DNA of 40,916 nucleotides, taken from the NCBI GenBank assembly GCA_016207645.1, contig JACQPH010000121.1, positions 1-40,916 of the forward strand, given 5' to 3'. A program made the translations under genes and the position numbers. Shown here in pieces: positions 1 to 40,916 of the stretch. Source of the DNA: Elusimicrobiota bacterium (GTDB lineage: Bacteria; Elusimicrobiota; Elusimicrobia; Elusimicrobiales; UBA9959). The notes below the pieces were generated by a model that saw only the letters and a list, made by a program, of their open reading frames with translations, made no database searches and was not told the DNA's origin. Positions within the stretch are counted from its first letter, which is position 1, and every line of letters starts with the position of its first letter.

Positions 1-46
1 CGCCAAAAAAACCCCCGCCCAACCCTCCATCACCTGGGTAGTTACC

Positions 47-991
47 TTACTTCAGCCCGTGCTCCAGACCGAACAGAGCGGCCCCGTAGGAGCCCAGGTC
101 GGCGTTGTCGGAGATCCTTATCTTCACTTTCTCGAAAGGCGTTTTTATCTGCTGGTTCCCGAGCACCTTCCGCATGGCCGGCAGGAACCACTTCCGGGCC
201 TTGGAAACCCCGCCGGTCAGCACCACGCAGCCGGGGTTGAGCACCAGTATCAGCCCGGCCAGCCCCATGCCCAGGTGCTGGCCGGTCTCGCTCCACACCC
301 TGCGCGCGCCGGCGTGGCCGGCGGCCGCGGCGTTGGTGAGGCAGATGGTGTTCAACTTCTCATGGCCCGGCGCCGCGAATTTCTTTACGAAGGCTTTCTC
401 GTTCCCGATAAGCTCGCGGGCCCTGGCTATTATGGCGTAGCTGCCGCAGTAAGCTTCCAGGCAGCCGCGGCCGCCGCAGTGGCAGGCGCGCCCGTTAGGC
501 ACTATTTTAAGATGGCCGGCCTCCCCGGCCGAGCCGCTGGAGCCGTGGTAAAGTTTCCCGCCCAGGATCAGCCCGGAGCCTATGCCGGTGCCCAGGGTCA
601 GGGTCAGGATATCGTCGGTCTTCCGGCGCAGCTCCAGCTCGTAAGCGCCCCAGGCCGCCATGTTGGCGTCGTTCTCCATCGCGCAGGGCAGGCCCGTCAT
701 TTTTTCCAGCGGGCCGGCCAGCTTTACCGAGCGCCAGGCCAGGTTGGGAGAAAAGCGCAGCAAGCCGCGCTCCGGGTCCACGTCGCCGGCGGCGCCTATC
801 CCTATGGAGACCAGCTGGCGGCCGTAGTCCCGCCTGAAGCAGGCCACCACTTCGGCCAGCCGCTTTATGAAAGAAGCCGGGCCCTTCGCGGCCTCGGTGC
901 GGAACCGTTCATGGGCCAGCAGCTTGCCCGCCCTGTTCACTACCACCAGTTTGGTATTAGTACCGCCGATGTCTATGCCGATACCGAGCAT
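47..991 (-). CDS. ROK family sugar kinase (glucokinase-like)
   Basis: This 314-residue protein probably phosphorylates glucose or a related hexose or amino sugar with ATP in the cytoplasm. The N-terminal phosphate-binding loop DIGGTNTK is at residues 7-14, END with the presumed catalytic Asp at 106-108, and a second glycine-rich ATP loop (GTGIGSG) around 134-140. The ROK zinc signature is complete: His160 in GEAGH plus Cys170, Cys172 and Cys177 (CHCGGRGC). The length is normal for the family. The ATG is preceded by a strong AAGGAGG site, which fixes the start. It is the last gene of the minus-strand run after folC, 36 bases downstream of it. The exact sugar cannot be told from sequence, and some ROK members act on N-acetylmannosamine or are regulators. 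No DNA-binding domain is present, so a kinase is favoured. Confidence 0.9.
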   Translation of the reverse strand: MLGIGIDIGGTNTKLVVVNRAGKLLAHERFRTEAAKGPASFIKRLAEVVACFRRDYGRQLVSIGIGAAGDVDPERGLLRFSPNLAWRSVKLAGPLEKMTGLPCAMENDANMAAWGAYELELRRKTDDILTLTLGTGIGSGLILGGKLYHGSSGSAGEAGHLKIVPNGRACHCGGRGCLEAYCGSYAIIARARELIGNEKAFVKKFAAPGHEKLNTICLTNAAAAGHAGARRVWSETGQHLGMGLAGLILVLNPGCVVLTGGVSKARKWFLPAMRKVLGNQQIKTPFEKVKIRISDNADLGSYGAALFGLEHGLK

Positions 992-1027
992 AAGTGCCTC
1001 CTTGAGATCAACCGCGTACTAGACTGC

Positions 1028-2332
1028 TCAGGTTCGGGGGCGGCCGCGGCCTGCCGAATAGTTATCCCGCACTCCCAGTATTTCCAGCGCCGAACCAGCC
1101 AGATAGAAAGAACCCAGCACGGCGGCCGTGCCGTACCGCTCAGCGGCCGAGAGCGCCGCGCCTATATCCTCCTGCACTTCCACTTCCGCCGCGGGAGCTA
1201 TCGCGGAAAGCTCGTCGGCCAGAACGCAGGGGTCGGCCGCGCGCGGCGAGTCCGGCCGGGTGAAGATGAATTTTTTCGCCAGCGGGGCCAGCAGTTCCAG
1301 TATGCCCCGCCGCTCCTTGTCCTGCAGCATCCCCACCACGAAAGCCGCGGGCCGGGCGGCGAAAGGAGAGGCTTTCCAGGTGGCTGCGAAGGCGCGGGCC
1401 GCCTCGTCGTTATGGGCCCCGTCCACTATGACGATATTTTTGCGGCCGGCGCCGCCCAGGACCTGGAACCTGGCGGGCCAGCGCACCGAGGCGAAACCGG
1501 CCGCGGCATGGGCGCGGCTGATGGGCCAGCCTTTGCCGCGCAGCAGCTCCAGCCCCTCCCAGACCAGCGTGACATTGGAGACCTGCGCCTCGCCCAGGAT
1601 GCCGAAAGGATAGACCTCGCCCGTCTTCTTATGGCGCAGCGCCAGACTGTTCTTTTCCCAGTCCCTGGCGGCTATCTCGAAAACGGGGGCGAAGAAATGG
1701 CACTGGGCGGCCTTCTCGGCCGCTTCGCGGGAAATTTCCGCCCTGGCCTCCGGCGGCAAAATGGGCGCCACGCAGACGCCGCCGGGCTTTATGATGCCGG
1801 CTTTCTGGGAAGCGATCTCGGCCAGGGTATCGCCCAGGTATTTCTTATGGTCGTAATCCACCGAGGTGATAACGCTCAGCTCCGGCCCGGGCAGAACGTT
1901 GGTGGTGTCGAAGCGGCCGCCTATCCCCACCTCTATGACGGCCAGGTCGGTCTTCTTCCTGGCGAAGTACAGGAAAGCCATACAGGTGAGCAGCTCGAAG
2001 AAGCCCAGGGCGGGACCGGCGGCGTAGACTTCCTCGAAGAGGGCGGTGAATTCCTTCTCGCCGATATTCTCGCCGCCGAACCTTATCCGCTCCGCGGGGC
2101 TGATCAGGTGCGGCGAGATGAAAAGCCCGGTCCTGAGCCCGGCGGCCCTGGCGGCGGCCTCGAAGAGGGCGCAGGCCGAGCCTTTACCGTTGGTACCGGT
2201 GACATGTATGGTCTTCAGCCCGAGGTGCGGGTTCCCCAGTTTTTCCAGGCAGGCCAGCGGGCGGGCCAGTCCGTCCTTCTTGACGAAGTCCTGGCGAGAA
2301 TTCAGTATTTTCCCGGCTTCTTCGAAAGTCAT
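1028..2332 (-). CDS. folC: Folylpolyglutamate synthase / dihydrofolate synthase
   Basis: This is a Mur-ligase-family enzyme that adds glutamate to folates, and in many bacteria also makes dihydrofolate from dihydropteroate, using ATP. The P-loop TGTNGKGS is at residues 45-52, followed by the typical FISPHL segment near 71. VIEVGIGGRFDTTN lies mid-protein and DGAHN near residue 300, the last marking the C-terminal ligase domain. Its 434 residues match the family. An AGGAA site lies just before the ATG. The gene follows murA with a 7-base gap, so the two are probably cotranscribed. Whether it is bifunctional (DHFS plus FPGS) cannot be decided from these motifs. Confidence 0.92.
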   Translation of the reverse strand: MTFEEAGKILNSRQDFVKKDGLARPLACLEKLGNPHLGLKTIHVTGTNGKGSACALFEAAARAAGLRTGLFISPHLISPAERIRFGGENIGEKEFTALFEEVYAAGPALGFFELLTCMAFLYFARKKTDLAVIEVGIGGRFDTTNVLPGPELSVITSVDYDHKKYLGDTLAEIASQKAGIIKPGGVCVAPILPPEARAEISREAAEKAAQCHFFAPVFEIAARDWEKNSLALRHKKTGEVYPFGILGEAQVSNVTLVWEGLELLRGKGWPISRAHAAAGFASVRWPARFQVLGGAGRKNIVIVDGAHNDEAARAFAATWKASPFAARPAAFVVGMLQDKERRGILELLAPLAKKFIFTRPDSPRAADPCVLADELSAIAPAAEVEVQEDIGAALSAAERYGTAAVLGSFYLAGSALEILGVRDNYSAGRGRPRT

Positions 2333-2339
2333 GCTGTTC

Positions 2340-3596
2340 CTACGCTTTCACGCGCGACGCGTCCACTCCCAGGTCTTTGAGCTTGTGCTCCAGCTTCTCG
2401 TAGCCGCGGTCGATGTGGTAGATGCGGCGGATGACGGACCTGCCTTTGGCCGAGGCCGCCGCCACCACCATGGCGGCGCCGGCGCGGATATCCGAGGCCA
2501 TCACCGGAGCGCCCAGCAGCTGCGGCACGCCGCGTATCACCGCCTTCCTGTCCAGGATGGTGATATCGGCCCCCATGCGGACCAGTTCCGGGGCGTGCAT
2601 ATAGCGGTTCTCGAAGATCTGCTCCTGCACTTCGCAGGCGCCGTTGGCGCGGGCCATGAAGGACATCCAGGGGGCCTGGAGGTCAGTCGGGAAACCGGGA
2701 TGCGGCTTCGTCACTATGCTCACCGGCCTGGGCCTGCCCGGAGGCGCTATGATCTCCATCGAATCCCTGAAAGCGTTTATCTTCACGCCGGCTTTTTCCA
2801 TGGCGCGGATCAGGGCGCCCAGCGTTTTAGGGGCGGTGTTCAGCAGCTTTATCCTGCCGCCGGCGGCGGCACACAACAGCATGAAGGTGCCGGTCTCCAC
2901 GCGGTCGGGCATGACGGTATGCCTGAGGCCTTTGAGCCTGGCGGCGCCGGTTATCCTTATTACCGGGCTGCCGGCGCCGGTGACGGAGGCGCCCATTTTG
3001 CAGAGGGCCTCGGCGAGGTCCTCTATCTCCGGCTCCCGGGCGCAGTTCTCCAGGGTGGTAGTGCCCTCAATCAGGGCGGCGCACATCAGCAGGTTCTCGG
3101 TGGCGCCGACGCTGGGGAAGCGGAACTTCACTTTTCCCGGCTTCAGCTTTTTGGCCGAAAGTATGACGTCGCCTTTTTCATAGGCCACCTGGGCGCCCAG
3201 TTTTTTGAAGCCTTCCAGGTGTATGTCTATGGGCCGCATGCCGATGGAGCAGCCGCCGGGCAGGGAGAAGCGGACTTTTTTAAAGCGTGCGAGGAGGGGG
3301 CCGGCCACCAGCACGGAGGCGCGCATCTTGCGGACCAGGTCGTAGGGGGCGTGGAGCTTCAGCGCGGCGTGTTCCTCGGCCACGAAATTCCCGTAGCCGT
3401 AGAAGCAGTTCTTGCCCAGGTAGTTGAGCAGTTCGAAAGTGGACTTTATATCCATCAGCTCCGGGACGTTCTTGAGCTCGCATTTTTCCCTGGTGAGCAG
3501 GGTGGCGGTGAGGATGGGCAGCGCGGCGTTCTTGGAACCGCTGATCATGGTCTGCCCGCTGAGGGGCCTGCCGCCGCGAATTATTAAATTATCCAT
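2340..3596 (-). CDS. murA: UDP-N-acetylglucosamine 1-carboxyvinyltransferase
   Basis: MurA transfers enolpyruvate from PEP to UDP-GlcNAc, the first committed step of peptidoglycan precursor synthesis, in the cytoplasm. The 418-residue protein has the expected two-fold EPSP-synthase-like layout. Lys22-Asn23 of the active site are in SGSKNAALP, and the reactive loop SLPGGCSIGMRPIDIH carries Cys116, equivalent to E. coli Cys115. This Cys form is the fosfomycin-sensitive type. TDLQAPWMSFMARANG near residue 285 is the conserved TDLQ segment. The ATG is preceded by AGAGGT, which lies in the end of the upstream nuclease gene, so the two genes are nearly fused (3-base gap) and probably translationally coupled. 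Confidence 0.96.
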   Translation of the reverse strand: MDNLIIRGGRPLSGQTMISGSKNAALPILTATLLTREKCELKNVPELMDIKSTFELLNYLGKNCFYGYGNFVAEEHAALKLHAPYDLVRKMRASVLVAGPLLARFKKVRFSLPGGCSIGMRPIDIHLEGFKKLGAQVAYEKGDVILSAKKLKPGKVKFRFPSVGATENLLMCAALIEGTTTLENCAREPEIEDLAEALCKMGASVTGAGSPVIRITGAARLKGLRHTVMPDRVETGTFMLLCAAAGGRIKLLNTAPKTLGALIRAMEKAGVKINAFRDSMEIIAPPGRPRPVSIVTKPHPGFPTDLQAPWMSFMARANGACEVQEQIFENRYMHAPELVRMGADITILDRKAVIRGVPQLLGAPVMASDIRAGAAMVVAAASAKGRSVIRRIYHIDRGYEKLEHKLKDLGVDASRVKA

Positions 3597-3599
3597 AGT

Positions 3600-4823
3600 T
3601 TACCTCTGTGTGCCGGGCCATTTCGCGCCTGCCTTGCGCGGCACGTCCAGCTCCCTTACTTCGCGCCGCAGTTCTGTCCGCAGTTCGGCCTCGCTCGGGA
3701 GCTGAAGCCTGTAGCGGCTGGCGAATATGCTTTTATTCTTTTTATCCAGCACATACTTAACCACGGCGTCGTTCTTGTCCGCGCAGAGTATCAGTCCTAT
3801 TGTCGGATTGTCCTTGTGGCCGGCTATTTCACGGTCATAGTAATTCACATACATCTGCATCTGTCCAAGGTCGCCATGGGTCAGTTTCTTCACTTTAAGA
3901 TCAATGATGACATAGCACTTCAGCAGGATGTGGTAAAAGACCAGATCCGGGTAAAAATGGTCGCCGTCCAGCGTCAGGCGTTTCTGCCGCCCTACAAAAG
4001 CGAAGCCCTTGCCCATCTCCAGAAGGAAGGCCTGCAGGTTGTTGATCATCGCCTGCTCCATTTCCGTTTCCACCAGCTTCGGCGATTCCGGCAGGCCCAA
4101 AAATTCCATAACCACAGGATCTTTGAAGACATCGGCGGGCGCATGTACGGTCTGGCCCTTCGTTGCGAGCCGCATTAGGCCTTTCTTGTCCCTGCTCAGC
4201 GCGAGCCGCTCATAGAGCAGGCTGTTGATCTGCCGCTCCAACTCGCGCGCCGCCCAATTGTTCTTTATAGCTTCAATCTCATAAAAGGCCCGGATATCGG
4301 CCCTGTCCACGCGCAACAGCGTACGATAATGCGTCCAGGATAAATTGGGGTGTAATCGTCCCGGTCGCCAGGATTCTCCACGCGCCGCGTGGAGAATCCT
4401 GGAAACATCTGTTGGCGCTACGCCGGACGATTCGCCACGTGGCGCGCCGCCTTTCTTAAAACTGCCCACTTGCGGTCTGCCGCCGGCTTCCGCGGTCGTC
4501 AATTCTCCACGCAGTGCGTGGAGAATCGCTCCCGTCGTAATCAATTCGGGGTATGTCCGATAAAACTGGACCATATAAAACAGGTTCTGCACCGAATAAC
4601 CCGCCCCATAATCCCCTGTCATCTTCCGGGAGAGCCCCTCGATCAATTTCTTGCCATAGTCAGCCCTCGCCTGACCCTTTTTTTCCTCTTCCACTATCTC
4701 CAGCCCAATACGCCAGTTCGCCGCAACCTGGACTGTATTAACAGAGCGGGCTGCGCCAGCACGGGCGGACTCAAGAATCCCGCGAACACGTTCGTAAAGC
4801 GACAATAATTTGTGTTGTTTCAT
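3600..4823 (-). CDS. DUF1016 / YhcG-type PDDEXK nuclease family protein
   Basis: This protein has a DUF1016 N-terminal domain (about residues 5-110, YERVRGILESAR to FYMVQFYRTYP) and a C-terminal PDDEXK-like nuclease domain. In the latter, YPDLVFYH and YVIIDLKV supply the Asp and the E/DxK-type residues, followed by LTHGDLGQMQMYVNYYD. Family members are often near restriction or mobile loci; the cellular role is not established. The chosen start gives 407 residues; an in-frame GTG at 4877 has no ribosome site. Residues about 110-175, between the two domains, are abnormal: two short palindromes are translated there as ILHALRGE and ILHAARGE (see repeats at 4368 and 4502). Codon and base use is clearly more AT-rich than the neighbouring murA and prmC, suggesting acquisition. 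It sits 3 bases before murA. Confidence 0.85.
   Translation of the reverse strand: MKQHKLLSLYERVRGILESARAGAARSVNTVQVAANWRIGLEIVEEEKKGQARADYGKKLIEGLSRKMTGDYGAGYSVQNLFYMVQFYRTYPELITTGAILHALRGELTTAEAGGRPQVGSFKKGGAPRGESSGVAPTDVSRILHAARGESWRPGRLHPNLSWTHYRTLLRVDRADIRAFYEIEAIKNNWAARELERQINSLLYERLALSRDKKGLMRLATKGQTVHAPADVFKDPVVMEFLGLPESPKLVETEMEQAMINNLQAFLLEMGKGFAFVGRQKRLTLDGDHFYPDLVFYHILLKCYVIIDLKVKKLTHGDLGQMQMYVNYYDREIAGHKDNPTIGLILCADKNDAVVKYVLDKKNKSIFASRYRLQLPSEAELRTELRREVRELDVPRKAGAKWPGTQR
4368..4402. repeat. Near-perfect 35-bp palindrome inside the DUF1016 coding region
   Basis: Two 17-base arms (left 4368-4384, right 4386-4402) are exact reverse complements around a single centre base. The core ATTCTCCACGCG is shared with the second palindrome at 4502-4526. 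On the minus strand it is read in frame and encodes ILHAARGE plus flanking residues, so it is a protein-coding palindromic element. Confidence 0.9.
4502..4526. repeat. Second palindrome of the same type inside the DUF1016 gene
   Basis: The arms ATTCTCCACGC (4502-4512) and GCGTGGAGAAT (4516-4526) are exact reverse complements around a 3-base loop. Translated on the minus strand it gives ILHALRGE, a near copy of the peptide from the palindrome at 4368-4402. A smaller palindrome, CGCCACGTGGCG, lies between the two, near 4433-4444. Confidence 0.88.
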
Positions 4824-4889
4824 AACTATCAAATAGCCGTCAAACAGAAAAAGCCTCGTATTTACGGCGCTACGCACCGTGTTTGTTTT

Positions 4890-4959
4890 AAATGGGGACA
4901 GACACCTATTATATACTTCTCCACCTGATTATAAAGAAAACATGTGTCTGTCCCTATTT
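4890..4959. repeat. REP-like inverted repeat, GGGGACAGACAC family
   Basis: The left arm 4890-4905 (AAATGGGGACAGACAC) and the right arm 4944-4959 (reverse complement AAATAGGGACAGACAC) match at 15 of 16 positions around a 38-base AT-rich spacer. It fills most of the gap between the DUF1016 and prmC genes, so it lies upstream of the former. A related half copy is at 29861-29882. The rest of the gap (4960-5049) is AT-rich, with no gene seen. Confidence 0.8.
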
Positions 4960-5049
4960 TCTCCTATTTTCTATTTTCTCATAAAAATCCCCCGTTTATA
5001 TTAGCAGCAAGTCGTAAATCTCAGGTATTTCCGGTCCATAAATTCAATA

Positions 5050-5888
5050 TCAGCCGATCCTCGCGAAAGCGAATCTTTTTATGCCGTTCAGGTCTTTGTG
5101 GGTGCGCTTTTCTTTCCAGATGGAAGCGGGCATGGCGGCGAGCAGGGTTTTGGCCTGGTAGCCGCCAAGTTCCATTATCAGCGCGCCGCCTTTCTTCAGT
5201 TTCGAGGGAGCGAGAGCCGCCAGCATGCGGGCGACGTCCAGGCCGTCGCCGCCGCCGTCCAGGGACATGCGCGGCTCGCTCAGGACCTCGGGGGCGAGGC
5301 CGGGGATGACGCCGGTGGGGATATAAGGCGGGTTGGAGACGATGAGGTCGACGGTACCGGCTATGGTTTCCAGGGTGGAGGCTCTTATGAATTCCACGCG
5401 GGCGGCCAGGCCGAGCGCGGCGGCGTTCTCGGCGGCGCAGGCGAGGGCGCGCGCCGATTTTTCCACGGATTTGAGGCGCAGCCCGGGGAATTCTTTGGCG
5501 AGCCAGAAGCCGATGGCGCCGCTGCCGGAACCGTAATCCATCGCCGAGAGAGGGCCTTTGCGGGTCTTCAGGAAGGCGGCGGCCAGCCCGGCCAGTTCTT
5601 CGGTTTCGGGGCGCGGCACAAGCACTCTTTTATCCACTTTTATACGGATATCGCGGAAATCCTGCCAGCCGAGGATGTAGGCCAAAGGGAGACCCTGCTC
5701 TTTGAGGGCCAGGCCTTTTTTGAATTTGCGCAGCGCGGCCGCGCTTACCGTGAGGGAGGGATCGGCGAGGAGGTTCAGGCGCGGCACGCCCAGCGCGTCG
5801 GACAGGAGCCACTGGGCGTTCAGCTCCGCTTCGTCCACCCCGGCGGCGGCCAGGCGGGCGGCGGCTTCACTGAGCGTTTTCCCGGCGT

Positions 5889-5892
<4 letters not shown>
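5050..5892 (-). CDS. prmC: Release factor glutamine methyltransferase
   Basis: PrmC (HemK) methylates the glutamine of the GGQ motif in release factors with S-adenosylmethionine. The 280-residue protein has the N-terminal helical release-factor-binding domain (1-80), the PRPETEEL segment (93-100) and the SAM loop [10 protein letters not shown] (119-128). The catalytic NPPY motif is at 187-190 and binds the substrate glutamine. The ATG overlaps the stop of its substrate gene prfA as ATGA and is preceded by AAGGAAAA, so the pair is translationally coupled. This prfA-prmC order is widely conserved. The end of the gene is followed by a repeat-bearing AT-rich gap, so transcription probably stops there. 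Confidence 0.95.
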
Positions 5893-6938
<1,046 letters not shown>

Positions 6939-6954
6939 AGGCTAAGAGGACATG

Positions 6955-6988
6955 AAAAAACGGGCGCTCCATTACATAGGAGCGCCCG
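6955..6988 (-). terminator. Rho-independent terminator after rpmE
   Basis: The 10-bp stem CGGGCGCTCC / GGAGCGCCCG (6961-6970 with 6979-6988) has an 8-base loop. On the minus strand it is followed directly by six T (6960-6955). It lies 14 bases past the rpmE stop and ends 16 bases before the prfA start. Confidence 0.9.
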
Positions 6989-7002
6989 TTCCGGGAGCCT
7001 GG

Positions 7003-7380
7003 CTACTTCGCTTCGGGTTTCGCTTCGGCTTTGGGCGCGGCTTTGGGCGCGGCGGCTTTCGCGGCCTTCTTCTCGTCCTTCTTGGCCGGGGCGGAAGACA
7101 GCACCTTGCGCTTGGCGGCGTGCTTGGGCGTCACGGTCTTCACTACGACCTTCTTCATCTTGCGCTCCACCATCTTGCCGTCGGTAGAGGCGAACTTCAT
7201 CTTGAATTTCTCGATGCGGCCGGCGGTGTCCAGCAGCTTCTGCTTGCCGGTATAGAAAGGGTGGCAGGCGGCGCAGACTTCAACCTTTATGACGGGCTTA
7301 ATGGACCGGGTCTTGAAAGCGTTGCCGCAGACGCAGGTAACCTCGCAGAGGTCGTAGGCGGGATGAATGTCGTTTTTCAT
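7003..7380 (-). CDS. rpmE: 50S ribosomal protein L31, with long Lys/Ala-rich tail
   Basis: The N-terminal ~70 residues are L31 of the zinc-binding (C+) type: [20 protein letters not shown], with Cys12, Cys16 and Cys18, then [13 protein letters not shown], a match to the [12 protein letters not shown] signature. After about residue 65 comes an unusual basic tail rich in Lys, Ala and Pro, making the protein 125 residues against the usual 65-90. Such tails are probably disordered and RNA-binding. The start at 7380 is set by homology and by the GAGGAAAAG site 5-12 bases upstream; a longer in-frame reading to 7581 is not supported. It has its own promoter (7417-7425) and terminator (6955-6988), so it is likely monocistronic. 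Confidence 0.93.
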
Positions 7381-7416
7381 GATCTTTTCCTCGAAAATAG
7401 AGTCTTTGTAGTCTAA

Positions 7417-7425
7417 ATTATAGCA
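7417..7425 (-). promoter_or_regulatory. Extended -10 promoter of rpmE
   Basis: On the minus strand the sequence TGCTATAAT gives a perfect -10 box (7422-7417) with an extended TGn (7425-7423). No good -35 is visible. The transcript would start near 7410 and carry a ~30-base leader with the rpmE ribosome site. The rest of the 7381-7519 gap holds only GC-rich hairpins, for example AAGGCGG/CCGCCTT at 7431-7448. Confidence 0.65.
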
Positions 7426-7519
7426 TAATAAGGCGGCCCGCCGCCTTCGCTGCCTGCCGGAATTAATGACCCCGCCGCGAAAAACGGTGCTGTACAGTGC
7501 CGGCGGCGGGTATTGCCGG

Positions 7520-9769
7520 CTATTTCCAGAGCGTGTCGTTAATGCGCTTGCGGAGGGCCTGGTCCTCCTGCCGGCTGACACGGTCCTGGATCGCCTTGCC
7601 GTAGTCCTGAAGGGTGACGGTCTTGCCCGGCGCGGTGACGTTGGAGTAGCCGGAGCTCCCGGAACCGCCGCTTGAACCGGAGGCGCCGATAGAGCCTATG
7701 ATCGAGCGGCTGATGCTGGAGAGCGACACGCTCTGCCTTGACGCATGCCACGACCGGAGCTTGGCGTCGGTGAGGGCCTGGGACCGGGACTTCGCTTCGG
7801 CGAACAGGCGCCGCGCCATGGCGTCGCCGGGGACCAGCTCGAGGTACTGCTCGAAGTAGCTCTCGGCGGAGTTGTAATAGCTGCTCTGCAGCCCGCTGTC
7901 CGTTGTCCGGACGGCTTTGTCGAAACTGAGGAGGCCCATGAAGTTGAGGGCGTCCGGTACCGGCCCCATCCGGATGGCTTCCGAGAAATCCCCGGCGGAG
8001 TCGTCGTATTTCCCGGCGTTATAGGAGATGAGGCCGCGTATGAAGTAGGACGCCGCGTCGCGCTTGTCCAGAGTGACTGCCTTGTCGAGATCGGCGACGG
8101 CCTTGTCCGGCTGCCCCGCCGCATGGAGAAGCATTCCGCGCTTCCGATAGGGGACGGGATTCTCCGCGTCGAGGGCGATAGCCTCGCCGAACAGGGCGAT
8201 AGCGACGTCGGGAAGCCTCCCGGCGACCGCGCACTCGGCCATCCCTATATAGGCTTTTGCCGCCACGTCCTTATCGGCGTCGGCGGCCGCGGTGTAGCTC
8301 TTCACGGCCGCGGCGCAGTCTCCCGTGTCGCGGAGCGCTTCCGCGCGGAGGAGGAGGGCCGCGCCGTTCTTCGGATCCAGTTCGAGCGCCTGGTCCAGGT
8401 CCGCTAGCGCCGCTTTGGGCTCGTCCTTGAGCAGGAACAGCGTCTTCGCGCGGCCGAGATACGGTTCACCCCAGTCCGCCTTCAACGCTATCGCCTTCGT
8501 GTAATCCGCCAGCGCCAGGTCCGCTTCGCCCAGCTTCCGGTAGGCGTCCCCCCTCGAACTGAACGGTCCGGGATCCCGGGGGGACACCGCTACGGCCTCG
8601 CTGTAGTCCGCGATGCCCCGCTCCAGCTCGCCCAGCAGCTCCCAGAAGACGCCCCGGTACTTGTAGGCGAGGCCTTTCTTGAGCGGGCCGTCGGCCGGCT
8701 TCCAGGCGCGGACCGCGTCGTCCGAGTACTGCAGCGACTTCAGATTGTCGGGCGCTTCGTCGGCCTTCTCGAGCAGCTGGTCCAGCGTTCCCACAGGCGC
8801 CGGGCGGCCGGCGAGAGGCGAAGCCGGCTTCCACGGGATCAGAACGACCTCGTCCTCCCCGGCGGCGGCAAAGCGGCTGCCGTCCGGAGAGAACCGGCCG
8901 ATGGACGGCTTCGCGACAAGCTCCGTCTCGACCGGTGTCCGGTCCCCGTAGACCTTCCACAGTTGGAGCAAGCCGGCTCCGGTCAGCGCTCCCACATACC
9001 GCTCGTCGGGAGTGGAAAAAACGGAACCGCCGTAGGCAAGCTCCTGCGTGCGGAAAACCGTTCCGTCGCTCATGCGGTACACCTTCAGGAGGGCATCCCC
9101 GGACACCGTCGCGAACCAGCGCCCGGACCGGGACGAGGCGATGTCGGTGACCGGTTGCGGGTTTCCCCTGAAGCTGTGGACTTCGCCGCTCTTCAGGTTC
9201 CACGCGCGGACGGAGCCGTCGTTTCCGCCCAGGATCACGTTCCGGCCGTCGCCCGAGAAGGCGAGCGAGCGCGGGGGGGCTTTGGTCCCCCTGGTCTTCT
9301 CCTGCTTGCCATTGTCTACGTTCCAGAGGGCGGCGAACGACCCTCCGCCCTCCCCCATGGAAAGCGTAGCTAGCAACTTCCCGTCGGGGGAGAACGCGAG
9401 CGAACGGGATGCTCCATCGTTGATCCGGCCGACCTTGAATTTTTTATAGGGCCTGGTCTCGGAAAGCCTCCAAAGCTGAACCTCGCCGGTCCGGAAGCCC
9501 ACGCGGAGCGCGAAGACGTCGCCCTCAGGAGCGGCGGCGATCCCGCAGACCTCCTTCACTTTAAGCGTCTTCTCCAGCGTCCCGTCCGCCGTCTTCCAGA
9601 TCTTCACCGCTTCGTAGTTCGCGGTGATCAGCCGCGAGCCGTCCGGGGAAAAAGCGAGCGCCCACACCGACCGCACGGGCAGCTTTACCGGTATCCCCAG
9701 CGTGTCCGCCAGGGCGGTCCCTGGCGCCAGCCCGAAGGCGATAGCGAGCGCGATCCACGAAAGTTTCAT
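7520..9769 (-). CDS. Exported WD40 beta-propeller / TPR repeat protein
   Basis: This 749-residue protein has no recognised enzymatic domain. It has a signal peptide ([21 protein letters not shown]). Seven WD40-like blades follow (about 25-335), several with the phrase FSPDGSRL and ending in W-x motifs, consistent with one seven-bladed propeller. A TPR solenoid of about seven to eight repeats (370-640) comes next, with typical spacing such as [22 protein letters not shown] Ser/Gly-rich linker near 690-705 precedes a charged C-terminal helix. The start is placed at 9769 because AAGGA precedes it and the signal peptide begins there; an in-frame extension to 9895 would read through a repeat. Probably a periplasmic or surface scaffold for protein-protein contacts; the partner is unknown. 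Confidence 0.82.
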
Positions 9770-9806
9770 GATATTCCTTTTGACCCGAACAACCGGTGAG
9801 CAACCC

Positions 9807-9885
9807 GGGGGGTCTTTACTTTTGATCTTTGCTTTCCACTCTATGGTATAACGGGCGGCTAGGTCAAAAGTAAAGACCTGACCCC
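9807..9885. repeat. REP-like inverted repeat, GTCTTTACTTTTGA family (copy 1)
   Basis: Exact 15-base arms GGTCTTTACTTTTGA (9811-9825) and TCAAAAGTAAAGACC (9864-9878) are separated by 38 bases. The right side continues as TGACCCC, while the left side has GGGG joined directly, as if TCAG were lost. It lies in the 129-base gap between the M23 peptidase and WD40-TPR genes. A second copy is at 16386-16457. Confidence 0.85.
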
Positions 9886-9898
9886 ATCTATTCACAAT

Positions 9899-10825
9899 TT
9901 ACTTCTTTCCTATCTTCGCCAGGGGGTTGACGGACTTGCCGGAGGGGGTGATGATCTCGAAATGGAGGTGCGGGCCGGTGGACATGCCGGTGGAGCCCAC
10001 TTTGCCGAGCAGGGTTTTGGATTTCTGCACCAGCTCCCCCATTGTGACATTCAGGTGCGACAGGTGGCCGTAGCGGCACATGGAGCCGTCCTTGTGCTTC
10101 ACCTCCACCATGTTCCCGTAGCCCCCCTTCCAGCCGGAATAGGTCACCGTGCCGGAACGGGAAGGATAAACGTGGGTGCCGAGCGGCATCGGTATATCGC
10201 AGCCCTTGTGGAAGACCTTCCTCTTGAGTATGGGATGGTAGCGGTTGCCGAAACTGGAACTTATGCGGCCGAAGCTGCGCAGCGGCATGCGGTAGGTGTC
10301 CAGGTCCACGTAGACGGAGGGCAGGTAGACCCTGTCCCCCTTGCCGAACTTGTAATTGGCAAGCAGGGCCGAGGGCGGGAGGCCGTTGTCGTCCACTATT
10401 TCAGACTTAAAAGCCTTCAGGTCCCGGCCCTTGCCGACATAGCGGGAAGCTATGCCGTTAAGGGTCTCGCCGTTAGAGGTCACCTCGTAAAGCAGGCCTT
10501 TGCCGTTATACACCCGGATATAGCCGCCGCGCGACATGAAGATGAATTCGTTGGAATTGGTGCTCTGCAGGGAGCGGACATCGGTGCCGTAAGCCGTGGC
10601 CAGGGAGCGCACGTTCTCGCCCTTGGCCACCTTATGCCGCGCGTGGATCAGGCGCGGGATCAGGCGGAAGGCCTCGGGCGGCGGCTCCACGGGCCCAGGC
10701 GGGGTCAGCACCGAGAACCTGGCATAGTAGAAGGGCGAAACGCCGGGCAGCAACGCGGAAAGGATGAAGGATGAAGGATAAAGGATGAGGGCAAGAAAAA
10801 TAATAAAAATAAATTTATTTCTCAT
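9899..10825 (-). CDS. M23 family metallopeptidase with LysM-like domains
   Basis: This 308-residue protein probably cuts, or regulates cutting of, peptidoglycan cross-bridges in the periplasm. An N-terminal hydrophobic segment (4-26) serves as signal or anchor. Two LysM-like stretches follow, about 62-108 and 112-165, the first starting HKVAKGENVRSLATAYG. The M23 (LytM) domain spans 185-300 and has all zinc ligands: His206 and Asp210 (HxxxD), and His288 in the HLH motif 286-288, with the catalytic-site His254. Because the ligands are intact it is expected to be active, unlike EnvC or NlpD. The coding strand around the signal peptide and just upstream holds short tandem heptamers such as AAAGGCT. 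It follows rho by 41 bases. Confidence 0.88.
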   Translation of the reverse strand: MRNKFIFIIFLALILYPSSFILSALLPGVSPFYYARFSVLTPPGPVEPPPEAFRLIPRLIHARHKVAKGENVRSLATAYGTDVRSLQSTNSNEFIFMSRGGYIRVYNGKGLLYEVTSNGETLNGIASRYVGKGRDLKAFKSEIVDDNGLPPSALLANYKFGKGDRVYLPSVYVDLDTYRMPLRSFGRISSSFGNRYHPILKRKVFHKGCDIPMPLGTHVYPSRSGTVTYSGWKGGYGNMVEVKHKDGSMCRYGHLSHLNVTMGELVQKSKTLLGKVGSTGMSTGPHLHFEIITPSGKSVNPLAKIGKK

Positions 10826-10866
10826 ACAGAAGCCCCTGTCTTCTGCCTTTAGCCTTTAGCCTTTGT

Positions 10867-12396
10867 CTACCTATCGTGCCCCATCTCCATGGATTTCAGG
10901 AAGTCCTTGTTGGATTTGGTGGCGCCCAGCTTGGACACCAGCAGTTCCAGGGAATCTATGGGGGACAGCGGCGCGAGCACTTTGCGCAGGATCCAGACCT
11001 TGTTCAGCTCGTCCTCGGTCATCAGCAGCTCTTCCTTGCGGGTGGAGGTGCGGTTGATGTCTATGGCCGGGAAACAGCGGCGGTCGGCCAGCTTGCGCTC
11101 CAGGTAGATCTCGGAGTTGCCGGTGCCCTTGAATTCCTCGAAGATGACGTCGTCCATGCGGCTGCCGGTTTCCACCAGCGCCGTGGCTATGATGGTGATG
11201 GAACCGCCTTCCTCGATATTGCGGGCGGCGCCGAAGAAGCGCTTGGGGCGCTGCAGCGAAGTGGATTCCAGGCCGCCGGAAAGGACGCGGCCGGAGGAGG
11301 GCGCCACGGTATTGTAGGCGCGGGCCAGCCGGGTGATCGAGTCGAGCAGGATGACCACGTCCTTGCCGTGCTCGGTCATGCGCTTGGCCTTTTCAAGAAC
11401 TATTTCCGACACCTGCACGTGGCGGTCGGCCGGCTCGTCGAAGGTGGAGGCGATGACCTCGCCGCGGACGGAGCGTTTCATGTCGGTGACTTCCTCGGGG
11501 CGCTCGTCGATGAGCAGCACCAGCAGCTCTATCTCCGGATGGTTGGTGGCGAGCGAATTGGCGATACGCTGCAATATCATGGTCTTGCCGGTCTTGGGCG
11601 CGGCCACGATGAGCTGGCGCTGGCCCTTGCCGACGGGGACTATCAGGTCTATCACGCGGCCGGTCATCTCGTTCTTGGCGGTCTCCAGCGTGAAGCGCTT
11701 GTTGGGGTGCAGCGGCGTGAGGTTGTCGAAAAGCGGCCGGTGGCCGATCTTCTCTATCTCGAAGCCGTTGACGGTCTTCACCTGCAGCAGCGCGAAGAAC
11801 CTTTCGCCGTCCTTGGGAGGGCGGATGAAGCCGTTCACCGAGTCGCCTTTGCGCAGGCCGAGCTTCTTGATCTGGGAAGGGGAGACGTAGATGTCTTCGT
11901 GGCTGGAAAGGTAGTTGTATTCCTGGGAGCGGAGGAAGCCGAAGCCGTCCGGGAGTATTTCGAGGACGCCTTCGCCCTGCACTATGCCGTTCTGCTTGGC
12001 CTGGGCTTCCATCAGCTTGCCGATCAGCTCCTGCTTGCGCAGGCCGGAGACGCCCTCCAGCTTATGCTCCTCGGCTATCTTCACGAGGTCGGCCACGGTC
12101 ATTTTAGTGAGCACGGTGACGTCCATTTTCGGCAAATTCGGGTTGACCTGGCCCTGGTTCTGGCCCTGGTTGTTCTGGCCCTGGTTGCTCCTGTTGTTTT
12201 CCATTTTCTGGTTTCCCCTTATTTCCTGCTGCTGGTTACGATCGTAGCGCTGGCCGCCCCTCGGGCCGCCGTTATACTGGCGGTTATTGTCGCCGTTCCC
12301 GTTGCCGTTGCCATTACCGTTACCGCGCCTGCCGTTGTCCTGTTCCTGCGGGGCCGGCTTTGAATTCTTTTCTTCCGTCCGTTGTTCTTCGTTCAT
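10867..12396 (-). CDS. rho: Transcription termination factor Rho with Asn/Gly-rich insert
   Basis: Rho is a hexameric RNA-dependent ATPase that ends transcription. The canonical parts are the Rho N-domain (92-130), the cold-shock-like RNA-binding domain (138-210, GFGFLRS) and the RecA-type motor with Walker A APKTGKT (266-272) and Walker [16 protein letters not shown]. The protein has 509 residues, about 90 more than E. coli Rho. The extra is an N-terminal low-complexity region (20-90) with NG dipeptide repeats and Gln/Asn stretches, predicted disordered. At DNA level this includes GGNAAC hexamer repeats near 12290-12325. An AGAGGG site precedes the ATG. It follows coaE by 9 bases. Confidence 0.96.
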
Positions 12397-12405
12397 TTTC
12401 CCTCT

Positions 12406-13038
12406 TTAGCACTTTTTGGTGGCCGTCCCCCTGAGGAAACGGCATAGAAATTTTATCTTCCCGGCCAGTTCCCGCGGCTTGCCGGCGTTTTCCAGCGTAA
12501 TATCCGCCCTGGCGTACTTTTCCGCGGCGCCCAGTTGGGCCTTTACCCTGCCCCTGTACTGCCCCCGGCTCCAGCCCCTTTTCAGGGCCCTGGCTTCCAG
12601 GATCTTCTCCGGGGCCGCCAGGCAGACCGTAAAAGTAAAACACTCTTCGAGTCCCGCCTCGAACAACAGCGGCGCCTCGACTACGGAAATTTTTTTCTTG
12701 GATCTGGTTATGAGTGAGTGGATTCTTCCAAGGATCAGCGGGTGCAGCAGGCTTTGCAGCCATTTTCGCTTGGCGGGCGAGTTAAAGACCTCGGCCGCAA
12801 GCTTCTTTTTGTCCAGTAGACCGTTTGTGAGGATTTTAGCGGAACCAAACTTCCCTAATATTGTATGGTAAATGGCCGGGGTTGTCAATAGTTCTCCGGA
12901 TACAGCGTCCGCGGAGACCGTGAAGGCCCCCTCCTTCCTGAAACACTCCAGCGCCAGGCTTTTGCCCGAAGCAATAGGCCCAGTCAGCCCTATGACGGTC
13001 CTGCCGCGCGGCACGAAAAAGCCTTTTTTCACGTTCAA
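12406..13038 (-). CDS. coaE: Dephospho-CoA kinase
   Basis: CoaE phosphorylates dephospho-CoA, the last step of coenzyme A synthesis. The 210-residue protein has the P-loop GPIASGKS at 20-27, the segment SADAVSGELL in place of the usual DAD motif (about 38-47), and VVEAPLLFEAGLE near 118, as in the family. The reading frame opens with TTG at 13038, overlapping the rhomboid stop (TTGA), with GGAGG 7 bases upstream; a GTG two codons in is the alternative. It lies in the tight run polA-rhomboid-coaE-rho, so translation is probably coupled. Confidence 0.92.
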   Translation of the reverse strand: MNVKKGFFVPRGRTVIGLTGPIASGKSLALECFRKEGAFTVSADAVSGELLTTPAIYHTILGKFGSAKILTNGLLDKKKLAAEVFNSPAKRKWLQSLLHPLILGRIHSLITRSKKKISVVEAPLLFEAGLEECFTFTVCLAAPEKILEARALKRGWSRGQYRGRVKAQLGAAEKYARADITLENAGKPRELAGKIKFLCRFLRGTATKKC

Positions 13039-13784
13039 GCCCGGCCTCCCTTCCTTTTGGCGTATTCGTCCAGTTTTGAAAGCTCGGAGCGGCTCAGCGA
13101 AGCCTGGCCCTGCCTGGAGATCTTCTCCAGCAGGCCGTCCACTTCGGCCTTCTCCCGGATGGCCGGGTCCGGTTTCTCATAGACCGGCCTTTCCCGCCAG
13201 CGGCGCTCCCCCCAGAGCCAGAGCAGCCCGGCCAGCAGGCCGCCCAAATGGGTAACGCTGGAAACTTTAGAGCCCGGCTGGGAGAAGGTCATCACGAATT
13301 CTATGGCCCCCAGCAGGATGGCCATGGAGCGGGCGCTCATCGGGAAAAGGAAGTATAAACTTACCTGCGCCTCGGGGTACAGGAAGGCGAAGGCCCCCAA
13401 CAGGCCGTAAACCGCCCCGGAAGCCCCTATCACCGGCCTGGGCGAGCCCGGGCTGAAAGCCGCGGTGAGCAGGGCGGCCGCTGCGCCGCAGGCCAGGAAA
13501 TAGACCAGGAACTTGCGGGAGCCCATGTCCGGCTCTATGGTGCGGCCCAGCATCCAGAGCATGAAGGTGTTGAAAAGGAAATGCCAGAAATTGGCGTGGA
13601 TGAAAATATAGGTGAAAGCCTGCCAAAGCCAGAGCTGGTTAGTAAGATTGAAGGGGACCAGGCCGAAATAGAAGTTCAGCTTGAAACCGAAAGCCATTTC
13701 GGCCAGCCAGCCCGCGAAAAACGCTATCGCCAGCGCTTTAGTGACCGGCGGCAGCTCCCTGAAGGGGGCGGGACTAAACCTCAT
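13035..13784 (-). CDS. Rhomboid family intramembrane serine protease
   Basis: This 249-residue membrane protein cuts substrates within the lipid bilayer. It has about six hydrophobic segments between residues 15 and 195. The catalytic serine is Ser122 in the GASGAVYG motif, and the partner His179 is in SVTHLGG. His68 and Asn72 in HFLFNTF match the oxyanion-side residues. All key positions are present, so it is probably active. A soluble tail (200-249, containing VDGLLEKISRQGQASLSRSE) resembles the C-terminal helix often found on bacterial rhomboids. Its ATG lies inside the last codons of polA (11-base overlap), and its stop overlaps coaE. The substrate is unknown. Confidence 0.92.
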   Translation of the reverse strand: MRFSPAPFRELPPVTKALAIAFFAGWLAEMAFGFKLNFYFGLVPFNLTNQLWLWQAFTYIFIHANFWHFLFNTFMLWMLGRTIEPDMGSRKFLVYFLACGAAAALLTAAFSPGSPRPVIGASGAVYGLLGAFAFLYPEAQVSLYFLFPMSARSMAILLGAIEFVMTFSQPGSKVSSVTHLGGLLAGLLWLWGERRWRERPVYEKPDPAIREKAEVDGLLEKISRQGQASLSRSELSKLDEYAKRKGGRA

Positions 13785-16350
13785 ATTTTTTCATATCCCG
13801 CCAGTTATGCCCGGTCTTCAGATCGGCCTTCAAAGGCACGGCCAGCTTATAGGCATGCTCCATCTCTTTCCTTATAAGTACGGCGGCCGCATGCAGTTCC
13901 TCCCCGTGCACCTCGAAGATCAGCTCATCATGCACCTGTAGCAGCATGAAGATGTCTTTGGAATGCTTCAGACCGGCGAAAAGCCCCACCATGGCCTTTT
14001 TGATGATATCGGCCGAGCCGCCCTGCACCGGGGTATTCACCGCGGCCCTTTCCGCGAATGAGCGCAGATGCGGGTTAGTGGCCTTGAGCTCCGGCAACAG
14101 CCTGCGGCGGCCGGTGAAAGTGGTGACGAAGCCGTCCCTTTTAGCCTCGGCCATGGTCCTGTCGCTCCAGGCCTTGACCCCGGGGCAGACCTCGAAATAG
14201 TGCTTTATATAATCGGCGGCCTCGGAGCGGCTTATGCCCAGTTCCCGGGAAAGGCCCTGCGGGGTCTGGCCGTAGACTATGCCGAAATTAATGGCCTTGG
14301 CGGCCCGCCGCATTTCCGGTGTCACGAACTCCGGCGCGCAGTTGAAGACCTCGGCCGCGGTGCGCAGGTGGATGTCCTCGCCGTGCTTGAAAGCTTCCAC
14401 CAGGTTGCGGTCGCCGGAAAGATGGGCCAGCACCCGCAGGTCTATCTGGGAATAGTCGGCGCTGAGCAGGGTGAAGCCTTTGCGCGCCACGAAGCATTTC
14501 CTGACCAGCAGCCCGGCCTCGGAGCGCACCGGTATGTTCTGCAGATTGGGCCTGGAACTGGAAAAGCGGCCGGTCGCCGCGCCGAGCTGGTCGAAAGTGG
14601 TATGCAGGCGCCCGTCGGGCCCCGCCACGGCGAGCAGATTGTCCACGAAAGAGGATTTGAGCTTCGAGATCTCCCGGTACTCCAGCAGCAGCGGCACCAC
14701 CGGGTGCGCGTTCTTCAGGTAGGCCAGGGCTTCCTCGCCGGTGGAATAGCCGCCCTCTTTGTTCCTGAACTGCTTTTTCTGCGCTTCTTCCAGGCCCAGG
14801 TTCAGCTTCTCGTAAAGCAGGAAGGCCACCTGCTTGGGGGAGTTCAGGTTCACCTGCGCCCCGGTCAGGCGCTCCGACTCGGCCTGCAGCTCGGCCAGCT
14901 TCTTCTCGAACCTGGAGGAGAGTTCGCCGAGCAGGGCGGTGTCGGCGGCGGTGCCGAGCTGCTCCATGGCATAGACGGCCGGCAGGAGCGGCAGTTCGAG
15001 TTCCTCGTAGACCGGCAGCATGCCGGTCTTTTCCAGTTCCTCTTTAAGCAGCTTTTCCAGCTCCGGCAGGGCCGCGCAGGCCTGGGCCATCTCCTCATCG
15101 GAGCCGGGCAGCCGCATAGGCAGGCCCAGCCGCTCGAAGACCACCTGCGGCAGGGCGGCCTTGCGCGAGCCGGAAGCCAGCAGAGCGGCGGCCGTCCCGG
15201 CTTCGAAGAAATTCAACGGCTCGAAACCAGCAGGCAGGGCCAGCAGGCGCAGTACGGACTTGAGGCCAAAAACGGCTTTATGAGCGTGCTTATCGGCCAG
15301 TAGTTTGGCGGCTTTTTCGGCCTGGGCCGGGCTGAAGGAGCCGGGCCGGAGCAGGCAGATCCCTTCTTTGGAGCCTATGGCCAGGGCGTCCTCGAAAGCG
15401 GCGAAGGAAAGCGTCCCCGCCGGGGCCTCGAATATTTCTTCCGGGGTCTTTACCGGCGGAAGTTCCGCGGTCTTATGTTCTACCGGCGAGGCGCCGGCCA
15501 AAGCCAGCAGTTCCTTGAATTCCAGCCTGCGGGCCATTTCTTCCAGCTCCGGGCCGCCGAGAGCGCCGGGCTTGAAAGGCTCCAGCCCTTCCTCCACCGG
15601 AGCGTCGGCCTCCAGCGTCACCAGGCGGCGGGACAGGCGGGCGTTCTCCATATCTTTTTCGACTTTAGTCAAAGCTTTATCGGCGGCCGCAAGGGCGGGG
15701 TCCATGGCGGCGGCCAGTATCTTTTCCAGCGGCCCGTAAGTCCGCACCAGCTTCGCGGCGCTCTTCGGACCAACGCCGGCCACGCCGGGCACATTGTCCG
15801 AGGAATCCCCGGTAAGGGCGAAATAATCGGGCAGCAGTTCCGGCGGCACCCCGTATTTTTCAGTCACGGCCTCCGGCCCGGAGAAGTCGGGGGAGGAGCC
15901 GTCCCAGAGCTTCACCTTCCTGCCGGCCAGCTGGGCCGCGTCCTTGTCGCCTGAAACTATCACCGCTTCCAGGCCGGCTTTTTCGGCGCGCCTGGCCAGA
16001 GTGGCTATGAGGTCGTCGGCTTCGAAACCCTTGAGGTAAACGCCTTTCAGGCCCAGCGCCTTCACCAGGTCCCGCGCGGTGATAAGCTGGCTGATAAGGC
16101 CGGGGTCGGCTTCCAGGCGGTTGGCCTTGTATTCCTTGTAAAGCTCGTCCCTGAAGGTCCCGCCCTTGGAATCGAAACAGACGGCCACGTAGTCCGGGTT
16201 CCGCTCGCGCAGGATCTTGAGCAATAAGCGCGTGAAGCCGAAAAGCGCCCCCACCTCCTCGCCTTTCGACGTGGAGAACTTGGGCAGGGCGTGGTAGCTC
16301 CTGTGCAGGAAAGCGTGAGCGTCTATTATGAAAACGCGCTTGGTGGACAT
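13774..16350 (-). CDS. polA: DNA polymerase I, apparently without proofreading
   Basis: Pol I fills gaps and removes RNA primers. This 858-residue protein has an N-terminal 5'-nuclease (1-290), seen in FIIDAHAFLHR, GFEADDLIATLA, VSGDKDAAQL and LTGDSSDNVPG. It has a C-terminal polymerase (about 480-858) with motif A SADYSQIDLRVLAHLSGD, motif B RRAAKAINFGIVYGQTPQG and motif C QVHDELIFEV. The middle 3'-5' exonuclease domain (300-460) lacks the DxE of ExoI (LSFAAFED in its place) and the Asp residues of ExoII and ExoIII, so it should be inactive, as in Taq polymerase. The gene starts an overlapping block with the rhomboid gene. No clear ribosome site is seen. Confidence 0.95.
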   Translation of the reverse strand: MSTKRVFIIDAHAFLHRSYHALPKFSTSKGEEVGALFGFTRLLLKILRERNPDYVAVCFDSKGGTFRDELYKEYKANRLEADPGLISQLITARDLVKALGLKGVYLKGFEADDLIATLARRAEKAGLEAVIVSGDKDAAQLAGRKVKLWDGSSPDFSGPEAVTEKYGVPPELLPDYFALTGDSSDNVPGVAGVGPKSAAKLVRTYGPLEKILAAAMDPALAAADKALTKVEKDMENARLSRRLVTLEADAPVEEGLEPFKPGALGGPELEEMARRLEFKELLALAGASPVEHKTAELPPVKTPEEIFEAPAGTLSFAAFEDALAIGSKEGICLLRPGSFSPAQAEKAAKLLADKHAHKAVFGLKSVLRLLALPAGFEPLNFFEAGTAAALLASGSRKAALPQVVFERLGLPMRLPGSDEEMAQACAALPELEKLLKEELEKTGMLPVYEELELPLLPAVYAMEQLGTAADTALLGELSSRFEKKLAELQAESERLTGAQVNLNSPKQVAFLLYEKLNLGLEEAQKKQFRNKEGGYSTGEEALAYLKNAHPVVPLLLEYREISKLKSSFVDNLLAVAGPDGRLHTTFDQLGAATGRFSSSRPNLQNIPVRSEAGLLVRKCFVARKGFTLLSADYSQIDLRVLAHLSGDRNLVEAFKHGEDIHLRTAAEVFNCAPEFVTPEMRRAAKAINFGIVYGQTPQGLSRELGISRSEAADYIKHYFEVCPGVKAWSDRTMAEAKRDGFVTTFTGRRRLLPELKATNPHLRSFAERAAVNTPVQGGSADIIKKAMVGLFAGLKHSKDIFMLLQVHDELIFEVHGEELHAAAVLIRKEMEHAYKLAVPLKADLKTGHNWRDMKKYEV

Positions 16351-16385
16351 TTATTTCGGGGGACCGCGGAGGAAGGCCGGGGCTC

Positions 16386-16457
16386 GGGGTCAGGTCTTGA
16401 ATCTTGACCTCGCACAAATTTTTCGCAAAAAAAGGTCAAAAGTAAAGACCTGACCCC
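16386..16457. repeat. REP-like inverted repeat, GGGGTCAGGTCTT family (copy 2)
   Basis: Exact 13-base outer arms GGGGTCAGGTCTT (16386-16398) and AAGACCTGACCCC (16445-16457) surround weaker inner pairing (TTGACCT with AGGTCAA). The right half, TCAAAAGTAAAGACC, is identical to the right arm of the copy at 9864-9878. It lies between polA and trxA. On the minus strand, AGGTC-N9-GACCT followed by seven T could act as a weak terminator after trxA. Confidence 0.85.
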
Positions 16458-16477
16458 TTTTCCCCATTTTCTAATAA

Positions 16478-16804
16478 CTACGCTATCAAAGCGTCGAGCT
16501 GTCTCTTGAGCTCTTCTTTAGGCTGCAGGCCCACCAGCTGCTGCGCCAGTTTCCCGCCCTTGAACAGCAGGATGGTGGGGATAGCCGAGATCTGGTATTT
16601 GCCGGCGGTGTCCTGGGCCTCGTCGGTATTGAGCTTGCAGACCTTCACCTTGCCGGCGTAGTCTTTGGCCAGCTCGTCTATGACCGGGCCCAGCATGCGG
16701 CAGGGGCCGCACCAGGGAGCCCAGAAATCCACCAGCACGGGGAGGCCGCTCTGGATGACTTCCTGGTCGAAATTCGCGTCGTTGACCTGTATATCGTTTG
16801 ACAT
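16478..16804 (-). CDS. trxA: Thioredoxin
   Basis: This 108-residue thioredoxin reduces disulfides in cytoplasmic proteins. The active site is WCGPC, with Cys32 and Cys35 in DFWAPWCGPCRML. The cis-proline segment SAIPTILLF near residue 75 and the length are standard. No signal peptide is present, so it acts in the cytoplasm. AAGGAAA precedes the ATG. It has its own strong promoter at 16832-16860. Confidence 0.96.
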   Translation of the reverse strand: MSNDIQVNDANFDQEVIQSGLPVLVDFWAPWCGPCRMLGPVIDELAKDYAGKVKVCKLNTDEAQDTAGKYQISAIPTILLFKGGKLAQQLVGLQPKEELKRQLDALIA

Positions 16805-16831
16805 GTTATTTCCTTGTGGCCGCCTGAGTTT

Positions 16832-16860
16832 ATACTATAAGACTTACTTTTTCTTGTCAA
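16832..16860 (-). promoter_or_regulatory. Sigma70-type promoter of trxA
   Basis: On the minus strand a perfect -35 TTGACA (16860-16855), a 17-base spacer and -10 TAGTAT (16837-16832) are visible. Transcription would begin near 16825, giving a ~20-base leader with the trxA ribosome site. The -35 half overlaps the last codons of the response-regulator gene. Confidence 0.8.
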
Positions 16861-17227
16861 GGAGGTACTTCAGCTCCTTCCACAGTTCCTCAACGTCGAC
16901 GGGCTTGGAGAAGAAAGCCCCGGCCCCGGCCAGCATGGCCTCGGAGCGGTCCGCCGGCTCGGTGTACCTGGCCGAGATGAAGATCACCGGCACTTTCTTG
17001 AGCCGCGCCGATTCCCGGATGACGCGCAGGAATTCCACTCCGTGCATGTCCGGCAGCTGGATGTCCAGGATGATGACCGAAGGCACGGCCTCGGCCAGCG
17101 CGTCCAGGGCCTCCCGGGCGCTCTTGGCCACCCTTATCCCGGCGTCCGCGCTCTTGAGCCTGAGGCCGTCCTCCAGCGTGTCTATGAAGTTCTTGTCGTC
17201 GTCCACCAGCAGGATGTTGATCGGCAT
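16844..17227 (-). CDS. Single-domain response regulator (CheY-like receiver)
   Basis: This 127-residue protein is a receiver domain only. The acidic pocket is Asp9-Asp11 (VDDD), the phospho-acceptor is Asp55 in VIILDIQLPD, and the conserved Lys is in FFSKP near residue 110. No DNA-binding or enzymatic output domain follows, so it must signal by protein contact or feed a phosphorelay. No histidine kinase is encoded in the window. It lies 13 bases after a metallophosphoesterase gene and probably belongs to the smc operon. Confidence 0.9.
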   Translation of the reverse strand: MPINILLVDDDKNFIDTLEDGLRLKSADAGIRVAKSAREALDALAEAVPSVIILDIQLPDMHGVEFLRVIRESARLKKVPVIFISARYTEPADRSEAMLAGAGAFFSKPVDVEELWKELKYLLDKKK

Positions 17228-17240
17228 AGTTCAGGGCCCG

Positions 17241-17972
17241 TTAAAATCCGAAACTGAGGCGCTCGGAGAGGATGGCGGGCATCTTCAGCTTCGCCATCAT
17301 ATCCTGCACGCTGCCGATGTCATAAAAGACCCGGTACAGTTCGAAGGACCTGTTCGCGGTATCGTATATGCCGCAGGCGGCCCGGGTGTCCCCGTCCCGC
17401 GGCTGGCCCACGGAGCCGGGGTTGAGCATCATCTTGCCCTTCACGAAGAGCTTGACCGCCGGCTTCAGGAAATCCGTCTCCGGGATGCCCGCCTCCCCCT
17501 CCCTGAAATAAAGCGGCATATGGCTGTGACCGATGAAGCAGGGCGAAACCTCCCAGTTCTTCATATTGTCGGCGAACTGATGCTCGCTCAGCAGGTATTC
17601 GGTCAGCGGCTTGCGCGGGGAGCCGTGCACCACCGTGAAGTCGGCGTTCTCAACCCTTTCAGGCATGCGGGCCAGGAAATCAAGGGCCTGGCCGGTGAGC
17701 TGGGTCCGGGCGAACTCTATGGCCCAGGCGGCGTTGGGGTTGAACCATTTGATGTCCATCTTCCCCACGGTCGCCGCGTCGTGGTTGCCCATCACCGAGA
17801 CCAGGCTCTTCAGCCCGCGCAGGGCCTCCGCGCATTCCAGCGGCTGGGGGCCGTAGCCCACCACGTCGCCGCAGCAGATGAAATCCTCCACGCCGTTCTT
17901 CCGTAAAAAATCCAGCACGGCCTTCAGGGCGACATAGTTGCCGTGCACGTCCGAAAAAACGCCGTATCTCAC
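17241..17972 (-). CDS. Calcineurin-like metallophosphoesterase (YfcE/MJ0936 type)
   Basis: This 243-residue phosphoesterase has all metal-binding motifs: Asp8 and His10 in FSDVHGN, GDVVGYGP near 40, GNHDA near 61, VHGSP near 115 and GHSHMP near 147. Family members hydrolyse phosphodiesters or phosphomonoesters; the natural substrate is unknown here. The start codon is GTG at 17972, one base past the smc stop, so translation is likely coupled to smc. Its link to the chromosome-organising gene is positional only. Confidence 0.88.
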   Translation of the reverse strand: MRYGVFSDVHGNYVALKAVLDFLRKNGVEDFICCGDVVGYGPQPLECAEALRGLKSLVSVMGNHDAATVGKMDIKWFNPNAAWAIEFARTQLTGQALDFLARMPERVENADFTVVHGSPRKPLTEYLLSEHQFADNMKNWEVSPCFIGHSHMPLYFREGEAGIPETDFLKPAVKLFVKGKMMLNPGSVGQPRDGDTRAACGIYDTANRSFELYRVFYDIGSVQDMMAKLKMPAILSERLSFGF

Positions 17973-17973
17973 C

Positions 17974-20900
17974 CTATACTCCCACCGCTTTCTGTTCCGC
18001 CAGGCCGGCGGCGCGCTTGAGGTCCACGGCTATCAGCTTGCTGACTCCGAGCTCCTCCATGGTGACGCCGTAAAGCGTGTCGGCGGCCTCCATGGTGCGC
18101 TTGTTATGCGTGATGACGATGAACTGCGTGGTCGGGGCGAATTCCCTGATCAGCCGCACGAAGCGCTCCACGTTGGCCTCGTCCAGCGGCGCGTCGGCCT
18201 CGTCCATCACGCAGAAGGGCGAGGGGTTCACGCGGAAGAAGCTGAACAGCAGCGCCAGCGCGGTCAGGGCCTTCTCGCCGCCGGAGAGCTGGGTGATGCT
18301 CACCAGCTTCTTGCCGGGCGGGTGCGCCAGGATCTCCACGCCGGTCTCCAGCAGATCGTCGGGCATGGTCAGGATCAGGTCGGCCTCGCCGCCGTTGAAC
18401 AGCAGGGAGTAGATCTCCTTGAAGTAGACGTGTACCTTGTCGAAGGTGGCCTTGAAGTTCTCGCGGGTGGTGTCGTTGATCCTGTTTATCGCCGAGCGCA
18501 GGTCGGCCTTGGCGCGGTTCAGGTCCTCCACCTGCGAGTTCATGAAGTTGTAGCGCTGGGTCAGGGCCTCGTATTCCTCGGGGGCGGTCATGTTGACGTT
18601 GCCCAGCTCGGCCAGGCGGCGGCGCAGGAACAGCACGCGGTCGTGGTCGGACTGCACTCCGGCGTAGCGCTCTCTGGCCTCGGCGGGGTTGACGCCCCAT
18701 TCGTCGGCCATGCGCTTGGCGGTCTCGTCGGCGCGGGCGGCTATGGTGGCCAGCTCGGTCTCTATCTGCTGGCGTATCCTGTCGTTCTCCGCGGTGAGGG
18801 CGCGGTTGTCGGCCAGGTTGGCGTTCAGCCTGGCGAGCCCGCCGCGCAGCTCGTTCAGCTCGTCCTCGAGGGCCCGGTCCAGGATCTCCTTCTCGGCCAG
18901 GTCGTGCATCAGTTCGGCGAGGCGGGTCCTGGAGGCGGCTATCTCGGCCCCGTACTTCTCCTCGCGGGCGGCCAGCTCGGCGCGGCGCTCCTCGAAATGG
19001 GACCGCTCCTCGGTCAGGGAGGAAAGGTCCCCCTCCGCCCTGGCCAGCTCGGTCCTGATGCCCTCCAGGTTCTGGCGGTAATTGTCCAGGTTGGCCTTGC
19101 GGCCGCCCAGTTCTTCCTTCTGGTGCGCGAAACCCTCGTGCAGGGCGTTCTTCTTCTCCCCGAGAGCGGCCTGTTCGCCCTTCTTGGCCTCGCTGGCGGC
19201 GCCGGCGGCGGCCTTGTCCTCCACCAGGGCGGCGAACTCGGCCTCGGCCTGCCTGATGCCGGCCTCGGCCTTCTCCTGCTCGGCGCGGGACAGGGCCAGG
19301 CTTTCCCTCTTCAGCCGCAGATCGTCCCCGGCGCCGGCGGCCTCGGTCTCGTTCTTGTGAAAATCTATGTTTAGCGCGACGGCCTTTTCCTCGGCTCCGT
19401 CGGCGGCGGCGCGGGCGCCTTCCAACTGCGGCAGCAGCGAAGCCTTTTCGGTCTCGAGGGCGGCGCTTTCCTCGTCCAGCTTCTTGATCTGGTCTTTGAG
19501 GTCGCCCTCCTCTTCCCAGTAGGGCTCGTTGGAGACCACTTCATCCACTCCGCCGGTAACCCAGAAAGAGCCGTACACCGACCCGCCGGAGGCGTAAACT
19601 CCGGACAGCAGGCCCGTGACCAGCGGCTGGTACCGCGGCTCGCAGGCGATCTTCTCCAGCAGGCGCTGCGCTCCGGGAGAGGTCCAGCCTTCCTGGGCCG
19701 GCGCGGCGGGGGCGCGGTCCAGGATAAGGAAGCGGCAGCGGCCCTTGCCGACATGCTTCAGGTAATCTATAGCCTCCTGCGCGGCGGCGGCGGTTTCGCA
19801 GACCACGGAATCCAGGTAGCGGCCCAGCGCGTCGTCCACGGCTACCCGGTCCTCTTTGCGGATAGAAAGCAGGTGCCGCAGCGTGCCCTGCACGCCGGCC
19901 ACTCCGGAATTCAGCACTCCGTTGATGCCCACCCAGTAGGTGTCGTGCTCGCCCTGGGACAGGATGGCCTCCAGGCGGCTCCGGTTCCAGGCTTTCTTCT
20001 CGCGGAGCTCCGACTGGCGGGCGTCTATTTCCGCCAGCCTGGAGGCCAAAGTCTTGGACCGCGTGTCGGCGGCGGCGGCCTTCTCGTTCTCGGCGGCCAG
20101 TCCGGCGCCCAGCGCGGCGGAGCGGTCCTTCAGCCCGGCTAGCCGGGCCTCTATGGCGGCCGCGGCCGAATTTATATCGTTGATGTCCTTCTCCAGCCCG
20201 GCCTTGGCGTCGTTGAAATGTCCGATATTGGAGCCGGTGACGGCTATCTTGTTGGAGAGCTCCATCTCGCGGGCATAGGCCTCGTTCATCTCCCGGGCTA
20301 TATTGTCGGCGGCCTCGTCGGCGGCGCGCTTCTGCTCGGCCACATTGGCCAGCGCCGCCGCGGCGGCTTCGTATTCGGCCTGCAGGGCCGGCAGCCCGCC
20401 CTCGTCGGAGGACAGCTTCGCCCGCAGCTCCTCGATGCGGGGCTTCGTGGCGGCCTGCTTGTCGGAATTGCGCCTCTCGGAACCAGAGAGGTTCTCGCGC
20501 TGGCTGGCTATCTCGGCGAGCATATTGCCGCCGGCCACTATCCGGCCTTCCGACTGCACCTTCTCGGTCTTGACCGCGCCGACGGCTTCTTTCAGGACGC
20601 GCTGGTCCTCGGCTTTCTGGGTGAGGGTGAGGTTGAGCGCGGCTATCTCGCCTTCCAGGCTGGTCATGGCCACGGCGGTCTCGGCCAGCTCTTTCTTCAC
20701 CGGCTCCAGGCGCGCGGCGGCTTCGGCGCCGCGGGCGGCGAAGCCCTCCAGGTCCTTCAGCAGCAGCGCTATCTCCGCGCCGGTCAGCTCTTCTTTGTAT
20801 TTCTGCTGGAGGCGGGCCCTGGCGGCCTCCTTGTCCAGCTTCTTGATCTGCTCGTCCAGCAGGATCATGGAGTCGGCCAGGCGGTTCAGGTCGGCTTCCA

Positions 20901-21450
20901 CCTTTTCCAGCTTGCGGCCGGCCTCGTCGCGCTTGGCCTTGTACTTGGAGACGCCGGCGGCCTCTTCGAACAGCTCGCGGCGCTCCTCGGCGGTGGCGGA
21001 GAGCACGTGCTCCACCTCGCCCTGGTCGATGATGGCGTAGCCTTCCGTGCCTATGCCGGTGTCCAGGAACATCTCGCGGATGTCCTTGAGGCGGCACTGC
21101 ACTTTATTGATGAAATATTCGCTTTCCTCGGAGCGGTAGATCTTGCGGGTGACGGTGACTTCGCTGAAGTCGAGCGGCAGCTTCCGGCTCTCGTTGTCGA
21201 AGGTCATGGCCACTTCGCCCATGTTCAGGGCCTGGCGCCTGGTGGTGCCGGCGAAGATGACGTCCATCATGGACGGCATGCGCAGGGATTTCCAGGACAT
21301 TTCGCCTATGCACCACTTCAGGGAGTCCACCACGTTCGACTTGCCGCAGCCGTTGGGGCCGACTATGCAGGTTATGCCCGGCTTGAGCGGCAGCTTGACC
21401 TTGTTGGCGAAAGATTTAAAACCGTAGATCTCGAGCTCTTTGAGGTACAT
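17974..21450 (-). CDS. smc: Chromosome segregation protein SMC
   Basis: SMC is the coiled-coil ATPase of the bacterial condensin that organises and segregates the chromosome. The 1158-residue protein has the Walker A GPNGCGKS at 31-38. Long coiled coils (about 165-500 and 670-1000) flank a hinge around 510-640 (YWVGINGVLNSGVAGVQGTL). At the C-terminus are the ABC signature LSGGEKALTALALLFSF and the Walker B VMDEADAPLDEANV. A GGGGAT site precedes the ATG. No scpA or scpB is in the window. It heads a run with the metallophosphoesterase and response-regulator genes. Confidence 0.95.
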   Translation of the reverse strand: MYLKELEIYGFKSFANKVKLPLKPGITCIVGPNGCGKSNVVDSLKWCIGEMSWKSLRMPSMMDVIFAGTTRRQALNMGEVAMTFDNESRKLPLDFSEVTVTRKIYRSEESEYFINKVQCRLKDIREMFLDTGIGTEGYAIIDQGEVEHVLSATAEERRELFEEAAGVSKYKAKRDEAGRKLEKVEADLNRLADSMILLDEQIKKLDKEAARARLQQKYKEELTGAEIALLLKDLEGFAARGAEAAARLEPVKKELAETAVAMTSLEGEIAALNLTLTQKAEDQRVLKEAVGAVKTEKVQSEGRIVAGGNMLAEIASQRENLSGSERRNSDKQAATKPRIEELRAKLSSDEGGLPALQAEYEAAAAALANVAEQKRAADEAADNIAREMNEAYAREMELSNKIAVTGSNIGHFNDAKAGLEKDINDINSAAAAIEARLAGLKDRSAALGAGLAAENEKAAAADTRSKTLASRLAEIDARQSELREKKAWNRSRLEAILSQGEHDTYWVGINGVLNSGVAGVQGTLRHLLSIRKEDRVAVDDALGRYLDSVVCETAAAAQEAIDYLKHVGKGRCRFLILDRAPAAPAQEGWTSPGAQRLLEKIACEPRYQPLVTGLLSGVYASGGSVYGSFWVTGGVDEVVSNEPYWEEEGDLKDQIKKLDEESAALETEKASLLPQLEGARAAADGAEEKAVALNIDFHKNETEAAGAGDDLRLKRESLALSRAEQEKAEAGIRQAEAEFAALVEDKAAAGAASEAKKGEQAALGEKKNALHEGFAHQKEELGGRKANLDNYRQNLEGIRTELARAEGDLSSLTEERSHFEERRAELAAREEKYGAEIAASRTRLAELMHDLAEKEILDRALEDELNELRGGLARLNANLADNRALTAENDRIRQQIETELATIAARADETAKRMADEWGVNPAEARERYAGVQSDHDRVLFLRRRLAELGNVNMTAPEEYEALTQRYNFMNSQVEDLNRAKADLRSAINRINDTTRENFKATFDKVHVYFKEIYSLLFNGGEADLILTMPDDLLETGVEILAHPPGKKLVSITQLSGGEKALTALALLFSFFRVNPSPFCVMDEADAPLDEANVERFVRLIREFAPTTQFIVITHNKRTMEAADTLYGVTMEELGVSKLIAVDLKRAAGLAEQKAVGV

Positions 21451-21513
21451 TGGGATCCCCTGGGAGAATAAATAGAATACAGGCCGCCCGCTGCGCGGGC
21501 AGGCCGGACAGTA

Positions 21514-21519
21514 ATTATA
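21514..21519 (-). promoter_or_regulatory. Possible -10 box of the smc promoter
   Basis: TATAAT is present on the minus strand, with GATACA 18 bases upstream as a poor -35. It would start a ~57-base leader ahead of smc. A hairpin GCCCGC-TGC-GCGGGC (21486-21500) lies in that leader. Confidence 0.4.
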
Positions 21520-21542
21520 TAAATAAAAGGACCGGGCTGTAT

Positions 21543-22745
21543 CTAATACGACAACTGGTAAGCTATGCCGAAGCTCTTGCCGGTGTAATTATAGGGCAGG
21601 TACTTCTCGAACTTATTGTTCGAATCCGCCACTATAAAAGAGCCGAACAGGCGCACCATCGCCACTTCGTTGATCCGCTTGCGGATGGAAGCCGTCAGCG
21701 TGGTCATGGTGTTGACCTGTTTGGCGCTCGTAAAGTTATTATCGGTATCGCGCGCCGAGCGCTTGTCGTAGGCGCGCCGCTGCAGGCCGAGGGCGCCGCC
21801 CACCGCCCATTTGCCGGTGATGTTCAGGTCCAGCGGCACGCTGAGCGCCAGCTCCTTGAAGTCGTAGTATTTCTCCCCGAACTGCGGGCTGGTATCGCCC
21901 AGGAACTTGTACAGCATGAAGTTCTGGTTCGAGGAATGCATGGTATACGAGACCATCGGGGACAGCTCGAAGATCCACAGGCTGTGGTGGAAGCCGAAAT
22001 CCAGCGCCGTGTCCGAGTCCCGCTGCTTGTCGTCCCCGTAGACGCCGGTATTCGCCACCACCCGCTGGTTCTTGTAATTCTGCACGGTATAGGTCAGCCC
22101 GGCGAAGAACCGGTTCCAGCTCGGGCGCAGGCTTATCTGGCCCATGGCCTGGTCCTGCAGGCCGCCCGAGGTCTCGGCCGTATTGCCGGCGTTCTGGAAT
22201 TCGCGCAGCAGGTCGGTGTAGTTCGGGAACTTCACGTTCCTGAACAGGTACTGCACCGTGACGTAGCCGTTCTTCTCCTCGTTGAAGGTGTAGTCGGCCG
22301 CCAGCTGGCCGCCGAAGGAGTTCATGTTGTAGAGGCCGTTCTTCCAGACCTCGTTGGCGCCGGTGCGGCGGTATTCCCTGTTGAGCGACAGGCCCGGGCG
22401 TATCCGGATGCGGTCCGTGAGGACGCGGCGGTACTCTATGTTGAAGCCGTGCGACATGGACCTGTCTGTGAACTGCTTGGAGTCCTGCGGCGTGAAGCCC
22501 TGGCCGGAATAGTTGAAGTTGTACAGGCCGAACAGGTGGTCCTTCCGCGTGGCCTTGGCCAGCAGGCCGACCTGGGTGTTCATATTGCCGCCGCTGAAGA
22601 TATTGCCTTCGGAGGGCAGGAAAGCCGCCTCGGAAAGGGTCATGTCGAAGAAGGGCGTGAAGATCCTGGAATCCTCCGCCGAAGCGGCGCACAGCCTGCC
22701 GGCCAGGCCCGCCGCTATTAAAGCGCTGAGAAATATTTTTTTCAT
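21543..22745 (-). CDS. Predicted outer-membrane beta-barrel protein
   Basis: This 400-residue protein has a signal peptide (MKKIFLSALIAAGLAGRLCAASA). The rest is alternating hydrophobic/polar strands rich in Tyr, Phe and Arg (for example SHGFNIEYRRVL, GYVTVQYLFRNVKF, AMVRLFGSFIVAD), ending in an aromatic residue (GIAYQLSY). This is typical of an outer-membrane barrel of roughly 16 or more strands. The overall look recalls the MtrB/PioB class of large barrels, but no CxxC or other specific motif supports that, so no function is assigned. It is the third gene of a FecR-barrel-barrel operon, 12 bases after the preceding gene; GGGA precedes the ATG. Confidence 0.75.
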   Translation of the reverse strand: MKKIFLSALIAAGLAGRLCAASAEDSRIFTPFFDMTLSEAAFLPSEGNIFSGGNMNTQVGLLAKATRKDHLFGLYNFNYSGQGFTPQDSKQFTDRSMSHGFNIEYRRVLTDRIRIRPGLSLNREYRRTGANEVWKNGLYNMNSFGGQLAADYTFNEEKNGYVTVQYLFRNVKFPNYTDLLREFQNAGNTAETSGGLQDQAMGQISLRPSWNRFFAGLTYTVQNYKNQRVVANTGVYGDDKQRDSDTALDFGFHHSLWIFELSPMVSYTMHSSNQNFMLYKFLGDTSPQFGEKYYDFKELALSVPLDLNITGKWAVGGALGLQRRAYDKRSARDTDNNFTSAKQVNTMTTLTASIRKRINEVAMVRLFGSFIVADSNNKFEKYLPYNYTGKSFGIAYQLSY

Positions 22746-22757
22746 CGTTTTTATCCC

Positions 22758-23501
22758 TTAAAAGTTGAGGTGGAAGTTCCAGACCGGGTGCACCACCAGC
22801 ACGCCCTCCGGGTAGATATTCAGGCCCAGTTCGAAGTATTTCCCGTACCAGCTCACCTTGCTGGAGAAGGTCTGGGTCTTCAGGCCGTAGTTGAGCTGTA
22901 TGCTCCACAGCTTGCCCACGCTCCTGGGGGTTTCTATGCCGGCTATGAAGAAATCGTCCTTGAAGCCGGTGTCGAAGCTGCTGACGGTGGCGCCCAGCAG
23001 CTCCGGCTCCTCGCCGGGCTTGAACTTCAGTTTGGCGCCCAGCTTGCTGCGCTTGTAGCCCCAGAAGGTGCGCACGCGCGGGCTGACCGAGGTGCTCATG
23101 ATGGCGCCCAGGTAGTAGCCGCCGAACTTGGCGCTGTCTATGGTCTCCGAGTCCCTGGTGGCCATCTTCGCGGCCAGCATGTCCCAGTAGCCGCCTACCA
23201 GGTCCAGCTGCGGCACGCCGGGGGCGATGCGGCCCTCGCCGTGCAGCCGGTACTTGCCGGAGAAGTTGGTGTAGGTGACCGGGATGAGCGTGGGGAACAG
23301 GCCCATCTGGAAACCGAAACGCTTGCCCGGCGGCAGCGGGGTGGTGGCTTCCAGGTCCTGCTGGAAGTCGTAGAAGAAGCCGGCCGGGTTGGCTATGATC
23401 TCGCCGGCTATCTGCATCCCCTTGGATTCCCAGTCCACGGAAGCGGAAGCGGGGCTTTTCGCCAGGAAAAGCGCCAGAGCTATCAATATCAGCCTTTTCA
23501 T
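22758..23501 (-). CDS. Predicted outer-membrane protein, second gene of FecR operon
   Basis: The protein has about 247 residues with a signal peptide MKRLILIALALFLAKSPASA. The mature part has amphipathic strands (for example YFELGLNIYPEGVLVVHPVWNFHLNF) and ends in Phe, the usual barrel-assembly signal. No family is recognised. The start at 23501 is chosen because GGGA lies 6 bases upstream. An alternative ATG at 23513 begins one base after the upstream stop and would add four residues. Position between a FecR-domain gene and a larger barrel gene suggests the three products work together at the outer membrane. Confidence 0.72.
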   Translation of the reverse strand: MKRLILIALALFLAKSPASASVDWESKGMQIAGEIIANPAGFFYDFQQDLEATTPLPPGKRFGFQMGLFPTLIPVTYTNFSGKYRLHGEGRIAPGVPQLDLVGGYWDMLAAKMATRDSETIDSAKFGGYYLGAIMSTSVSPRVRTFWGYKRSKLGAKLKFKPGEEPELLGATVSSFDTGFKDDFFIAGIETPRSVGKLWSIQLNYGLKTQTFSSKVSWYGKYFELGLNIYPEGVLVVHPVWNFHLNF

Positions 23502-23514
23502 TTTTTGTCCCATT

Positions 23515-25350
23515 TTAATCGCCGAGATTCGTAATAGCGGGCAGCATACGCTGCACCGCGGCCACCATCAGGTCGGGAATGAAGACTATGTCTATATTGC
23601 GTCCCCCGCCCAGGTGGTCGGCGGCGAGGATGTCGCCGTAAGCGGCCGCGTTGCTGGAAAGCGCCGCCGCGCTGTCGTTCTGCGACTGTTTGACGTAGAC
23701 GATGGTCTGCACCCCCAGGCCCTTGAGCAGCGTGAAGGGGTCCTGCGAGGAGCTGGTGATAGAGTCGGCGCTCTTTATCTCGCCGCCATTGCCTATCACG
23801 TAGTTCTCGCGGGCGTACCACATTACCCCGTTGGAGGTATTGTTGCCCAGGGCGTAGGGATCGGCCTGGAACTGCAGCAGCGGGGCGCCGCCGCCGTCCA
23901 GGTCGTAAGAATAGCCCTTGCCGGAATTGGAGGTCCGGGTCAGCCGCATGCCCCAGTCCACGTTCGAGCCGGCCCCGACGTTATCCATGTTCTCGAAGTT
24001 CCCTGTCACCGGGTTAAGGTACTGCAGGTCTCCGGCCGAAGTATCGGCGCCGCCGGCTATCGTAGGATCCTTTATTTTAAGCCTGGAAACAGCGTTGAAC
24101 ATATCCTGCGCCGTCTGGCCGGTGCCGGCCGCGCCGATATCCTTGAGCACGCCTGTCATCATCGTGTGTTTATCATTGGCGTCCGTGGCTGCCCAGGTCC
24201 TGCCGGGAGCGTAGACGGACAGATTGTCCACCAGCTCGTCGCGGGCGGCATCGTAGCGGTAGCCCTCGGCCACGAAGAAGATCCCGTCCGCGGCCGCGTT
24301 GGTCCTGTTGGCCAGGATGAAAGAGGCGTAGGTCGGGTTGATATCGTTGCTGTTGAAGAAAGACGGCCACTCCTCGATGCGGGCCGGCAGGTCCCGGTTG
24401 AAGCCCATGCTCATCTGCGCCAGGTCGAGGCGGTTGGCCACGGCGCCGCCGTTATAGGCGAAACCGTTCGCCGCCTGGGAATAGTTGTTATAGGTAGGCC
24501 GCTTCACCAGGTTCATGAACTGTATGGTCCTGCCGTCCGGGCGCACCATGCGCTGGTCCACGCGCACCACGTTGCCGTGCACGTCGCCCATCGTGCGGCC
24601 GGCTTCCAGGTCCGACTCCTTAACCACGTTGAGGAAGCTTTTCACGGAGTCCTCCGCGTTGTTGGTGGCGCGGGCGAAATCCTTGATCTGCGCCCTGTCG
24701 GTCTCCTTCTGGCGCAGTTCGGCGAGGCGCTCGTCCGGCTTCAGGCCGGGGTTCCAGTTCTCCATGGCGTCCCGCTCGGTCTTGGCGGTGAGCAGCACGG
24801 GCACGGCGGCCTTGCCGCTTTCGGCGCTGCTGAGGCCCTGCCCCTGCGGGATATTGAACTCGGCGCCGCCCTTCTGCGGCGGCACCGCGAATTTCAGCTT
24901 CACCTCGCCGAAGAGCACCTGCAGGTCCATCTTCCCGTCCTCGGTGGAGCCCATGGTGAACTCGGTGCCGCGCACGGCGCAGATGGCCGTCGGATTGCGC
25001 ACCTCGAATTTTTCCTTCCGCAGCAGATGCGGGACGCGCACCTTGATCTTGCCGAACACCAGCATCAGGCGCGAAGCGAGGGTCTGGCGCTGTTCTATCT
25101 CCAGCGTGGTGGATTTCCTGAACCACACCTTGCTCTTGTTCGGCAGCAGCAGCACGGCCCCGCCCTTGACCCCGGTGCGGAGCGCGCCGCCCTCGGCTAT
25201 CTCCATGCCTTCCTTGGCGGGGATCCAGATGCCCTCGCGGGTGGGGCGGACCTCCACCTCCCCGCTCATGGAGAGCACCTTGGCTTCGTCCGCCAGGAGC
25301 AGGCCCGGCAGCGCTATAAAAAGCAGCAGCGAAAGAATATTTGTCCTCAT
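23515..25350 (-). CDS. FecR-domain protein with large unknown C-terminal region
   Basis: This 611-residue exported protein has the signal peptide MRTNILSLLLFIALPGLLLA. A FecR domain spans about 25-160: it opens VLSMSGEVEVRP, continues GGALRTGVKGGAVLLLP, and includes the typical TAICAVRGTEFTM. Unlike classical FecR it has no N-terminal cytoplasmic region and no TM anti-sigma segment, so it is a periplasmic or surface protein. The remaining ~450 residues match nothing I recognise. They contain repeated Asn/Asp-rich turns and a predicted barrel-free alpha/beta composition. It heads an operon with two predicted outer-membrane proteins and has a strong promoter whose start lies at its ATG. Confidence 0.78.
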   Translation of the reverse strand: MRTNILSLLLFIALPGLLLADEAKVLSMSGEVEVRPTREGIWIPAKEGMEIAEGGALRTGVKGGAVLLLPNKSKVWFRKSTTLEIEQRQTLASRLMLVFGKIKVRVPHLLRKEKFEVRNPTAICAVRGTEFTMGSTEDGKMDLQVLFGEVKLKFAVPPQKGGAEFNIPQGQGLSSAESGKAAVPVLLTAKTERDAMENWNPGLKPDERLAELRQKETDRAQIKDFARATNNAEDSVKSFLNVVKESDLEAGRTMGDVHGNVVRVDQRMVRPDGRTIQFMNLVKRPTYNNYSQAANGFAYNGGAVANRLDLAQMSMGFNRDLPARIEEWPSFFNSNDINPTYASFILANRTNAAADGIFFVAEGYRYDAARDELVDNLSVYAPGRTWAATDANDKHTMMTGVLKDIGAAGTGQTAQDMFNAVSRLKIKDPTIAGGADTSAGDLQYLNPVTGNFENMDNVGAGSNVDWGMRLTRTSNSGKGYSYDLDGGGAPLLQFQADPYALGNNTSNGVMWYARENYVIGNGGEIKSADSITSSSQDPFTLLKGLGVQTIVYVKQSQNDSAAALSSNAAAYGDILAADHLGGGRNIDIVFIPDLMVAAVQRMLPAITNLGD

Positions 25351-25356
25351 AGGGAG

Positions 25357-25385
25357 AGTCTATTAGAAAATCCGCCTTGTGTCAA
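25357..25385 (-). promoter_or_regulatory. Sigma70-type promoter of the FecR operon
   Basis: On the minus strand TTGACA (25385-25380), a 17-base spacer and TAGACT (25362-25357) are seen, with only six bases (CTCCCT) before the ATG at 25350. The predicted transcription start coincides with the start codon, so the mRNA may be leaderless. No ribosome site is present. The rest of the divergent gap to 25580 holds a hairpin (CCTGAAAA/TTTTCAGG, 25533-25554) and the MltA ribosome site; no further gene is seen. Confidence 0.75.
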
Positions 25386-25580
25386 CATGTCTTTTTTGGG
25401 ATAATTAGAAATCGGGAAGGGCTTTTTCCCTATGAAAAGACCGCTTCTGTAACCGCGGTTAAATGTAAAAGAGGTCACTTAAGGGACCGGACAGCGTGCC
25501 CCATACGCTATAGCGGCCCCGGCGGGCCGGGCCCTGAAAAGGCCGGTTTTCAGGCTTTAATAAGGTACGGGAGATACATA

Positions 25581-26858
25581 ATGAAGAAGTTAACCTTGGT
25601 TATATTCGCTCTGACCCTGGCGGGCTGCGCCACCGGCCCTATGAAGCCCGAAACCGCGGTCTGCCCCCCCTGCCCCGTTCTCCCGGTAGTACCGGCCGTG
25701 GCGGTTTCCACCAGGGCCCCGGAAGCGGCGCCCATGTTCTCCCCGGCCGCCGGGGACCTGCCCGTTTTCGAGGATATGGACGACCTGAAGCCCCTTCTGA
25801 AGGCCGCCCTGCTCAACCGCGCTTATTTCCAGGGCCTCAAGAGCGGCGTTCCCCCTTACACCTTCGGCAGCCGCAAAATAACCCCCAAGGAACTGGCCGG
25901 ATCCAACGAGGAATTCATAAAGATACTGGAGTCGTCCCCTACCGCGCAGGATCTCGACCGCCTGGTGAAGGAAAGGTTCGATATTTACCAGCTGGCCGGG
26001 CGGGATTCCACCGGCACGGTGGTCTTCAGCTCCTATTACGAACCTACGCTGGAGGCCAGCCTTACGAGAACGGCTGAATATAAATACCCTATCTACGCCA
26101 AGCCGGAAGACCTGCTCACCATCAACCTTGAGGACTTCAACGAGAAGTTCAAGGGCGAAAAGCTGACCGGCCGCCTCAGGGAAGGGGCCATTATCCCCTA
26201 TATAGACCGCGAGCAGATAGATTTCGAAGGCGCCCTGGACGGCAAGGGCCTGGAGCTGGCCTGGTTCAGGGACCGCGCGGACATCATGGACCTGCATATA
26301 GAGGGCTCCGGCCGCCTGGCGCTGCCGGACGGGCGGCAGATAAAGGCCAATTTCGCCTCCACCAACAGCCTGAAGTTCAAGGGCTGGCTGAGCGCTTTGG
26401 TGGAAGTCGGCGCTATGCCGCGCGAGGGCATCAGCCATGAAAAAGGCAAGCAGTACCTGCTGGACCACCCTGACCAGGAGCGGAAGATAATGAGCGCCAA
26501 CCGCCGCTACACTTTCTTCAAGCTGAAAACGGACGGGGACCCGGAAGAAGGCCCGGCGGGCACTTACGGCCTGCCGCTCACCGGCTGGCGCTCCATAGCC
26601 ATAGACAATAACCTGGTGCCGCTGGGCGCCCTCGCTTTCCTGCGCACTACCATGCCCGACGTGGACGCGGAAGGGAATCTGCTGGGCCGCAGGCGGGACA
26701 GCCGCTTCGTTTTCTGCCAGGATACGGGCGGCGCCATCAAAGGCCCCGGCCGGGTGGACTTCTTCGCCGGCAACGGCAGGAAAGCCCGCACCTTCGCCTT
26801 CAAACTCTGGGACCCCGGCACGCTGCATCTGCTGGTGCTGAAAGAGAGCAAGCAATGA
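25581..26858 (+). CDS. mltA: Membrane-bound lytic murein transglycosylase A (lipoprotein)
   Basis: MltA cuts the glycan strands of peptidoglycan and leaves 1,6-anhydroMurNAc ends. The 425-residue protein is a lipoprotein: the lipobox LAGC puts the lipidated Cys at residue 16, after MKKLTLVIFALT. A Pro-rich linker follows, then the MltA core with FSSYYEPTLEAS, LHIEGSGRLALPDG and the catalytic 3D-type end FCQDTGGAIKGPGRVDFFAG. The two conserved aspartates are near residues 381 and 393, the first matching the catalytic acid. The start at 25581 is supported by GGGAG and the lipobox; a longer frame to 25377 is not. Its stop overlaps the next gene as ATGA. Confidence 0.92.
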   Translation: MKKLTLVIFALTLAGCATGPMKPETAVCPPCPVLPVVPAVAVSTRAPEAAPMFSPAAGDLPVFEDMDDLKPLLKAALLNRAYFQGLKSGVPPYTFGSRKITPKELAGSNEEFIKILESSPTAQDLDRLVKERFDIYQLAGRDSTGTVVFSSYYEPTLEASLTRTAEYKYPIYAKPEDLLTINLEDFNEKFKGEKLTGRLREGAIIPYIDREQIDFEGALDGKGLELAWFRDRADIMDLHIEGSGRLALPDGRQIKANFASTNSLKFKGWLSALVEVGAMPREGISHEKGKQYLLDHPDQERKIMSANRRYTFFKLKTDGDPEEGPAGTYGLPLTGWRSIAIDNNLVPLGALAFLRTTMPDVDAEGNLLGRRRDSRFVFCQDTGGAIKGPGRVDFFAGNGRKARTFAFKLWDPGTLHLLVLKESKQ

Positions 26859-28195
26859 AAAAGGTGAGGCCGGGCTTTAGAGCGAGGCATATTTTGCCTC
26901 GCGTCCGGGCCGCAAGGCCGCAGGCGTTTTCCTGCTTAAGCGAAAACGCCGAGGCGGGGTCGCGCAAAACCGCTATGCGGTTTATGTGTGACACAGGCCG
27001 CTTTTTATTGTTCTGCGCTTTGTGCCTGCCGCCGGGAGCGGCCATGGCTGCCGGCCTGACCCTGACCGGCCTGGACGTGCTGGAACGCGACGGGTTCAGG
27101 CAATTGGAAGGCAAGCGCGTGGGCCTGATCACCAATCATTCCTCCGTGGACCAGTACGGGATCAACGCCGTGGACGCTTTCCACAGGGCCGGCAACTTCA
27201 AGCTGGCGGCCATCTTCTCGCCGGAGCACGGCTTCCGCGGCACCGAGGAGGGCGGGGTTTATATAGCCAGTTCCTCCGACCCGGTGACCGGGGCTCCCAT
27301 CTTCAGTCTTTACGGCAAGAACAAGCAGCGGCCGACGCCGGAAATGCTGAAGGACCTGGATATCCTGGTCTTCGATATACAGGATATCGGCGCGCGCTTT
27401 TACACTTACCTGACCACTATGGGCTATGCGATGGAAGAGGCGACGAAAGCGGGCCTGCCTTTTATGGTGCTGGACCGGCCCAATCCTATAGGCGGCCTGG
27501 TGGAGGGCCCGGTGCTGGAGCCCGGCATAAGTTTCTTTACGGCTTATTTCCCGGTGCCGGCGCGGCATGGCTTCACGGCCGGGGAGATGGCTCTTTTCCA
27601 TAAGGCGAACCTGAACCTGAGCCTGGACCTGGCCGTGGTGCCCATGGTGAACTGGAACCGGGACCTGTTCTTCGACCAGACCGGAGTAGTGTGGACGAAT
27701 CCTTCGCCGAATATCAGGAACGTGAACGCGGAAGTGCTTTACCCGGGGCTGGGCTGTTTCGAGGCTTCCAATATTTCGGTGGGCCGGGGCACGGACCGCC
27801 CTTTCCTCTGGTTCGGGGCGCCCTGGATGAAGGCGGAGAAGATAGCGAAGAAGCTTTCGAGGGCCGGGCTGAAAGGGGTAAAGTTCTCCCCGCTGAAGCT
27901 GACCCCGGATAAGGACGTCTTCGAGGGAAAGCTCTGCGAGGGCGTTAATATAGAAGTTACGGATAAGGGGGCGGTGAGGGCGCTGGATATTTTCGTCCAC
28001 GCCGTCTACCTGCTGAAGAAATACAACGGCGCCGATTTCAGGCTGAAGCCGGAGGAGATACGGAAGATGACGGGTTCTTCGGCGCTTCACACTATGCTGG
28101 AAGCGGGCGCTAAGCCTGCGGAAATTATAGCGGCTTTTGAAAAGGACAATGCCGGTTTCAAGGCCGCGGCGGAGAAATTCCTGCTTTACAAATAG
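26855..28195 (+). CDS. DUF1343 / NamZ-type exo-beta-N-acetylmuramidase
   Basis: The family (formerly DUF1343) removes MurNAc from the non-reducing end of peptidoglycan fragments. The 446-residue protein carries VGLITNHSS near 90, the SPEHGFRG motif near 120 holding the presumed catalytic Glu, FDIQDIGARFYTY near 170 and VLDRPNPIGG near 205, all typical. ATG 26855 overlaps the mltA stop, so coupled translation is likely. The first ~40 residues are basic and unlike the family, followed by a signal peptide (FLLFCALCLPPGAAMA). The DNA for that stretch is three consecutive hairpins (26882-26983). An ATG at 26975 would give a normal signal peptide but has no ribosome site. The pairing with MltA suggests sequential murein breakdown. 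Confidence 0.85.
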   Translation: MKKVRPGFRARHILPRVRAARPQAFSCLSENAEAGSRKTAMRFMCDTGRFLLFCALCLPPGAAMAAGLTLTGLDVLERDGFRQLEGKRVGLITNHSSVDQYGINAVDAFHRAGNFKLAAIFSPEHGFRGTEEGGVYIASSSDPVTGAPIFSLYGKNKQRPTPEMLKDLDILVFDIQDIGARFYTYLTTMGYAMEEATKAGLPFMVLDRPNPIGGLVEGPVLEPGISFFTAYFPVPARHGFTAGEMALFHKANLNLSLDLAVVPMVNWNRDLFFDQTGVVWTNPSPNIRNVNAEVLYPGLGCFEASNISVGRGTDRPFLWFGAPWMKAEKIAKKLSRAGLKGVKFSPLKLTPDKDVFEGKLCEGVNIEVTDKGAVRALDIFVHAVYLLKKYNGADFRLKPEEIRKMTGSSALHTMLEAGAKPAEIIAAFEKDNAGFKAAAEKFLLYK

Positions 28196-28214
28196 CGGTT
28201 TAATGTGTTAGATT
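28185..28214 (+). promoter_or_regulatory. Likely promoter of the response-regulator gene at 28222
   Basis: TTTACA (28185-28190), an 18-base spacer and TAGATT (28209-28214) are followed by seven bases and the ATG. The predicted start is at the ATG, so the mRNA would be leaderless. No ribosome site is visible. The -35 box overlaps the end of the NamZ-type gene. Confidence 0.5.
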
Positions 28215-28221
28215 TATACCT

Positions 28222-28590
28222 ATGGGCAACAAAATCCTCGTAGTTGATGACGACCCGGAGATCTCCAGCCTCGTCCAGTACACGCTGGAATCGCTCGGCC
28301 ACACCGTGAAGGTCTGCGACAACGGCCGCGAAGTGATGGATATGCTGAAGTCCTACAAGCCGGAGCTGCTGGTGCTGGACGTAATGCTCCCCGGCATAGA
28401 CGGCTACTCGCTGGCCACCCAGATCTCCGAGGACGAGGAGCTGGCCAAGCTGCCCATAGTGGTGCTCTCCGCGCTCGAACCCTCCCGCACGATGTTCCAG
28501 CGCTTCTCCCAGGTAGCCGCCTTCCTCACCAAACCCTTCAACACCGACGACCTGATGGAAGCCGTCAAGAACGGCCTCGCGAAGAAATAA
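28222..28590 (+). CDS. Single-domain response regulator
   Basis: This 122-residue receiver domain has Asp9-Asp11 (VDDD), phospho-acceptor Asp53 in LLVLDVMLPGIDG, Ser83 in VVLSALEP, and Lys104 in FLTKPFNTDD. It has no output domain, like CheY or Spo0F. A terminator follows directly, so the gene appears to be a single-gene unit. It differs in sequence from the receiver at 16844-17227. No cognate kinase is present in the window. Confidence 0.92.
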   Translation: MGNKILVVDDDPEISSLVQYTLESLGHTVKVCDNGREVMDMLKSYKPELLVLDVMLPGIDGYSLATQISEDEELAKLPIVVLSALEPSRTMFQRFSQVAAFLTKPFNTDDLMEAVKNGLAKK

Positions 28591-28607
28591 CAAGCCCCGG
28601 CCTTAAC

Positions 28608-28639
28608 AAAAAAGGGAAGCCCAAAAGCTTCCCTTTTTT
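28608..28639. terminator. Bidirectional Rho-independent terminator
   Basis: The stem GGGAAGC/GCTTCCC (28614-28620 with 28627-28633) is flanked by six A and six T. The symmetry lets it end transcription of the response regulator and also stop incoming minus-strand transcripts. Confidence 0.9.
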
Positions 28640-28668
28640 ATTGGCGGGGATAAGACCGCGAGATGCGA

Positions 28669-28808
28669 AGTCGGAGCGGCAAGGGGATGGGTTCGGAGCG
28701 ACCTCTCGGAGGCCGACGCTTGCGTAAGCGCGGAGGCCGAGAGAGGAGGGCCGAGCACGGTGTGCGAGAGCCCGTGAGCGACGGGCCCATACCCTTGCCG
28801 CTCCGACT
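28669..28808. repeat. 140-bp multi-stem inverted repeat element
   Basis: The outer 23-base arms (28669-28691 and 28786-28808) are reverse complements with one mismatch. The inside holds further perfect stems: CTCTCGG/CCGAGAG with CGCTT/AAGCG inside it, GCAC/GTGC, and GCCCGT/ACGGGC. The whole would fold as a branched cruciform or RNA. No gene is supported. It lies between a terminator and the small-RNA promoter. Confidence 0.8.
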
Positions 28809-28870
28809 GGGCACCTTACAGCCCGACACCCAAAGCTATTTTAAACATTTAAGTGAGTTGAAGCGGGCTA

Positions 28871-28899
28871 TTGACGGGATTTAGGGGCTCTGGTATACT
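28871..28899 (+). promoter_or_regulatory. Strong sigma70-type promoter for a small RNA
   Basis: TTGACG (28871-28876), a 17-base spacer and TATACT (28894-28899) are present with no open reading frame behind them. The predicted start is 28906-28907, exactly where the closing stem of the RNA begins. Confidence 0.8.
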
Positions 28900-28906
28900 A
28901 TTTAAT

Positions 28907-29011
28907 GAAGAGCGGTAAGCCCGTTGCAGGTCGTTCCATGGTGTTCCCTTCCATCGTGTGGGCCATAGCCTGGACATTTTAGCCTGCGCGGCACGCTCTT
29001 CCTCATTTTTT
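28907..29011 (+). ncRNA. Candidate ~105-nt structured small RNA
   Basis: The 5' end GAAGAGCG (28907-28914) pairs perfectly with CGCTCTTC (28994-29001), after which comes CTCA and six T (29006-29011). Inside, CCGTTGCAGG (28921 region) pairs with CCTGCGCGG (28983 region) as nine pairs with one bulged U. A more weakly paired top holds ATGG/CCAT. A well-placed promoter precedes it. The layout (closing stem, bulges, terminal hairpin, T-run) is that of an independent small RNA. It lacks the SRP RNA signature GGAAG...AGCAG and is too short for tmRNA or RNase P. A short 6S-like RNA is possible but unproven. It runs convergently into the DUF3800 gene. Confidence 0.65.
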
Positions 29012-29655
29012 CAGGGTAAATATAACCGATCGACCTTTACGTGCGTTTTAAAGACGTCGTACCAGGCATGATCGCCATTCTCATATTTCCGTGAAATTCC
29101 CCAGGCGAACATATCCGCGGCCTGAAGGCCGGGGCGTTCCTGTGAAAGGGCGTGGTAGATCTCCAAAGGCACGACCGGGTCGATAAAAGATTTTATCTGG
29201 CTTATTATGTACTCGTTAAAGCCAAGGATTTCATGCCTGGATTTGCTTTTGTCCACCGTGATTATCACCCTTACGGCCGCGTCCTTAAATTCCACGCGTT
29301 CAAGCGTCAGCCTGGCGATAAAGTTGTAAATGCGTTCTTTATCCTGGGAGAGCGCTTCATAGACTTTCTTCTTGTTCAAAGTAACAGCGTATAGTTTAAA
29401 ACCGGTCCGGCAGACTTTTTGGTAGAAGAATTTTTTTATTGCCAGCGTAGTGTCGCCGCCTTTAAGCTCGGCGCAATTCTTTTTTGATCGCCGCCTGAGT
29501 TTTCTGCCGATAACCGCGCGCACGGAATTAGTCAGTGCGCGGTCGTTTTCGCGGCCTTTGATCGCCAGGACGCAGATGGTGAAGAACGCGCTTGGCTTTT
29601 TGTTTACGAAATCGAAGCCGAGGTCGCCGCTTTCATCCAGGTAAAGATAGAGCAT
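29011..29655 (-). CDS. DUF3800 domain-containing protein
   Basis: The 214-residue protein starts MLYLYLDESGDLGF, the DUF3800 hallmark with Asp7, Glu8 and Asp11, and ends with QAADMFAWGISRKYENGD, the second conserved acidic site. The fold is thought to be RNase H-like; the function is not established, and members are common in mobile or defence-linked regions. A good GGGGG ribosome site lies just before the ATG. Its stop codon sits in the T-run of the small RNA on the other strand, so the two transcripts converge. Lower GC than the surroundings suggests acquisition. Confidence 0.85.
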   Translation of the reverse strand: MLYLYLDESGDLGFDFVNKKPSAFFTICVLAIKGRENDRALTNSVRAVIGRKLRRRSKKNCAELKGGDTTLAIKKFFYQKVCRTGFKLYAVTLNKKKVYEALSQDKERIYNFIARLTLERVEFKDAAVRVIITVDKSKSRHEILGFNEYIISQIKSFIDPVVPLEIYHALSQERPGLQAADMFAWGISRKYENGDHAWYDVFKTHVKVDRLYLP

Positions 29656-29743
29656 AAGCCCCCCTTGTTATGCCAATAGCATAGCAGGCGAAGCCGACAA
29701 CTGCTTGTCGGGTTGCAGGCGGAGCGTTTGTGTATTTTTACTG

Positions 29744-29863
29744 CTATTTATTTAGGGGGCAGGCTTCCTGGCAGAGGTCGCAGCCGTAGGCGTAACCCTG
29801 GGTTTTGGCAGCCAGGGAGGACGGAAGCTTTTCTTTGGAGAGGCAGAGGGCGGGGTCGGGAAA
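29744..29863 (-). pseudogene. queG: Fragment of queG (epoxyqueuosine reductase), C-terminal part
   Basis: The 39 codons before a TAG encode a stretch ending GYAYGCDLCQEACPLNK, which matches the second 4Fe-4S cluster motif of QueG (GCDxCQxxCPxNK). Nothing upstream continues the protein; the reading stops at a repeat motif at 29861-29882. The last ten codons encode the same peptide as the queG end at 40878-40916, and 20 bases are identical between the two sites. It is probably a duplicated or relocated scrap rather than a working gene. Confidence 0.7.
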
Positions 29864-29882
29864 TAGGGGACAGCGACCTATT
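29861..29882. repeat. Half copy of the GGGGACAG repeat family
   Basis: AATAGG (29862-29867) and CCTATT (29877-29882) flank GGACAGCGA, which resembles the left arm of the repeat at 4890-4959. It marks the 5' boundary of the queG fragment and lies just past the stop of the HicB-like gene. Confidence 0.6.
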
Positions 29883-29892
29883 ACGCTTAGCT

Positions 29893-30246
29893 TTACATAC
29901 CTTTGCCGAAGGGGTGGAGCTGGGCTCGGGCGGTGGAGATCAGGTAGAGGGCGTATTGGTTTACCGAGACGCCTTCTTCCAGGGCCTCTTCTTTCAAATC
30001 GGATTGCAGCGCCTTCGGGATCCGGAGCAGGAAACGGCCGCCCAGTTTCTGGCCGGCCAGGGCCTGCGGGATCGGGAGCTTGTTTTCTTTCCTTATGCGG
30101 AGATGCAGTTTGATAGCGGCGTCAAGTTCCGTTAACGCCCCGGTATCGGTATCGCCCAAAGCGGAGCAGCCCGGTATTTCCGGGGCGACGGCGACCCAGC
30201 ATTTATCCTCGGCGCTGTAAAAGACTTTTGGGGTGCAAGGTGACAC
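29893..30246 (-). CDS. Orphan HicB-like antitoxin family protein
   Basis: The 117-residue frame has a HicB-type domain (about 8-50, VFYSAEDKCWVAVAPEIPGC, then LDAAIKLHL) followed by a ribbon-helix-helix (70-108, GGRFLLRIPKALQSDLKEEALEEGVSVNQYALYLIS) expected to bind DNA as a dimer. HicB normally neutralises the HicA RNase; no hicA gene is present next to it. The only start is a GTG at 30246 that lies inside the right-hand palindrome (30237-30281), and the usual first residues of HicB are missing. The 5' end seems to have been replaced by the repeat, so expression is uncertain. Confidence 0.6.
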   Translation of the reverse strand: MSPCTPKVFYSAEDKCWVAVAPEIPGCSALGDTDTGALTELDAAIKLHLRIRKENKLPIPQALAGQKLGGRFLLRIPKALQSDLKEEALEEGVSVNQYALYLISTARAQLHPFGKGM

Positions 30247-30281
30247 ACAACTTAATTACCAATTAAGTTGTGTGTCACCTT
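30237..30281. repeat. Perfect palindrome with 21-bp arms (GGTGACACACAACTT type)
   Basis: The arms 30237-30257 and 30261-30281 are exact reverse complements around the loop ACC. It overlaps the start codon of the HicB-like gene and ends 12 bases before the stop of the vWA membrane protein gene, so it could form a strong hairpin at the 3' end of that long transcript. No T-run is present. Confidence 0.92.
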
Positions 30282-30293
30282 ATCTCACCTTCC

Positions 30294-32462
30294 TTAGGGC
30301 AGGCCGCGGAGGCGGCCGTAGAGCCAGGCGGCGGAGAAGAGGGCCGCGAGCAGCAGCATGACCGCCGTGGAAGCACCCAGGTCGAACCGGCCCGTCTCGG
30401 TGCGGACCGGCCTCGAAGCCGGCAGCGCCTTGAGCAGGCCGCGGGCCTTCGCCTCGCCGAGCCTGTGATAGGTCCAGGAATTTTCCCGCGCGGTTTCCAC
30501 CAGCCCCGCCTCGTCCGCGGGGACGAAATCGGGCGCGGACCTGAGCGCCTCGAAGACGGCCTCGTCCGAACCCAGAAAACTCTTTCCCGAACCCGCCTTG
30601 ACCTTGAGCCTGTGCCGCCCGTAGCCGGCCGGGCGCACCTGCGCCTGGTACAGCCCCCTGCCGGCCGGCTCGAATTCCACGGGAAAGACCTTGCCGTCGA
30701 ATTCCAGCGAGGCGTCTATGTTCACGCCCTCCTCTTCTCCCGGCGGCAAGTAGCTGTCGTTGAGCACCCTGAGCCTGAAAGGCCGGATGAAGCCGGCCTG
30801 CGGCAGGGCCTCGAGCCCCACCTTCTTCAGGTCCAGCGTGCCGTCCAGGTAGGCCAGCAGCCTGGACCAGAAATCCGCGTACAGCCCGGCGTACCTGGCG
30901 TCCTTTCCGCCGCCCAGCTTCCACCGCCAGGTCTCTCCTCCGGAGAGCGCCAGCGTCCTGCCTTTGCCGCTGGCCTTCTCGGCGACGAAGACGCCCCCGT
31001 CCTCATAGTTGAACACGGCCCTGGCGCCCGGCTTCAGGGGACCGAAGCTATTGGCGCCGCCCAGCGCCGGCGCGCCGCGCCAGAAAGCGGCGTCCCCGCG
31101 GCGCGCTTCGTCCCCGGCCGCCGGGTGCGGGGCGGGGACGGCCCGCGCCCGGCGGCCCGGCTCGAAATCCGGCCTGGCCGAGACCTCGACGGGCAGGATG
31201 CCGCCCAGCGGCTCCAGATTCCCGTAGCCGCCGGAGCCGAAAGCCGACGGCCCCCCCAGCACCGCCAGGCCGCCGCCTTTCCTGACGAAATCGGCAAGCG
31301 ACCGGGCGTAATTCGGGTCCGGCGCGAGGCGCGCCAGGTCGAAGTCCTGCAGCAGGAACACGTCGAAATGGCCGATATCGCGCAGGAAGATCTCGTTCAC
31401 CGGGAAAGGGATGAGGGAAAGCTCCCGCTCGTTCACGTTCTGCAGGTCTTCCGGGTTCCGCAGGATGACGAAAGAGACCAGGTCTACGGCGCTCTGGCTT
31501 TTCAGGAACTCCCGCAGATAGGCGTATTCGAAGGAAGGGCGGCCGGCCAGGTACATGACGCGCAGTTTTTCCCTTATCACGGAAACGGTAAGCTCCTTCG
31601 CCGCCTGGCAGGGGCCGCCGGGGGCGCCGGCGCAGAGGCGGTAAACGCTGGGGCCTACCGACGGCGCGCTCAGCGTGAAGGACGACAGCAGGACCTCCTC
31701 TTCCCCCTTTATGCTGAAATCCCTTTTTTCAAGGACCGCGCCGTCCCGGTCCCTGAGCGAAAGTTCCAGCCTCCTGCCGGCCCAGCCGGTGGTCTTCACC
31801 CCGGCCTTAAGCCCGAAAGGGAGATGCGCGATGGCGAAACCAGGCCCGGAAAACCCGGTTATCGCCACGCCCCGCTGTATCCCGGGATCGCCGGCGCCCA
31901 GGAGGTCCACTTTCTTCCTCAAGGCCGGCGGGAAGCGCCCCGCGCCGCGCGCGGCCGGCGAAAGCCCGTCGGTGATCAGCCAGACCCTGTCGGGCGGGGC
32001 GACGCCGGCCTCGCCGGCTTCGAGCAGGGCTTTAAGCGCCCGCTCCGGGTCAGCTTCGAAATAAGCCGCCCCGCCGGCCGCGGGGCTGGAGCAATCCGTC
32101 CGGTAAAGCTTGTCCGAAAAGACATAGCAGTCGGTCCTGGCGGCGGCCGTTCCGGCGCGGTTCTTCCCGAGCCAGGAGACGGCCTCCTCGAATTTGGAGG
32201 CGGCGCCGTTCTTTACCGCCGGGCCCTGCATCGACACCGAGCCGTCTAGCAGAACGGCGAGCGCCGGTCTTTCCAGGCCGGCCCGGTGGAAGACGGCCGA
32301 AGGCTTCAGGATAAGGAAAGCGCCCAGGCAGGAGGCCGCCAGCCTCAGGGCTTTCAGGCCGCGCGGGACCCCGGCGGAACTTCTCAGGGCCGAAATAAAG
32401 ACCAGCAGCAGGAGCCCGGCGGCGGCCGTGAAATGCCAGCTTTCGCCTATCAGGAATCTCAT
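30294..32462 (-). CDS. vWA and glutamine-amidotransferase-like membrane protein
   Basis: This 722-residue protein has hydrophobic segments at about 12-27 and 38-53 and a C-terminal one near 698-715. A vWA domain carries an intact MIDAS (Asp73, Ser75, Ser77 in LLDGSVSMQG) and later LITDG. A GATase1-like domain (about 290-540) includes VMYLAGRPSFEYAYLREFL and VRKGGGLAVLGGPSAFGSGGY. The C-terminal part is a beta-sandwich-like region. It is the last gene of the MoxR/vWA cluster, overlapping the DUF4159 gene as ATGA. The role is inferred: an envelope partner of the MoxR ATPase. Confidence 0.82.
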   Translation of the reverse strand: MRFLIGESWHFTAAAGLLLLVFISALRSSAGVPRGLKALRLAASCLGAFLILKPSAVFHRAGLERPALAVLLDGSVSMQGPAVKNGAASKFEEAVSWLGKNRAGTAAARTDCYVFSDKLYRTDCSSPAAGGAAYFEADPERALKALLEAGEAGVAPPDRVWLITDGLSPAARGAGRFPPALRKKVDLLGAGDPGIQRGVAITGFSGPGFAIAHLPFGLKAGVKTTGWAGRRLELSLRDRDGAVLEKRDFSIKGEEEVLLSSFTLSAPSVGPSVYRLCAGAPGGPCQAAKELTVSVIREKLRVMYLAGRPSFEYAYLREFLKSQSAVDLVSFVILRNPEDLQNVNERELSLIPFPVNEIFLRDIGHFDVFLLQDFDLARLAPDPNYARSLADFVRKGGGLAVLGGPSAFGSGGYGNLEPLGGILPVEVSARPDFEPGRRARAVPAPHPAAGDEARRGDAAFWRGAPALGGANSFGPLKPGARAVFNYEDGGVFVAEKASGKGRTLALSGGETWRWKLGGGKDARYAGLYADFWSRLLAYLDGTLDLKKVGLEALPQAGFIRPFRLRVLNDSYLPPGEEEGVNIDASLEFDGKVFPVEFEPAGRGLYQAQVRPAGYGRHRLKVKAGSGKSFLGSDEAVFEALRSAPDFVPADEAGLVETARENSWTYHRLGEAKARGLLKALPASRPVRTETGRFDLGASTAVMLLLAALFSAAWLYGRLRGLP

Positions 32463-33217
32463 CGCGGCGCCCCCGCGTCCAGTTCCCGCAGCTTCTGCAT
32501 TATATAAGGCTGATGCACCGCGTCCTGTTTATAGGAACCGGTAAGGGCGTAGATCAGTATGTTCAGCGTCAGCTTCTCGCCGGTACGGCGCCGGCCCTCG
32601 TCGGGAGCCTCGTGGACGGGCCGGCCGACGGCGTCCCTGGGCCAGACGCCGAGCAGGTCGTTCCGGGAGAAGATCACGGCGTAGCGGCCGGCGTATTCCA
32701 CGGCGGACGGCTCTTTTTCCAGGCTGAACCTGCCGCCCGGCTCGCTGATGAGGAAAAAACTCTTCAGCAGCGAATGGTCCCTGGCCACCGGCTTGAAGCC
32801 GTTCTCCGGCAGGACCAGCTCAAGGGTGCGTTGGAGCCAGGCGGCGAAAGAGCTTTTGCGCCGGCCGGAGGCGTCGTTGGCGAAAAGCGTGCCGCCGGAG
32901 ACCAGGTAAAGCCTGAGGGCGCGCAGCTCGTCGTAATCCAGCCCCCGCGGAGCTTCCGCACAGGACAGGGTAAGGAAAGGCTCGCTGAACAGGGCGGGGT
33001 CGGAGAGCTTTACTTTTCTGGCCGCCGGCTCCGGCTCCACGCTGGTAGCCGCCGCCAGCGCTTTCAGCAGCTCCAGGCGCGCCGACTCGGAAACGCCGCA
33101 GCCGGCCCCCAGGTCCAGCTCGGTCAGGGAAAAAGCCGCGGCGCTCCGGGGAAAGAGAACGGCCGGCAGAGCACAAAGGACGGCGAACAGAAAACAGAAC
33201 CTCCCGCCTCTCTTCAT
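32459..33217 (-). CDS. DUF4159 domain-containing exported protein
   Basis: The 252-residue protein has a signal peptide (FCFLFAVLCALPAVLFPRSAAA). The DUF4159 core follows, with LRLYLVSGGTLFANDASG, a FLISEPGG segment and ILIYALTGSYKQDAVHQPYI at the end. The fold is thought to resemble GATase1-like domains. Its ATG overlaps the stop of the BatA-like gene, and its own stop overlaps the next gene, so three proteins are translationally coupled. The function is unknown. Confidence 0.85.
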   Translation of the reverse strand: MKRGGRFCFLFAVLCALPAVLFPRSAAAFSLTELDLGAGCGVSESARLELLKALAAATSVEPEPAARKVKLSDPALFSEPFLTLSCAEAPRGLDYDELRALRLYLVSGGTLFANDASGRRKSSFAAWLQRTLELVLPENGFKPVARDHSLLKSFFLISEPGGRFSLEKEPSAVEYAGRYAVIFSRNDLLGVWPRDAVGRPVHEAPDEGRRRTGEKLTLNILIYALTGSYKQDAVHQPYIMQKLRELDAGAPR

Positions 33218-35256
33218 AACGCTTTCCTCGAAAGCAGGAATTCGGCCAGGAAAAAAGCCAGGGTCAGGAAAAGCAAAGCCTGCCCCAGCTCGACGCCGTA
33301 CAGCGCGCTCCTGAAATCCTCCGCCGGCTCTTCGGGCCGGAGGATGCGCCAGGGCGGGCGCTTCGCGGCGGGCAGGGCGCTTTCTCCTTTCCCGTGGTCC
33401 AGGTTCACGGCGAACACCCCGGCTTCCGGCGGGGCCGACCAGCGGTAAAGCCCGGGCAGGGCGGTCAGCCCGTATTTAAAGACCCCGCCTTCGGAGTACA
33501 CGTAGGACCTGGCGCCGTCCGGGGCGGTGACGGCCACCCTGGCCCTGTCCGCGCTTTTCAGCCGGCCCTGATAGAGCCCGCCCAGCGGCGCCGAGCGCGG
33601 CTCGGGCTCCGCCAGGCCGAAAAGTTTTTTCATGTTAAGGGCCATGAAAGGGGCGAAGACCGGCTTCGCCGGCAGGTCCGAAGAACCGAGGTCGAACGAG
33701 GAGGTCCAGACCAGGAGCCGGCCTTTTCCCTGCCGCTTGGACAGGAGCGCCGGGTAATTCAGGCCTGCCTCGTCCCTGAAACTCCAAGGCGTTTCCTCGG
33801 CAGCCCCTTCCAGCGCCGCCAGCCGGCCGGCCGCGGCTCTGGAAAGGTCGAAGCCGGAAAAGTCCTCCCCGGCGAAGAAAGCGGCGTCCCGGGCCTGGGC
33901 GAGGGAGAATTTCCCGTCCAGCAGCCCGGCGCTCTTCAGCCCGAAAGTTTCCCAGAAACCGCCCGGCGCCGCGCCGGGACTATCGCCGCCGGGCAGCGCC
34001 AGCAGCAGGACCCCGCCGCCCCCGGAAAGGTACTCTTTGACCGCCTTCGCCCAGCGCGCTTCGGCGGGCGGCCCGGCGAGGATGACCGCGCCGTAATCCC
34101 CGAGCCTCGCGCCGTCCCCGGCATAGCTCGCGAAATCCGCCCTGAACGGGGCGCGGCCGGGTCCGCTTCCGGCTTCGAAGAACTTCTTTATGAAATACGC
34201 CGAGCCGCCCGGCCGCAGGTCCCGCTCGCCGCCGTAAAGGGTCAGCACCCTGGGTTCGCGCGGGGCCGCCCACTGGAAGGCGAAATAAGCGGCATTATCC
34301 AGCGCAAGCGCGTCCCGGTCCGCCAGTTCCACGCGCCCCGCCGGGTCCGGCCCCAGGGCTCGGAGGTCGAAAGCGGCGGCGCCGTTCCTGAACCGCCCGG
34401 CTGCGGTCCTTCCGGAGGCCCCCGCCGCCGTGAAACCGGTAAGCTCGGCTTCCCCCCCGCCGTTCTCTCCGCCGGTATAGGCGGCTAATTCCAGGGCGTT
34501 CGCCGCGCCGGTCCGGCCCTTGAGCTCGCGCACCCAGGAATTAGGGCTGTCGTCGAAAGAAAAACCCAGCAGGGAGACCTGCGGGTCGTAGGCGGGAAGG
34601 GCCGAAAGGTCCGCGGGAAAACCGTCGAAGCCGTTCCGCGCCGAATCGCTCAGGACCAGCACCGCCTTTTTGCGGCCGGCCGGGCGGGCGGCGAGCAGCG
34701 CGTAGGCTTTTTCCAGGCCTTTGGCGTAGGACGTGCCCCGGTAGCCGGGCCGCGAGGCGGAGAGAATTTTAGAAATGCCCCCGAAATCGGTCGACCAGTC
34801 CGCGGCGGTCTCGGCGGTCTCGTCGAAGAAAGCCAGGGCGGCCTCGTCCTCCTTCCCTAGAGCCCCGAGTATGCTTTCGGCGCCGCCGGCCGCGAAAGCG
34901 TACCTGGTGCGGCCGCCGAAAGCGGCGGACATGGAATAAGACCTGTCGGCCAGGACGACCAGGCTCAGAGGCCGGCCGGCGCCGGCCGCCAGGCCGGGCA
35001 GCCTGCTTAAAGGCCCGGACTCCAGCACCGGTTTTGAAAAAGCCGACACCAGCGCCAGTACGGCCAGGCACCTGAGCAGCAGGATCAGCGCCTGGAGCAG
35101 CCTGGCCGGGCGCCGGCGGGCGCGCATGACCGGCTGAAGGAGGAACACACTCGAGAATTCCAGCCTGACCGGCTTCGGAGAGAAGAGCAGATGTATCAGT
35201 ACCGGCAGCGCCCCCAGGGGCAGGTACCAGAGCAGGGAGGGGTCGAGGAAGCGCAT
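33214..35256 (-). CDS. BatA-like N-terminal / vWA membrane protein
   Basis: The 680-residue protein opens with the BatA N-terminal domain (FLDPSLLWYLPLGALPVLIHLL), has TM segments near 8-24 and 55-72, and carries a vWA domain with MIDAS Asp104, Ser106, Ser108 (VLADRSYSMS). A GATase-like region follows near 340-430 (VLTLYGGERDLRPGGSAYF, VKEYLSGGGGVLLLALPGG). A TM segment near 655-674 ends it. Bat proteins act with MoxR ATPases; roles include stress tolerance in some bacteria. It sits between DUF58 and DUF4159, the usual order for such clusters. Confidence 0.85.
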   Translation of the reverse strand: MRFLDPSLLWYLPLGALPVLIHLLFSPKPVRLEFSSVFLLQPVMRARRRPARLLQALILLLRCLAVLALVSAFSKPVLESGPLSRLPGLAAGAGRPLSLVVLADRSYSMSAAFGGRTRYAFAAGGAESILGALGKEDEAALAFFDETAETAADWSTDFGGISKILSASRPGYRGTSYAKGLEKAYALLAARPAGRKKAVLVLSDSARNGFDGFPADLSALPAYDPQVSLLGFSFDDSPNSWVRELKGRTGAANALELAAYTGGENGGGEAELTGFTAAGASGRTAAGRFRNGAAAFDLRALGPDPAGRVELADRDALALDNAAYFAFQWAAPREPRVLTLYGGERDLRPGGSAYFIKKFFEAGSGPGRAPFRADFASYAGDGARLGDYGAVILAGPPAEARWAKAVKEYLSGGGGVLLLALPGGDSPGAAPGGFWETFGLKSAGLLDGKFSLAQARDAAFFAGEDFSGFDLSRAAAGRLAALEGAAEETPWSFRDEAGLNYPALLSKRQGKGRLLVWTSSFDLGSSDLPAKPVFAPFMALNMKKLFGLAEPEPRSAPLGGLYQGRLKSADRARVAVTAPDGARSYVYSEGGVFKYGLTALPGLYRWSAPPEAGVFAVNLDHGKGESALPAAKRPPWRILRPEEPAEDFRSALYGVELGQALLFLTLAFFLAEFLLSRKAL

Positions 35257-35259
35257 AAC

Positions 35260-36138
35260 TTACAAAAGTTTTATGAACTTCTCCAGCGAGACGAAAGGCG
35301 GGGCGTCGGTGAAAGCGGTAAAGCTCCTGATGCCGGAAGCGGAAAAGGCGACCGCCGCGCGCTTCAGCCAGCCGGAAAACTCCAGGCGGTAAGCCGCCCT
35401 GGCCGCGGCCGGGGCCAGGACCACTTCCTCGCCCGTCTCCATATCGGAAAAAGCGGAGCAGCCGTCCCAGGGCAGGTCCAGCTCGGCCCGGTCCAGCGGC
35501 TGAAAAATATAAGTCCTCCGCCGCCCGGAAGAGAAGAGCCCGGCCAGGTATTTCAGGCGTTCGGTTTCCACCAGCAGGTCCGAGAACAGGACCGCCGCAG
35601 AATTCCCGCCCATGGCGGCGGCCGCGCCCTTCAGTTTTTCGGCGGGGAGAGAAAGCCCCGACGGCCGCAGGGCGGCGAGCCCGGCGTCCATCTCCTTGAG
35701 CGCGGCGAGATCGTTGGAGGGCTTGAAGCGCGCCAGGCCGTCGCCGGAAACGGCGGTGATGCCGGCATAGTCCCCGGCGGCGATGAAGAGGCAGGCCAGG
35801 TACAGGGCGAGCCGGGCCGCGTAATCCCATTTCGTCTCCGGCGAGCCGGGGCCTTTGAAGGCCATGGAGCGGGAGGCGTCCAGGACGATATTGAACTTGA
35901 CCGCGCTCTGGCGGGTGAACTCTTTTATGAAAAGCCGCTCTTTCCTGGCGTAGACCTTCCAGTCCACGAACCGGGTCTCGTCGCCTTTGGCGTACTGCCT
36001 GTACTGGGAGAATTCCTGGGAACTGCCTTTTTTCAGCGCGGTCTCATGGCGGCCCTCCAGCGTCCCGCCGAGGCTGAACGAGGTCCGGTTCTTGAGCGCC
36101 TTTATGCGGGCCACGGCGGCCGGGGTAAGATATTTCAC
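35260..36138 (-). CDS. DUF58 domain-containing protein (vWA-like)
   Basis: The 292-residue cytoplasmic protein has the DUF58 signature YRQYAKGDETRFVDWKVYAR at about 46-65. A vWA-like core follows with MIDAS Asp87, Ser89, Ser91 (VLDASRSMAF) and SDLLVETERLKYL near 187. It starts with GTG, three bases after the MoxR stop. DUF58 proteins are almost always next to MoxR ATPases and are thought to be their partners or adaptors. No signal peptide or TM segment is seen. Confidence 0.9.
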   Translation of the reverse strand: MKYLTPAAVARIKALKNRTSFSLGGTLEGRHETALKKGSSQEFSQYRQYAKGDETRFVDWKVYARKERLFIKEFTRQSAVKFNIVLDASRSMAFKGPGSPETKWDYAARLALYLACLFIAAGDYAGITAVSGDGLARFKPSNDLAALKEMDAGLAALRPSGLSLPAEKLKGAAAAMGGNSAAVLFSDLLVETERLKYLAGLFSSGRRRTYIFQPLDRAELDLPWDGCSAFSDMETGEEVVLAPAAARAAYRLEFSGWLKRAAVAFSASGIRSFTAFTDAPPFVSLEKFIKLL

Positions 36139-36141
36139 CGG

Positions 36142-37125
36142 CTAGGCTCCGGCCAGTATTTTCCCGACCAGGGCCTCCGGCGTGAAGCCTTCGGCTTCGG
36201 CCTGGAAATTCAGCACCAGCCTGTGCCGGAGCACCGCCGGGGCCGAGCGCCTGATGTCGTCCAGGGAGACCGCGAAGCGGCCGTCGAGCAGGCACCTGGC
36301 CTTGGCCGCCAGGATCAGCGCCTGGGAAGCCCTGGGGCCGGCCCCCCAGGTCACCCATTTTTCCACGTACTCGGGCGCGCCGGCGCCGGGCCTGGTCAGG
36401 CGGACCAACTTCACCGCGTAATCCAGGGAGCTCTCGGGCACCGGCACTTTCCTCACTATCTCCTGCAGGGTCCTGACCTCGCCGGCGCTCAGCACCTTTT
36501 CAAGCGTTTCCGCCGGCGAGCCCGTGGTGAGGGTCACGATCCGCTTTTCCTCTTCCGGCTCCGGGTAGCCGATATTTATCTGCATGAAGAACCTGTCCAA
36601 CTGGGCTTCCGGCAGGGGGTAGGTGCCCTCCTGCTCGATGGGGTTCTGGGTGGCCAGCACCAGGAAAGGGAGCGGCAGCGGCCTGGTGGCGCCGCCGGAG
36701 GTGACCTTGTATTCCTGCATGGCCTGCAGCAGCGCGGCCTGGGTTTTCGGGGGCGTGCGGTTTATCTCGTCGGCGAGCACCACGTTGGCGAACACGGGCC
36801 CCTCCAGGAACCTCAGGCGGCGCGCCCCGCGCTCCGGGTTCTCGTCGAGGATCTCGTAGCCCGTGATGTCGGAGGGCATCAGGTCCGGGGTGAACTGGAT
36901 CCTCGAGAATTTGAGGTCCAGGATGCCGGCCAGCGTGGAGACCAGCAGCGTTTTGGCCAGTCCCGGCACCCCCACGATAAGGGCGTGGCCGCGCGCGAAC
37001 AGCGTGATGAGGATGTCCTCTATCACCCGGTCCTGCCCCACTATCACGCGGGAGAGCTCCGAGGCCAGCTTCTTCTTGCCGGCCCGCAGTCTCTCCGCCA
37101 GCTCCATGTCGGTGCTATCGGTCAT
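36142..37125 (-). CDS. MoxR family AAA+ ATPase
   Basis: The 327-residue ATPase has Walker A GVPGLAKT (about 52-59), Walker B with Asp119-Glu120 in VVLADEINRT, sensor 1 VLATQNPIEQEGTYPLPEAQLDRF and a sensor-2 helical lid. MoxR proteins act as chaperones that help mature or activate vWA-containing partners. The start at 37125 follows GGGGG with five bases between; an upstream ATG at 37143 has no site. It is separated from DUF4175 by a 272-base repeat-filled gap and is the first gene of the tight block with DUF58, BatA-like, DUF4159 and vWA. Confidence 0.95.
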   Translation of the reverse strand: MTDSTDMELAERLRAGKKKLASELSRVIVGQDRVIEDILITLFARGHALIVGVPGLAKTLLVSTLAGILDLKFSRIQFTPDLMPSDITGYEILDENPERGARRLRFLEGPVFANVVLADEINRTPPKTQAALLQAMQEYKVTSGGATRPLPLPFLVLATQNPIEQEGTYPLPEAQLDRFFMQINIGYPEPEEEKRIVTLTTGSPAETLEKVLSAGEVRTLQEIVRKVPVPESSLDYAVKLVRLTRPGAGAPEYVEKWVTWGAGPRASQALILAAKARCLLDGRFAVSLDDIRRSAPAVLRHRLVLNFQAEAEGFTPEALVGKILAGA

Positions 37126-37162
37126 AAAAACCCCCTGGCTCATGATGAGTTACTATGGGTTG

Positions 37163-37328
37163 CCTCCCCCCTCTTCCCTTCCTCCCCCCTTGTGGGGGAG
37201 GACCGAGGTGGGGGGTATATCTTATCCGCCATACTGACCCTGAGCTGCTTTGCTTTATCCTTCACTATCCCCCCCATCCTAACCTTCCCCCACAAGGGGG
37301 GAAGGGAGCGGCAGCGACCCCCCCCCAT
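37163..37328. repeat. Dispersed C/G-rich inverted repeat in the MoxR-DUF4175 gap
   Basis: Two copies of a C/G-rich motif in opposite orientation face each other (about 37163-37216 and 37265-37328). Each contains a local hairpin, CCTCCCC/GGGGAGG on the left and CCTTCCCC/GGGGAAGG on the right, and runs of up to nine C or G. Translated by chance, such units give LPPLWGKV and PPQGGKG peptides, seen in many unrelated genomes as false genes. No gene is supported in the gap. Confidence 0.8.
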
Positions 37329-37335
37329 CAGGAAC

Positions 37336-37356
37336 GATTCTCATCGGATGAGAATC
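37336..37356. repeat. Perfect 10-bp-arm palindrome
   Basis: GATTCTCATC (37336-37345) and GATGAGAATC (37347-37356) form a hairpin with a one-base loop, just past the C/G-rich repeat and ~40 bases after the DUF4175 stop on the minus strand. No T-run follows in that direction. Confidence 0.8.
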
Positions 37357-37397
37357 TACCCATACTATCCCGTCATGAGCCAACCCTTTGTAGTTTA

Positions 37398-40300
37398 CTA
37401 TTTCGTTATCCCTTTAAAATAGTCCTCTATCAGCTCCCTGCTGGAGGCCGGGTAGCGCTCGCGCAGGGACTCCATCACTTTCCGGCGCAGGTCCTCCGGC
37501 GGCGCGTAGTCGCCGGGCTTAGGCAGCTTTACCGGGGCTGTGCTCTGCCCGTCGGCGGAGCGGACGAAGGTACCGGCCGGCCTGCCTTTCCCCGCGCCGG
37601 GAGCCTGCGCTTTCCCGGAAGCCCGCGCTTTCCCGAGCGCCCGCTGCATCTCGTCCAGGTCTTCGCCGCCCAGCTCCAGTTCCTCCAGCGCCTTCAATTG
37701 CGAAGGGACGGCCCGCCGCAGCTCTTTGGCCGCCAGGGTGCCGGAGGCCCTGCGCATGTGGTCCCTGGCCTTTTCAAGCTTCTCCCGCAGCTTGTCGGCT
37801 AGTTCGCCAGGATACCCGCCCTCCCCTATGCGCGCGGAAAGGGAGCCGCTCAGCGCCTCTATCTCCTCCTGCCTTTTGGCGGCCGGGCCGAAGAACTCCA
37901 GGTCCGCCGGTTCGAGGAAAGCGGCGTCGGAGCCGAGCTTCGCCGCCAGCTTCAGGGCGCGTTCTTCGTCGGAAAGCAGGGCCGAGGTCCGGGCGCCGAG
38001 CTCCGCGGGCGGCAAGCCCGGAGCCGTGCTTTTCTTCAGTTCGAAGACCGCCTTTTCCATCAGGCGGCCGGCGCCTTCCAGCTCGCCGGCTTTCAGCAGG
38101 GCCTCGGCCTGGAGCGCGGCGGCATGCGCCCCGGGATGTTCCGCTTTTTCGGCCGCCAGGCCGGCGGCCACTTTCCCCTGGAGCGAGCGGAGTTCGCCGA
38201 ACGCCGCCGCCCTGGCTTTCTCGGTCTTCGGGAACAGCCTTTCCTCTTCGGCCTGGTTGGCCGCCGCTTCCGCGCTTTGCGCTTCCTGAACGGCTTTCCA
38301 CTCGGCCGCCAGTTCGCCGACCCCGGAGCTGTCGAGCCCGGCCAGGCCCTGCTCCGCCTGGTGCTCCGCGTACTCCTCCATGACGCGGCGCATCCGCGAA
38401 AGGGTTTCGGCCAGCTCCGCGGCCAGCTCCGCGGCTCTGGCGGAGTCCCTTTGGGCTATGGCGCGGGAGAGTTCGCCGGCCGTGCCGAGCGCGCTTTCGG
38501 CCGGCAGGGCGAAAATTTTGCCGTCGTTGGAGCGCGGAGGCCTGTCCTTAAGCAGTTCGTTTATGTGGGCCAGTTCCGAAGCTATCTTGGAGAGCGTCCT
38601 TTCCAGCTTTTTCCAGTCCCCTTCGCCCTCCGGCCCGCCGCCGGCCAGGGCTTCGGCCATGTCCCCGGCGTTCCGCGCCATGCTTTCGAAGCCGAAAGCC
38701 GAGGACCTGGCGTCCTCGGAACGGAGCATGGCCTCCAGCTCGGCCATGCCGGCGCCGAGCGTCCCGGAAAGCGCTTCATGGGCTTTTAAGGCTTCCGCCC
38801 CGCGGCCGGCGCGGGTGTCGGGCAGGGCTTTTTCCAGGGCGGTGCGCGCGCCGTGGCTGAACTCGCGCTTCACCAGGCCATAGCGGTCGAGAGCGCCGTC
38901 CGCGGCGTAGGGATCGGCGGAAAGCGCCTGCTCCAGCCGCCCGGCGTCCGAAGCCAGGTCCTTCCAGCCGGCGGCAAGCCGCCCCAGCTCCGCTTCGGAG
39001 AAAGCCCCGGTGGAAATTTCCAGTCTCTCCGCCAGCAGGTCCTCTCTTTCTTTGAGCCCGCCGGCGGCCTTCCGCAGCGCCTCGAAGCCGGCGTAGACGG
39101 CCGCGTGGCGGGCCTCGAAATCCGCCACCCTGACGTTCACCGGGCCGCTTTTTTCGCAGGCCCTGCCCGGGAACCGGTCGCAGGCCAGCAGATAGAACTC
39201 GGCCCCGGCCCCGTCCGGGAGATCGTAGAGCTCCAGGGCGGTCTCGCCGGAGAACCGGCGGGCGTCCGGCCCGGCGAAGGACCTGACGCTCTTCGAGAAG
39301 GAAAGCGCGGCGTCGGCCCGGCCGTTCAGCAGCACCTTTCTTTCCAGCCTTATCTCCGCCAGGCCAATATCGTCCCCGGCTTCGAAGACGGCGTTTATCT
39401 CCTCCTGGGGAGCGGCCTCGAGCAGCGGGAAAGCCGGCGAAAGCACCGTTATCCGCGGCGGCTCGTCCTCCCTGGTTTTGATGAGATGGGCGCGGGGCGG
39501 AGAGGAAAGGCCGTTTTCAGCTCTGAGCTCCAGGCTATAGCCGGTATCCTCGAAAACGGCGAAGCAGGCGGTCAGCCGGCCGGCTGAAAAAGAGAAAGGG
39601 AGTTTAAGCCCCGACCCCGCGAGCACAAGAGCGGCCGAGGCCGTCTTCCCGGAGCTGGTCCCGGAAATGGCCACCAGGCTGCCCTTCAGCACTTCCGTTT
39701 CGGACGGAAGATAAGGCAGCTCCGCCTTCGGCGCCCCGGTATAGGCGGGCGGGCTGACCGAAAAGACCGGGTCCTTCAAAGAGGGAAAGTCCAGGGCCTT
39801 CAAGCTGTAGGCGGCGCTCCGCAGGCCCTTGTAGCGGAGCCTGTAGCTGAGGTCGCCGCCGAGCTCTTCCACTTCATAAACGAACCGCCCGCGCCCGGCG
39901 GCCGGCATGAAAACGCCGGCCCAGACGCCGCCGGGAGCCTTAAGGAAAAGCTCCGGCCCGCCCCGCCCTCCGGCCGCCGGGTTCACCGACCGAGAGCCCA
40001 GGCCGGGGAAGGCGGCTGGCCGGCCGCCGTTCCTGAAAGTGGCCTCTATCCTGCAGGCGCCGCCCCTGGGCAGGCCAGCGTTCCCGGGCCTTATCTCCAT
40101 TATATTTTCAAGCGGCGCGGAGTAGAAAGGATGTAAAAGTCCGAAAACGGCTTCGGGAGCGGCCCAGGCGAAAAAGCCGGCGGCACAGAGCCCGGCCGCG
40201 AGAGTGACCATCCGTTTTTTGCCGGCCGCGGCCCCGAAGGACAGGGTCCGGGGAAACCGCTCTTCCCCGAGCAGGGCCGCCGTGATCTCGAGGTGGCGCG

Positions 40301-40673
40301 CTATGAAGTCCGGGGAGGCTCCGGCCGGCGGCTGTCCGGAGGAAAGGTCCAGGGCGGCGCGTAAATGTCTCCGCAGGCCGGGCAGGCGGCTTTCGACCAG
40401 CGCGGAGAACCGCTCGAGGCCGAAAGAAGGCAGGGACCGCAGGAAAGCCAGGTAAAACCTGAAAACAAGATAAAGGCCGGCCGAAACCTCCAGGAGCAGC
40501 TTTTGTTCCCCGGACAGCTCGAAAAAGAACGCCGCGCCCAGCAGCGCGGCGCCCAGCCAGCAGCCGAGCCCGGCGCAGTCGAGCAGCGCGCCGAAAAGCG
40601 CGGCCAGGAAATATCTCGCGCGCCAGGAATTGAGCTTCCTGATCATTCGCCGGGAAGGCGCGGAGGCTGTCAT
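37398..40673 (-). CDS. DUF4175 family membrane protein with long coiled-coil tail
   Basis: The 1091-residue protein has N-terminal TM segments (about 20-75 and one near 155-172) and a periplasmic beta-rich region (180-460, including SVSPPAYTGAPKAELPYLP and DDIGLAEIRLERK), typical of DUF4175. A long helical and coiled-coil region (500-1030), full of Glu, Ala and Leu, follows. A short Pro/Gly region and C-terminal segment with RKVMESLRERYP end it. DUF4175 genes commonly accompany MoxR/DUF58/vWA genes. The start at 40673 has a -10 box 7 bases upstream and no ribosome site. The function is unknown; an envelope scaffold that partners with MoxR is plausible. Confidence 0.85.
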   Translation of the reverse strand: MTASAPSRRMIRKLNSWRARYFLAALFGALLDCAGLGCWLGAALLGAAFFFELSGEQKLLLEVSAGLYLVFRFYLAFLRSLPSFGLERFSALVESRLPGLRRHLRAALDLSSGQPPAGASPDFIARHLEITAALLGEERFPRTLSFGAAAGKKRMVTLAAGLCAAGFFAWAAPEAVFGLLHPFYSAPLENIMEIRPGNAGLPRGGACRIEATFRNGGRPAAFPGLGSRSVNPAAGGRGGPELFLKAPGGVWAGVFMPAAGRGRFVYEVEELGGDLSYRLRYKGLRSAAYSLKALDFPSLKDPVFSVSPPAYTGAPKAELPYLPSETEVLKGSLVAISGTSSGKTASAALVLAGSGLKLPFSFSAGRLTACFAVFEDTGYSLELRAENGLSSPPRAHLIKTREDEPPRITVLSPAFPLLEAAPQEEINAVFEAGDDIGLAEIRLERKVLLNGRADAALSFSKSVRSFAGPDARRFSGETALELYDLPDGAGAEFYLLACDRFPGRACEKSGPVNVRVADFEARHAAVYAGFEALRKAAGGLKEREDLLAERLEISTGAFSEAELGRLAAGWKDLASDAGRLEQALSADPYAADGALDRYGLVKREFSHGARTALEKALPDTRAGRGAEALKAHEALSGTLGAGMAELEAMLRSEDARSSAFGFESMARNAGDMAEALAGGGPEGEGDWKKLERTLSKIASELAHINELLKDRPPRSNDGKIFALPAESALGTAGELSRAIAQRDSARAAELAAELAETLSRMRRVMEEYAEHQAEQGLAGLDSSGVGELAAEWKAVQEAQSAEAAANQAEEERLFPKTEKARAAAFGELRSLQGKVAAGLAAEKAEHPGAHAAALQAEALLKAGELEGAGRLMEKAVFELKKSTAPGLPPAELGARTSALLSDEERALKLAAKLGSDAAFLEPADLEFFGPAAKRQEEIEALSGSLSARIGEGGYPGELADKLREKLEKARDHMRRASGTLAAKELRRAVPSQLKALEELELGGEDLDEMQRALGKARASGKAQAPGAGKGRPAGTFVRSADGQSTAPVKLPKPGDYAPPEDLRRKVMESLRERYPASSRELIEDYFKGITK

Positions 40674-40680
40674 CAGGCCA

Positions 40681-40686
40681 ATTATA
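40681..40686 (-). promoter_or_regulatory. -10 box next to the DUF4175 start
   Basis: TATAAT on the minus strand, within the palindrome ATTATATAAT (40681-40690), is followed by seven bases and the ATG, so the predicted mRNA is leaderless. No good -35 is seen upstream. Confidence 0.45.
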
Positions 40687-40728
40687 TAATTTCACCGGCC
40701 GGCGCGGCTCTTTGGCCGAAGCTGTTTA

Positions 40729-40887
40729 GGCTCTGTGACAAAATAATATAGCCATTTGGCTGGCCGCTTTTGGGCTACGCCTTCGCGGCGTTCCGCTAAC
40801 GTACGTGTAGTACGTGTCGCTTCACGCCGCTTCGGCTCGCTCCAAAATCGGCTCATCCGAATGTCCATCTTATTTTGTCACAGAGCC
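40729..40887. mobile_element. 159-bp MITE-like element with 18-bp terminal inverted repeats
   Basis: GGCTCTGTGACAAAATAA (40729-40746) is exactly repeated in inverse orientation at 40870-40887, and both sides are flanked by TTA (40726-40728 and 40888-40890), a likely target duplication. The inside has no ORF of note and is itself nearly palindromic (GCCGCTTTTGG against CCAAAATCGGC; ACGTAC/GTACGT), so the whole can fold to one hairpin. This is the form of a non-autonomous transposable element mobilised by a transposase elsewhere. Confidence 0.85.
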
Positions 40888-40916
40888 TTATTGAGCGGGC
40901 AGGCTTCCTGGCAGAG
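40878..40916 (-). CDS. queG: 3' end of queG (epoxyqueuosine reductase), partial at window edge
   Basis: The last codons before the edge encode LCQEACPLNKAL followed by TGA at 40880-40878. LCQEACPLNK matches the second iron-sulfur cluster motif of QueG, which reduces epoxyqueuosine to queuosine in tRNA. The final two codons and stop come from the MITE-like element, so the original C-terminus is cut or changed. QueG proteins usually extend further past this motif. The rest of the gene lies outside the window. Confidence 0.65.
   Translation of the reverse strand, partial: LCQEACPLNKAL

Follow-up and report, generated by a model that had tools for sequence, protein, structure and literature searches.

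The window analysed here, a stretch of 40,916 nucleotides from an Elusimicrobiota bacterium, holds at 28871-29011 what looks like a short transcription unit, and the question it raises is what RNA is made there and what that RNA does. The original prediction had described a promoter, a closed fold and a terminator with no ORF, and its outer elements held. A sigma-70-type promoter lies on the plus strand at 28871-28899 (TTGACG at 28871-28876, a 17-nt spacer and TATACT at 28894-28899, with a TG preceding the -10) and scored 10/12 in a promoter scan. The two arms said to pair perfectly ca. 80 bases apart, GAAGAGCG (28907-28914) and CGCTCTTC (28994-29001), do form a perfect inverted repeat, with an interval of 79 nt, and the T-run expected behind them is present as six T at 29006-29011. 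Promoter-like sites in the region 28590-29900 number 3, against 0.8 (sd 0.9) in shuffled sequences. It is their recurrence that sets promoter, repeat and T-run apart from chance: each of the 25 RNAs found in the window's own genome and related ones (a set of 150 genomes) has a promoter scoring 10-12/12, and the stems covary. A simple terminator scan of 28590-29900 did not report the RNA 3' end; it is limited to loops of 3-8 nt, and the stem here closes a long hairpin. Two details did not hold. The interior, described as a second stem of nine pairs, is one long interrupted hairpin, and the statement that there is no ORF had overlooked a frame of 214 amino acids on the opposite strand (29011-29655), the stop codon of which occupies 29011-29013, so that the T-run touches this gene. 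The sequence, and the conservation of the unit in relatives, support a putative small-RNA gene that comprises a promoter, a closed fold and a terminator.

The view that this RNA belongs to no recognised family was mistaken. A search with Rfam/Infernal covariance models, as had been recommended, returned a known family, the DUF3800-V RNA (RF02964), at 28905-29003, with 49.3 bits against a curated gathering cut-off of 37.4 and end to end (model positions 1-96 of 96). With the T-run, the RNA extends from 28905 to 29011 of the plus strand. RF02964 was the sole Rfam family reported across the window at the gathering threshold, and there was no match to 6S RNA, which had been suggested as a possible identity. 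A few of the RF02964 consensus pairs are non-standard in the window copy, which scored 97.5 bits against our own covariance model (the 25 rows of which include this copy). It is a further member of a known family without an explained function; the portions of the literature mentioning DUF3800 that were accessible gave no account of what the DUF3800 RNAs do, though the RNAs have been catalogued. We regard both the identity of the stretch and its pairing as close to certain: it holds a DUF3800-V RNA gene to which a DUF3800 gene is coupled tail-to-tail. The same genome (2.8 Mb, 167 contigs) has a second RNA copy, which lies on contig C123 next to the C-terminal fragment of a DUF3800 gene. At this second place (L002, 513-1517) a 204-aa ORF that looks like an NYN/PIN-type nuclease precedes the C-terminal DUF3800 part.

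The perfect repeat forms the closing helix of the RNA. Inside it follow an unpaired GUAAG (28915-28919), the UAAG letters of which are 90-100% conserved (weighted, 84 RNAs), a second helix (28921-28930 with 28983-28991, mapped from alignment columns), a third helix (28933-28942 with 28968-28975) and a GUUCCC segment (28943-28949; first five letters 76-100% conserved, same weighting and RNAs) that runs up to a short helix at the apex (28948-28949 with 28960-28961). The RNA strand folds at -36.5 kcal/mol (z -2.6), a value that 3/200 shuffles equalled. Loss of the pairing in relatives without compensation had been named as the outcome that would speak against the prediction, and what we found was compensation. 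The two alignments contain related rows and had been fitted to the model, a step that favours the fold: with 29 RNAs, 97.3% of the cells pair and 23/26 pairs show two-sided changes, and with 85 rows the figures are 92.0% and 25/26. For the smaller alignment 0/500 shuffles reached the observed values, and versions in which it was slid dropped to 24-47% paired. In the larger one the outer three closing pairs are kept in just 67% of the cells, and the third pair of the adjacent helix in 30/85 rows; one of its rows, a palindrome echo (L090, plus strand), was left out of the 84-RNA counts of letters and promoters. A guide RNA was considered and rejected, as the variation is largely compensated helix change and no segment is hypervariable.

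The RNA is patchily distributed. It was found in 17 of the 150 genomes (the window's own included), at 25 places and with 16 genomes over the cut-off, and in 22/340 genomes of the phylum, at 30 places and with 20 genomes over the cut-off. Sixteen of the 25 RNAs are convergent with a full-length or near-full-length DUF3800 ORF (in G002 with an altered end), 5 lie beside a truncated DUF3800 remnant and 4 have no detectable DUF3800 alongside (L035, L038 twice, L042). In other families of the phylum the same convergent layout is seen at L073, L075 and L076, and the RNA at L074 has no adjoining DUF3800. We also approached the unit from the protein alone, keeping the best 80 of 228 relatives and adding one viral contig. 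The RNA lay tail-to-tail at the DUF3800 stop in 80 of these 81 loci, with gaps of -20 to +116 nt, mostly -7 to +26 (at L131, where the DUF3800 frame is split, measured from the C-terminal piece). It was not found at L092, which is near a contig end, and the match at L111 is weak (E 0.016). Thirteen of the 81 loci were taken as belonging to the window's phylum, and 66 of the other 68 reach the Rfam cut-off. Among the best 80 of 228, record titles name Omnitrophota, Nitrospirae, Nitrospinota, Planctomycetes, Patescibacteria groups, Deltaproteobacteria, Actinomycetota, Verrucomicrobia, Lentisphaerae, Armatimonadetes, WOR-1 and others.

These counts bear on the earlier suggestion of a general regulatory or 6S-like RNA that works independently of the adjoining gene. 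The RNA does have its own promoter, and the four relatives' copies without detectable DUF3800 would suit such a role; however, with the coupling seen throughout the protein-found loci, the patchy occurrence and the lack of a 6S match in the window, we find it scarcely credible. The coupling has a limit of its own. Within the phylum, 19 of the 20 full-length proteins of the subfamily (at least 205 of 216 positions and at least 221 bits, a cut set after the scores had been seen) have the RNA alongside, and it was not found beside any of the six diverged full-length DUF3800 proteins (95-122 bits). Five of these six are in genomes without any RNA match, and the sixth is in the window's own genome (G000, contig C159), where the gene ends ca. 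70 nt from the contig edge and an RNA could not show. The coupling therefore appears to be confined to one DUF3800 subfamily, as bounded by that cut. Distances between RNAs and between proteins are correlated (r 0.51, 0/1000 permutations as high), which we read as joint inheritance only.

Five of the 7 matching plasmid records were examined; one (L168) carries the unit, and the other four, more diverged, are without RNA. Carriage by phages was considered and set aside: no phage record matched at E 1e-5, and the viral contig (L167) among the 81 protein-found loci is a single case. Other catalogued RNAs were seen close by at a few loci. An int-alpA RNA (RF02996) follows directly past the DUF3800-V RNA at L143 (3777-3844) and L144 (3637-3704), an Acido-Lenti-1 RNA match lies near the unit in a Calditrichaceae record (L128, 1261-1306), and a 2dG-II purine riboswitch (L035, 11232-11302, minus strand) lies near an RNA-only locus.

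The partner of the RNA matches PF12686 with an E value of 6e-13 and 50.2 bits (Pfam gathering cut-off 21). AlphaFold2, run with 16 family members, gave a best model with a mean pLDDT of 86.4 (the other four average 70-76), for which the top Foldseek match was RNase HII (E 1.4e-6, TM 0.58). A sequence search of solved structures with the DUF3800 protein gave a single match, at E 0.077. The first sixteen residues are invariant in the 16 family proteins, together with D7, E8, E63, D135 and D181, which are candidate RNase HII active-site residues; the protein of L123 is without an aspartate equivalent to D181. Going by the predicted model, the DUF3800 protein would be an RNase-HII-like metal-dependent nuclease. 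An RNase H fold with a catalytic rearrangement has been reported before for DUF3800 (PMC10910872).

Is the unit a fixed part of this genome? The stretch 28643-29747, which comprises palindromic repeats and the RNA-DUF3800 unit, is bounded by flanks common to relatives. Nine relatives' regions have the window's left flank; seven of them resume at the right flank without the unit (at the empty sites of L187, L189 and L193 there are 28-43 nt between the flank matches), and in the other two no right flank was seen. No RNA was found when ten relatives' regions were searched with the RNA model, and two of these relatives, G026 and G010, carry the unit elsewhere. Units may also stand in tandem, four in G016 and two in G028. 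One reading of such a pattern is that the hairpin serves chiefly for DNA recombination of a gene cassette, in the manner of an integron attC, and that its transcription is secondary. A single gene with a 3' hairpin, the tandem arrays, the differing places of the unit and the two RNAs that flank other genes at L038 could all be understood in this way. However, a sigma-70 promoter of at least 10/12 was present in 52/84 RNA copies compared with ca. 2% of shuffles, TTGACA was exact in 44/84, and the best -10 lay within 0-4 nt of the model start in 63/84; there is also the T-run at the RNA 3' end, and no target-site duplication was seen by eye around the unit. We consider a recombination site very improbable.

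Several observations concern the surroundings of these units. In the window, the tract between the upstream terminator and the RNA promoter (28678-28838) is rich in palindromic repeats, parts of which match repeats at the equivalent site in L190 and L192. On the other side, 29748-29839 matches sequence found after the response regulator in seven relatives; since nothing past 29839 is matched, the region right of the unit seems to have undergone another rearrangement, the match ending at or before that position. The four tandem units of G016 (contig C62; L029, 7713-11874) are 1.0-1.4 kb apart and mutually diverged, and the fourth protein is fragmented. At L038 (7045-9653) two RNAs of the same orientation flank other genes, no DUF3800 being found; these genes look like ORF6N and AbiEi/AbiEii. 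The gene set of L042 is similar, with one RNA.

The expression signals of the two genes are unequal. Over 79 units, promoters on the RNA side had a mean score of 9.8/12 (shuffled 7.4) and the 60 nt before DUF3800 one of 7.4/12 (shuffled 7.2); that is, the RNA promoter is near consensus and the region before DUF3800 scores like shuffles. At the RNA 3' end the best 8-base window has 6-8 T in 69/79 units. At the far end of the RNA gene, on the DUF3800 strand, it has 3-5 T in 63/79 and 6-7 T in 6, and a two-way terminator was rejected on these counts. For the 74 units with enough sequence, a crude terminator detector, run without a shuffled control, placed a terminator-like site after the DUF3800 stop but ahead of the RNA gene in 1, at the far end of the RNA gene in 4, only beyond it in 21 and nowhere within 500 nt in 48. 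With a single such case in 74, the DUF3800 message probably extends across the RNA gene. In the window it may end at a symmetric terminator-like hairpin (28608-28639) that follows the response-regulator gene, beyond the RNA gene.

A message of this extent would make room for a pure type I antisense RNA, whose sole action would be to anneal to the DUF3800 mRNA in its 3' part. The strong RNA promoter fits with this, and so does the layout, which is like that of the Bacillus pairs txpA/RatA, bsrG/SR4 and yonT/SR6, where pairing is reported to be at the 3' ends (PMC6562991). However, the fold and the unpaired letters are conserved across phylum-level names, and antisense pairing does not demand this because any change in the RNA gene is automatically matched in the opposite strand. 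The conservation of the fold and of UAAG, which antisense action cannot explain, implies a conserved partner, and the co-inherited protein is the simplest candidate. A product that is a nuclease-like protein of 214 amino acids also tells against the antisense reading, as does the lack of specific pairing between the RNA and the start region of DUF3800, and we regard it as distinctly unlikely. Antisense to the start region itself was rejected: the mean rank of an RNA paired with the DUF3800 of its own unit is 37 of 79, near the chance value, though the mean energy of such pairs is slightly lower than that of other pairs (-29.2 vs -27.5).

What happens when one partner is lost? In the subfamily, the RNA is without a full-length partner in 10/29 cases (11/30 if G150, partial and below the cut-off, is included) and the full-length protein is without RNA in 1/20 (Fisher, p 0.017), these being counts taken over related loci; when the 6 diverged full-length proteins are counted the latter figure becomes 7/26 (p 0.57) and the contrast is gone. 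The nine partnerless RNAs among close relatives keep their promoters, and their median score is 97.0 bits vs 100.1 in the 16 paired ones (p 0.36) on a model built from those same RNAs. Two broken DUF3800 genes are without RNA (G003, G020). An excess of RNA-only loci is the pattern expected of an antitoxin, and as such it gives a weak indication of one; the RNA-only copies could also be recent losses.

On its Pfam matches the neighbourhood of the window's unit is not an evident defence island. The 8 genes scanned (23.5-35.3 kb) comprise a response regulator, HicB, cell-wall, FecR, BatA/VWA, DUF4159 and unmatched genes, of which HicB is the sole hint of defence. This HicB-family gene (29893-30246) adjoins the unit. 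Elsewhere, 81 of 120 listed neighbour proteins, mostly longer ones chosen for the purpose, gave 5 matches to N6_Mtase, 4 to HsdM_N, 4 to Methylase_S, 3 to Eco57I and 2 to a Cas10 domain, as raw counts without a background set among 112 families in all, many of them ordinary genes. At L097 and L150 the unit sits, by eye, between methylase-like and specificity-like genes. One scanned neighbour matches a Mu-type portal protein; our guess is that it is the ORF at 3203-4756 of the viral contig L167.

Our preferred reading, held tentatively and with a little less than even confidence, is that the folded RNA binds and restrains the RNase-HII-like nuclease within a horizontally exchanged toxin-antitoxin-like or defence unit. 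The nuclease, when free, would be harmful or used in phage defence. The strongly transcribed RNA would bind it through the near-invariant unpaired UAAG and the GUUCC-like segment and keep it inactive, and loss or disturbance of the RNA would release it. The DUF3800 message probably spans the RNA gene, and a second layer of control could therefore come from pairing between the RNA and the 3' portion of that message. We count in favour of restraint the RF02964 match, the 80/81 coupling, the compensated fold, the promoter asymmetry, the RNase HII match, the RNA-only excess (10/29 vs 1/20) and the type I restriction genes among neighbours; against it we count the post hoc subfamily cut, the breaks in G003 and G020, the D181 gap in L123 and the few defence genes near the window's unit.

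Most of these traces would be expected of an activating RNA as well. In that case the RNA would be a cofactor or scaffold, and it would make up with DUF3800 an active ribonucleoprotein that works as an effector against invading nucleic acid by cutting it. Conserved fold and letters, an RNA beside 19/20 full-length subfamily proteins in the phylum, an RNase-H-like predicted fold and restriction and Cas10-like neighbours are all compatible with it, and in two studies DUF3800 nucleases are accessory genes at some CRISPR V-A2 and VI-F loci (PMC10910872, PMC12669027). However, a hypervariable guide-like segment is lacking, and activation explains less well why promoter-intact RNAs persist where the protein is broken or gone, and we consider it somewhat unlikely. 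Returning to restraint, the unit as a whole might be a toxin or abortive-defence module that is widespread, moves horizontally and has its RNase-HII-like protein neutralised by RNA, a kind of RNA antitoxin system outside type I and type III, sometimes inside type I restriction-modification operons, and genomes with the RNA only may resist incoming copies; this wider picture is possible, and we hold it with more reserve than restraint itself. For an RNA family without explanation, the coupling, the RNase-HII-like partner, the unequal promoters and the RNA-only loci provide a testable two-component hypothesis, and restraint, if true, would widen the known range of RNA-controlled nucleases.

How does the unit compare with known systems? 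With the DUF3800-V RNA family (RF02964) the window copy shares a full-length match over the cut-off, the consensus fold, the conserved letters and a nearby DUF3800 gene, and we found no difference in kind. The CRISPR V-A2 and VI-F accessory nucleases are likewise RNase-H-fold DUF3800 proteins adjoining RNA-based systems (PMC10910872, PMC12669027); unlike those loci, the unit has a dedicated small RNA and no Cas gene among the 8 scanned window genes. In the Bacillus type I pairs, the antitoxin RNA overlaps the toxin message at the 3' end (PMC6562991), and SR6 is described as an RNA of ca. 100 nt. The convergent layout of our unit, with 73/74 units lacking a terminator-like site before the RNA gene by the crude detector, may allow an antisense arrangement; in contrast, a 214-aa nuclease-like DUF3800 protein stands in place of the small hydrophobic toxin that is usual, if not universal, in type I, and the conservation of fold and unpaired letters extends over phylum-level names. 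Eight of the 16 family members match the PADLOC model DUF3800_VII, a name that we take to refer to type VII retrons. The DUF3800 domain is common to both; a type VII retron is defined by a reverse transcriptase gene with its RNA, and the 8 window genes around the unit (Pfam, 23.5-35.3 kb) include no reverse transcriptase. In type III toxin-antitoxin systems (ToxIN-like) a structured RNA restrains a nuclease, as we propose here by binding. Type III is defined by a repeat-containing antitoxin RNA upstream of the toxin gene in one operon, whereas the RNA of the window is a single hairpin, convergent with and downstream of its partner, and the protein is predicted to be RNase-HII-like.
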